41,181 nucleotides of DNA from a virus: positions 1 to 41,181 of IMG/VR virus record IMGVR_UViG_3300015368_000083, one strand, 5' to 3'. A program made the position numbers and the translations under genes. Under the pieces are notes generated by a model that saw nothing but the letters and a program-made list of their open reading frames with translations, did not search any database and was not told where the DNA came from. Position 1 is the stretch's first letter. The number at the start of each line of letters is the position of its first letter. Below are positions 1-41,181 of the stretch, in pieces.

Positions 1-55
1 CAAGGTCAAGTTCAAAACCCTGCAAATGTCGCACTTGTTGAGTGTAGTTTGAGAA
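1..55. repeat. Terminal direct repeat, copy 1 (assembly overlap)
   Basis: Bases 1-55 are identical to 41127-41181. A perfect 55-base repeat at both contig ends is the usual signature of a circular assembly graph closed with an odd k-mer. The terminase gene reads in frame across it, which confirms the join. It is most likely an assembly overlap rather than a biological terminal repeat. Confidence 0.95.
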
Positions 56-625
56 GTACAGCTTAGATTTTCCACCAGTTTCATGCCAAATTTCGATAGA
101 CAGCACGTTTGCGCCGTCTGTTCTATAAGATTTATCGTCAATGCACTCAAACGGGATACTACCTGTACCCAGCTTGTACGATTGTTTAATGTCATCACAT
201 CCAAGCAGCTTGGACTGTAAAGTTTTCGCAACTTGCTCCCAAGATTCACCAGAACACATAGCAATAATGGGTTTGTCCCACTTCTTGCCTTTCCAGTTTT
301 TGGGGTATCTGCCTGTCAGGTGGTAAGCAGTCTCATAGGTAGACGCAATCGTTTTTCCCGCACGGTTGGCAGCAATCATGCCTCTACGGGTAAAGTGTGC
401 GCCAGTTTCAAAAAACTCTTGCTGGTACTTGAAAGGCCGAAACCATTTCAATGTGTTGTACTGCATATCCTTGGCGACAACATCCCGCGCAGACTTCATT
501 TTGTTTAGCTGGTCAGGAGTAAGGTGCTTAATTGCAGATTTACCCCCAGCCAACTTGACCAAATGTTTTAAAGCTCTGTCCCGATAAATCGGTTGAATGT
601 AATCGCTTGATTCACTTTTTGCCAT
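1..625 (-). CDS. terL: Terminase large subunit, N-terminal part (crosses contig join)
   Basis: This is the start of the DNA-packaging ATPase/nuclease. The ATG at 625 opens MAKSESSDYIQ and the frame stays open to base 1, then continues at 41126 down to 40159, giving 530 residues in all. The ATPase P-loop AANRAGKT lies at about residues 85-92. Walker B (VVLDE, about 209-213) lies in the shared repeat or just across the join. The gene overlaps the small upstream gene by 14 nt. The family assignment rests on the Walker A/B pair, the C-terminal nuclease acidic residues and the position directly upstream of portal. A circular assembly would suit headful, circularly permuted packaging, but that is inference. 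Confidence 0.93.
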   Translation of the reverse strand, partial: MAKSESSDYIQPIYRDRALKHLVKLAGGKSAIKHLTPDQLNKMKSARDVVAKDMQYNTLKWFRPFKYQQEFFETGAHFTRRGMIAANRAGKTIASTYETAYHLTGRYPKNWKGKKWDKPIIAMCSGESWEQVAKTLQSKLLGCDDIKQSYKLGTGSIPFECIDDKSYRTDGANVLSIEIWHETGGKSKLYFSNYTQQVRHLQGFELDL

Positions 626-797
626 ACATATCGCGCAGTGTGAGTAGCAGGTCGGCAGCAGAAGCTAGGTAGTAAACATCCTGGGGTGGCAGTTTTCGAT
701 CTCCTTGAAGATCTTTCTGTAGCCACTCAAGTGTCTTTCTAGCGCACACTTCTGCTTGTGCCGACAACCTCTGCTGAAAAGCAGATTCTTCTATCAC
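612..797 (-). CDS. Small protein upstream of terminase
   Basis: About 61 residues, helical and charged (EESAFQQRLSAQ... RDMYGKK). I chose the GTG at 797 because it makes a GTGA overlap with the stop of the preceding gene (794); a second GTG at 803 is possible. It overlaps the terminase start by 14 nt, which suggests translational coupling. It is far shorter than a typical small terminase. The function is unknown. Confidence 0.7.
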   Translation of the reverse strand: MIEESAFQQRLSAQAEVCARKTLEWLQKDLQGDRKLPPQDVYYLASAADLLLTLRDMYGKK

Positions 798-1435
798 GCC
801 CACGGATCAACCACGTTCTTTTGGCTGATCTCTGTTGGGTCACGGTCAATCAGACTCCAAATGCCGCCACCCTTTTCGCCTGCACAATATTGATACAGCT
901 TGCGTCCACGTTCAGTGAATGTCCCATCAGGACGCTTCATCAAAGTCTCTGCTGTGCGAGGGTCATTCCAGGTATATTTTTCAGGCACACGCTGGCCAAA
1001 CTTATTAAGACGCTCACCCACAGCCATTTGATAGACAGGGCCAACAATTTGAAAAGTCAAAGTGCCGTTATCGTATTTGCGAAAATCAATGGCAACTTTT
1101 TCATCAGACTGGGGGTTAGTCGGATGGGGCATATTGGTTGCGCCAAAGTAATGAATTTGAGAATCAATATTGGGCAAATCAGTAGGCCGTTCAGGAAGAG
1201 GACCAAGATCGTCTTCAGGAATAAGTTCTTTTCGGTCAATGTACGGATTTACATCCGTCATGTAATCAACAGGAATTTTCTTGCCTTCAAGAGCGTTTTT
1301 AGCGACTTGATATTGATCTTCTTTTGGCTTACCAATAAGGTCTAACGCAATTTGTGTCTTGTCGTACACAAACTGCGCTAGTTCTTTAGCTGTTGGAAGA
1401 TCCAGTTTTAATGCTTCAATGTCATACGTTGCCAT
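794..1435 (-). CDS. Hypothetical protein of the packaging region
   Basis: 213 residues starting with MATYDIEALK, preceded by AGGAATAGC as ribosome-binding site. It has an N-terminal helical segment, a proline-rich middle (about 75-100) and a globular-looking C-terminal half with several Trp and Tyr residues, ending VVDPWA. There is no signal peptide or membrane segment. It sits in the leftward late operon two genes upstream of terminase, so a head or packaging role is plausible, but I do not recognise the family. Confidence 0.8.
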   Translation of the reverse strand: MATYDIEALKLDLPTAKELAQFVYDKTQIALDLIGKPKEDQYQVAKNALEGKKIPVDYMTDVNPYIDRKELIPEDDLGPLPERPTDLPNIDSQIHYFGATNMPHPTNPQSDEKVAIDFRKYDNGTLTFQIVGPVYQMAVGERLNKFGQRVPEKYTWNDPRTAETLMKRPDGTFTERGRKLYQYCAGEKGGGIWSLIDRDPTEISQKNVVDPWA

Positions 1436-1447
1436 GCTATTCCTAAG

Positions 1448-1648
1448 TTATACAGCGTCTGCTGCGGGTTCTTGTTTCACAACTTCTGCTGCGGGTTCTA
1501 CTTCAGCAGGTTCTGCTGCTGGGTATTCATCGCCAATTTGTGGCTTGTGTTTTGCCACATAAGCAAAATCAATTCCAATTTCAGTGCCATCAGCAGCCAC
1601 AACAAAAATGCTGCCTGCCTCATCACGCTTGAAGTCTACGATTTTCAT
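1448..1648 (-). CDS. Small acidic protein with Ala/Glu/Pro tail
   Basis: 66 residues. I chose the ATG at 1648 (MKIVDFKRDE), with CAAAGG upstream, over longer readings that would run into the neighbouring gene. Residues 1-45 look like a small beta-rich domain. Residues 46-66 are a low-complexity tail of alternating EPAAE units with matching short DNA repeats. Possibly a minor virion or head-decoration protein. Function unknown. Confidence 0.72.
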   Translation of the reverse strand: MKIVDFKRDEAGSIFVVAADGTEIGIDFAYVAKHKPQIGDEYPAAEPAEVEPAAEVVKQEPAADAV

Positions 1649-1649
1649 G

Positions 1650-1874
1650 TTAAACCTTTGAGGGAAGTTTAGGTGTGGTGAATTTCTTGCCATTCACATT
1701 GTTCAAATGCGGGTCAGACAAAGGATTCTGATTGAATGTCTTGCCAACAGCAGTAGCCAGCATTGCTGAACGCTTATGGCTACCAGCAAAAGCGTCAAGC
1801 TTCTTGTTGATACCTTTGGTCAGGCCAGCAGTCATTGCTTTGCCGCCAGAAATAACTTTACCGTATGCAGACAT
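1650..1874 (-). CDS. Small basic protein
   Basis: 74 residues, rich in Lys, Gly and Ala (MSAYGKVISGGKAM...). It begins 3 nt after the stop of the upstream gene and ends 1 nt before the next start, so it belongs to the same transcript. Charge and size fit a structural or DNA-associated minor component. I do not recognise a family. Confidence 0.7.
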   Translation of the reverse strand: MSAYGKVISGGKAMTAGLTKGINKKLDAFAGSHKRSAMLATAVGKTFNQNPLSDPHLNNVNGKKFTTPKLPSKV

Positions 1875-1877
1875 AAA

Positions 1878-2144
1878 TTACCCCAGGTGGTTTTTAACGG
1901 ACTTGCTCATGTATGCGTCATTGTTTGGCGTCTTGTCATAGCACTTAGGAGTGCTGACAGAAACTTTGTTGCCAATAGGAAACACATTGCCACCAGCTTT
2001 AGGAGCGCCTTGTTGACCCTTAGGGCCAGACACGCCATGAAATGGGCCGGTCACATTGGTAGCGCCACCCTTTTTGCTGGGAATATCTTTAGAAACATTA
2101 CCCTTGCGATTAGGCGCTTGGGCAAATTGGAAATTGGTAGTCAT
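1878..2144 (-). CDS. Small Gly/Lys/Asn-rich protein
   Basis: 88 residues, low complexity, basic (MTTNFQFAQAPNRKGN...). AAAGG lies upstream of the ATG. It overlaps the end of the upstream gene by 4 nt. The composition suggests an extended or disordered protein. Function unknown; the position is between the candidate small terminase and terminase. Confidence 0.7.
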   Translation of the reverse strand: MTTNFQFAQAPNRKGNVSKDIPSKKGGATNVTGPFHGVSGPKGQQGAPKAGGNVFPIGNKVSVSTPKCYDKTPNNDAYMSKSVKNHLG

Positions 2145-2299
2145 TTTTTACCTTTCGTTTTGCGCTCACCTTTTTCAGAGGCCTCACGCTTCTCAGAATA
2201 TGCAATTGCAACTGCTTGCTTTTGCGGCTTACCAGCTTTCATCTCAGCTTTGATGTTTGATTTAAACGCTTTGGCTGATGTGGATTTCTTCAGGGGCAT
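2141..2299 (-). CDS. Small DUF6496-like basic protein
   Basis: 52 residues. The ATG at 2299 (MPLKKSTSAKAF) has AAAGG upstream. Residues 12-35 carry the pattern (sNIKaEmkaGKPqKQAvAIAys) seen in many small phage proteins of the DUF6496 type. The C-terminal third is almost all Lys/Glu/Arg. Family recall is from the motif only; the biological role is unknown. Confidence 0.72.
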   Translation of the reverse strand: MPLKKSTSAKAFKSNIKAEMKAGKPQKQAVAIAYSEKREASEKGERKTKGKK

Positions 2300-2300
2300 T

Positions 2301-2801
2301 TTATACCTTTCTAAGAGCTTGCAGGAAATCATCCAAGGCATCATCAGCAGACACCTCTTCCTCTTTGTTCACGTTATTAACGTGTTCAATAGAAATTATA
2401 GGGGCTCTTGAGGATTCAAAGGGAGCTAATTTATCAGCAATCTTAGCCTTGTCCTTGATGTCTAGCTCATCAGACTGCATAGCATCAATCAAGACCTCCA
2501 TAGCGGTCTTCAGTGGGGACAAGCCCTTGGCGGCACGTTCATCGTTTAGCTTGTTAAACAAAGCGCCGTATTCGGTTACTCGGTTGACAATAGATTTAGG
2601 CCGACCAGCTACATTGGCAATAGGTTCAGGCCGAGGCTCTTTTGGTGGTTGCTGACCAGTAACAATATTAAGTGCTTTCTTTTCAGCCTTCTTCATCTGA
2701 TAATACTGACGCTTTTGTTCTTTTAATTCGTCACTAGAAACATGACTGCCTTCAGGCCGAATATTTCCGTGAATTAAATCATCTGGATGTGGTAGTTTCA
2801 T
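2301..2801 (-). CDS. Candidate terminase small subunit
   Basis: 166 residues: an N-terminal charged region, a GRPKS motif near residue 67, then helices containing LKTAMEVLIDAM and DIKDKAKIADKLAPFESSR, and an acidic tail. Such central and C-terminal helices followed by APIISIEHV are common in phage proteins at the small-terminase position. It is the only protein of suitable size upstream of terL, three to six genes away. It is coupled to the GNAT-like gene by an ATGA overlap. The small-terminase call is an inference; the alternative is a generic packaging-region DNA-binding protein. Confidence 0.5.
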   Translation of the reverse strand: MKLPHPDDLIHGNIRPEGSHVSSDELKEQKRQYYQMKKAEKKALNIVTGQQPPKEPRPEPIANVAGRPKSIVNRVTEYGALFNKLNDERAAKGLSPLKTAMEVLIDAMQSDELDIKDKAKIADKLAPFESSRAPIISIEHVNNVNKEEEVSADDALDDFLQALRKV

Positions 2802-3316
2802 ATTAATCCCTTAATAGCATTCTCTGTTCTGATCCAGGCATAAGAGCCATTAACAGTAAACCCACGTTTCTGATGTATTCTCATAAACGCATTATGTTCT
2901 GTTCTGATACTGGTTGAGCAGATAACCGGAATACCCCAAGTGCTTGCCCACAATATATGCTGGTCAATCATCTCATTTAAAAGACGTACACGCATACGAG
3001 GAGAAAGAGACAGGTCAACATGATGGAATTTAGCATTGCTGATTTCTTCATTAGCATAAGTCGTATATCCACCACGGTCAAACCAACAGTACCCCAATAG
3101 CTTTTGTGTATCACGGGCAATATCATATTCCCTGCAAACCGCAAGGAACTCTCTTCCCTTGTCAAACAGCTGAACAGTAGAAGCAATGGTCACGTTCTTA
3201 CGGAACACTGCTTTGTCTCTCGTCAGTATGCCATCAGCCTCTGTACCAAACACACTGTCAGCCATCTCTACTATTTCATCCACATCATGCAGTGGGTGTG
3301 CCAATGTCCATTCCAT
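2798..3316 (-). CDS. GNAT-like acetyltransferase
   Basis: 172 residues. The ATG at 3316 (MEWTLAHPLHDVDE) follows a strong AAGGAG box, so I rejected upstream starts. The C-terminal half looks like a GNAT fold: a strand LGYCWFDRGGYTTY, a long helix with RVRLLNEMIDQHILWA, and HNAFMRIHQKRGFTVNG where the cofactor-binding region would end. Phages often carry such a gene near terminase. Substrate unknown. It is the first gene of the leftward late operon. Confidence 0.65.
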   Translation of the reverse strand: MEWTLAHPLHDVDEIVEMADSVFGTEADGILTRDKAVFRKNVTIASTVQLFDKGREFLAVCREYDIARDTQKLLGYCWFDRGGYTTYANEEISNAKFHHVDLSLSPRMRVRLLNEMIDQHILWASTWGIPVICSTSIRTEHNAFMRIHQKRGFTVNGSYAWIRTENAIKGLI

Positions 3317-3338
3317 ACATTCTCCTTGCAATGCGCGA

Positions 3339-3344
3339 ATTGTA
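3339..3344 (-). promoter_or_regulatory. Candidate late-operon promoter (extended -10)
   Basis: On the minus strand TGCTACAAT matches an extended -10 element (TGnTATAAT with one change). It sits about 22 nt upstream of the first late-gene ATG, leaving room for the AAGGAG site. No good -35 hexamer was found, which extended -10 promoters do not strictly need. It is preceded by long T and A tracts. Confidence 0.4.
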
Positions 3345-3540
3345 GCAACCAAAAAAGTTTTAGGGAAAAAATTTTATACAGGACTGCGAGTACTACATTT
3401 CTGTAGGCAGATTCTTTGTATAACCCCGTGTATTCTGGCACTTACAAGCCTTTTTACAGGTCTTTGTAATACTACTGTTCTAGTCTTTGTGCTGGATTAG
3501 TTATAGGGGGAAAAGTTTTTAAATAAAATTTGGGAATGGG

Positions 3541-3711
3541 TGACCGGGCCCCCTAACCTCACCCTGGATCCAGCCCTACCCTCTAGGGGGGTACAACGCA
3601 TTTAAACGGCTTTCTAGGGGGGTTTAAGGTATAGCTAGGGGGGTAGTAGCCTTGCAAGTATTTATTGCGTCATAGAGGCTTTGTGATTGTCTGGTGATGG
3701 GGGCCCGGTCA
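3541..3711. repeat. 13-bp inverted repeat enclosing phased operator-like repeats
   Basis: TGACCGGGCCCCC at 3541-3553 is the exact reverse complement of GGGGGCCCGGTCA at 3699-3711, with 145 bp between. Inside lie three exact copies of CTAGGGGGGT starting at 3583, 3614 and 3635, spaced 31 and 21 bp, close to three and two helical turns. All copies point the same way. This looks like a multi-site protein-binding region. Confidence 0.8.
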
Positions 3712-4016
3712 TTTTTGGTTTTTCTCTGAAGATGAATGATTAGAATCACGGCGATGGAAAGCCTATAAGCAATTGTGTCTCTCTCTATGTTCTCTCTCTG
3801 TAGAAAGGCATAGACTGGCCTTGGGTTTAACCTTGTTTTTTCTTTTCATATGCGCACCAGAGTCAGATTCCCATGCGCCTGGCATCATAGTTTTTGGCTA
3901 TCAATTAGGTCAAACCAATAGAATATCTTGATTACACTTGATTAGAATTAGATAGTTCTAAGGGTTAACGATATAAGGGTTTTGGAGCTATCAATAGAAT
4001 CAACAACTTACGAGAG

Positions 4017-4044
4017 TTGGCATGATTCTTCCCTGCTATATATG
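4017..4044 (+). promoter_or_regulatory. Candidate rightward promoter
   Basis: TTGGCA at 4017-4022 (five of six matches to a sigma-70 -35 box) is followed after 16 nt by TATATG at 4039-4044, within TGCTATATAT. Transcription would start near 4051, with the first ATG at 4098. Confidence 0.4.
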
Positions 4045-4097
4045 TGTAAGGCACAGTTTTTGGGCCTTGCATTGTCAACATTCAATAGGAAACCAAC

Positions 4098-4313
4098 ATG
4101 ACAAAAACTCAATACAGGATGCACCTGCGAAGCATAAAAGACAACGGGTTGCAATACACAATAGACCATGTAGACAAGATGACCGGATACAAGCTCGCCA
4201 AGCTCGATATTTTGGCCAACCAACCCGATCTATTGGCTTGGCGCGTTAAGTGGCTTGCAAGCCCCGATACAAGCCCCAAAAACATCATCAAATTAACTTC
4301 CCCAATTTTGTGA
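4098..4313 (+). CDS. Small hypothetical protein
   Basis: 71 residues (MTKTQYRMHLRSIKDN...), preceded by AGGAAACCAAC. Basic and probably helical, with no membrane segment. First gene of a four-gene rightward operon that ends at the terminator at 5526-5549. Family unknown; an early regulator would fit size and position but there is no direct evidence. Confidence 0.65.
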   Translation: MTKTQYRMHLRSIKDNGLQYTIDHVDKMTGYKLAKLDILANQPDLLAWRVKWLASPDTSPKNIIKLTSPIL

Positions 4314-4321
4314 GGCCAACC

Positions 4322-4576
4322 ATGCTTACACAAGATCAACTCAACACAATCGGCGGCGATTCTGTATTTGAATTTGAAGCCACTGTCGGTATCGGTAACG
4401 AACCCGTGATTGTGCGCCTAGCATACGAATACGATGCATCAGGCATTTATAATGAAACAATCGATACTATCCGCACCGAATCGGGTTTTCCGATTATGGA
4501 TTATTTAGACGAATCGGTAATTGATGATTTATGCATACTGGGTTGCAAACTGTTAAACGAAAAAGAGGTTTATTAA
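4322..4576 (+). CDS. Small acidic hypothetical protein
   Basis: 84 residues. The ATG at 4322 (MLTQDQLNTIGG) has GAGG upstream and sits 8 nt after the previous stop. It is strongly acidic, with a beta-rich N-terminal half (VFEFEATVGIGNEPVIVRLAYEY) and a helical end. Small acidic early phage proteins sometimes act as DNA mimics or host inhibitors; nothing here proves that. Confidence 0.68.
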   Translation: MLTQDQLNTIGGDSVFEFEATVGIGNEPVIVRLAYEYDASGIYNETIDTIRTESGFPIMDYLDESVIDDLCILGCKLLNEKEVY

Positions 4577-4577
4577 T

Positions 4578-4670
4578 ATGAAATACTTTATCCGTGACTT
4601 AATCCATGCGATTATCTTTGCATTAACTATTGGCTCACCAATGATTATATATATGATTTATTATATGTAA
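4578..4670 (+). CDS. 30-residue single-span membrane peptide
   Basis: ATG at 4578, one base after the stop of the preceding gene. The peptide is MKYFIRDLIHAIIFALTIGS followed by PMIIYMIYYM: a charged N-terminal segment, then one hydrophobic span of about 20 residues. It is too short for routine gene finding, but the spacing and composition support translation. Function unknown. Confidence 0.45.
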   Translation: MKYFIRDLIHAIIFALTIGSPMIIYMIYYM

Positions 4671-4681
4671 ATCATAGACTG

Positions 4682-4729
4682 TAAACCCTTAGTGATAGGG
4701 GTTTATGGCCTAGTATTTACTAGGGTTTA
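4682..4729 (+). promoter_or_regulatory. Tandem hairpins in leader of GP88-like gene
   Basis: Two adjacent inverted repeats: AAACCC (4683-4688) with GGGTTT (4699-4704), and CCTAGTA (4709-4715) with TACTAGG (4718-4724) around a two-base loop. They lie between the membrane peptide and the next ATG at 4753. They could attenuate transcription or bind a regulator. There is no long T run, so a simple terminator is unlikely. Confidence 0.45.
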
Positions 4730-4752
4730 ATAATTCACGAAATGGAAATAAT

Positions 4753-5508
4753 ATGCAAAATCCTTACAAAATCATCCTCAAATCATTGGGTTTACAGTAT
4801 CGCCCTATATTGGGAGAGTCATCAACCAAAACAATCAAGGGCGAGAAGATAGGTTATCTCACTGGTATCGTTTACCTTGTGCCTGATGAAAATCTATGCC
4901 CTCTAGCCCTCCTTGCGGGTTGTTTCCATGGTTGTTTGAATAGCGCGGGTCGTGGTGCTTTCAATAGCGTTCAAAAAGCCCGTAAGGCTAAAACCCAATT
5001 CTTTTATGATCACCAGTTAGCCTTTTTATTGTCTTTATGCGCCGATACATGGGCGATTGAACGTAAGGCTAAGCGCTTGGGTTTTAAGCCTCTTGTGCGT
5101 CCTAATGGCACTAGTGATATCCCTTTTGAGAATTTGATCATATGGGAGGGGAAAAACCTTTTTCAGTTATTCCCTGATGTTCAGTTTTACGACTATACAA
5201 AACATCCCTCACGTTCACTAGAGGGCAAAACATTGGGCAACTATGATTTGACCTACTCGTTTAGCGCCATCACGCCTAAGCCCATCAGTATCAAGGGTTT
5301 AACCAATCGCAACAATTCTCGCGTGGCTGTCGTATTCCAAAAACAAGCCGATATCCCTGAATCGTTTAGGGGTTGGGATGTCATAGATGGAGACAATACA
5401 GACGTTAGGCATATTGAGCCAAAAAATGTAGTTGTAGCCTTGTATGCAAAAGGTAAAGCAAAACACGATACAAGCGGATTTACTCAAATACAAGGGATTC
5501 ACTACTAA
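4753..5508 (+). CDS. GP88-like protein (DUF7227/GP88 family)
   Basis: 251 residues. The core matches the phage GP88 pattern as I remember it: NLCPLALLAGC.HGCLNSAGRG (about 47-68, three cysteines), a following helix with QKARKAKTQFFYDHQLAF, then VRPNGTSDIPFE (about 114-126) and FPDVQFYDYTKHPSRS (about 140-155). The C-terminal part has VVFQKQADIPESFRGWDVIDGD. The cysteine cluster suggests metal binding; the biochemical role of the family is not established to my knowledge. Last gene of the short rightward operon, directly followed by a terminator. Confidence 0.72.
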   Translation: MQNPYKIILKSLGLQYRPILGESSTKTIKGEKIGYLTGIVYLVPDENLCPLALLAGCFHGCLNSAGRGAFNSVQKARKAKTQFFYDHQLAFLLSLCADTWAIERKAKRLGFKPLVRPNGTSDIPFENLIIWEGKNLFQLFPDVQFYDYTKHPSRSLEGKTLGNYDLTYSFSAITPKPISIKGLTNRNNSRVAVVFQKQADIPESFRGWDVIDGDNTDVRHIEPKNVVVALYAKGKAKHDTSGFTQIQGIHY

Positions 5509-5525
5509 AAAGCAAAACCTAATCT

Positions 5526-5549
5526 AACCCGCTATTGAGCGGGTTTTTT
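5526..5549 (+). terminator. Intrinsic terminator of rightward operon
   Basis: Perfect 8-bp stem AACCCGCT / AGCGGGTT around loop ATTG, running into six T residues. It sits 18 nt after the stop of the GP88-like gene. Confidence 0.9.
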
Positions 5550-5568
5550 GCCTTGTTTTTTTCTTCGC

Positions 5569-5730
5569 GATAGCGTGGGCATAGGCGCGTCAATTTATAG
5601 CCGATAGGGCTAGGCATTGATACGTCTATTGATAGCGTAGAGGCTAGGCATTGGCGTGGGCGATAGCGTGGGCGTGAACATGGCATTGGTTAGCCGATAG
5701 CGTAGGCGCAGCATGGGCGATAGCGTGGGA
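5569..5730 (+). repeat. Iteron-like array, GATAGCGTRGGC
   Basis: Five copies of GATAGCGT(A/G)(G/A)G start at 5569, 5631, 5662, 5696 and 5719, with a weaker copy at 5603 (GATAGGGCTAGG). Spacings are 34, 28, 31, 34 and 23 bp. All copies are in the same orientation. Linking pieces such as GGCATTG and TAGGC also recur. The array lies between two convergent operons in a non-coding stretch, as expected for an origin or a regulatory array. Confidence 0.75.
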
Positions 5731-5922
5731 AATCCATTGAAGGGCATTTATAGGGCTTTTAAAGGCTTTTTATGGGTTTTGGCTATGCTGATATGTCTTT
5801 TGACGTTCATTGATTGTGTGCGATTCTATGCAATGTTGCGGAAAAACAACTGTATGAAAACACAATGTTGCGAAAAAACCACTGGGTGGAAACACATGAG
5901 AACTAGGGTAAACCCTATGTAA
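5713..5922 (+). CDS. Doubtful small membrane protein
   Basis: A 69-codon open frame whose start overlaps the last iteron and lacks a good ribosome-binding site. Residues about 20-37 (LWVLAMLICLLTFIDCVR) would span a membrane. The last third is encoded by two tandem 32-bp DNA repeats, which read in different frames. It may be a chance frame. Confidence 0.2.
   Translation: MGDSVGNPLKGIYRAFKGFLWVLAMLICLLTFIDCVRFYAMLRKNNCMKTQCCEKTTGWKHMRTRVNPM
5831..5894 (+). repeat. Two tandem 32-bp repeats
   Basis: 5831-5862 and 5863-5894 match at about 27 of 32 positions, both starting CAATGTTGCG and ending AAACA. No gene clearly uses them. Confidence 0.7.
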
Positions 5923-6109
5923 TACCTTCTGAGGGGGGTAAAAATGGGCAAAATCCCCCACCAGGAAAGACCCCCCCCGGTCAAGAAAAATGACCCCCAT
6001 ATTAAAAATGACCCACCCTCAAGAATTTAGCCAGACCTTTTTAAAACTTTGACCTTTTTTTTGGAAGCAACAATATGGTTTGGCTGTTTGAAAATGGGTA
6101 GGGGGGCAT
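5923..6109. other. Non-coding stretch with G and C tracts
   Basis: No gene seen. It has GAGGGGGGT (5931-5939), a run of eight C flanked by GA and GG (about 5970), repeated AAAATGACCC units (about 5984-6015) and TAGGGGGGC (6099-6107). Together with the array to its left it forms a 600-bp region between convergent operons. Confidence 0.6.
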
Positions 6110-6133
6110 AAAAAAAGCCTCCCGAAAGAGGCT
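6110..6133 (-). terminator. Intrinsic terminator of leftward early operon
   Basis: On the minus strand AGCCTC / GAGGCT pair around a 6-nt loop and run into seven T residues (6110-6116). It sits 22 nt beyond the stop of the last gene (6155). Confidence 0.85.
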
Positions 6134-6154
6134 GTTAAGGAGACACACTATGAA

Positions 6155-6505
6155 TCAGGAAAGAAATCTTAGGCGATAAAGTGTACTGTCAATTTGATCG
6201 CCAATGCTGTCCAGCAGGTTCTGAATCTCACTGTCTGGTGGCATTACATCTCTGTTCTCCACAAAGTACTCGCGCAGTTCCTTCAGCTCTGTAAGGCCAT
6301 TCTCTGCTGGTGGGTAGTAGTCTGCTGGGAATTGGATGATCTCGCCTGTAACGCCTTGTGTGGCCTCTACCAGGGCATCAATCAGTTCAGGCAGTTCAGT
6401 GTAGAACTCACCCAAAGCCATGTGTTGGGCAAATGACTTGGTTTGCCAATGCAAAATGTGAGCGTTAGTTGCTGCGTGTAACAGCGTAAGAATGAATTCA
6501 CCCAT
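6155..6505 (-). CDS. Dps/ferritin-like DUF5856 protein
   Basis: 116 residues. The N-terminal half has the Dps-like pattern ATNAHILHWQTKSFAQHMAL, then GEFYTELPELIDALVEATQG, matching the DUF5856 phage family as I know it (His, Trp, Glu and Asp placed as in ferritin-like helices). A Dps-like protein could bind metal or DNA, but the residues needed for ferroxidase activity cannot be confirmed here. Last gene of the leftward early operon, directly before its terminator. Confidence 0.75.
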   Translation of the reverse strand: MGEFILTLLHAATNAHILHWQTKSFAQHMALGEFYTELPELIDALVEATQGVTGEIIQFPADYYPPAENGLTELKELREYFVENRDVMPPDSEIQNLLDSIGDQIDSTLYRLRFLS

Positions 6506-6516
6506 GATTGGCTCCT

Positions 6517-6789
6517 TTAGCGTGATTGTAGGCCATCTAGCAGGCGCTGGATAGTGATGTTGAGGGCATCCATTTCATCCATCTTCTTGAGTGCCCACAT
6601 ACGCTTTTGACCATGCCAACCCATCAATGCACCTTGATGGCAGGACTTGCACAAGGCTACACAAGTGTATTGCCTGTGCTGCTTAACGTGGTGGGCATCG
6701 CTTGGCCCTGGCTCATCACATATTGAACAAGGTAGTTCTTTGACTAACCCTAAATGCAGCCTCTCACGGGCGTTTAGTTTGTTATTCAT
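6517..6789 (-). CDS. HNH-type zinc endonuclease-like protein
   Basis: 90 residues. CSICDEPGPSDAHHVKQH (about 21-38) followed by CKSCHQGALMGWHGQKRMW (about 47-65) gives two Cys pairs, a His-His and a later His, the layout of an HNH/Ref-like nuclease. Similar small proteins accompany phage recombination genes. It overlaps the upstream gene by 4 nt. Nuclease activity is inferred from the motif; RNA or DNA binding without cleavage is possible. Confidence 0.72.
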   Translation of the reverse strand: MNNKLNARERLHLGLVKELPCSICDEPGPSDAHHVKQHRQYTCVALCKSCHQGALMGWHGQKRMWALKKMDEMDALNITIQRLLDGLQSR

Positions 6790-7109
6790 CCCAAGTTACG
6801 CATTTCAGCGCGTTTAGAGTATTCCTGGACCTTGTAGACCTCAATCCTGGCTACAGCAGCCTTCATCATCCACAGCAGATTCTCTTCTATCTCTGTTGCT
6901 TCTTTAAGGGCTACCAGTTGGGCTTTGTAGTTGGGGTGGGCATAGGCATAGGCTTCTTTGTTACCCAGCGTTCCCTCTTCTTGGTTCATCAGTTCAGACT
7001 TCACTACCCGTAGATTGTTTTCTACAAATGTTCTGTCTGCTTTTGCTTTAGCAAATACACCAGCGTTTTGTGTGATGTAGTTGATTGCTTTATTAGGATC
7101 AATTTCCAT
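6786..7109 (-). CDS. Conserved phage protein, all-helical
   Basis: 107 residues, with no cysteine and no membrane segment. Predicted long helices: AINYITQNAGVFAKAKADRT, LRVVKSELM and a third with EIEENLLWMMKAAVARIEVY. Many Tyr and Ala around AYAYAHPNYKAQL. This pattern recurs in phage early regions near RusA or single-strand annealing genes, suggesting a recombination accessory, but the function is unknown. Confidence 0.72.
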   Translation of the reverse strand: MEIDPNKAINYITQNAGVFAKAKADRTFVENNLRVVKSELMNQEEGTLGNKEAYAYAHPNYKAQLVALKEATEIEENLLWMMKAAVARIEVYKVQEYSKRAEMRNLG

Positions 7110-7266
7110 TGCTTTTCCTTGAATAACTTACATAAGCTGGCGTTGCTTTGTTTTCTGTACCGCATTGGTGACTAGTGGCGTCCCTCAACACAGGGAAAGC
7201 CCATTTACAGTTAGTACAGACCCAGTATGGTCGGTTACCAGGTGCGTATTTCTTTTGCTCAATCAT
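7099..7266 (-). CDS. Small zinc-ribbon protein
   Basis: 55 residues. The ATG at 7266 forms an ATGA overlap with the upstream stop, and its end overlaps the next gene by 11 nt. It contains YWVCTNCKWAFPV and a later HQC, a likely single zinc site (CxxC...HxC). Function unknown. Confidence 0.62.
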   Translation of the reverse strand: MIEQKKYAPGNRPYWVCTNCKWAFPVLRDATSHQCGTENKATPAYVSYSRKSNGN

Positions 7267-7649
7267 TCTTGTCCTTTAAATTTCAATCCATGTACAGCCA
7301 TTTCATATTTGAGAGCTTGCAATCCCTTAACACCTAGATTTGGGATTTTTCTTATTTGATGTTCAGTCCAATTAAGAAGATCTTGTTTCATCAAAATATC
7401 CTCTGAAATTAAACAACGGTGGTATCTGACTGGCAGATCTAACTCATGCAAATCAGATGCTTTATGTCGATGTTGAGTCTCTTGTTCTTTTTGCCACTCT
7501 TGCAAGATGCGGTCACGATGTTCAAGCATTTCTGCTGCCATACGATATGAAGATTGAGCCATCGCAAATGGGTTTGTAATTCCCATATTTTCAATCTGAG
7601 CTTTCATTGCGTTTACCGCAAAGTGGTCCAACATTTCTGTTCTAGTCAT
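7263..7649 (-). CDS. Phage protein with RNA polymerase alpha-CTD-like tail
   Basis: 128 residues. Residues about 1-60 (MTRTEMLDHFAVNAMKAQI... AEMLEHRDRILQEW) resemble a small domain found alone in many phages. Residues about 70-126 read LPVRYHRCLISEDI, then DLLNWTEHQIRKIPNLGVKG and LQALKYEMAVHGLKF, the helix-hairpin-helix layout of the alpha subunit C-terminal domain. Such a domain could bind DNA or contact host transcription factors. The domain call is from pattern recall; the regulatory role is inference. Confidence 0.65.
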   Translation of the reverse strand: MTRTEMLDHFAVNAMKAQIENMGITNPFAMAQSSYRMAAEMLEHRDRILQEWQKEQETQHRHKASDLHELDLPVRYHRCLISEDILMKQDLLNWTEHQIRKIPNLGVKGLQALKYEMAVHGLKFKGQE

Positions 7650-7657
7650 TGCATTAC

Positions 7658-7930
7658 CTATATTTGTTCATTGATTAAATTGTTTAGACCAGTTTCCCAA
7701 TCTCCATTACCCATGTCTGCCAAGATCTGACACTGCACATTAGTCATGTTTAACCTAGCCAAGTGGGTATATTCTTTTGGCTTTTTCTTTCCTGCTCCCT
7801 CTCTCTTACCTCCCCACTGTCCTACTGGCTTACCAGTACGGGCTTCTTTTAACTTCCTTCGGTGTTCACGCTCATACATCACCAACCAATCTGGCTTTGT
7901 GTAAACAAATGGATCTTCTATTTCGCTCAT
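7658..7930 (-). CDS. Small basic hypothetical protein
   Basis: 90 residues. The middle is very basic and glycine-rich (QWGGKREGAGKKKPKEY), a motif often seen in phage DNA-binding small proteins, followed by helices LARLNMTNVQCQILADMG and WETGLNNLINEQI that could form a short DNA-binding unit. It overlaps the upstream gene by 4 nt. Function unknown. Confidence 0.7.
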   Translation of the reverse strand: MSEIEDPFVYTKPDWLVMYEREHRRKLKEARTGKPVGQWGGKREGAGKKKPKEYTHLARLNMTNVQCQILADMGNGDWETGLNNLINEQI

Positions 7931-8403
7931 GCTGTCTCCACAATCGCTCTTGCCTGCTTGTTTTTTACCCTGGTCAACACATAATCAATGGCTTGCTCCA
8001 TCTGGCGCACAGTGCAATCATCCAATTGCTGGTTATGCACAGACATAGCCAACTTTACAGCAGCCATCTCATTAGCGTTAAATACAAAACTACCCAACTT
8101 CAAGCCTCTGCGAGACATGGTAAAAATGGCGTCTTGTGCTGCTCTGATCTCTTGTGCCCAATCCTCACCAAGTGCTGAGTTAATGTGATACAAGGCTTCA
8201 GAAATGTTAAATGCTGCAATGAGTACATCTATGTGGTCACGGTTTGCTTGGCCCTTTAAAACAGCCTCTAAAGCCTCATGGTTCTTTAGTTTAAGCTCTA
8301 CACCAGCAGAAGGTAGGCTACCAACTTTTTGGAAGCCAGCAGATACCCATGTCAGGTTATCCAATCGCACACCTTTGGGTTTGTATTTACTTTTCTTCCG
8401 CAT
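7927..8403 (-). CDS. Conserved phage early protein
   Basis: 158 residues. A basic N-terminus (MRKKSKYKPKGVRLDNLTWV) is followed by a mostly helical body (DHIDVLIAAFNISEALYHIN, EIRAAQDAIFTMSRRG) and a C-terminal helix rich in Arg/Lys. No membrane segments. The pattern is one I associate with uncharacterised early proteins of other podoviruses. Function unknown. Confidence 0.72.
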   Translation of the reverse strand: MRKKSKYKPKGVRLDNLTWVSAGFQKVGSLPSAGVELKLKNHEALEAVLKGQANRDHIDVLIAAFNISEALYHINSALGEDWAQEIRAAQDAIFTMSRRGLKLGSFVFNANEMAAVKLAMSVHNQQLDDCTVRQMEQAIDYVLTRVKNKQARAIVETA

Positions 8404-8542
8404 TGAGTGCTGCCCATTCTTCGTCAGTAATCAAAGGGATTTGAGATGTTTCTCTTTCTTTTTGTAACGCATATTCAACAGCCATTTTTCGTGCAATGGC
8501 TTGAGTTTCAATGCGGTTAAATTCAGAATCTTCAGTGTTCAT
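8387..8542 (-). CDS. 51-residue acidic protein
   Basis: ATG at 8542 (MNTEDSEFNRIETQ), ends LITDEEWAALNAEEK. Acidic and helical. It overlaps the next gene by 17 nt and the previous gene by 11 nt, filling an otherwise unexplained gap in a fully packed operon. Function unknown. Confidence 0.6.
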   Translation of the reverse strand: MNTEDSEFNRIETQAIARKMAVEYALQKERETSQIPLITDEEWAALNAEEK

Positions 8543-8819
8543 TTTTGCTCCTTAGTTTGGCAATCTGGTCATCCCATCGGAGGCCGTTCATGTGTTTCCA
8601 ACTTTCTAACTTGTCGGCAATGAACTTCTGATTGCCTTTGAAAAGACGTGTGTTCATCGCCATGCTTGCGACAACCTCCATATCCACTGCGTGCTTGCGC
8701 ACTTCTTCAGCGTGTCGCACTACACCACCAACTGCCGCACTGATGATAGCGTGCATCATTACGGGGTCTTTAGCACGGGTCGCTACCTCAGATAAAAACT
8801 TAATATCTTCTTCGTTCAT
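8532..8819 (-). CDS. Small helical hypothetical protein
   Basis: 95 residues, mainly helical (MNEEDIKFLSEVATRAKDPV... HAVDMEVVASMAMNTRLF), with an ATGA overlap upstream. A segment with an AAVGGVVRH turn could pack against the C-terminal helix. No known motif. Confidence 0.7.
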   Translation of the reverse strand: MNEEDIKFLSEVATRAKDPVMMHAIISAAVGGVVRHAEEVRKHAVDMEVVASMAMNTRLFKGNQKFIADKLESWKHMNGLRWDDQIAKLRSKNEH

Positions 8820-9295
8820 GTGTTCTTCTCCTTTAATTTGGCTTCAGTAATGGCAACCAACTTTTTAAAACCACCGCCTTTACCCGCTTCATAGTCCCAT
8901 TGCCGCAGCACAGTTTCAATCTCAGATGGTGTCAGCCCTACCCATGTGCGCTGTGGTGGGGTGGTGTATACAGGCACACGGTCTTCGCCAGCAGTCTTGT
9001 AAATAGTGCCGCAACCAACTGAATCAAAATGCTCACGCACCTCGTTAATCTTTACCCATCCTTCTACGGCATTCCAATATTCAAGCGGCTCCTGCTGCGG
9101 CTGTGCTAGTGCTTCTTGCCATGTCTGTACTTGTGCGTCATCCAAAGACAAGCCGCGCATCTTTGCAAAGTCTTTGATTGCATCCACTGCTGGTGATGCG
9201 TCATCAACGGACGACAACATGATGCGCTTAGGGCGCGATGTAAGCCAACCCATAAAGTCAAACAATGCGCCAGCAATGATTAAATTGTTCATCAT
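8816..9295 (-). CDS. Conserved phage protein with TTPPQR motif
   Basis: 159 residues. The first ~20 residues are hydrophobic (MMNNLIIAGALFDFMGWLTS). A Gln/Pro/Glu linker follows near 65-75, then VPVYTTPPQRTWVGLTPSEIETVL, a motif repeated in many early proteins of phages that infect Burkholderiales and enterics. It is coupled to the genes on both sides by 4-nt overlaps. Function unknown. Confidence 0.72.
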   Translation of the reverse strand: MMNNLIIAGALFDFMGWLTSRPKRIMLSSVDDASPAVDAIKDFAKMRGLSLDDAQVQTWQEALAQPQQEPLEYWNAVEGWVKINEVREHFDSVGCGTIYKTAGEDRVPVYTTPPQRTWVGLTPSEIETVLRQWDYEAGKGGGFKKLVAITEAKLKEKNT

Positions 9296-9513
9296 TCTTC
9301 CCCCTCAAAGTTCTCAATGTGCGTTTGCAAGTCAACGATGCGGGCTGTTTGGTGCTCTAGCATTGCTTCCAAATCCTCAATGCGCTTTGCCATGCGTTGC
9401 ATCTCCTCAACTAGCACGGCCTCGGTGTTGTAGTCGGGTTTGTAAGAAGCTCTCCAACTTTTGACCTCTGCTAACGCTTCTTCAAAGTCATAAGGTAATC
9501 TTGAAAATGTCAT
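9292..9513 (-). CDS. Coiled-coil small protein
   Basis: 73 residues. Residues about 30-68 (EAVLVEEMQRMAKRIEDLEA, then LEHQTARIVDLQTHIENF) show heptad spacing of hydrophobic residues, so a coiled coil is likely. ATGA overlaps on both sides. Function unknown; perhaps a partner of an adjacent protein. Confidence 0.7.
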   Translation of the reverse strand: MTFSRLPYDFEEALAEVKSWRASYKPDYNTEAVLVEEMQRMAKRIEDLEAMLEHQTARIVDLQTHIENFEGEE

Positions 9514-9782
9514 GTGTTCTCCTTAATGCCGTGGGCGGCTTCAATGGCGTTAACAACTTTCCTCCACCCAAGTGGGATGCGTACAGCCAAATCGCCAAGC
9601 TCACGTAGAAAAATCTCCTTGATCTCATCATCGGTCAGCGGGTTGCGCTGTAATCCTAATTTACAAATACCGCACATACATTCCACGGACTTTTCTAGTG
9701 CGTCTGCAGCTTCAAGTAACAGCAAATGGTCAGGGCTGGTTCCATCACCCAATCGTAAGCGTTCAATTAAATCAAGTGTCAT
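9510..9782 (-). CDS. Small hypothetical protein with CMCGIC motif
   Basis: 90 residues. LIERLR...LLLLEAADALEKS near the N-terminus is typical of phage proteins that carry short helical repeats. CMCGICKLG (about 35-43) has three cysteines that may bind metal. The C-terminal half is amphipathic helix. It overlaps both neighbours by 4 nt. Confidence 0.7.
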   Translation of the reverse strand: MTLDLIERLRLGDGTSPDHLLLLEAADALEKSVECMCGICKLGLQRNPLTDDEIKEIFLRELGDLAVRIPLGWRKVVNAIEAAHGIKENT

Positions 9783-10075
9783 GTTGTTCCCTTTGCCCTG
9801 ATTGCTTCTGCCGCTGATTCAAGTGCTGCGCTGCGTATGTCCTGTGTGCGCTGCGCCATCCGATCACACACCTTTGCGCACGCCTCACGCTCTTCAGCAA
9901 TAGCGTCAGCACGCACCATTGCTGCAAAGGTTTCAAACGCTTTTGCGCGGTCATCAAACCACGCACCTACTACCCATCTCTCACCAGCTTCGGCCCACGC
10001 TTCACGCGCCATCTCCATGATTGTTCGTTTACGCCAGCCCGGTGATGTTTGGTTCATGTTGTGGTCGCCGCTCAT
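9779..10075 (-). CDS. Small helical protein with CAKVCDR motif
   Basis: 98 residues from the ATG at 10075, chosen because it makes an ATGA overlap with the upstream small gene; an earlier ATG at 10132 is also open. Residues from about 62 carry EEREACAKVCDRMA and an alanine-rich tail, a motif frequent in phage early hypothetical proteins. Function unknown. Confidence 0.65.
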   Translation of the reverse strand: MSGDHNMNQTSPGWRKRTIMEMAREAWAEAGERWVVGAWFDDRAKAFETFAAMVRADAIAEEREACAKVCDRMAQRTQDIRSAALESAAEAIRAKGTT

Positions 10076-10230
10076 AACGCATCCACCCATTCCCATCCAA
10101 GGCACAAGCGCATCATTGTGCGATGCAGCCATATTGGTTTTTTCCTTAGGTTGATAAGAAGGCCCGTTGGCCCACCAAGGAGATAGCCACCATCACATTT
10201 AAGATTTATTTCTGTAAATAAATAGCTCAT
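10072..10230 (-). CDS. Small hypothetical protein
   Basis: 52 residues from ATG 10230 (MSYLFTEINLKCDGGYLLGG). It ends WVDAL and its stop overlaps the next ATG by 4 nt (ATGA), which supports translation. A longer reading from 10260 begins at a non-ATG codon. Function unknown. Confidence 0.45.
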   Translation of the reverse strand: MSYLFTEINLKCDGGYLLGGPTGLLINLRKKPIWLHRTMMRLCLGWEWVDAL

Positions 10231-10278
10231 GCTGTCATTCCAAGTGGGTAAGGGGGCCAAGGCCAGTTCTCGGGCCAG

Positions 10279-10470
10279 TTATTTTTGTCCACGGTTGCTC
10301 CATTCACGGCAAAAAGCCTTTTGTTTGCTGTTCAAATCGGGACTGAATGATGCAATTGAGCATTCGGGATGATTGTGGAAGACCTCATGTGCTGGTGGAG
10401 CAAATAGGACAAAGATGGTCACGCAGTTGGCAACCATCCCAAAAACAAGTAGTGGGATCCAAGTAGTCAT
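10279..10470 (-). CDS. Small membrane protein
   Basis: 63 residues from ATG 10470 (MTTWIPLLVFGMVANCVTIF), overlapping the upstream stop by 4 nt. One membrane span at about residues 4-24 is followed by a His/Pro/Cys-containing exposed part. It could be an early host-takeover or superinfection protein; there is no direct evidence. Confidence 0.62.
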   Translation of the reverse strand: MTTWIPLLVFGMVANCVTIFVLFAPPAHEVFHNHPECSIASFSPDLNSKQKAFCREWSNRGQK

Positions 10471-10643
10471 TTCTTTACCACCCAAAACGCACGTTCTTCC
10501 AAGAACTTTTGCTCTGCTTCATAGTCCTCACACCAGTTTTCATACTCTTGGCGGCAAATGTTGCATTCGCAACCCCAATGAATATTGTCAGGATCAATCA
10601 ATGTTCCATCATCGTTGTAACTACGTTCCATTTCAGACTCCAT
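10467..10643 (-). CDS. Small acidic Cys-containing protein
   Basis: 58 residues from ATG 10643; an internal ATG at 10631 has a better GGAG site 6 nt upstream. It has WGCECNICRQEYENWCEDYE (three to four cysteines, probable metal site) and an acidic, aromatic tail. Its stop overlaps the next ATG (ATGA). Confidence 0.58.
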   Translation of the reverse strand: MESEMERSYNDDGTLIDPDNIHWGCECNICRQEYENWCEDYEAEQKFLEERAFWVVKK

Positions 10644-10702
10644 TTGTTAGTTGAGCCTCAACTGTAATCAAGTTAAATTCACTTGAATATAGGGACAAAC
10701 CC

Positions 10703-11131
10703 TTAGTTCAGCTCTTCTTTTACAAGTACTTCAACCATGCCGATAGTGCCGTAGCACTTTGTGCCGTGCAGGCTGACCACCTGGGTGTCATCGTCATAAA
10801 CAATGCCGTTCATGCTGTCCAAGAACGCTTTGATGATGTTGTCGATGTCTGGTTTCTTGCATGGCCTCTCAGAACCGTCTAAACAGGCCGCAAAGCGCTT
10901 TTTAGAGTAAGACTGAGGGATTGGTACTGTGATGTAGATATAGGCCGCTACAGGCGTTTTTAGCGGCTCGGAAGATCCCATTGCTTGACGGGCGGCTTCT
11001 GCTATCAAAGTTTCGTAATCGCGTGTTTTTGTGGGTGTGTATGCAGAGACAAAGTTGCCACGCCTAGCAAACTTGGGTCTTCCCTTGCCGATAGGAGTGC
11101 CCTCTAAAGTGAAAAATACTTGAAAGGTCAT
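10703..11131 (-). CDS. rusA: RusA-family Holliday junction resolvase
   Basis: 142 residues. The N-terminus GTPIGKGRPKFARRGNFVS, and KKPDIDNIIKAFLDSMNGIV followed by YDDDTQV (about 94-118), form the RusA signature: conserved Asp residues that hold metal for cutting four-way DNA junctions. The length fits (E. coli RusA 120). It acts with recombination proteins such as the annealing protein encoded at 14451. It overlaps the upstream gene by 4 nt. Confidence 0.93.
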   Translation of the reverse strand: MTFQVFFTLEGTPIGKGRPKFARRGNFVSAYTPTKTRDYETLIAEAARQAMGSSEPLKTPVAAYIYITVPIPQSYSKKRFAACLDGSERPCKKPDIDNIIKAFLDSMNGIVYDDDTQVVSLHGTKCYGTIGMVEVLVKEELN

Positions 11132-11340
11132 TCCATCTCTCCGTCTCTCATTAAATTCATGTAGTGTTTCACCCGTTCAACAGAGCCTTTGGAGTATCGG
11201 CGTTCAATGAACTCTATGCGCTCACGGGTAAAAATGCGGGTTTTTGTGCTTTCCCAAGTGCGATACAACTCTCTAGCCAAAGCACGTTCAAGCTGGTTCC
11301 TGTCCCCTGAGTTGTCCAGTACTTTGCGTGAGTAACTCAT
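11128..11340 (-). CDS. Small basic helical protein
   Basis: 70 residues. ATG at 11340 with GGAGATATTG upstream. Arg/Glu-rich helices (RNQLERALARELYRTWESTK, RERIEFIERRYSKG). It overlaps the upstream gene by 53 nt, which is long for this operon, so that gene's end or this start may be off. Function unknown. Confidence 0.62.
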   Translation of the reverse strand: MSYSRKVLDNSGDRNQLERALARELYRTWESTKTRIFTRERIEFIERRYSKGSVERVKHYMNLMRDGEME

Positions 11341-11473
11341 CAATATCTCCTGTCATCATCAAAGCCCGTTCTATAACCATTCGAGGGTAAGCAACCCCTT
11401 CTTTTACTTTATCCAATATCTTCACCGCTAGTTCGTATGTCATGCTGGAATTCTCAAGTGTGTTATTACTCAT
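11288..11473 (-). CDS. Small hypothetical protein
   Basis: 61 residues from ATG 11473 (MSNNTLENSSMTYELAVKIL), whose A is shared with a TAA stop of an upstream short frame. A second in-frame ATG at 11443 is possible. Helical, with MVIERALMMTGDIDELL. Function unknown. Confidence 0.58.
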   Translation of the reverse strand: MSNNTLENSSMTYELAVKILDKVKEGVAYPRMVIERALMMTGDIDELLTQSTGQLRGQEPA

Positions 11474-11666
11474 TAGTGAATGGAAGAGCAAAGCACAGCC
11501 TTACCGTGTTCAAAAACAACAGTTCGCTCTGTGCTGCTTGCATTACTCATCAGAGTTATGTCTTCGCATTCGCACTGGACAGACTTAAAGCCCTTTCAGA
11601 CTTACCACCGGGTTCTATCCTTGGCCCACCTTCCCCGCTTTGGCTTGCTCGTGTAACGGGGTTAAT
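11473..11666 (-). pseudogene. Possible frameshifted small gene
   Basis: Two open frames abut. 11666 to 11556 reads INPVTRASQSGEGGP... GGKSERAL with no standard start. 11595 to 11473 reads KSVQCECEDITLMSNASSTE then RTVVFEHGKAVLCSSIH and ends TAATG into the next gene. Joined by a -1 shift near 11590 they would give one protein of about 60 residues. This may be a decayed gene, a sequencing indel, or only the downstream 25-codon frame (ATG 11550). Confidence 0.35.
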
Positions 11667-11824
11667 TTAAAACACTACCACTGACGTACCGCATAGTGTC
11701 CGAGTGGTCGTAACAAACAAAAAAGCCGCTTAACTAAGTACCTTGGTTGCACCCCTAGAAGGCTAGGGCAAGATACTTAAATAAGCGGCTAAACTTGTTG
11801 TGTGCAACGACAACGGTTTAAATT
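11474..11824. other. Intergenic stretch within the leftward early operon
   Basis: About 350 bp without a firm gene. It contains the structured terminator (11719-11814) and the possible frameshifted gene (11473-11666). I could not find a convincing sigma-70 promoter for the genes downstream, and no tRNA. Confidence 0.6.
11719..11814 (-). ncRNA. Structured terminator RNA with predicted loop-bulge kissing
   Basis: On the minus strand three stacked helices form one long stem: AGCCGCTTA/TAAGCGGCT (11782-11790 with 11724-11732), an 11-bp helix TAAGTATCTTG/CAAGGTACTTA with one G-U pair (11769-11779 with 11735-11745), and CCCTAG/CTAGGG (11763-11768 with 11753-11758). It runs into six T residues. A 7-nt bulge GTGCAAC (11746-11752) is complementary to the loop GTTGCAC of a 5-bp hairpin just upstream (11797-11814). 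The G-U pair is a mismatch on the plus strand, so the leftward transcript is the one that folds. Confidence 0.72.
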
Positions 11825-12193
11825 CTACACAGGTTTTCGCATCTCTGCCAATCTTTTTTTGATGGCATCAGGAATTGGTGCAGCCTTACCCCAATCTTGT
11901 TGTATTTTTACAAGGGCAGGATCGGCTTGTTTCAACCTCTCAACCCCAAAACCCTCAGGAATCTCTGCACCGTCCCATCTCTGTTGGTTAAGGTAGACCA
12001 ATGGCGCAGGGATGAAAGCTCCGTCTGACTTGCGCCAAGCGTCTGTAGTACACATCCAGGTCGTGTGCTTGATGATCTGGTCTGCACAACCATCATAAAG
12101 ACCCTTTTTCCACCTTGCCAAGCAGACAGACTTACCACCCTTGCGAACAGACCTGGGCCATGCTGACCAGAATTTCTCAAATAAATCGCTCAT
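11825..12193 (-). CDS. Candidate replication-type protein
   Basis: 122 residues from ATG 12193, with GAAGGA 7 nt upstream and an ATGA overlap with the preceding gene. FEKFWSAWPRSVRKGGKSVC near the start, then LARWKKGL and FIPAPLVYLNQQRWDGAE (about 65-83), are the pattern seen at the C-terminus of phage replication initiators, where a wHTH domain normally precedes. Here only that part is present. It may load or recruit the host replisome, but this is inference. Confidence 0.55.
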   Translation of the reverse strand: MSDLFEKFWSAWPRSVRKGGKSVCLARWKKGLYDGCADQIIKHTTWMCTTDAWRKSDGAFIPAPLVYLNQQRWDGAEIPEGFGVERLKQADPALVKIQQDWGKAAPIPDAIKKRLAEMRKPV

Positions 12194-12390
12194 TTTGATT
12201 CCTTCATTGGACAAACCGAAAATTCACATTGACTATGCAACTCAGGAGTTGTACTGCCACACCGCGAACAGTGTTTAGCATCTTTTATCTGGGAGACATA
12301 ATTTGATTTCTTGCCAAAGATGGCGTCATAGTTGTTGCTGAACGTATCGTGATCGACCTCAAAAGGTCTGGGTGAACTGCCCTTAGACAT
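12190..12390 (-). CDS. Small protein with Cys-rich C-terminus
   Basis: 66 residues from ATG 12390 (MSKGSSPRPFEVDHDTFSNN), with AAAGGA upstream. KHCSRCGSTTPELHSQCEFSV has four cysteines and a His, a likely zinc ribbon. The start shares two bases with the stop of the upstream gene (TAATG). Confidence 0.68.
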   Translation of the reverse strand: MSKGSSPRPFEVDHDTFSNNYDAIFGKKSNYVSQIKDAKHCSRCGSTTPELHSQCEFSVCPMKESK

Positions 12391-12551
12391 TACAAATCCT
12401 TTGCTAATTTGGCTCTTGAATAGGTGTTCATCTGCTTTGGAGCAAGGTCTTTGACATGAGCGTGTTGCTTCATGTAACCCTTCTCCTTTTTGGTAAACAG
12501 GGTGAAGGGCTTGGATTGCCAATCAAATGCACTTGGGTTCGTAGATTTCAT
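12390..12551 (-). CDS. Overlapping small basic protein
   Basis: 53 residues from ATG 12551 (MKSTNPSAFDWQSKPFTLFT), stop at 12392-12390 sharing bases with the next ATG. It overlaps the upstream gene by 29 nt. A shorter form from ATG 12473 has an excellent AAGGAG site. Of the frames here this one looks most protein-like (FDWQSKPFTLFTKKEKGYMK then QHAHVKDLAP). Confidence 0.58.
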   Translation of the reverse strand: MKSTNPSAFDWQSKPFTLFTKKEKGYMKQHAHVKDLAPKQMNTYSRAKLAKDL

Positions 12552-12714
12552 GGATAGGTTTCAACTTTCTTTGGGAGGCAATTTCAAGGGCAGTCGCCAA
12601 GACAGCAATTATGGCGGCATCGAGGTCGTAAGGGTTGATGTACGGTTGCAGTTGTTCAACAGCTTCCGCAACAAGCTCCCAGGCGATGTTGGCTTCAAGT
12701 TCTAGGTGGTTCAT
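12523..12714 (-). CDS. Small helical hypothetical protein
   Basis: 63 residues (MNHLELEANIAWELVAEAVE...), acidic and helical throughout, with no motif known to me. First gene of the leftward early transcript, facing the rightward early operon across a 118-bp divergent region. Confidence 0.68.
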   Translation of the reverse strand: MNHLELEANIAWELVAEAVEQLQPYINPYDLDAAIIAVLATALEIASQRKLKPIHEIYEPKCI

Positions 12715-12832
12715 GCCATAAGCCTAGCACCAAATAAAGTTAAAGATAGTAGGGTAAACACCTATGTTTTTCTTTAAAAAAGCCGTTTACATTTGATCTC
12801 ACTGCAACAACGCAGTAACTAAAGGAACACAA
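12715..12832. promoter_or_regulatory. Divergent early control region
   Basis: It separates the leftward (12714) and rightward (12833) early operons and must hold both promoters, though neither matches sigma-70 consensus well. It contains GTAAAC (12754-12759) facing GTTTAC (12785-12790), a hairpin ACTGC/GCAGT (12801-12805 with 12812-12816), and TAGGGTAAACACCTATGT (12750-12767), which nearly repeats the palindrome at 5904-5920. Confidence 0.55.
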
Positions 12833-13000
12833 ATGAACATCTCAATACACCGTGTTAAAAAAATCACACAATTCAACAACCCCATCACAAGAGATGATGG
12901 AACAGTCTTCTTTGTAAAGACTTTGCGCGTAGAAGACAACGACACTTGGTACGAAATCACCTTGGTTTCTGATGACAAAGAAAGCTTGGAGATCAAATGA
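12833..13000 (+). CDS. Small early protein
   Basis: 55 residues (MNISIHRVKKITQFNNPITR...), preceded by AAAGGAACACAA. A beta-rich pattern (TVFFVKTLRV, TWYEITLVS) suggests a small barrel or sheet. First gene of the rightward early operon. Its TGA overlaps the next ATG. Function unknown. Confidence 0.68.
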   Translation: MNISIHRVKKITQFNNPITRDDGTVFFVKTLRVEDNDTWYEITLVSDDKESLEIK

Positions 13001-13149
13001 ACACCCAAGCCCTCTCAATGGCCCGTAGGCTCTTTCAAATCAAGGATGTGCCCACACATACCCAGAGACACAATATTCGCTCTTGGGTACGCTCTGTGCG
13101 ATACCTGGGCAACAAGTGGTTGATTGCCAACCCACAGGAAAAGAAATGA
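12997..13149 (+). CDS. 50-residue basic protein
   Basis: MNTQALSMARRLFQIKDVPT... ends NPQEKK. Basic, with repeated Arg (RHNIRSWVRSVRYLG), possibly nucleic-acid binding. ATGA overlaps on both sides support translation. Function unknown. Confidence 0.65.
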   Translation: MNTQALSMARRLFQIKDVPTHTQRHNIRSWVRSVRYLGNKWLIANPQEKK

Positions 13150-13406
13150 GCCAAGAAGCTTTTTATTACCAAGTCCAAATGCAAGAGGAATATGAAATGT
13201 CAAAAATTAAAGAATTTGCTCAAGAAATGCGTGAAGAATTCATGGCATCAGAACAAGAATACTGCGTGTATTGCGGTGAAGAGAAATCAGAGAAATACGA
13301 CTGCTGTGGTGAGAACCACTATGTTGCATTCGCTGATCTGTTTGAGGACGTTCAAAACGTCATCCTTGATGCTGAAATTAAACAATATGAAAAGGCCACA
13401 AAGTGA
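13146..13406 (+). CDS. Small protein with central zinc-ribbon-like motif
   Basis: 86 residues from ATG 13146 (MSQEAFYYQVQMQEEYEMSK), taken over an earlier in-frame ATG because it makes an ATGA overlap. CVYCGEEKSEKYDCCGENH (about 40-58) has four cysteines and one His and would bind zinc. The rest is acidic helix. Confidence 0.68.
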   Translation: MSQEAFYYQVQMQEEYEMSKIKEFAQEMREEFMASEQEYCVYCGEEKSEKYDCCGENHYVAFADLFEDVQNVILDAEIKQYEKATK

Positions 13407-13576
13407 AAACCAAAAAACAAATTATTGACAGGCTTCAGATCCTTGAAGGCATCACATTACAGATGTATCGCCTCCTTGATAGCCTTGAGAAATCAGGCAA
13501 CATTGATGGGCAAATAGCCCCCCTTGTTGAAATGGCAATGAAAGAATACATGAACTACATCACGGAGGAATTATGA
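13403..13576 (+). CDS. Small helical protein, GTG start
   Basis: 57 residues. The GTG at 13403 overlaps the previous stop (GTGA). Sequence KTKKQIIDRLQILEGITLQM... NYITEEL, one long helix pair, possibly a dimeric coiled coil. Its stop overlaps the next ATG. Confidence 0.58.
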   Translation: MKTKKQIIDRLQILEGITLQMYRLLDSLEKSGNIDGQIAPLVEMAMKEYMNYITEEL

Positions 13577-13755
13577 GCTTTTTCACCAACATCTTTAGCG
13601 GCAAGACCTATACGGAAATGGGCAACACCATCATCAATGAAGACGGCAAGAGCTTCATCAAGGCAGGATCTACTTGGATTGGCGATGATGGTGAGTACAT
13701 CCAGCGCCAAGGACAGCACTTAGTAAACATCAACACTGGCACATCAGACGCTTGA
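13573..13755 (+). CDS. Small hypothetical protein
   Basis: 60 residues with a strong GGAGGAATT site. MSFFTNIFSGKTYTEMGNTI then repeating GKSF/GSTWIGDDGEYIQRQGQ units suggests a short beta-repeat. Conserved-looking but of unknown role. Confidence 0.66.
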   Translation: MSFFTNIFSGKTYTEMGNTIINEDGKSFIKAGSTWIGDDGEYIQRQGQHLVNINTGTSDA

Positions 13756-13777
13756 GGTGACCCATTTGAGGATCAAA

Positions 13778-13849
13778 ATGAGCATTGAACAACTCCTAAA
13801 GACAAACGTCAACGAGCATACAGAAAAGAAGGCAAACCTTACCTATTGA
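13778..13849 (+). pseudogene. Stranded N-terminus of an annealing-protein gene
   Basis: ATG at 13778 after GAGG; 23 codons reading MSIEQLLKTNVNEHTEKKAN then LTY and stop. It aligns residue for residue with the start of the annealing protein at 14451 (MNINDLLKLNVNNHVEKKAN, LSY). The two DNA copies differ at roughly a third of bases, so this is not a recent duplication. The HNH gene follows at once. It is best explained as the relic of a gene cut within its conserved YLSWAWAW region. Confidence 0.72.
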
Positions 13850-13932
13850 TTGATGCTACAATTGCGCAACGGCCTAGTGCTACTAACACTAAGCCGTTAC
13901 TTCTCAAAACATTGCTTAAAAGGAGCAACAGC

Positions 13933-14454
13933 ATGAGCAAACGCATTTTAGTGGATCACTTAATTGGTGATTGGAAGCAGCACCCAAAACACAAACAATA
14001 TTTTTTTTCCAGTGATGGAAAAGCAGTCAAGAAAATAAAAAATAAGTTTTTAGTTTTGAGGGGTGTCCCAGTTGGTCGATATAAGGCAATTAGTTTTGCA
14101 AATGGCACTGGAGTTTACAAGCGCGAATATCTTCATAGGATTATTTGTTTCTTGTTCAATGGAAAGCCAAAGAAGGGTCAAAATCATTGTAGGCATTTAG
14201 ATTGCAATTCAAAAAATAACCATTCATCAAATTTGGCTTGGGGAACTGCAAAAGACAATATTCATGACGGAATAAGAAATGGAAAACTTTTAAAAGGAGA
14301 ATCCAACCCAATGTCTAAATTAACTTTAGAGCAGGTCAAGGAAATAAGACGCATACGAGAAACTACAAATTTGACGTATCAAGAAATTGGAGAACAATTT
14401 GGAGTTGCAAGAATGACCATATGCAGAGCAATAAATAAGGAAACATGGAAATGA
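13933..14454 (+). CDS. HNH homing endonuclease-like protein
   Basis: 173 residues from ATG 13933, with AGGAG 7 nt upstream. FFSSDGKAVKKI resembles a NUMOD-type start. LHRIICFLFNG then NHCRHLDCNSKNNHSSNLAW (about 83-103) is an HNH_3-type nuclease core. The C-terminal LTLEQVKEIRRIRE...YQEIGEQFGVARMTICRAIN is a helix-turn-helix for DNA recognition. The DNA is AT-richer than its neighbours, which suggests recent arrival. It is inserted upstream of, and overlapping by 4 nt, the annealing-protein gene. Confidence 0.88.
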   Translation: MSKRILVDHLIGDWKQHPKHKQYFFSSDGKAVKKIKNKFLVLRGVPVGRYKAISFANGTGVYKREYLHRIICFLFNGKPKKGQNHCRHLDCNSKNNHSSNLAWGTAKDNIHDGIRNGKLLKGESNPMSKLTLEQVKEIRRIRETTNLTYQEIGEQFGVARMTICRAINKETWK

Positions 14455-15104
14455 ACATCAATGATCTTTTAAAACTTAACGTCAATAACCATGTTGAGAA
14501 GAAAGCGAACCTTTCTTATCTGTCATGGGCTTGGGCATGGGCAGAGGCTTTGAAGGCCGATCCAGCAGCTAAGTTCATTGTGCAGACATTTGACGAGTGT
14601 GGCCCCAACGGTTCAAAGCGCACAGTGCCTTATATGGGCATTAACGGCTCTGCAATGGTTTGGGTGACAGTTACTATGTTTGGCAAGCAAATGACCTGTC
14701 AGCTGCCCGTTATGGACCACCGCAACAAGGCAATCCCAGACCCTGATGCGTTTCAAGTCAACACTGCCATCATGCGCTGTATGACCAAGGCGCTTGGCCT
14801 GCACGGTCTGGGGTTGTACATCTATGCGGGTGAAGACTTGCCTGAAGAAGGTGATGTAACCAAGAAAGGCCCCGCCCCCGTAATTTCTCCAAGGGGTGGT
14901 ATTGGTGATGACCTGCCAAATGAAATTAAGGAGTTCCTGCAAGATTTAGGAGGCTCCGTAACCGAGTTGGTTAAGAATGGTAAAGCTGTTGAAGCTCTTG
15001 CCATGATTGACGAACAACAACTGGAGGCAGACCAAAAGGTCTATCTCTCTAATCAAATGGATGCGCCAACACGCTCCGCACTTAAAAAGGCAAAAAATGG
15101 CTGA
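14451..15104 (+). CDS. Single-strand annealing protein (DUF1071/Sak3-type)
   Basis: 217 residues from ATG 14451. I prefer it to the ATG at 14445 because its N-terminus aligns exactly with the stranded copy at 13778. VEKKANLSYLSWAWAWAEAL and later TVTMFGKQMTCQLPVMDHRN and DAFQVNTAIMRCMTKALGLH match the phage DUF1071 family of DNA-annealing recombinases. The C-terminal part is a helical tail. It would pair homologous single strands in phage recombination, with RusA resolving junctions. Confidence 0.87.
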   Translation: MNINDLLKLNVNNHVEKKANLSYLSWAWAWAEALKADPAAKFIVQTFDECGPNGSKRTVPYMGINGSAMVWVTVTMFGKQMTCQLPVMDHRNKAIPDPDAFQVNTAIMRCMTKALGLHGLGLYIYAGEDLPEEGDVTKKGPAPVISPRGGIGDDLPNEIKEFLQDLGGSVTELVKNGKAVEALAMIDEQQLEADQKVYLSNQMDAPTRSALKKAKNG

Positions 15105-15345
15105 TTTCGACAATAATAATCGCGGGTCCCTCTTTAAAAACGATAAAAAGTTGGAGGACAAGCACCCCGATATGAACGGCTCAATCAATATTGACGGTAC
15201 TGAATATTGGATTAGTGGATGGAAAAAGGTTAGCAAAGCAGGATCAGGCTTCATTAGCCTGTCAGTTCGGCCTAAAGCAGAACAAACCCGTCAGTCTAGC
15301 GAGCCTACTAAAAAAGCTAAAGAAGATGACTGGGCAGACTTCTAA
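15097..15345 (+). CDS. Small partner protein of the annealing protein
   Basis: 82 residues from ATG 15097, overlapping the end of the annealing gene by 8 nt. NRGSLFKNDKKLEDKHPDMN, GSINIDGTEYWISGWKKV and GSGFISLSVRPK form the conserved pattern of a small protein often encoded beside phage recombinases. The acidic tip DDWADF resembles the partner-binding tails of single-strand DNA-binding proteins. The binding role is inferred. Confidence 0.75.
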   Translation: MADFDNNNRGSLFKNDKKLEDKHPDMNGSINIDGTEYWISGWKKVSKAGSGFISLSVRPKAEQTRQSSEPTKKAKEDDWADF

Positions 15346-15513
15346 ATGGAAGAGCTGATTCCACTATTGCTTATAGCGTGGGTCTTTGCAGCTTGGATGA
15401 CTCACATTGTTGTATGCCTACAGACAGCCTCTTGGGGCTTTCTGGTGGCAGGTGCATTGCTATTTCCTATTGCTTGGATTCACGGTACAGGCATTTGGAT
15501 TGGCATCTTTTAA
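15346..15513 (+). CDS. Small two-span membrane protein
   Basis: 55 residues from ATG 15346 directly after the preceding stop. Two hydrophobic stretches (LIPLLLIAWVFAAWM and WGFLVAGALLFPIAW) and almost no charge. Function unknown; an early membrane protein. Confidence 0.62.
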   Translation: MEELIPLLLIAWVFAAWMTHIVVCLQTASWGFLVAGALLFPIAWIHGTGIWIGIF

Positions 15514-15530
15514 TTAAATGGAATAGAAAC

Positions 15531-15845
15531 ATGAACTTCAATCAAATCATTCAACATATGTTTCCCCGCTCTCGCAATGAAGACCCTATTACCAGTTATG
15601 AGGCGGCAGACTCTGCTACCTTTGCTGGTGAACACTACGACATTATCTTGGGGTGCTTAACAAAGTATGGCCCCCAAGGTAAAGACGGTATTGCCAACAA
15701 GACAAACCTTGATGGTAACCAAGTAGCCAGACGCCTTTCCGAAATGGAAAAGTTAGATTTCATAGAAACAACAGGCCAGACTGTTAAATCAAATGCCGGA
15801 CGCTCTGAGCGCGAATGGCGACTTAAGGAAAAATACAATGCCTAA
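15531..15845 (+). CDS. Winged-helix DNA-binding protein
   Basis: 104 residues from ATG 15531 (MNFNQIIQHMFPRSRNEDPI), which I prefer to an upstream in-frame start because that would cover the membrane protein. A MarR-like layout: YDIILGCLTKYGPQGKDGIA, NKTNLDGNQVARRLSEMEKL (helix-turn-helix), then DFIETTGQTVKSNAGRSERE (wing). It could regulate early genes. Confidence 0.72.
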   Translation: MNFNQIIQHMFPRSRNEDPITSYEAADSATFAGEHYDIILGCLTKYGPQGKDGIANKTNLDGNQVARRLSEMEKLDFIETTGQTVKSNAGRSEREWRLKEKYNA

Positions 15846-16002
15846 AACTCTTACCCTGTCCACCGATCTGGTCAACGCTGTTCTGCAATACCTGGGAACT
15901 CGTCCATTTCAAGAAGTCGCTCAATTGATTAACGGTCTTCAATCGGAAGCTGGTCCACAAGTGCAAGCAGCCAAAGAAGAAATTACGGATGTAGTTCAAT
16001 GA
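15838..16002 (+). CDS. Small conserved phage protein
   Basis: 54 residues from ATG 15838 (MPKTLTLSTDLVNAVLQYLG). The pattern TLSTDLVNAVLQYLGTRPFQ EVAQLINGLQ recurs in many phages and forms a small helical unit. Overlaps: 8 nt upstream, 4 nt downstream. Function unknown. Confidence 0.7.
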   Translation: MPKTLTLSTDLVNAVLQYLGTRPFQEVAQLINGLQSEAGPQVQAAKEEITDVVQ

Positions 16003-16301
16003 GTTTTGCCGACTTTGAGATGAAGGTCATCCAATGGGGAGAGGCTAGGGGAATTGTGCAAAACAGCACCCCTGCTGCTCAAGCCAAAAAGACCCTTGAG
16101 GAACTTGACGAGCTGTATGCAGCCATCAGAGACAACGACCGCGCCGCAATGATTGATGCCTATGGCGATATTCTTGTGACGCTGATTATGGGATGCGCTT
16201 GCGCTGACCTTGATCTGGTTGATTGCCTAGATCATGCATACAATGAAATCAAGGACCGCAAGGGCTATCTAACCCCTGAAGGCATCTTCGTTAAGCAGTA
16301 A
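15999..16301 (+). CDS. MazG-like nucleotide pyrophosphohydrolase
   Basis: 100 residues. KKTLEELDELYAAIRDND (EExxE-like) and AMIDAYGDILVTLIMGC (D..GD) give the metal-binding layout of MazG/dUTPase-like all-helical hydrolases. It would clean up nucleotide pools or alter (p)ppGpp during infection. Last gene of the rightward early operon. Its last 11 bases overlap the convergent endolysin gene. Confidence 0.82.
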   Translation: MSFADFEMKVIQWGEARGIVQNSTPAAQAKKTLEELDELYAAIRDNDRAAMIDAYGDILVTLIMGCACADLDLVDCLDHAYNEIKDRKGYLTPEGIFVKQ

Positions 16302-16890
16302 GAACCGCCAAGGCCATACGGGTATGTTCTTCACGTTCAGCAAGGCCAATATAGCCGCCGTTGATACGTTTGGTAATGCTCTTATGGTCTTGGACATCTG
16401 CCAAAGCATTCAGGCCATGTGTTGACCAGAAGAACCCAGCAGTCAATGCAGCGTATTTAGGACTTGATACAACATCAGGGTCCATCACAAAATCATAGCC
16501 AAGACTTTGCCCAGCATGGTAATAGTTTGCGTGTCCTGTAGTCTGAATACAGCCACGCCCCCTAAAACGATATCCATCTCCTGAAGCTTCATCACGGTTA
16601 CCCATGCGATTGGCGTAAACCATGTTTGCAATCTTCTGTGGGTTGCCTGCGTATTGGTTGGCAATCTCAAGAGTAGGGAAGCGCTTGGACCACAGCTTCA
16701 TCAGCGTGGCTGCCTTGTAGTTTAGGTTTTCAGAAAGAATCCGAAAATTTCCACATTCATGCCCACATTGCCCGATAAACGCAGCTTGCCGATTAGAGTT
16801 AGAGATGTCAAAACGAGCAAAAGTCTCGTTCATTGGATCAACCCACTTAGGGTCGATCTTCAGCTTGGTCAGTTGTTCAGCGGTTACCAT
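16291..16890 (-). CDS. GH19 chitinase-like endolysin
   Basis: 199 residues. QAAFIGQCGHECGNFRILSE NLNY (about 35-57) holds the catalytic Glu pair (about 45 and 54). FRGRGCIQTTGHANYYHAG and GFFWSTHGLNALAD match the glycoside hydrolase 19 family. It has no signal peptide, so a holin is needed to release it to the peptidoglycan. Last gene of the leftward late transcript; overlaps the i-spanin gene by 14 nt. Confidence 0.93.
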   Translation of the reverse strand: MVTAEQLTKLKIDPKWVDPMNETFARFDISNSNRQAAFIGQCGHECGNFRILSENLNYKAATLMKLWSKRFPTLEIANQYAGNPQKIANMVYANRMGNRDEASGDGYRFRGRGCIQTTGHANYYHAGQSLGYDFVMDPDVVSSPKYAALTAGFFWSTHGLNALADVQDHKSITKRINGGYIGLAEREEHTRMALAVLTA

Positions 16891-17377
16891 TTAATTGGCT
16901 CCTTACGGCTTCATAGGCATCTATACAGGCATTGAGTTGGGCAGTGTTCTTGTCGCCTTGGGCAACTATTTCTGCGATTGCTGCAAGGGTTGCTCTATCG
17001 TCAGCAGTTTGGTCAGCCTGTCCAGCAGATTTACTTCCTGTTTCTGGGCTATTTGAGGCGGCAACGGTGGTACTTGCGGTGGTTTGTACACAACTGCTGG
17101 AGGGGAAGCGCACCCTGCCAGCACGAATAGCACGGTCAAGGTCAGTAGATTTCTTGTCAAGAACATTGTTAGCCTCCAAAAGTTTAGATGATGTGTCGTT
17201 GATTTGCTGGTTAAGAGCCTGCTCCTTAGCCCGAGACTCCTCATTCTTCTTGGCTATCTCTACCTGCATTTCCATGTCGCGCTGAACCCAGCCTTTGTGG
17301 TGACCAAAGAAATAGATTGAAATAGCCGCTACAAGGGCCGCAAGGATTAAGTAGACCTTGGGTATGCCGAACATCAT
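16877..17377 (-). CDS. i-spanin (Rz-like)
   Basis: 166 residues. One inner-membrane anchor (about 8-26: VYLILAALVAAISIYFFG) then a long periplasmic coiled coil (VQRDMEMQVEIAKKNEESRA... SKLLEANNVLDKKSTDLDRA). A complete o-spanin frame is nested inside the same DNA, as in lambda Rz/Rz1. It joins the outer-membrane partner to fuse the two membranes in the last step of lysis. Overlaps its neighbours by a few bases. Confidence 0.88.
   Translation of the reverse strand: MMFGIPKVYLILAALVAAISIYFFGHHKGWVQRDMEMQVEIAKKNEESRAKEQALNQQINDTSSKLLEANNVLDKKSTDLDRAIRAGRVRFPSSSCVQTTASTTVAASNSPETGSKSAGQADQTADDRATLAAIAEIVAQGDKNTAQLNACIDAYEAVRSQLNGNR
16966..17166 (-). CDS. o-spanin (Rz1-like lipoprotein), nested in Rz
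   Basis: 66 residues from ATG 17166, wholly inside the i-spanin gene in another frame. MFLTRNLLTLTVLFVLAGCA is a signal with lipobox LAGC, Cys 19 becoming the lipid-bearing residue. YKPPQVPPLPPQ is the proline-rich stretch typical of Rz1. It anchors in the outer membrane and binds the i-spanin. Confidence 0.88.
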   Translation of the reverse strand: MFLTRNLLTLTVLFVLAGCASPPAVVYKPPQVPPLPPQIAQKQEVNLLDRLTKLLTIEQPLQQSQK

Positions 17378-17862
17378 TCAGCCTCTTTACGGGCTAATGC
17401 AAGGGCTTCACGGTCACTGTCTGGCTCTTGCAAGGTTGCTGGAGTGGTTGGCGGTGGTGGAGGCGTCCAAGATTCATCCAAAGCAGGATTTTGGAAGTTC
17501 ATCCAATTAAAGCCTTGAGATGTCGGGTTTAAGTTTACAACTGGAGAAGATGGGTTTACAACTGGCGCAGATGAGTTTACAACCGGAGGTGGTACAACAG
17601 CATTGGCAACAGCGCCAACACCTTTCTTGCCGATCACCCCACCAATGCCGCCAACAATTAGCAAAACAATATCGTTAAGCATCTTGGTGTAGGCCATGTC
17701 AATAGGAGCCATTGACTTAATTGGCTGAGTCACAAAGGTGACAGAATAAAGCAAAGCAACAACAATAAAGCAAAGAATGCAGGTCACTGCGACCACCACA
17801 AAGCCCCAAATTCTGACTTCAAGGTCTTCTACGGACAGCTTATGGTGCTTTTGGTGGCTCAA
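17374..17862 (-). CDS. Two-span membrane protein, candidate holin (TTG start)
   Basis: 162 residues. The start is TTG at 17862 with GGAG 6 nt upstream; no ATG fits. Two membrane spans: about 18-42 (VWGFVVVAVTCILCF... type) and about 63-80 (DIVLLIVGGIGGVIG). The C-terminal half is Pro/Asn-rich with PPVVN and PVVNP repeats. Its place just before Rz/Rz1 and endolysin supports a holin. It overlaps the lipoprotein gene by 23 nt. Confidence 0.62.
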   Translation of the reverse strand: MSHQKHHKLSVEDLEVRIWGFVVVAVTCILCFIVVALLYSVTFVTQPIKSMAPIDMAYTKMLNDIVLLIVGGIGGVIGKKGVGAVANAVVPPPVVNSSAPVVNPSSPVVNLNPTSQGFNWMNFQNPALDESWTPPPPPTTPATLQEPDSDREALALARKEAE

Positions 17863-18043
17863 TTTGCTTCTCCAAGATGGGTGCTACAAGATATTCAGGG
17901 CAGGTTTGCGTGAATAAGCACTTTGGCTTTTGGCATTCAGCATCAGTGAAGTGATCTGGGTCTTGGCAGGTATATCGGTATCTGTCTTGGCAAGCAGCAA
18001 GACAACCAACTCCAAGCAACATAGCAAAAAAGATATATTTCAT
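17840..18043 (-). CDS. Small lipoprotein of lysis cassette
   Basis: 67 residues. MKYIFFAMLLGVGCLAACQD carries a signal and lipobox LAAC. The mature part has YTCQDPDHFTDAECQKPKC and later QTCPEY, a disulfide-rich segment seen in other aquatic phages at this place. A lysis or membrane-sealing role is suggested only by position. Confidence 0.72.
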   Translation of the reverse strand: MKYIFFAMLLGVGCLAACQDRYRYTCQDPDHFTDAECQKPKCLFTQTCPEYLVAPILEKQIEPPKAP

Positions 18044-18050
18044 TGCAATC

Positions 18051-18203
18051 CTAAAAAGGCAAATAACTCAATGCTTTATTCATTGCTCTAGCAGCCAATG
18101 GCTCTGGCAAAGCCTTAACAAAATCTAAAAACCACCAAACGCATAGGATATAACAAGCAACTTTAAACCATTGCTGAAAGCCTTTGATGATTACATTCAA
18201 CAT
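18051..18203 (-). CDS. 50-residue membrane-associated protein
   Basis: ATG at 18203 shares bases with the upstream stop (TGATG). MLNVIIKGFQQWFKVACYIL, then CVWWFLDFVKALPEP, gives one hydrophobic span. It fills a gap of 160 nt. Function unknown; may belong to the lysis set. Confidence 0.58.
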   Translation of the reverse strand: MLNVIIKGFQQWFKVACYILCVWWFLDFVKALPEPLAARAMNKALSYLPF

Positions 18204-18703
18204 CACGAACAGCCATATTTATTACAGTGCAAATAAAAATAGATGCCGCCCCAAAAAATTAGGCCAACCAAAACCAAACTAACAACGGTCAACAAAATAG
18301 CATCAATAGTTTCTTTTGTTTCGCGTTTCTTTTTGGCAATAGCTATGCGCTCTACTCTTGCATGTTCAAGGGCATCAGCTTCCATCTTGGCTGCACGGGC
18401 TTTAATCTTTGTCCACACATCCATTTTGTTGGCAGAAAAGAAAAGACCCTTAAGTTGCTCTTCAAACTCACGAGCTTGTTCAAGAGCCATCTCTAGCTCT
18501 AAAGCTTTGCCCATAGCAGAGCCTTTAAAGCCGCCAGCTTTGGCTGTTTGCACAACCTGAATAGCCGTAACCTTGGCATCAAAGTATTTGCCCAGAACAG
18601 GGCCTAGTGAACTGATGTCACTTGCTGTCTGTGAGGCTTTTTTGACGAGCTTGATTGCAGATTGAACGGCATCTAGCGCAGCGAATGGGTCGATTGGTAT
18701 CAT
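18203..18703 (-). CDS. Membrane-anchored hypothetical protein
   Basis: 166 residues. Helical N-terminal region, then charged helix (residues about 105-130: MEADALEHARVERIAIAKKK) and one C-terminal membrane span (AILLTVVSLVLVGLIFWGGI) with a short periplasmic end. The pattern recurs in aquatic podoviruses between virion and lysis genes. It may be a tail-anchored lysis or ejection factor. Confidence 0.65.
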   Translation of the reverse strand: MIPIDPFAALDAVQSAIKLVKKASQTASDISSLGPVLGKYFDAKVTAIQVVQTAKAGGFKGSAMGKALELEMALEQAREFEEQLKGLFFSANKMDVWTKIKARAAKMEADALEHARVERIAIAKKKRETKETIDAILLTVVSLVLVGLIFWGGIYFYLHCNKYGCS

Positions 18704-18933
18704 TTATCTACCTTTGCATCTAGTTTGTCAAAGATCTTTCCCAGCATCTCTTTGATCTCACGAATGTCATCCCGGTTGTCATCACGGGTAACGTAAGTTT
18801 TGGGAAGCTCTTCACGCAGTTTAGCCAAGTCAGATTTCAGTTCTTTGACAGCAGACCACATTTCACGGGCAAACCAGCCAACAACAGTAAAGCCAAGACC
18901 AGCAACAGAATTAATTAACGATTGATATTCCAT
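18700..18933 (-). CDS. Small membrane protein with coiled coil
   Basis: 77 residues: one N-terminal span (LINSVAGLGFTVVGWFAREM) and a charged helical C-terminus (DDNRDDIREIKEMLGKIFDK). This type is common in phages and often called holin-like. It overlaps the next gene by 4 nt. Candidate accessory holin. Confidence 0.6.
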   Translation of the reverse strand: MEYQSLINSVAGLGFTVVGWFAREMWSAVKELKSDLAKLREELPKTYVTRDDNRDDIREIKEMLGKIFDKLDAKVDK

Positions 18934-18936
18934 GAT

Positions 18937-20376
18937 TTACTTATAGTATTGTGAAAAAGCTGGAGGAACAGCGCCTAAACGTGGTTTATTAACTGACGGC
19001 GGTTGAGATTTTTGTTGAGGAACATAAGATAAAAGATGTTCAGCACCAGATAACCCACCCATTGTTGCAACATCAGCAGCCATATGAGCAGCGCCAGCCC
19101 ATCCACCTTCTTTGTATGCTTTATTAATATCTCTAACAGACAACATTTGACTAATGCCAGGAATAGCATAACCAATAGCTTCAGCAGCAGCTTTGGCATC
19201 TCCTTGTTGTGCGGCACTAGCTAAGTTTGGCAAGGCAACTAAAGCGCCAGCACCTAAACCACCAACAACTACTTTTTTATATCCTTTAGTTGTTCTCTCT
19301 GTAATTCCAGGTGTAATTTCAGCAGGCGGCAAACCAGCAAGTTTTGCTTCTTCTCTAGTTGCGCGACCTAATTCACGATTAATTGTTTTGGCTTCTTCCC
19401 TTGCAATTTCATTTGAAGCTGGAAAGTTTCTAACGGTATAAGCTTCTTTGTATGCTTTTGGTCCAAGATCTTGACGCAAAGGATCAATAAATTGAGCATT
19501 AGGAACAAAAGCATGAGTGCTTGGAACTTCAGCTAATGAACCATAATTTTCATAAAACTGAGTTTTGCCTTTTTTGGAAACAGGTGCAACTGGACCTTGA
19601 CCAGCATAAGCAGGCTTGCCTGTTCCTGTGCGTAGTTCAGCAGATGCAGCATCAATATCTTTAGCAAGACTTTCATTTAATGCTTGTGTAGGATTTTGAC
19701 CTGTGACAACAGCTTCAGACACGCTAGTAGGCGCGGGCGGTGGTGTAGTTGGCGGTGGGACAACAGGAGTAAGTTGTCTGGCTCTAAATTCAGCAGCTTG
19801 ATTCCGAGCTTGAATATCAGAAACTGGGGCTGGAACAGGTTGATTATTAAGCCTAGCCGATCTTATTGCTTCTTGCTCTTGCGCATAACGAATCTTGTCA
19901 GCTTTAGCTTTTTCGCTGTTGGCAATGTATGTATTTAAATCTGTATCAGTCTGTGCTTGTGCAATAGTGCTTGGAACTGTAGGTGCATCAGTCGCAGTGG
20001 AAACAATATTGCTTTTATTTGTGTTGCTTAAAAAACGATTCTTTAAGGAAGACATTCCAGAAGATATAGCCTCTCCTACTTGAGGAAGTGCTTTGTTTGC
20101 CGCATAGCCACCAAGAAATGCGGCAGGAATGGAATATTCTGGATTGTCTTTTATTGTTTGAATAAAATCTTTAGCTAAAGTGCCAAAAGTATTGTTTGCT
20201 GCGGCAACAGACGTGTCTTGTGTACGCAATTTAATGTCGCCAAACAAATGCTTGTATCTGTCTGCATCAGACCCAAAGTTGTTGGCGTGAAGAAAATTGT
20301 AAATTTCTTGATTTGGAAGATCTGGACTCTCAGCTTTCATCTGAGCCATCAATTGTTGAATTTCACTTTCATTCAT
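18937..20376 (-). CDS. Candidate ejection (internal virion) protein
   Basis: 479 residues. A helical N-terminus (ESEIQQLMAQMKAESPDLPN), then an alanine/proline-rich middle (about 200-225, PPPTTPPPAP), and a hydrophobic stretch near 373-390 (GGLGAGALVALPNLAS) that could insert in a membrane. Coupled to the 530-aa gene by an ATGA overlap. P22-type phages encode such sets, which leave the capsid with the DNA to make a channel through the cell envelope. The assignment is by position and composition. Confidence 0.55.
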   Translation of the reverse strand: MNESEIQQLMAQMKAESPDLPNQEIYNFLHANNFGSDADRYKHLFGDIKLRTQDTSVAAANNTFGTLAKDFIQTIKDNPEYSIPAAFLGGYAANKALPQVGEAISSGMSSLKNRFLSNTNKSNIVSTATDAPTVPSTIAQAQTDTDLNTYIANSEKAKADKIRYAQEQEAIRSARLNNQPVPAPVSDIQARNQAAEFRARQLTPVVPPPTTPPPAPTSVSEAVVTGQNPTQALNESLAKDIDAASAELRTGTGKPAYAGQGPVAPVSKKGKTQFYENYGSLAEVPSTHAFVPNAQFIDPLRQDLGPKAYKEAYTVRNFPASNEIAREEAKTINRELGRATREEAKLAGLPPAEITPGITERTTKGYKKVVVGGLGAGALVALPNLASAAQQGDAKAAAEAIGYAIPGISQMLSVRDINKAYKEGGWAGAAHMAADVATMGGLSGAEHLLSYVPQQKSQPPSVNKPRLGAVPPAFSQYYK

Positions 20377-21965
20377 TTCTTGCCTTCTTTCTGTTCAAGA
20401 AATTTCTTCAAAACATTAGACATCACTGCATGGTTATCTACTTTTTTACCAGCCTCGTTTACCCTGCTTGTATCAAGTTTTTCAGTACTTGCCAAACGAT
20501 CATTTTGCTTGGCAGTAAATGAATTCTGCGCAGATGTGTTATTTTTAGAAGCCTGAGGTGCTTGCAAAACTTGTGCCTCTGGTTGTGCTTGTACGGGCAA
20601 TCGCAACGCTTGCTCCATAAAAGAACCATACTTTGAATTTACTAATTGAGCTTCACGGCTTTGTGAATATTGTGCGGCAGCCGATCCAGGAACAATAGGC
20701 AAGCCTTTGGCAAGCAAATTATCCAAATTAGTTTTGGCTTGCGTAGCGTGTTCTAAGTTTGCAGAATCAATAAACGTATTTGCAATGTTTGAATTTAATG
20801 TTTGTCCAGGCTGATATGGGGCACTTGGCGACAAAACAGAAGGCCATCCATGCTTGTTAATATAGGCAGTTTTTGCCATATCAATAGCTTGTTGGTTGTT
20901 CATTATCATATCAACAAGAGCTTTTTGATTGATGTCCAATCGTTTGTACAACTCGCCTTTTACAATTTGCTCCCTAGCAGAAGTCCAACCTTGTTCAACA
21001 GTATTGGAGTTGCTGCCGCCTTTGACTTTACTTAGCAAATCATTCTTTGTCGTGCTTTCTCCATCAGAAGTTTTTATGTTTCCTTTTGCATCTATGCCAA
21101 CAACTTTTCCAAGTTTAAGATCCATGCCGCCTTCTTTTGCTTTATCTAAAGCATTGTTAAGGCTAGTCACATCATTTGCTTGAGCAATGTTTGAATAGTT
21201 AGTAGAAGCAGTATTGCCAGAAGAACCCCGCAAAGAAGTTTTAGCCGCGATCTCATCAAGAATTGCATTTGGCAAATCTTTATTAGCCTTCTTTAATTGA
21301 AGCAAGGCTTGCATATTTTGTTCATTACGAGGGTTAATTACATTGCCAAACAAACCAACGGCATTGTTAAGGGCCGCTTGCTCTTCATTGTTTGCTTTCG
21401 TAAATTCTTCTGTACTTATTTTTCCAGAAATATATCCGGGTGTATCTGTTATATTCTTGTAAAGACCACCTCCCATCTTCATGAATTCAGAATAAGGAAT
21501 AGGCTGGTCATTTTCATCAAACACCATTGTTGGAGTGTTTGAGTTTTGATTGTAAACAGCTCTATACGCGCGACCATCTTTACCAGCAATGTTTGCTGTA
21601 ATTTCATTGCCAGTAGTCATTGCATTTGACCACTGTTTATTACCCATTAAACCTTGTGCAATGCCTTGCAAAAGTCCAGTTGTAGGCTGATGATTTTTGT
21701 ATTGTTCGCTGTATTGTTTAATAAGATCAAGACGTCCTTCTGGACTGGCAATTCCACCTTTGGAATTAACTGAATTTATTAGTTTTGAAGCAGGCGAAAT
21801 TGCCTTATCCATGTTTGAAATGGCTTCATTTGCTACTGGAGCCAACATAGTGCCATTGACTCTTGGAGCAATTGCTTTTAACGCAGTGATATCACCAGTG
21901 GCAATAGCATTTTGTACGGCATTAGCCGCATTGTCTGGTGGAGCTACAGCAAATTCATTAGCCAT
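20373..21965 (-). CDS. Large candidate ejection protein
   Basis: 530 residues, largely helical, rich in Ala, Asn and Gln (DNAANAVQNAIATGDITALK). No enzyme motif seen; no signal peptide. It lies between a 128-residue and a 479-residue protein, the usual set of three internal proteins of P22-like phages. Its start shares a base with the preceding stop. Confidence 0.55.
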   Translation of the reverse strand: MANEFAVAPPDNAANAVQNAIATGDITALKAIAPRVNGTMLAPVANEAISNMDKAISPASKLINSVNSKGGIASPEGRLDLIKQYSEQYKNHQPTTGLLQGIAQGLMGNKQWSNAMTTGNEITANIAGKDGRAYRAVYNQNSNTPTMVFDENDQPIPYSEFMKMGGGLYKNITDTPGYISGKISTEEFTKANNEEQAALNNAVGLFGNVINPRNEQNMQALLQLKKANKDLPNAILDEIAAKTSLRGSSGNTASTNYSNIAQANDVTSLNNALDKAKEGGMDLKLGKVVGIDAKGNIKTSDGESTTKNDLLSKVKGGSNSNTVEQGWTSAREQIVKGELYKRLDINQKALVDMIMNNQQAIDMAKTAYINKHGWPSVLSPSAPYQPGQTLNSNIANTFIDSANLEHATQAKTNLDNLLAKGLPIVPGSAAAQYSQSREAQLVNSKYGSFMEQALRLPVQAQPEAQVLQAPQASKNNTSAQNSFTAKQNDRLASTEKLDTSRVNEAGKKVDNHAVMSNVLKKFLEQKEGKK

Positions 21966-22351
21966 TACATTCCTCCCCCTAAAAGCCTTTGAGCCATGTT
22001 TACCAATGGATGCGAGTTAAGTGTCTGTATAGGAGACTGCACTGCTGCTTCGGGCTGCATCGCTGCTTGAGGCTGATTTGGATTATTACCAACTTGTGGC
22101 ATGAAAGCAGCATTAGGATCTACAGGGCCAGGAACCGATGGTCCAGATTGCGCCATAGGTGGAATTTGAGCGCCTTGACCTTGCAAGCCTTGAGTAAATT
22201 TATTGCTTCCAGTTAATTGTTGAATGCCATAGCCAATAACCGATGCCAAAGGATTAAATTCACCTTTGGAAGTTTTATTAAAAGTTTCAGTAATGCCCGG
22301 CAAATTTGCCCAATTGCCAAATTGCATTCCAGATAAGCCCATGTTTTCCAT
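21965..22351 (-). CDS. Small Gln/Pro/Gly-rich virion protein
   Basis: 128 residues. The first 55 residues contain WANLPGITETFNKTSKGEFN and IGYGIQQLTGS; the rest is low-complexity Pro/Gln/Met (QVGNNPNQPQAAMQPEA). Likely disordered and packaged with the ejection proteins. Function by context only. Confidence 0.6.
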   Translation of the reverse strand: MENMGLSGMQFGNWANLPGITETFNKTSKGEFNPLASVIGYGIQQLTGSNKFTQGLQGQGAQIPPMAQSGPSVPGPVDPNAAFMPQVGNNPNQPQAAMQPEAAVQSPIQTLNSHPLVNMAQRLLGGGM

Positions 22352-22360
22352 GATTTTTCC

Positions 22361-23071
22361 TTAAAGCTTAATGCCAGAACTTTTGCCACTAGAAGTTTGA
22401 CCTTGAGTACCAGCAAAGTTAGGAGTCGTAGAGGCTTGTGGTGTGCCGTAAATAATTGATGCATATTTAGACAATACATCTTGTGGTGTGCCAGCGTAAC
22501 CAATTTGCGCGGAAGCAGCTTGGTTGGCAGCACCCAATTGAGATTGACCAAGAGAAGCCAATTGATTGGCGGCAGCAGCTTTGTTGGCCTGTACACCAGC
22601 GCGAGCATTTGCCGCAGCAGTGGCTTGACGTTGTTCTTGCAAACTAGCAAGGTTAGCATTGGCTAGGGCAGCGCGAGAAGAGCCTAAAGCACCCGCACCA
22701 CCATAACTAGCTACTTGCTGATTAACCAAATCACGGCCTTGTTCTTGTCCTGATTGCAAAGCAGCATTAACTTGTTGTTGTTCATACTGAGGATTAAACA
22801 AAGAAGCCAGACCAGACATACCCGTAGCAAGGCCAGCAGAACCTGCCAATTGTTGCAGCCCACCAGTTTGAGCTGCCACATTAGAAGCGTTACCAGCGGC
22901 AGCAGTAGCTGTTGGCATTACTTGGCTAAGAACATTATTTGCTTGACCAAGAGTATTTTGATAAGCAGGATATGCTGTATTAGTAAGAAAGTCAGTTTGC
23001 GCTCCCAACAGCTTTTGCTGTTCAGGAGTCATTTGTACTTGGGATGAACCCGATGATTTGCCGCCGCCCAT
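22361..23071 (-). CDS. Ala/Gln-rich candidate ejection protein
   Basis: 236 residues. The start MGGGKSSGSSQVQMTPEQQK is typical of a group of podovirus proteins that accompany ejection genes. The middle is Ala/Gln/Asn helix (LANANLASLQEQRQATAAAN), suited to long coiled bundles, and the end is Ser/Thr/Gly-rich. It may correspond to a smaller internal protein such as P22 gp7 in role; no sequence proof. Confidence 0.6.
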   Translation of the reverse strand: MGGGKSSGSSQVQMTPEQQKLLGAQTDFLTNTAYPAYQNTLGQANNVLSQVMPTATAAAGNASNVAAQTGGLQQLAGSAGLATGMSGLASLFNPQYEQQQVNAALQSGQEQGRDLVNQQVASYGGAGALGSSRAALANANLASLQEQRQATAAANARAGVQANKAAAANQLASLGQSQLGAANQAASAQIGYAGTPQDVLSKYASIIYGTPQASTTPNFAGTQGQTSSGKSSGIKL

Positions 23072-23073
23072 AA

Positions 23074-23514
23074 TCAGTGCCCTTTGCCTTTCCCAGATTG
23101 AGTCTGAGGTTGATTGTTACTATTATCCCACGGTCCTACCGTATTTGAATAGGTGTTAGGCTGACCCATTTGGGGCTGACCAGAAGTGGCAGAGTTAGTA
23201 GAGCCACCCTTACCTTGCTGTTGAGGTGGTGGTGGTGGCATTTGCATATTAGAAGCAAACCCACCTTGGCTTTTGCCTTGTGGCTGACCAATAGGTGCTG
23301 TGGCCTGTCCGTTAGAACCACCCATGGGCGCATTAAAATCATCACCGCCTTGTGGCATAACATTTGGATTGGGATCGCCAAAATCACCCACCGGCCCTGT
23401 TGGTTGAGCCATCCCCTTGCCACTCTGTGGGTTGGATTGATATTGCTGCGAACCCTTGCCTCCAGGTTGCTGTTGACTGATCGGTTGAGCAGACTGTGCT
23501 GATTGCATTCCCAT
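23074..23514 (-). CDS. Low-complexity Gln/Gly/Pro protein
   Basis: 146 residues, almost entirely Gln, Gly, Pro, Ser, Asn. Short repeats: GKGSQQYQ, SGKGMAQP, QGKSQGG, PPPPPQQQGK, SGKGKGH. Disordered. ATG at 23514 after AAAGGATAAATC. It sits between tail proteins and the ejection block, so it is likely a virion part or chaperone. Confidence 0.58.
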   Translation of the reverse strand: MGMQSAQSAQPISQQQPGGKGSQQYQSNPQSGKGMAQPTGPVGDFGDPNPNVMPQGGDDFNAPMGGSNGQATAPIGQPQGKSQGGFASNMQMPPPPPQQQGKGGSTNSATSGQPQMGQPNTYSNTVGPWDNSNNQPQTQSGKGKGH

Positions 23515-23526
23515 GATTTATCCTTT

Positions 23527-24192
23527 TTACAAAACACCTTCACAAACCAATATTCCAACATCATAAACACTTAATGATGCAACAATGGTTCGCGGTTCAC
23601 TGGTGTCATTAAATTGAGTTGTTGCCCAAGTTGATGACGAATTTCTTTTTATGCCAAACGTGGATTTAATAGTTGTACCACCTGTAGCCAACATATTGCA
23701 TAAATATATTGGCTCAATGTAAGTCTTACTTAATGTTCCACTGATTTGATTAAAATTGGGACTTGAAAGAGTTGTTGCCCCTGAGAAAAAAAAGAAATCA
23801 TTTGCCCATAATGGATTTTGAAAGCTATCAAACATTACTGAGCTGGATGAATTAAAAACTTGCAAACCATATCCTGAAGTTGAAGGATTTTGAACCAGAC
23901 CATAGGCTCTTATTTTGCTGGTAGTATCTCTCATGTTTCCAGCAACTGTGAATGTCCAATTAGTACCTGATTGAGCAAATCCATCAACAGAAGCATAATC
24001 ATTGACATCCAACTTAATAAAAACCAATGGAGGAGTTGGCTTGTTATATCCAATGCTATATGTTCTTTTGGTTATATTATTTGCAGTTACAGAAGATCCT
24101 TGGATTGCAGTGCCCAAATAATGATAAACAGGATAATCAGATGATATTAACAAATCACCATTATCTGCATATGCTACAAATCCATAAGTCAT
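23527..24192 (-). CDS. DUF6453-like tail protein with two repeats
   Basis: 221 residues. It opens MTYGFVAYADNGDLLISSDY and has an internal second copy of the motif at about residue 110 (GYGLQVFNSSSSVMFDSF). This MxYGLQVxNxSGxIxFDS start is the mark of the DUF6453 family as I know it, found in small tail-tip proteins. Beta-rich; the start overlaps the next gene's end by 4 nt. Role: accessory tail or receptor-facing protein (inferred). Confidence 0.68.
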   Translation of the reverse strand: MTYGFVAYADNGDLLISSDYPVYHYLGTAIQGSSVTANNITKRTYSIGYNKPTPPLVFIKLDVNDYASVDGFAQSGTNWTFTVAGNMRDTTSKIRAYGLVQNPSTSGYGLQVFNSSSSVMFDSFQNPLWANDFFFFSGATTLSSPNFNQISGTLSKTYIEPIYLCNMLATGGTTIKSTFGIKRNSSSTWATTQFNDTSEPRTIVASLSVYDVGILVCEGVL

Positions 24193-24488
24193 GTTAAAAG
24201 CACCAATACATAAAAAATGCTTGTTATCGTAGATGTGCTAAATGAAATATTTAGCGATGTTCCTGAATATGTAATTGTAAAATACGTTCTCCAAACTGGA
24301 CTCCAAGTTCCTGATGGAGTGCAATAGATTTCAACACTTCTTCCTGATGGCACTGTGTAAGATTTTGTGTAACTGCCTCCAATAGATTGAGCTGGAGAAA
24401 GAAAAAAATCAACAACTACACGCCCAATTTTTGAACTATCAAAAGTAATTATTCCTGAGGAGTTTTGTACTTGTAGTCCGTAACTCAT
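24189..24488 (-). CDS. DUF6453-like small tail protein
   Basis: 99 residues starting MSYGLQVQNSSGIITFDSSK, the single-domain form of the motif seen twice in the next gene. The rest is a beta-rich immunoglobulin-like stretch. It overlaps the 1038-aa tail gene by 4 nt. Probably a tail-tip accessory. Confidence 0.68.
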   Translation of the reverse strand: MSYGLQVQNSSGIITFDSSKIGRVVVDFFLSPAQSIGGSYTKSYTVPSGRSVEIYCTPSGTWSPVWRTYFTITYSGTSLNISFSTSTITSIFYVLVLLT

Positions 24489-27400
24489 GCTAAATTACCA
24501 ATCTTTACTCTGACTACACCATCAGCAACAACACGGATATTTTGCAAAGAACCATCAATGATGATGTAGTTATTTGCATCAGTAGCAAATGTGGCTGATC
24601 CAGCAGTGATTGACCCCATATCTGCACTGATTGCAGATAATTGAGACACATTTATTTTGTTTGATGTAATGGTATTGGCAGCAATCTTATCACCAGTAAT
24701 CGTATTCTGAACAATCAGGCTACCAGTAATGTAGGTAGTAAATAAAGCCCATGCTGCCGAATATTTGTAAACAGTAGCATTATTGTAATTGTTGTAGCTA
24801 ACAGTACAAATATCACCTGCTACTGGATTGCGACCAATTGCAGCGCTTACTTCTGCATTTGTAGGAGCAGAACTATCATTTGCTGTACGAGTTATGACAA
24901 ATGTAGCAGCACCATTTGTACCATCTGTTCCATTAGATCCGTTAGTGCCAGCAGATCCAACAGGATAAGCAGAACCCGTATTCCAAGTAACCACTGATGT
25001 TGTAGTTGTAAGATTATCTATATATCGAACAGAACAAGCATAGAGCGTGTAACCTGCGGTAGATGCTCCTGGTGTAAGCAACCAACCATTAGGAGTTGTA
25101 GGCGCTGTAAAAGTGCCATCAGCCCATGTATATGTAGAGTTACCAGCAGGGAAGCTATTAGGCGTAGTAGATGCCCATTTGTATAACTCTAAAAATGCAG
25201 TTCTATATCCATTTGCACCATCACTACCATTATTACCATTAGTACCAGCAGCACTAATCGAAAGTGCAGCACTGGCTGACCAAGCAATTGATGTTGTAGC
25301 AGTAGTATTGTTGTCAGCGTACAAAGTACGAGCAACATACAAAGTCTGTCCCGCAACAACTGCTGGAGGCGTCAAAGACCAATCATTAGGAGTTTGAGGC
25401 GCTGTAAATTGACCTGTTGACCATGTATATGTTGAATTGCCAGATGGAAATAAAGTAGGAGTGGTTGCTGACCATTTATACATATCCATAATGGCTGTTC
25501 TAGAACCATTAAGACCATTACTGCCATTTGTACCATTAACACCGTTGTAGGCAATTGAACGAATAGGATTGGCAGTATCAGTCCAATCCAATGTAGACGT
25601 TGTAGTTGTAGCTACAGTATTTAGCGGAACTGTGATGCTCCACAAGTAGTTGCCTGGAATTGTATTGCTAGGCGCTGTTGTAGACCATCCTGTAGGCGCT
25701 GAATATGTACCACCTGCCCAAGTGTAGGTAGAAGTAGTTGTTGGCCTTGTAGGAGGCGTTGCAGAGCCTGTCCAAATGTAAATTGTCGGGAATGAAGACA
25801 TCACCCCGTTAGCACCTGCTTGTCCAGCAGTTCCGTTATACACAATCGGCATTGTTATTGTCTTGGACAAAGCACTAGACAGGTTTGAGCCGTTTACCGT
25901 TAATGTGGCAATTACGCTGGTGGCAGATGATGTTGGTGTAATTAGTACTGAAGAAGCAGTTGACGATGTTGGTGTTGCGCCAGTAAAAGACCAAGCATAT
26001 GTTGGGCTAGATACATTAGACAAAATAGCCGACAAAGTGGTATTTGAAGGAGTGTATGCGCCACCAGCATTCTGAGTAAAAGATGTAAATCCACTAATAT
26101 CAATGGCAGAAGCGGAAAGTCCGTTTGTGCCGTTTGATCCTGCTGCGCCAACAACATAAGCGGAAGTGGTTGTCCAATTAACTGTAGATGTTTCCGTGGT
26201 TAAACTGTCTGAATGTCGAACTGCACAGCCATAAAGTTTGTAGCCAGGGGTTGAAGCTCCCGGCTCTAAATCCCAAGAGTTAGGCGTACTAGGAGCGGTA
26301 AAAGCTCCTGTTGCCCATGTGTATATTGAAGTTCCTGAAGGGAATGTAGTAGGGGTTGTTGCGGCCCATTGGTACACTTCTAAAAAAGCTGTACGAGTTC
26401 CATTTTCCCCATCAATGCCAGCAGCAGAAGTTGGGTTTGCTACTGTTGCAGTCCAAGTTACTGAAGATGTTGCAGTAGTTAAATTGTCTGCGTAAATAGT
26501 ACGAGCAATCCACAACGTATAGCCAGCAACAGGGGCAGATGGCGTTAGCAACCAACCGTTTAGGGTTGCAGGCGCAGTGAATTGGCCCGTGGCCCAAGTG
26601 AACGTAGATGTACCAACAGGAAATGTTGTTGGCGCACTAGCAGCCCACTGGTAAACATCTAAAATTGCTGTACGAGTGCCATTAGTGCCGTTAGTGCCAT
26701 TTGTACCATTTGTACCGTTAGTACCATTTGTACCAGATGGTCCTGGATCACCATAAGCCAATTGAAGTGTTGCCACACCAGCTTGCGTAACAACACCTAA
26801 TGAATTCTTGTAGCGAACAGGAACAGTGATATATGCTGGGCTGAATGGCATTGCTGTTGGAGCAGGCCAAACAGCATAAAAACCACCATCAGTTGGATTG
26901 CCAATTGTTATGTTGGTGTATGAAATATCACCATAACCAGTTGTGGACGAGTTACCAATACGCCAAGTTCCATTTACAAATGCAACATTACTGTCTGTTT
27001 GCGAATCAACAAATGGAACAAGAGAACCTTGATCTGATGCATACAGTGTAGGAGTAACTCCAGTAAACACAGGATTTAATGGACTGCCACTACGAGGTAC
27101 TTGCAATATGCCTGGAGTAAAGTATGGAACAAATTGTTCTGTGATAACAGGTGTAGTGCCAGAGGTAATAACATCCAAGTTGATAGAACCACCAGTATCT
27201 TGAACCCATCCAGTATCAGGCGCAGCAGCTTGTACTGCGAACTGGATTTGTCTTCCTCCAGTACAAACATACCAAAGAAATTTAGTAATTCCAAATCCAC
27301 CAGATACTTTTTGCCAAATATAGTCAGCAGCAACACTTGATTCAGCCGAATCATTACTGTTTCTAATGCCGTAATACAATCTGTTTGTAGGACTATCAGA

Positions 27401-27601
27401 AAAATTCACAGATCCATCAAAGCTGTCAGAATATTTGACAGCCATGTATTTATACAAATACCCAGATATTTGACCTGTTGGGCCAGTAATCTGTCCTGAA
27501 CCCGCATCAGCAGATAAACCAGGGCCAAAGTTAGCCAGCAAATAGTTAATTGCTTCTGAAACTTCAGAAATATCTGGGTTTGAATCTAAAGCAAATGGCA
27601 T
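24485..27601 (-). CDS. Large repeat tail protein with collagen-like linkers
   Basis: 1038 residues. The N-terminal ~285 residues look like a tail-binding and sheet domain. Then five related ~95-residue modules begin near 309, 403, 601, 700 and 800. Each has RTA-[FI]-L-[ED]-x-Y-[QK]-W, a TWATGxFTAP core and a TLYxARxxYADNLTT end; the third is divergent. Modules are joined by GTN/GSN collagen-like triplets (289-308 is six GTN units; others at 490, 690, 787, 886). An Ig-like domain lies at about 500-595. The C-terminus (about 958-1038) resembles phage tail-tip proteins of the DUF1983 type. Likely a trimeric host-contact protein. Confidence 0.72.
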   Translation of the reverse strand: MPFALDSNPDISEVSEAINYLLANFGPGLSADAGSGQITGPTGQISGYLYKYMAVKYSDSFDGSVNFSDSPTNRLYYGIRNSNDSAESSVAADYIWQKVSGGFGITKFLWYVCTGGRQIQFAVQAAAPDTGWVQDTGGSINLDVITSGTTPVITEQFVPYFTPGILQVPRSGSPLNPVFTGVTPTLYASDQGSLVPFVDSQTDSNVAFVNGTWRIGNSSTTGYGDISYTNITIGNPTDGGFYAVWPAPTAMPFSPAYITVPVRYKNSLGVVTQAGVATLQLAYGDPGPSGTNGTNGTNGTNGTNGTNGTRTAILDVYQWAASAPTTFPVGTSTFTWATGQFTAPATLNGWLLTPSAPVAGYTLWIARTIYADNLTTATSSVTWTATVANPTSAAGIDGENGTRTAFLEVYQWAATTPTTFPSGTSIYTWATGAFTAPSTPNSWDLEPGASTPGYKLYGCAVRHSDSLTTETSTVNWTTTSAYVVGAAGSNGTNGLSASAIDISGFTSFTQNAGGAYTPSNTTLSAILSNVSSPTYAWSFTGATPTSSTASSVLITPTSSATSVIATLTVNGSNLSSALSKTITMPIVYNGTAGQAGANGVMSSFPTIYIWTGSATPPTRPTTTSTYTWAGGTYSAPTGWSTTAPSNTIPGNYLWSITVPLNTVATTTTSTLDWTDTANPIRSIAYNGVNGTNGSNGLNGSRTAIMDMYKWSATTPTLFPSGNSTYTWSTGQFTAPQTPNDWSLTPPAVVAGQTLYVARTLYADNNTTATTSIAWSASAALSISAAGTNGNNGSDGANGYRTAFLELYKWASTTPNSFPAGNSTYTWADGTFTAPTTPNGWLLTPGASTAGYTLYACSVRYIDNLTTTTSVVTWNTGSAYPVGSAGTNGSNGTDGTNGAATFVITRTANDSSAPTNAEVSAAIGRNPVAGDICTVSYNNYNNATVYKYSAAWALFTTYITGSLIVQNTITGDKIAANTITSNKINVSQLSAISADMGSITAGSATFATDANNYIIIDGSLQNIRVVADGVVRVKIGNLA

Positions 27602-29214
27602 TAGAAGGCATCCTCAACAATGGTGGTTTGCCAGTTAATGGCAGTTAAATTCCAAGTATTCGTATTGTCGTTGGATTCTACTTTTACAGACACCATCCGA
27701 ACAGCATTTTGTTGAGTTGTTACCCAAGGAGTATTTGTATCAATCTGGGTTATTCCTGTTTGCCCATAAGTAGATGCTTTGGCAGTTGAATCAGAACCGC
27801 CAACAGTAATGTTAATTGCACCAGACCCAGAAATTTCAGGTAGCAATCGGTGAACATAGACTTTGGAGCTAAAAGGAATTGGTCCTTGAGCAGTCTGCAT
27901 CGCCATGTTGTTACGCTCAAACAAGCAAGGAATGGTTGCGCTATTGATAAAAGAATTGCCAACAGCAGTCTGAATCAGCTTTTTAGACGTTCCTGATGCT
28001 TGGGCATATGTAACCACCCTAGAGGCCAGATTGAAGGCTCCTGACACGACCTTGGGGCCTTCTGTGCCCATGCAAGCGTTCTGGATGTCCTTAGGTGCGT
28101 TCCAGATGTTTAAGTCATAGCGGTAAGCCAACATCTTGTTGCACCAACCGCTAGAGTTCAAATCAGGGTAGTAGATTTCAATCTGGTACTTCTGAGTATT
28201 GTTCACCATGAACACGCGACCATAGTAGGTTGGGTTCAGGTTGTTGAAAAAGTAATCTTTGATTCGCTGATTACCAATGGAGCTGAAGTTAGCCCCGTCA
28301 AAAGCCCAAATATCACGGGCATCAATACCATAAACAGTAGCGTCAGTGTTTGTCCAGCAGTTGTTATTTAGCAGGCCACGGCCTTGGTTCAGCAAGCGAA
28401 CACCAAAGATAGGTGCTGTGCTGTTTTGATAAGCAATGGGAGAAAAAACAACCGTATCCCAATAGGAGCAGACATAGAAGTTGCCACCCAAGAAGAAACC
28501 ATCAATCAAAGGACCGCGAACAGGAACTTCTTGTTCGTTAGCCACGTTTGACAGGGTAGGAACCCAGCTTGCGGGAACTCCTGTGTTGGCAAATGCCTGT
28601 GACCAGCGAACAGTTGTTGGGTAGTTGCTATCAATACCGCCAGAAGTCTTTGTAAGGTTGCCTGCAATCAAGATGTTGCCCACGTTTGGTGAGCAATAGT
28701 TTCTGACAAAACCAGCAACTGTCTTGGTTACTCCAATATCGTAGTTCCACACAGCGTCTGCTGTAACGGTAATCTCGTTGTTGGTTGGCAAGAAATACAT
28801 TGGATTGGAGATGCCGTCATTGATAAAAAAGACGTTTCCTACCCAAGAAGTGGTGATGTTTATGTCTTCTGTGTAGTTATTAAGGTAGACAGAAGGATTG
28901 GCTCCAACGCCAGGGGTGATATTACTCACTCCTGACGTGGTTACCATGTACCAGCGACCATGATTAGATGTATCACGGGTAGCAACAATGTAGACCCAAG
29001 TTGTCTCGTTCCTAAAACCACCTTCCATAAAAATGGCTTGGTTAGGAACAGCAGTCAGAATTTCTTGTTCGCCAAAGATCTTTTTAATGCCACGAACGTC
29101 TGTTTCCACGTTCAAACCAGAGTTGTATTCATTTGGCCCCAAAGCGTTACTAGGAACGTCTGGAGTAAATGAAATGCCAACAAATGGGGTTCGGATTCTG
29201 GAAAAATCGCTCAT
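27601..29214 (-). CDS. Tail nozzle/hub protein (P22 gp10-like)
   Basis: 537 residues with a beta-propeller-like pattern of repeated strands: FSRIRTPFVGISFTPDVPSN at the start, then YNSGLNVETDVRGIKKIFGE and IKDYFFNNLNPTYYGRVFMV about residues 318-337. This resembles the packaged-DNA stabilisation or nozzle proteins that close the tail of P22- and SU10-like podoviruses. No enzyme motif. It lies directly upstream of the 1038-aa gene, sharing one base. Confidence 0.7.
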   Translation of the reverse strand: MSDFSRIRTPFVGISFTPDVPSNALGPNEYNSGLNVETDVRGIKKIFGEQEILTAVPNQAIFMEGGFRNETTWVYIVATRDTSNHGRWYMVTTSGVSNITPGVGANPSVYLNNYTEDINITTSWVGNVFFINDGISNPMYFLPTNNEITVTADAVWNYDIGVTKTVAGFVRNYCSPNVGNILIAGNLTKTSGGIDSNYPTTVRWSQAFANTGVPASWVPTLSNVANEQEVPVRGPLIDGFFLGGNFYVCSYWDTVVFSPIAYQNSTAPIFGVRLLNQGRGLLNNNCWTNTDATVYGIDARDIWAFDGANFSSIGNQRIKDYFFNNLNPTYYGRVFMVNNTQKYQIEIYYPDLNSSGWCNKMLAYRYDLNIWNAPKDIQNACMGTEGPKVVSGAFNLASRVVTYAQASGTSKKLIQTAVGNSFINSATIPCLFERNNMAMQTAQGPIPFSSKVYVHRLLPEISGSGAINITVGGSDSTAKASTYGQTGITQIDTNTPWVTTQQNAVRMVSVKVESNDNTNTWNLTAINWQTTIVEDAF

Positions 29215-29232
29215 GTTTAATCCTTTATGGGA

Positions 29233-29529
29233 TTATGCCACCCAAGGCACACCAGCAGCGGTCACTGGGTTCTTTTGCAGTTCAATCTGCTGTGCAAGGC
29301 TGGCTTCAGTAGCGTCCTTGTTAACCCCATTGGCCCAAATCCAATTCAGCACATCTTGCTCAGTCACGCTGGCGTAAGGGATAGAAGGCGTAGCAGCGGC
29401 AAAGCTGCAAGTGGAATAGGCAGAGGCGGTGTAAGCGCCATCAGTTGCCGTAGCAGTCCAATGTGCTGTGGTGATGAAGCCGTCAGCGACAATGTAGTCG
29501 GTCTGTGTGATTGTCCATTGTGTAGTCAT
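29233..29529 (-). CDS. DUF7936-like small tail protein
   Basis: 98 residues, MTTQWTITQTDYIVADGFIT then WTATATDGAYTASAYS, an immunoglobulin-like sheet, followed by LNWIWANGVNKDATEASLAQ and QIELQKNP, the conserved helix end. This pattern is found in many podoviruses and often called DUF7936. It may fit the tail as a small adaptor. Role inferred. Confidence 0.65.
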   Translation of the reverse strand: MTTQWTITQTDYIVADGFITTAHWTATATDGAYTASAYSTCSFAAATPSIPYASVTEQDVLNWIWANGVNKDATEASLAQQIELQKNPVTAAGVPWVA

Positions 29530-29538
29530 GATATTTCC

Positions 29539-30072
29539 TTAGTTAAAACGGTTAGATTTTTGCTGGTTTAATTTTGCCGGAATTACTTGCAAATTCCAAG
29601 GCACATGGAGGCCAGATACGGTTTTTCCTTGCAGCGGGACAATATGGTCAACGTGAAACGAGATGCCCAGCATTTGAGTGCGCTTTGCAGCTATGTCATA
29701 GGCTTGTTCAATCATCCAGTGTTCGTCCACGGTCAACCAGTTTGGTGTTCTGCTTTTCTTTGCAGCGTCCCTTGCCATCCACTTGGCGTTTACCTTATCA
29801 CGGTTACGTTCGGCCCAATCACGGTACATTGCAGCAGTGCGCTCTGGGTTGCTTTCTCGCCATGCTTGAGTTGCTGCCGTTTGCTTGTCTTTGTTTGCAT
29901 CACGCCATTGCTTTGCTTTGGCTAATTGAGTTTCTTTGCGTTGTTCAAATTTCAATTTATTGCGGCCTGCTTCGCACACTTTGCAATGCGACATATAACC
30001 CGACTTTAAAGTTGAGCTGCTGTAAAAAGCCTCAAAAGGCTTATCAACATGGCAACGTGTGCAAGTTTTCAT
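29539..30072 (-). CDS. HNH endonuclease
   Basis: 177 residues. An N-terminal zinc motif (CTRCHVDKPFEAFYSSST... HCKVC, about 4-33), a basic helical linker and a C-terminal HNH core FHVDHIVPLQGKTVSGLHVP WNLQVI (about 140-165). Free-standing within the tail genes, between fibre and DUF7936-like protein, overlapping the fibre by 4 nt. It probably spreads by homing; DNA cleavage is inferred from the motif. Confidence 0.9.
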   Translation of the reverse strand: MKTCTRCHVDKPFEAFYSSSTLKSGYMSHCKVCEAGRNKLKFEQRKETQLAKAKQWRDANKDKQTAATQAWRESNPERTAAMYRDWAERNRDKVNAKWMARDAAKKSRTPNWLTVDEHWMIEQAYDIAAKRTQMLGISFHVDHIVPLQGKTVSGLHVPWNLQVIPAKLNQQKSNRFN

Positions 30073-33000
30073 TTTGCTTCCAAAGCGGCAACACGTTTAC
30101 GCAAAGACTGCAACTCAGCTACCAAGTCAGCAATTACTTCAGAAGTGCTTGCTTGCATTTGTTGGTAGACGGGCTTACCTTCAGCATCAACAGCGTCTTT
30201 GGTTCCTGTCACGCTGCCTGCATAGACCTCTTGAAACTGGTGAGCCAAGAAGCCACGGGTGCGTGAGCCACCTGCTTTCCATTCGTATTCAATAGGCTCA
30301 AGAGCGTCAATCCGGGAACCAGCGCCAGATACTGCGCTAACAACTGTTTTAAGTCGGTAGTCTGATGTGGTGTTATATACGGTTATTGCACCGTTTGTTG
30401 TAATAGAACCAACTGCTGTGCTTGCATATTGAAATTGCTCAAAAACAGTTCCATTCGTATTGTGCCGAACAATACCTGTTGGAAAAATAGAAACACCAAT
30501 GCCAGTTGTATCTGTGTTACCCACTAACAGGTTCCCACTGGAGTCTATACGGGCACGTTCTGTGGAGTTGGTGGCAAACGTAAAAGAAGCAGTTGAACCT
30601 GAATTGATAAATGAAGTTTCGTTTGTGCGAATGCGAACTGACAAGTCGCTGTCCGTAGCGTTTGTCATGGTTATCGCATTTTGGAAACTTGCGCTTCCCG
30701 CTACGACAGTGGCAAATTTGTAACCGTTGTCGGATGTAGTCCCAACCAATAGGTTTCCACCCGCTGACAGAGTCATTGCTTGGGTGAAGGTGATTGCAGT
30801 ATCTGCTGTGCCGGAGGGGGCGTTGTACCACGAATGAATGCTGTTGTACTGCTCGTATCTTGATACTCCAATGCTTGATGCGTAATACTTCCAGCCAGCG
30901 TTATAGTAACAACTTGCGGAAAGCTCCATTTCAGAACCGCTTGAACCCAACGCTGCGGCTTTGACTTGCAGTGCTGTATACCCATTCCAAGCACTAGGAG
31001 TAACTCCCAAGCCGAGGTTGCCTGCGGGGGTAATTACAGTGTTATTGCCAAGTGCGTTATAGATTTCAAAATTGCCATTTTCTGATGCTGCACCATTACC
31101 GATATACCATTTGTCTACACCAGATTCTTGAAAAATAATTCGCCCTGCTTTGTTTGCTACACCATTTATAAACAAAGCTCTGTTTGTTCCCGCAGTTGCA
31201 TTACCAACTTGAGCGTTTCCGTTTACATCTAGCTTATAAGCAGGCGAACTCGTCCCAATACCCAGACCTGTGGAGGTCAGGCGCATTTGTTCGGAGCCTG
31301 AAACTCCAAAAATTTGTCCAGAACTTCCGTTGATTACCGCATAGTCTCCAGCAGCCAAGCCAATAGAACCACCTGCCGCAAAAAAAGAAGCAATTCCTGT
31401 TGCCGCAGAATTTTGAATTGCAAAACCATTTGTGTTTGCAGCTTGCACGGCATAACCGCCTTGTTGACCTGCTGGGCCTACAAGTAATTGTGTGCCGTTA
31501 AATATAAGCGCACTACCCGTAGTAAGCACTTTGGAGTTATTAAGGTAAGCAACACCGTTGGCTGTGCCGCCAGAGAGGGTTACTGCACCGGAGATTGCAG
31601 CAGTTCCTGTTACGTCTAGCTTTGCTGTTGGGCTGCTGTTACCAATACCCAGACCTGTGGAGGTCAGGCGCATTCTTTCCGTTCCAAGAGTTCGGTAAAT
31701 TTGAGCACCGTCCTCCGAGTCAAGATAGAGGTTGTTGTCGCTGTAAATTTGCAAGACAGGTCGGGCAACACCACTTGCGTTTTTCCAACGAAGTTCTTTG
31801 GCGTTGTCAAAAAGCGTGTTAACGCCAATCCCAAACGTAGCCCCATCAAACGTCAGCGCAGACCCCGTAGCCAATGCACTTGTAGAGCTTGCGTAGACAA
31901 CACCGTTAGCTGTGAAAGAGGTTAAGCCTGTGCCGCCTCTGTTGGTTGCAACAGTTGCTCCATTCCAAGTTGCAGATGTAATAGAGCCAGGATAATCAAA
32001 TGTATTGGTTGACCAAGATACGTTTGAAGGTGCTTGGTTGTGAACATCCCATGATCCAGCAGCAGTTGCATTTGATAACAATACAACTTCAACATATCCA
32101 CCAGATTGAATTGTTGCAACAGTGGTCGATGAGTTGTTTTTGACAACAATCGTGCCACTAGATTGGTTGTTATTGAAAACGTAATTTGCGCCGTTGCTCA
32201 ATGTTGTAGCATTGGGCAATTGATATGTCTGACCGCCTGATCCAGTAACAACATAATTTGGAACTGATGCAACAGTTAGGACAGTTGTTGTACCAGCAGC
32301 AGCAACATTAGAGTAACCTTCACTGATTGAGTTTGCTGAAATGTTTGCACTTGCGTCACGCAAAACAACAGAGTTAGTTCCGCTAGATGTTGTAACACCA
32401 GTACCGCCGTTAGCTACAGCAAGCGTTCCAGCCAAAGTAATCGTACCAGCAGCAGTAATAGGACCGCCATAAGTGGTAAGGCCAGTAGTGCCACCAGATA
32501 CGTCTATGCTGGTTACAGTACCAACACCGCTCACTGCTCTCCACTCAAGATCAGTAGCACCAGCATTTAGCGCCAACAATTTACCAGCATTACTTGTGTA
32601 ACTAGGCAGCAAGTTGACTCGCGCATTAATTACAGAATTTGCACCCGTACCTCCTTGACCAATACCAATGGTTCCTGAAATATCACTGGTATCAACCGTA
32701 ATTGTTTGTGGGCTGACGTTTGTAATTTGACCATAAGCGTTCAGTGTAAAAACTGGAACTACGTTAGAAGTGCCGTAAGTTCCAGCAGTTGAAACTGCCA
32801 GCAAGTTTACATTAACTTGTTGAGAACCATTAAAATTAGCATTGGCACTAAGTTGACTACCAAACACCAAGTTATTAGGAGTTGCGGCAGTAATAGTTGC
32901 TGAACTTCCCAATGCAATTGCAGAACCATTTACAGTCACTGTGCTATTTGACAATGAACTATTACCAATGTTGATTAATGTGTTTGACGCACCACTAATT

Positions 33001-33779
33001 GTTTTGTTAGTCAGTGTTTGAGTATCGGTAACACCAACAGCGCTCAAATTGGTACGAGCAGCAGCAGCAGTAGTTGCACCTGTACCACCACTTGCAATTG
33101 GCAAAGCAGTAGTCAAACTGATAGATCCACCAGTAATTGCTACGTTGCTTGCATCCTGAGTGGAAACAGTACCCAAACCAAGTGCTGTACGTGCAGCAGA
33201 AGCTGTTGTAGCGCCTGTACCGCCGTTAGCGATAGCAACAGTGCCAGTGACGTTTGCAGCAGTTCCTGTAACACTACCAACAATTGGCAAAGAGAAAGTT
33301 TTTGTGCCACCAATGGTTTGATTGTTAACCAAATCAACCAAGTTAGAACCACTCAACTGAACCCAGCTGCCAGCTTCTTTCAAATACATGGACTGAGGTG
33401 TTGTCGCTGTATTAACGTACAACTGACCATTGACACCAGTGCCGCTAGAAGGAACACCAGATGCAGTCAATACTGGCAAGCCAGAACCTGTCATCAAGCC
33501 TGGGGCAGACCATGACAAAGTAGAAGTGCTACGGGAATCAACAACAGCAATCGAAACCCAAATCAAGTTTGTAGGAGCTGCTGGAGGAGCATTTAACCAG
33601 CCTGTAGGAGCAGTACCAGTATTGGTTGTAAAACTCCACGAACCACCTGTTGGGGTAGCTGGTGCAGTAGTTGCATCATAAAAGATAAACCATTCAAAAT
33701 AAGTGCCACCAGAAGCAGCCCCAATACCATACAAACCAGTGGATTCTGAGACAGATCCGTAGAGGCTACCTGTTGCCAT
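30069..33779 (-). CDS. Tail fibre with S74 intramolecular chaperone
   Basis: 1236 residues. Residues about 1-150 form a beta-rich tail-binding part. About 165-610 carries repeated IANGGTGATT / GGTGVTT and NKTISG units typical of fibre shafts. Two modules with RLTSTGLGIGxSSPxxKLDV follow (about 700 and 835). From 1139 a peptidase S74 domain begins SDYRLK, with Ser 1139 and Lys 1144 in place of the known Ser/Lys dyad that cuts off the chaperone after the trimer folds. A C-terminal coiled coil (ELQSLRKRVAALEAK) ends it. It is the receptor-binding fibre candidate. Confidence 0.85.
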   Translation of the reverse strand: MATGSLYGSVSESTGLYGIGAASGGTYFEWFIFYDATTAPATPTGGSWSFTTNTGTAPTGWLNAPPAAPTNLIWVSIAVVDSRSTSTLSWSAPGLMTGSGLPVLTASGVPSSGTGVNGQLYVNTATTPQSMYLKEAGSWVQLSGSNLVDLVNNQTIGGTKTFSLPIVGSVTGTAANVTGTVAIANGGTGATTASAARTALGLGTVSTQDASNVAITGGSISLTTALPIASGGTGATTAAAARTNLSAVGVTDTQTLTNKTISGASNTLINIGNSSLSNSTVTVNGSAIALGSSATITAATPNNLVFGSQLSANANFNGSQQVNVNLLAVSTAGTYGTSNVVPVFTLNAYGQITNVSPQTITVDTSDISGTIGIGQGGTGANSVINARVNLLPSYTSNAGKLLALNAGATDLEWRAVSGVGTVTSIDVSGGTTGLTTYGGPITAAGTITLAGTLAVANGGTGVTTSSGTNSVVLRDASANISANSISEGYSNVAAAGTTTVLTVASVPNYVVTGSGGQTYQLPNATTLSNGANYVFNNNQSSGTIVVKNNSSTTVATIQSGGYVEVVLLSNATAAGSWDVHNQAPSNVSWSTNTFDYPGSITSATWNGATVATNRGGTGLTSFTANGVVYASSTSALATGSALTFDGATFGIGVNTLFDNAKELRWKNASGVARPVLQIYSDNNLYLDSEDGAQIYRTLGTERMRLTSTGLGIGNSSPTAKLDVTGTAAISGAVTLSGGTANGVAYLNNSKVLTTGSALIFNGTQLLVGPAGQQGGYAVQAANTNGFAIQNSAATGIASFFAAGGSIGLAAGDYAVINGSSGQIFGVSGSEQMRLTSTGLGIGTSSPAYKLDVNGNAQVGNATAGTNRALFINGVANKAGRIIFQESGVDKWYIGNGAASENGNFEIYNALGNNTVITPAGNLGLGVTPSAWNGYTALQVKAAALGSSGSEMELSASCYYNAGWKYYASSIGVSRYEQYNSIHSWYNAPSGTADTAITFTQAMTLSAGGNLLVGTTSDNGYKFATVVAGSASFQNAITMTNATDSDLSVRIRTNETSFINSGSTASFTFATNSTERARIDSSGNLLVGNTDTTGIGVSIFPTGIVRHNTNGTVFEQFQYASTAVGSITTNGAITVYNTTSDYRLKTVVSAVSGAGSRIDALEPIEYEWKAGGSRTRGFLAHQFQEVYAGSVTGTKDAVDAEGKPVYQQMQASTSEVIADLVAELQSLRKRVAALEAK
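31255..31287 (-). repeat. 33-bp identical repeat, copy 1 in tail fibre
   Basis: 31255-31287 is identical to 31642-31674, encoding the RLTSTGLGIG hinge of the two fibre modules. It contains GACCT/AGGTC inverted 5-mers. Such identity in a variable gene suggests recombination of fibre segments. Confidence 0.85.
31642..31674 (-). repeat. 33-bp identical repeat, copy 2 in tail fibre
   Basis: Second copy of the repeat at 31255-31287, 387 bp away, in the same orientation and the same reading frame. Confidence 0.85.
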
Positions 33780-33788
33780 GTTATTTCC

Positions 33789-34772
33789 TTATTTAAACGA
33801 ATATCGCATACTGCGAGGCTGGAATTCTGAAGTCAAATGTTGGTCACCGCCACGCCATTTGCCTTTGTAATTTTGATCTTCAATTAGACCATATGAGTCA
33901 TCAAAACGAGCCAACCATTTTTGTGCTTCATCTGTGTTTTTGTTCTTGTCATAGTAGGCTTCCAACGTGCCATACATATAACCTTCAGGAAATGAAGCCA
34001 AAATACCGTTGCTTTGCACAACAGGATTGGTTGCATCACCCGTGGGGCTAAACAAAAACGGGAAAGTCTTTTGGTAATACGCTTTGATCGTGACGTTTTC
34101 ACCCGGATTTGGGGTAAACACATATTTCTGACCAACCTCAGAAAATGAAGCACGAATAACCCGTGGCACACCAAATGGACGGATGTACAACTGGTCAATC
34201 ATTCGGCGGCGAATAATCTCACGGTCACCAACACGGTCATACATAATCCAAGGGCCTAATGAAGAAGCTCCTTGCGGTTGATTAGATGGTGGGGATTCTT
34301 GAAAGAACTGAATTGGAAACACCATATCCGCAGGGATAGGAGCCATTCCGTTAGCATCTGTTGTAAGAATGCTAGGATTATTTGTATCGTATGGGTCTGA
34401 GCGCAATGCTGGCAATTCAATGGTTCGCATCTTCAATTCACACAATTGAACGCAAGCCATAATTTCAGCAGAAGACTGAGATGGCAGTTTCAAAATGCTG
34501 GTTGGGAATGTCAAACCGTTCCAGACGCCATCTGGATCGCTAACAGTTACTGAAGTGCCACTTACGCTTAAGACGGCTGTATAGGGCAGCATGGTGCTGA
34601 CACCAATAAAGTCGCCAGGAACAATCAATGTATCGGCGGCAGCTGATACTGTAATAACTCCAGTGGTTGAGTTATATGCTGTTGCTGTAATTGACAGCGT
34701 AGAAGGAATTGCCCCTACCCATTGTGCTACACGACTTACCAGCGTATTAGCGGATTGAATGAAGAGGGACAT
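33789..34772 (-). CDS. Head-tail adaptor protein (SU10-type)
   Basis: 327 residues. Beta-rich N-terminal insert (ITATAYNSTTGVITVSAAAD... repeating VSGTSVTVSDPDGVW, to about 95), then IMACVQLCELKMRTIELPAL and GMAPIPADMVFPIQFFQESP, the helix-strand pattern found in phage adaptor proteins that join portal to tail. The later part has FTPNPGENVTIKAYYQKTFP and YMYGTLEAYYDKNKNTDEAQ. Position between capsid and fibre supports this. Confidence 0.65.
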   Translation of the reverse strand: MSLFIQSANTLVSRVAQWVGAIPSTLSITATAYNSTTGVITVSAAADTLIVPGDFIGVSTMLPYTAVLSVSGTSVTVSDPDGVWNGLTFPTSILKLPSQSSAEIMACVQLCELKMRTIELPALRSDPYDTNNPSILTTDANGMAPIPADMVFPIQFFQESPPSNQPQGASSLGPWIMYDRVGDREIIRRRMIDQLYIRPFGVPRVIRASFSEVGQKYVFTPNPGENVTIKAYYQKTFPFLFSPTGDATNPVVQSNGILASFPEGYMYGTLEAYYDKNKNTDEAQKWLARFDDSYGLIEDQNYKGKWRGGDQHLTSEFQPRSMRYSFK

Positions 34773-34781
34773 AGATCATCC

Positions 34782-35273
34782 TTATTTTGTCGGTATAGAG
34801 GGATTATAAGGAATAGGAATCTTTCCGCTAGGGTGGCAAACAAAATCACTGTAGTATTCGTTCACGATAGCGTAGAAAAGAATCTTATCCTCTTTTTCCT
34901 GTTTAATTAACTCCCAAGGACGGTTGTTAAACCACCTGGAACTGATTTCATGGGCAAAACACTTGGGAAGTTGCATCATGTGAGCTGTACCCGCAAAGAA
35001 CGGGTTATCAGTACCATGAACCTTGTGAAACTCCCTGCGCTCCTTACAGAACTGCTTTACCTCTTCCACGTTCTTTTGGTCATACTGAACATACCGCACA
35101 CCATCTACAGCACCAACCTTGTAATCAATATTGGGCGTGTTAAATGTCTGCGACCATGTTCCTGACTTGACTTCATTGAACAGCTTGTCGTTATGGCGAA
35201 ATACACCATCAATGCCAGCTTCAAGAATACCGCCTGAGTAGTATTTCTCATCAATCTTTACTTCATCATCCAT
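34782..35273 (-). CDS. Hypothetical protein after major capsid
   Basis: 163 residues from ATG 35273, with GGAGATTAGCA upstream; longer readings would cover the terminator-like hairpin at 35296. Charged, with FNTPNIDYKVGAVDGVRYVQ and FFAGTAHMMQLPKCFAHEIS. No known motif. It could be a head-completion or virion-associated protein. Function unknown. Confidence 0.7.
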   Translation of the reverse strand: MDDEVKIDEKYYSGGILEAGIDGVFRHNDKLFNEVKSGTWSQTFNTPNIDYKVGAVDGVRYVQYDQKNVEEVKQFCKERREFHKVHGTDNPFFAGTAHMMQLPKCFAHEISSRWFNNRPWELIKQEKEDKILFYAIVNEYYSDFVCHPSGKIPIPYNPSIPTK

Positions 35274-35295
35274 TGCTAATCTCCATGCTTTACCA

Positions 35296-35318
35296 AAGGG
35301 GGCTACTAGAACCCCCTT
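35296..35318 (-). terminator. Hairpin after major capsid gene
   Basis: AAGGGGG (35296-35302) pairs with CCCCCTT (35312-35318) around a 9-nt loop, in the gap just after the capsid stop. The tail is TTGG, not a long T run, so it is more likely a partial terminator or RNA-stabilising end that raises capsid mRNA relative to later genes. Confidence 0.55.
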
Positions 35319-35337
35319 CAGAAAAGCCCCGGAAGAC

Positions 35338-36495
35338 TTATGACAAATACCGCTGAACTTGTGCGGATGCACGAGGAGCAGTTACGGCAGCACCAGTAGA
35401 CGCTGTACCAGCCAAAACAGCCACACCTGCTGGGTTACGCACAATCAATGTGCCTTCCATGATGTACTGGTCCAAAGATGCGTCAGCAGAGCTGAACACT
35501 TCGTTGTTAGGACCAAGTTCACGCAAGCTACCCCATTGGATAACGTCAGGGTTCAGGAACAGGGCAGAAGTGTTATCTGCGCCAGTTTGATCCATAACCC
35601 AAGAGTCATCGATTTGGTAGGTGTAGTTGAAGTCACCTTCGTAAGTACCAATCGTGTCGCCCTTGTCAGCAGGGTTAAAACGGTTGATCGAACGGCTGGT
35701 AGGCATCATGTCCGAGATGTGAGTACGCATGGAGGTTGGGACAACCATGTTAGTAATCTTGGCATTGAAACGCTGCTCAGCAGTGGTCACCAATTGCTTG
35801 TAGGTGTAAGGGCTGAACTGTTGCAAAGTCTGACCGCTGGAGAACGAGAAATAACCCAGACCAGCGTTGCTCAACAAACCGTTGAAAGGTTGGTTGGTGC
35901 TAGTGGTAGAAGTTGTATCAGTGCCATCCGAAGCAGCCAAGTTCAAAACACCAGTACCAGAAGTAGGGTTGCCCGAACGTGTACCAGCAAAAGCGTAAAG
36001 CGAACCAAAGCGGCGACCGTTGTTAGGCGAAGAACCTTGGCTAGCAGCTTGACCGGAGTACTTGATAGAAGCACCGTCAGCGCGAACCATTTGCAGTTCA
36101 ACGTCAAACATGATTTCAGTCAATTGCTTGACTTCTTGGTATGCCTGTGGATCGCCACCAGCTTGTTCAACAGCGCGAGCAGTGCCAGTAGCGCCGATCA
36201 CAGTGGTAAAAATCTGGGTGTAGTTACCGCAGTTAGCACGGGTATTGCTGTCAGCAGCAGAAGCAGCAACAGCAGCGCCTTCCAGCTTGGCGTTCAGCAC
36301 TGGAGTGCGGTAGTAGTCAACAGGCCAGATGTGCAAAGTCGAATTGACTTTACGCTTCTTGCTCATTGCCATGTTGGTCAATGGGGTACGGTCTTTAACA
36401 TAGTTAGAGACAGTCATATCGAGGTCTTTGACCACGATGTCGGTGGTGTAACTGCCGTTGCCGTTACCCAAGTTTGCAGAGGTGATAGTAGACAT
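35338..36495 (-). CDS. Major capsid protein (DUF5309/SU10-type)
   Basis: 385 residues with AGGAG upstream. KDRTPLTNMAMSKKRKVNST followed by LHIWPVDYYRTPVLNAKLEG match the start of the DUF5309 capsid family. The core includes GNYTQIFTTVIGATGTARAV. Late strands NYTYQIDDSWVMDQTGADNT and LRELGPNNEVFSSADASLDQ YIMEGTLIVRNPAGVAVL match the end. HK97 fold. Best supported structural gene after terminase. A strong hairpin follows it. Confidence 0.85.
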   Translation of the reverse strand: MSTITSANLGNGNGSYTTDIVVKDLDMTVSNYVKDRTPLTNMAMSKKRKVNSTLHIWPVDYYRTPVLNAKLEGAAVAASAADSNTRANCGNYTQIFTTVIGATGTARAVEQAGGDPQAYQEVKQLTEIMFDVELQMVRADGASIKYSGQAASQGSSPNNGRRFGSLYAFAGTRSGNPTSGTGVLNLAASDGTDTTSTTSTNQPFNGLLSNAGLGYFSFSSGQTLQQFSPYTYKQLVTTAEQRFNAKITNMVVPTSMRTHISDMMPTSRSINRFNPADKGDTIGTYEGDFNYTYQIDDSWVMDQTGADNTSALFLNPDVIQWGSLRELGPNNEVFSSADASLDQYIMEGTLIVRNPAGVAVLAGTASTGAAVTAPRASAQVQRYLS

Positions 36496-36509
36496 TTAAG
36501 ACTCCTGAA

Positions 36510-37622
36510 TTAACGCTTGCGCTGTTTGTTAGCTGCAAGCATGGTTGCTAAAAGATCCCGAGCCGCATTCTTATCGCCTGTCTTGGCTTGCTTTTGAAGT
36601 TTTTCCATCTCATTGTCAGGTGCTGTTTTTGCTTTTGCTACCGGACGACTAGCCGCAGCCAACGATCCACCAGCATTACGCATCTTTGGTCCTTCACGGA
36701 ACTTTAGTCCGTCACGAACCAAGCTTAACAAGTACTCATCGCTAGAAACCAAATCAAGATTTGGAACTCCAGGCACATAAGAACTCGTTGCACCTTTCCA
36801 CTCTTTACTTAGCTTATCTCTAAGTTCCGTAAAGTTCGCCTTGTTTGACAATTCCTTATCTGTAAACGACTGCCTTGCTTGTTCCAGTTTTTGCTGGACA
36901 TAAGAAGCGCGTTGCTGAAAGAAATTTTCAACCCTTGGACGATTTGACTTAATGTATTCAGATTTCTCCTGGATCAATTGAGCATTCTGACGGATAGCCG
37001 CTTCAGCTTGACTCTTTTGAGCAGGATCAGACGCATTATGATAAATCTGCTCCCATTGCTGGTTATATTGCTGGAGAGTAACTAACTCATCAGCTGCGGT
37101 TTGCAGTTGAGGAACAATAGTTAATTCCAACCCTATTTGCAGACCATCAAGTTCGTTAATCCGTTTACTTGAAAGTTCTTCAAAATCAGCCCGTTCAGCT
37201 TTAAGCTTGCGAGCATTTTCATGGATAGCACTGCCTTGACCCAGAATAGCAGCAGCCTTAGATACGGGGATCTCAATAAAGCCGCCATCAGCGTCCTTGT
37301 TGGGAATTCTCCACATCATGTCAGGATTTTGCTCTGCAAACTCTAAGAAATTAACTGCATCGGTTACACCATCGGTGGCTTCTGCGTCATTTTCTGAATC
37401 TACATTTTCTGTATCAATATCAATACCATCTTCAGGTTCGGCTGCCTCTTCAGGAGCCGCCTCAGGGGAGGGGTTAGCCTCTTGTCCTGCTGGTGGTGGT
37501 GAACTGCTTTCGGGTTGCGGACTGTTACGCTTATTAGCGGCAATCATTGCAGCGATAGCATCGGCGGGATTCGCCATACCAGTTTGCTCAGGGGCGGTCA
37601 CATTTGTGATTACGTCTGACAT
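36510..37622 (-). CDS. Scaffolding-type protein
   Basis: 370 residues. Acidic, Pro/Ala-rich first 80 residues (QPESSSPPPAGQEANPSPEA), then long charged helices (ENARKLKAERADFEELSSKR; QQKLEQARQSFTDKELSNKA) that form coiled coil, and a basic Gln/Lys-rich C-terminus ending AANKQRKR. These are scaffold features and the gene sits between portal and capsid. It would guide capsid assembly and then leave or be packaged. Confidence 0.75.
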   Translation of the reverse strand: MSDVITNVTAPEQTGMANPADAIAAMIAANKRNSPQPESSSPPPAGQEANPSPEAAPEEAAEPEDGIDIDTENVDSENDAEATDGVTDAVNFLEFAEQNPDMMWRIPNKDADGGFIEIPVSKAAAILGQGSAIHENARKLKAERADFEELSSKRINELDGLQIGLELTIVPQLQTAADELVTLQQYNQQWEQIYHNASDPAQKSQAEAAIRQNAQLIQEKSEYIKSNRPRVENFFQQRASYVQQKLEQARQSFTDKELSNKANFTELRDKLSKEWKGATSSYVPGVPNLDLVSSDEYLLSLVRDGLKFREGPKMRNAGGSLAAASRPVAKAKTAPDNEMEKLQKQAKTGDKNAARDLLATMLAANKQRKR

Positions 37623-37637
37623 ATTTTACTCTTTCGG

Positions 37638-37970
37638 TTAAGTATTAGGCTTTTGGGCCACTTTGCCGAGATATTCTGTCTTTTCAATAAAGCCAATAAA
37701 ATCCCGAACTCCAGCAACATTAAATGCGTTTTCAATACGTTCTGGGTCGGTTCGACATTCTTCTAGCCGACTCAGCAGGTCAAACCTATACAGGTTGAAC
37801 ATCAATGCAAAATCCTCATTCTTCATGAGGCGGGAAGCACAGCCCCCGTTTTCAATAACTAGAGTTTTACGAGTTACATCAGCTTCCTTATGTGCATCGG
37901 CAGCTTTTGTGCGCCGATTAAAATAATTCCGAATATTCAATACCAAGCTTTTTAGTTCAATACTATCCAT
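37638..37970 (-). CDS. Small protein between portal and scaffold
   Basis: 110 residues, helical (MDSIELKSLVLNIRNYFNRR ... FALMFNLYRFDLLSRLEECR). No known motif. In the same transcript, 8 nt after portal. May be a portal or scaffold cofactor. Confidence 0.65.
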   Translation of the reverse strand: MDSIELKSLVLNIRNYFNRRTKAADAHKEADVTRKTLVIENGGCASRLMKNEDFALMFNLYRFDLLSRLEECRTDPERIENAFNVAGVRDFIGFIEKTEYLGKVAQKPNT

Positions 37971-37978
37971 TGCAATCC

Positions 37979-40150
37979 TTAATCAATTTCTACGGCACTA
38001 AGTTTACCTCTTTTTGCCGCTAATGCTTCAAACATATTGTCTGTGTCAACATCTTCAGCTTTTTTCATATTCAAAGCTGACACACTCTGAGATTCTTGCA
38101 CTTTGGCATTATTAAGGTCAGTCTTAGATTGAGTTTCTTTATCTGCAGCGCTTGGACCTTGCTGTGCTTTGGCCTGCATAACCTTGGCTGCTTCTTCCAT
38201 TGTTGGCAAGTAAGAATCCACATCCTTGACACCCAGCACACGCAAAGTATCTTCAAATGGGCGGCGCACTTTGGCAAATAATTCAGGAACGCTTGGGTCT
38301 AATTGGGCTAACAAGCCTGTGAACTGTTGTTGAGCCTGACCAATTAACTGCTGGCGCGTCAAACGATTCTCATCCGACAAGAAACCCAAGGCCAAGTCAA
38401 TGTTAATCAGCTTGCGGTCAATAAACTCATAGTTGTTCATTGAGATGGCATCCATGAATGGTTTGCCTTTGCCACATACGCCTGCCAATTGTTGGATGTT
38501 GTAGTCGTCAGCGTACTGGATCAATGTCTTCCACACAATGTACAAAACATCACGCAGGCCAATCGCGCAATTCTTAACCATTTCATCTTGAATGAGCTGG
38601 TTTGGCCCCATAGCCAGTTGCAGCTTGTAACCGCTGTTGCCGTCTTTCATTGCCTCAGGGTTAAGCACATCACTTGGGCTTGTCATGCCAATCATTGCCA
38701 TCTTGTCAGCTTCAAAACGCTGCATAGACGATTCAACGTAGGCAAGGTTACCCTGCATAGGCTGGAATTGGAAAACGTGCTTGTTGGGGTCAAACTTGCG
38801 GTCCAGAATAAACATGGCAGACACGCCACGCTGGATTTCTTCAGCATCCATGAATTCAGGATTAACACCAATGCGAGGTGTGGACGATTGCATAGCAAAA
38901 GCCATTTCAGCACGGGCAATGCTGGTTGCATATTCCTGCATTGGAACAAGGCGCTCTGCCAATGAATAACCAAAGAAGTTACCAGTAATTGGCTTGGGGC
39001 ACATTGCTGCCAAAGGAATGAAATCCACTTCCTTGACGTACAAAACATACGAGCCAGAGTAGCAAACTTCAACAATTTCCTCTTCACCGTCATTGTCAAC
39101 GTCTTTGCGAATCCAAGCAGTGGTCAACATAATGACACGGCTGTACTTGTCTGCGCCTGCGGAGGCTACAACGCCTTGACCTGGAACTGGAGTAGAGTCA
39201 CGGGCGTGAAGCGCCAGATCGTTTTCCAATGCGCCAGCTTGGTAAGCACCAGCAGGGCCATAGGCTGCGTGTTCAGCCATTTTCTCAAGGTCAATGTAAG
39301 GAAACTGCGCCTTACATTCGTGCAAGGTCATGGGATCATAAAAACCGCAAAAGTCTTGGTCTTGAATGTTGGAAATTGTTGGGTTGCACACAAAGTAGTG
39401 CTGGGCAACGTGCTTAATCTTGACCGAAGTAGAAAAGCCAGTCATCTTGTACTTGGCTTTGTAGATGGTATTGGCTCGAATAGCCTCATTCATCTCTTCT
39501 TGAGGATTAGATGGCTCATTTTCTGATTCCTCAGGACCCATCATTTCTTGCATAACGCCTTGCAAGTCAACGTCAATGCGGCGCATATTTTGGCGCTTAA
39601 CAGTCAGCCCTTTTTCAGCAGCCATTGTCTCAAACACGCGAAGTTGGTCTTTTGTTCCTTCAACTTCTTTGTACTGAGTAATGGGTTCGCGCACAGGAGA
39701 GACCATCACAATGCCATTTTTGTGCAGCAATGAATCCTGTGCCCAATCCCGAATGATTGCGTATGAGTCATTCTTAGAGTTGACCATGTACTTGACCATC
39801 TCAGTGGCTTGAACAGCTTGTTCGCTGTCTGCTTCACTAAAACGCTCAAACTCAAAGTTAACCTTGCCGTTAGGCATCAGGCACTTGGTAATGATCGCGG
39901 TTGCGTAATCAACACCAGGGGTAACTACGGGGTGGATATAGTCAATTCCACGAATTGGCTCTGTTGAGTTGCTGACAGCAATGTTCAGGTAATGATAGTC
40001 GGATAAACGATTGAATGTATTTTTTGCTTGAGTAAGCCGAAGATAATCCACCATCTTGAGGTAAACCTCATGGGCGACTTGGAATACGATTCCTTTGTTA
40101 CCAGAAGGCGCTTCAATGTACTCAACGATAATATTTTGACGATCAAGCAT
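37979..40150 (-). CDS. Portal protein (P22-size)
   Basis: 723 residues, near the 725 of P22 gp1. AAGGAATAAA precedes the ATG. N-terminal helices (QVAHEVYLKMVDYLRLTQAK), then HPVVTPGVDYATAIITKCLM. The middle has wing-like strands (VDNDGEEEIVEVCYSGSYVL) and the clip region, and the C-terminal part is a long helix (MEEAAKVMQAKAQQGPSAAD) fitting a barrel. Twelve copies would form the DNA channel and bind terminase. The call rests on size, position after terL and pattern, not on a unique motif. Confidence 0.85.
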   Translation of the reverse strand: MLDRQNIIVEYIEAPSGNKGIVFQVAHEVYLKMVDYLRLTQAKNTFNRLSDYHYLNIAVSNSTEPIRGIDYIHPVVTPGVDYATAIITKCLMPNGKVNFEFERFSEADSEQAVQATEMVKYMVNSKNDSYAIIRDWAQDSLLHKNGIVMVSPVREPITQYKEVEGTKDQLRVFETMAAEKGLTVKRQNMRRIDVDLQGVMQEMMGPEESENEPSNPQEEMNEAIRANTIYKAKYKMTGFSTSVKIKHVAQHYFVCNPTISNIQDQDFCGFYDPMTLHECKAQFPYIDLEKMAEHAAYGPAGAYQAGALENDLALHARDSTPVPGQGVVASAGADKYSRVIMLTTAWIRKDVDNDGEEEIVEVCYSGSYVLYVKEVDFIPLAAMCPKPITGNFFGYSLAERLVPMQEYATSIARAEMAFAMQSSTPRIGVNPEFMDAEEIQRGVSAMFILDRKFDPNKHVFQFQPMQGNLAYVESSMQRFEADKMAMIGMTSPSDVLNPEAMKDGNSGYKLQLAMGPNQLIQDEMVKNCAIGLRDVLYIVWKTLIQYADDYNIQQLAGVCGKGKPFMDAISMNNYEFIDRKLINIDLALGFLSDENRLTRQQLIGQAQQQFTGLLAQLDPSVPELFAKVRRPFEDTLRVLGVKDVDSYLPTMEEAAKVMQAKAQQGPSAADKETQSKTDLNNAKVQESQSVSALNMKKAEDVDTDNMFEALAAKRGKLSAVEID

Positions 40151-40158
40151 TTTATTCC

Positions 40159-41181
40159 TTATATCCGCTGTACTTTGCCTTCAGGAGCCTCAAGCCGTCT
40201 GAATTGAAAAGTATTTGCCCTGCTAACCATAGATTCGCCATGACCTTGAATAAGCGCAAGAATCCCAATCCTGGCTGAGTCAATGTGATCGTCAGGATCA
40301 CTAAACCTACCAGCCTCATCAATTGCGTAATTTCTTGCCTCATCAAGGAATTCAACGCATGACTCGTTAACCATAAACGTGCCACGCTCCATTCCTACCC
40401 GCATTATATTGATTCCGTAAGACTTATGGTTGGTTACCTTGCCTTGGTCGTTTACAGGGTTCAATATAGCACCAGGAATGCAATTGAGTCCATAGCTGTC
40501 TTCAAATACTTCACGAACCGATTGTTCGGTCAGAGTATACCGCCCAGCCTGCCCAGCATCGTGTGGCAAAGCAATTGGCACGTTTTTACTGTCTTTATCC
40601 ATCAAGAAATGGACATATTCATCAGGAGTTTCACCCTGCGCCACCTTAACTTGCTTATGCAAATAAATAATTTCCTCAACTGGGTCGCGGAAAAAGAAAC
40701 TAATCACGGTTGGGTCATTTTTAATCCCCAAGTCAAAAGAAATAAGGCGCTCCATCTTTTCATTGGCCCGAAGATCAATGTCAATTCCTTTGTAAGTAGG
40801 CCATTTGAGCATCGGAAAGACGACTCCTTTGCCTACCAATGGGATACCTTTCATGCGGCAGTCTCTCTCCCACGGCATAAAGTCGCGGCTAAGTTGATCT
40901 CGTTCTTCTTGGCTAAAGAACTTTTCATCCCATTCGTTTACAAAAGGAACGTCATCCCAGGTTACGCGTACATGGGTGTATCCCTCAACCTTGTCCCAGA
41001 ACCTACGAACAAGTCCTGACATACCTTTGAGTGGGGTGAAAGAACACATAACCTGCCCGTTCCGTTGTGCAGTACGGATAACAAGCTCTGAGAATATTTC
41101 GTCTGGAGGTTGTTCGTCCAAGACCACAAGGTCAAGTTCAAAACCCTGCAAATGTCGCACTTGTTGAGTGTAGTTTGAGAA
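40159..41181 (-). CDS. terL: Terminase large subunit, C-terminal part (crosses join)
   Basis: The C-terminal 333 residues of the packaging motor, completed across the join by 625 to 1. Just inside it lies Walker B VVLDE (about 209-213 of the 530), then CSFTPLKG as coupling motif. The nuclease domain starts SFDLGIKNDP (Asp about 340), continues with LPHDAGQ (about 397) and closes with RFSDPDDHIDSARI (about 481-497), giving the acidic metal-binding set of an RNase-H-fold nuclease. Ends 8 nt before portal. Bases 41127-41181 duplicate 1-55. Confidence 0.93.
   Translation of the reverse strand, partial: FSNYTQQVRHLQGFELDLVVLDEQPPDEIFSELVIRTAQRNGQVMCSFTPLKGMSGLVRRFWDKVEGYTHVRVTWDDVPFVNEWDEKFFSQEERDQLSRDFMPWERDCRMKGIPLVGKGVVFPMLKWPTYKGIDIDLRANEKMERLISFDLGIKNDPTVISFFFRDPVEEIIYLHKQVKVAQGETPDEYVHFLMDKDSKNVPIALPHDAGQAGRYTLTEQSVREVFEDSYGLNCIPGAILNPVNDQGKVTNHKSYGINIMRVGMERGTFMVNESCVEFLDEARNYAIDEAGRFSDPDDHIDSARIGILALIQGHGESMVSRANTFQFRRLEAPEGKVQRI
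41127..41181. repeat. Terminal direct repeat, copy 2 (assembly overlap)
   Basis: Identical to 1-55; see copy 1. Removing one copy gives a 41,126-bp circle. Confidence 0.95.

Follow-up and report, generated by a model that had tools for sequence, protein, structure and literature searches.

The packaging RNA (pRNA) of phage phi29 contains a three-way junction and is not a terminator; two stretches that it leaves unpaired, in two hairpin loops, are complementary to each other and covary among relatives, and they pair between molecules in a ring on the packaging motor. The lambda 6S leader RNA and oop RNA are short and possess their own promoter and intrinsic terminator, and to our knowledge they have no conserved loop-bulge pseudoknot. 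Other RNAs act through different arrangements, e.g., the HK022 put RNA hairpins of the phage early region suppress termination in cis, and the ToxI antitoxin RNA of type III systems is encoded as a tandem-repeat array beside the toxin gene. GOLLD RNA was named partly for lake sequences. GOLLD and ROOL are phage RNAs of unknown function that contain kissing loops (PMC12286853), a feature shared by the RNA of this study.

The small RNA (sRNA) analyzed here resembles phi29 pRNA in being a phage-encoded structured RNA of ~100-170 nt with two such covarying complementary stretches, but its consensus lacks the three-way junction and consists of one hairpin and one bulged terminator stem, with a spacing that favours intramolecular pairing. 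GOLLD and ROOL are several times larger and often lie beside tRNA genes, and their Rfam models did not match the sRNA. With lambda 6S and oop, the sRNA shares a short length, a promoter and terminator, and a lambda-like genome plan, and unlike the put RNA it ends in a terminator itself. It is predicted to be a compact pseudoknotted RNA like ToxI; unlike ToxI, it is present as one unit per genome, is not part of a tandem-repeat array, and has varying neighbours (replication, terminase-like, scaffold-like, and other genes).

Fold and transcription signals in the window

The window is the IMG/VR virus record IMGVR_UViG_3300015368_000083 (41,181 bases), in which the sRNA is read on the minus strand. 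The following features were read from the sequence unless another basis is given.

11825..12193, minus strand: upstream gene for a 122-aa replication-initiation-protein-like product (phrog_9474, E 6e-13; phrog_270)
11846..11851, minus strand: -35 box TTGGCA, within the 3' end of this replication-initiator-like gene
11822..11827, minus strand: -10 box TAGAAT, overlapping the upstream gene's TAG stop codon
11719..11814, minus strand: whole sRNA (class I), 96 nt (covariance model match, 80 bits)
11797..11814, minus strand: hairpin 1, 5 bp and an 8-nt loop, GTTGT-CGTTGCAC-ACAAC
11802..11808, minus strand: loop 7-mer GTTGCAC, 5' strand of the kissing helix (sequence and alignment)
11746..11752, minus strand: 7-nt bulge GTGCAAC, 3' strand of the kissing helix (sequence and alignment)
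11719..11790, minus strand: long terminator stem comprising P2, mismatch, P3, P4, bulge, and U6 (sequence and fold)
11790-11782 with 11724-11732, minus strand: P2, 9 bp
11780-11769 with 11734-11745, minus strand: P3, 11-12 bp
11768-11763 with 11758-11753, minus strand: P4, 6 bp
11724-11719, minus strand: U6 tail

The initial annotation had described a leftward transcript with a three-part terminator stem of 9, 11, and 6 bp, a U6 tail, and a loop exactly complementary to the bulge. This reading agrees with the sequence features, which are conserved in relatives, with a middle helix of 11-12 bp that is separated from P2 by a single U.U mismatch on the minus strand. The G-U pairing that had been called specific to the leftward strand was located in the U-G pairs 11780/11734 and 11773/11741, which form on the minus strand only. 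The MFE fold reproduced the stem and the bulge, while hairpin 1 was lost to competing pairs; the fold energy of the window sRNA has a z-score of -5.3, and none of 200 shuffles was equally stable.

The -35 and -10 boxes of the window are separated by an 18-nt spacer. In 90 of 90 non-redundant copies the best -10 hexamer begins at -12 or -13 from hairpin 1's first G; these 90 upstream regions usually also have a -35 box at the right distance, with summed -35/-10 scores of mostly 9-12 versus 5-8 after shuffling. A transcript start at 11814, this first G, is thus strongly indicated. It is likewise strongly indicated that the transcript ends at the U-tract via the predicted terminator, i.e., a GC-rich hairpin with a 9-bp closing stem followed by U6; the U-run is present in all aligned copies. 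By these sequence signals the element has its own promoter at the 5' end and its own terminator, as a stand-alone sRNA gene should. The promoter had been overlooked in the initial annotation, and its presence is the reason for regarding the element as a putative gene; the fixed -10 position argues that it is more than an operon terminator, namely, a discrete sRNA gene. In three relatives, L012, L014, and L016, the upstream operon is closed by a terminator-like hairpin of its own before the sRNA promoter.

Relatives and the loop-bulge helix

Copies were first reached via homologues of the upstream 122-aa gene, and further copies were obtained from pattern scans of IMG/VR; all copy totals are lower bounds. 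A Python detector, which found candidates without using loop-bulge complementarity but required at least 6 of 7 pairs for the final list, yielded at least 127 distinct copies. On uncultivated viral contigs, a covariance model built from a 79-copy alignment with the loop-bulge helix left out found at least 140 complete, distinct copies. Many lake and freshwater phages carry the sRNA. Exactly one site was found by the model in the window and in 40 of 44 longer records, extra matches on the opposite strand being palindrome shadows, and by this comparison the sRNA appears to be a single-copy gene per phage. A further copy (loop GTAACGG, bulge CCGTTAC) lies unannotated at 33511-33608 of MW202484.1, a complete circular 41,762-bp uncultured phage genome in GenBank. 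In the same genome an annotated hypothetical CDS at 33533-33892, probably spurious, overlaps the sRNA and the RNA2 block that follows it.

No family in Rfam 15 reached its gathering threshold anywhere in the window, with nothing plausible even at E values up to 5, or matched the sRNA in 15 relatives, in line with the earlier statement that the RNA belongs to no known family. By blastn, which is weak for such RNAs, no match was found for sRNA copies or RNA2 blocks in cultured phages, or for one sRNA copy in plasmids. A single pattern scan across 84,980 prokaryotic genomes gave a sole match that lacks the hairpin and the terminator and was rejected as chance. Literature searches found no published description of this sRNA, and the phage RNA family is apparently without an earlier description.

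In the 79-copy alignment, hairpin 1 is paired in 100% of cells and P2/P3 in 98.6%. The full 7-bp loop-bulge pairing, counting G-U, is present in 78 of the 79 copies, compared with a mean of 7.7 and a maximum of 18 when bulges were permuted; it comprises 550 Watson-Crick and 2 G-U pairs among 553 cells, and 6 of its 7 pairs have changed on both sides. The covariation score of this helix is 0.506, versus 0.186 for shuffled and at most 0.133 for slid controls. Among the 140 copies retrieved by the covariance model, which use 40 different loop 7-mers, 135 match perfectly at 7/7, whereas loops dealt at random gave a mean of 10.7 and a maximum of 20. The imperfect copies include L001 and L006, in which six bases pair in a shifted register, and L114, with one G-U. 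An uncompensated change of loop or bulge in related phages would have spoken against the proposed kissing interaction, and a true break was found in only two of the 140 copies (L083 and L031), which by appearance may be recombinants. The kissing or pseudoknotted pairing that had been proposed is confirmed and conserved, with 135 perfect matches drawn from ~40 sequences, and the fold, pseudoknot, and covariation are established as far as comparison can do so.

The loop-bulge helix evolves faster than the other helices and yet remains Watson-Crick. In copies that are 10-20% divergent elsewhere, 28% of the kissing pairs are altered on both sides versus 3.6% in the other helices, and the G-U share is 0.4% in the kissing helix compared with 17% in hairpin 1 and 8% in P2/P3. 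In the flanks, neither matches nor complements of the loop 7-mer exceeded permuted controls.

The geometry of the copies bears on how loop and bulge would meet. The linker from hairpin 1 to the stem spans 5-10 nt. Below the bulge, the 3' strand (lower stem) measures 21-25 nt, mostly 22-23 nt, and its length is not significantly correlated with that of the linker, while the apical arm (P4) ranges from 33 to 65 nt. Two turns of an A-form helix take ~22 bp, and the bulge would therefore face the same side as the tethered hairpin; the near-constant lower stem thus favours an intramolecular pseudoknot.

The genes preceding the sRNA vary between phages and include replication-initiator, terminase-like, scaffold-like, and other genes ("terminase-like" and "scaffold-like" being our own reading of the sequences). 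In the pair L004-L005 identity is 85% upstream, 62% in the sRNA, and 96% downstream; in the pair L004-L008 the values are 91%, 69%, and 52%. Such comparisons show close phage relatives swapping the sRNA while the flanks stay, and the sRNA and the downstream RNA2 block are exchanged independently.

RNA2 blocks and other elements of the slot

RNA2-like blocks lie directly downstream of the sRNA in nearly all of the 114 copies examined, at different genomic places. They are non-coding, 250-400 nt long, and fall into several sequence families. In the window they are represented by:

11430..11712, minus strand: structured non-coding block, RNA2 type A (consensus fold)
11550-11542 and 11473-11465, minus strand: direct repeat ATGAGTAAT

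With RNAalifold, the type A consensus of 14 sequences folds at -37.9 kcal/mol versus -5.4 kcal/mol after column shuffling, although its single-sequence energy is not unusual. By the same column-shuffle comparison, conserved structure is found in type A and two other RNA2 types and much less in the most abundant type. Only one of the RNA2 blocks matched a known motif, namely, that of L131 (3442-3558, minus strand), which contains a Betaproteobacteria-1 RNA (RF02932, 83 bits), a motif reportedly described in a 2017 paper. Between sRNA and RNA2 no promoter scored above shuffled sequence (6.9 versus 7.1), and no sRNA-RNA2 pairing exceeded permutation. Several blocks, i.e., those of the window and of L010, L116, L123, and L189, carry a short direct repeat inside the block, after GGCTCC or an equivalent, and again at the block end, after CACC/CACT near the start of the next gene. 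This repeat varies between phages and agrees within a phage (mean 6.9 nt versus 2.7 permuted), and no third segment pairing with it was found above permutation. A replication origin downstream was considered and rejected: although the first 300 nt contain 9 DnaA boxes, a mild enrichment, these occur in few loci and not in the block of the window. Small HNH endonuclease-like ORFs were noted by eye downstream of RNA2 in L010, L123, L127, and L129.

In 18 distinct copies, the sRNA slot behind the same kind of promoter is occupied by a class II RNA of ~150 nt, whose carriers include L017, L020, L026, L030, and L077. Positions are, for example:

L017:2476, L026:2476, L030:2412, and L077:2467, plus strand: class II sRNA

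Class II is nearly invariant except at two segments that vary in concert, an 8-10-nt 5'-proximal stretch and the apical part of the terminator stem that is complementary to it (TGAAAGCAAT, TGAACGGAAT, TGAATCAACT, and TGAAAACGAT among the examples). Class I and class II have unrelated-looking architectures that both contain a fast-changing, compensated long-range helix. In L021 the slot (3405-3600, plus strand) contains a third kind of RNA-like element, which is longer, has a promoter and a terminator, and carries the complementary segments AGTGAGAGA/TCTCTCACT. Separately, L085, L128, L142, L206, L088, L193, and L115 have inserts of 110-190 nt between the sRNA terminator and RNA2, bounded by long inverted repeats; the L115 insert looked tRNA-like by eye, and ARAGORN detected no tRNA genes in it.

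Candidate functions and implications

Among the roles initially offered, i.e., attenuator, exonuclease block, or small RNA, the last is the best supported, given the promoter, start, terminator, single copy, and varied genomic places. We give an about even chance to an autonomous, trans-acting, probably protein-binding phage RNA. Transcription from a sigma-70-type promoter would begin at the first G of hairpin 1 and stop at the long stem and its U-tract, yielding an RNA of ~92-128 nt. Hairpin 1, tethered by 5-10 nt, would fold back along the 22-23-nt lower stem, and its loop would reach the bulge, some two helical turns higher, and dock there. The result would be a compact pseudoknot of two rods that protects both ends. 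Such a stable RNA may target a host protein by binding, be it as a decoy, inhibitor, or cofactor, possibly in host takeover or counter-defence. Protein binding is preferred because the alignment appears to contain no conserved unpaired antisense seed, while the outer stems keep sequence motifs. The absence of a flanking target for the loop 7-mer, the promoter at a fixed distance, and the varied gene neighbours are counted in favour of action in trans.

The main rival, ranking next and somewhat unlikely in our estimate, is a cis-acting leader for RNA2, in which a promoter, a conditional terminator, RNA2, and genes follow each other and the pseudoknot sets read-through into RNA2 and the operon, modelled on the short leader RNA made ahead of a late-gene antitermination site. 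A link in cis is suggested by the RNA2-like blocks that follow nearly all copies at different genomic places without an evident promoter of their own, which speaks against action in trans. However, a consensus-like start combined with a strong-looking terminator should make the short RNA dominate, the sRNA and RNA2 are exchanged independently (L004-L008), and the loop 7-mer has no alternative pairing partner nearby. It is improbable, in our view, that the element is an ordinary terminator whose stabilising pseudoknot does no more than protect the upstream mRNA or RNA end and whose variable helix simply lacks constraint. An operon section does end here in what looks like a good terminator, and the slower change of the other helices may be due solely to their sequence being read; nevertheless, the element's own promoter at a fixed distance, its single copy per genome, and a G-U share in the kissing helix far below that of the other helices, unlike slow neutral drift, argue otherwise.

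Very improbable is an intermolecular loop-bulge pairing that assembles the RNA into dimers or rings, by analogy with phi29 packaging RNA and the GOLLD/ROOL cages, with the variation giving phage-specific assemblies. Natural RNA homo-oligomers formed via kissing loops exist (PMC12286853), the helix is hypervariable yet self-matching, and the sRNA lies near a terminase-like gene in some phages. The near-constant 22-23-nt spacing and the short linker instead fit an intramolecular fold, and sharing of a loop "barcode" within one sample is not avoided: the rate of sharing between co-resident phages (4 of 43 pairs, 9.3%) is about that of any pair (7.8%). It is doubtful, but conceivable, that the self-matching variable helix in two architecturally different, otherwise more conserved sRNAs of one genomic slot reflects diversifying selection for a private self-pairing code. 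If true, this code might, e.g., keep RNA assemblies unmixed or allow escape from an RNA-reading host defence, and its module would additionally contain large structured RNAs that can be exchanged.

From a single window, this sRNA adds a widespread, apparently undescribed family of phage RNA genes that is very strongly supported by covariation. It also illustrates that phage RNA genes are poorly annotated, as the copy in MW202484.1 is unannotated and partly covered by a hypothetical CDS. The fast-changing matched helix offers a clean experimental handle, since it can be broken and then restored. The RNA2 blocks linked to the sRNA point to a more extensive RNA module among phages that infect freshwater bacteria.
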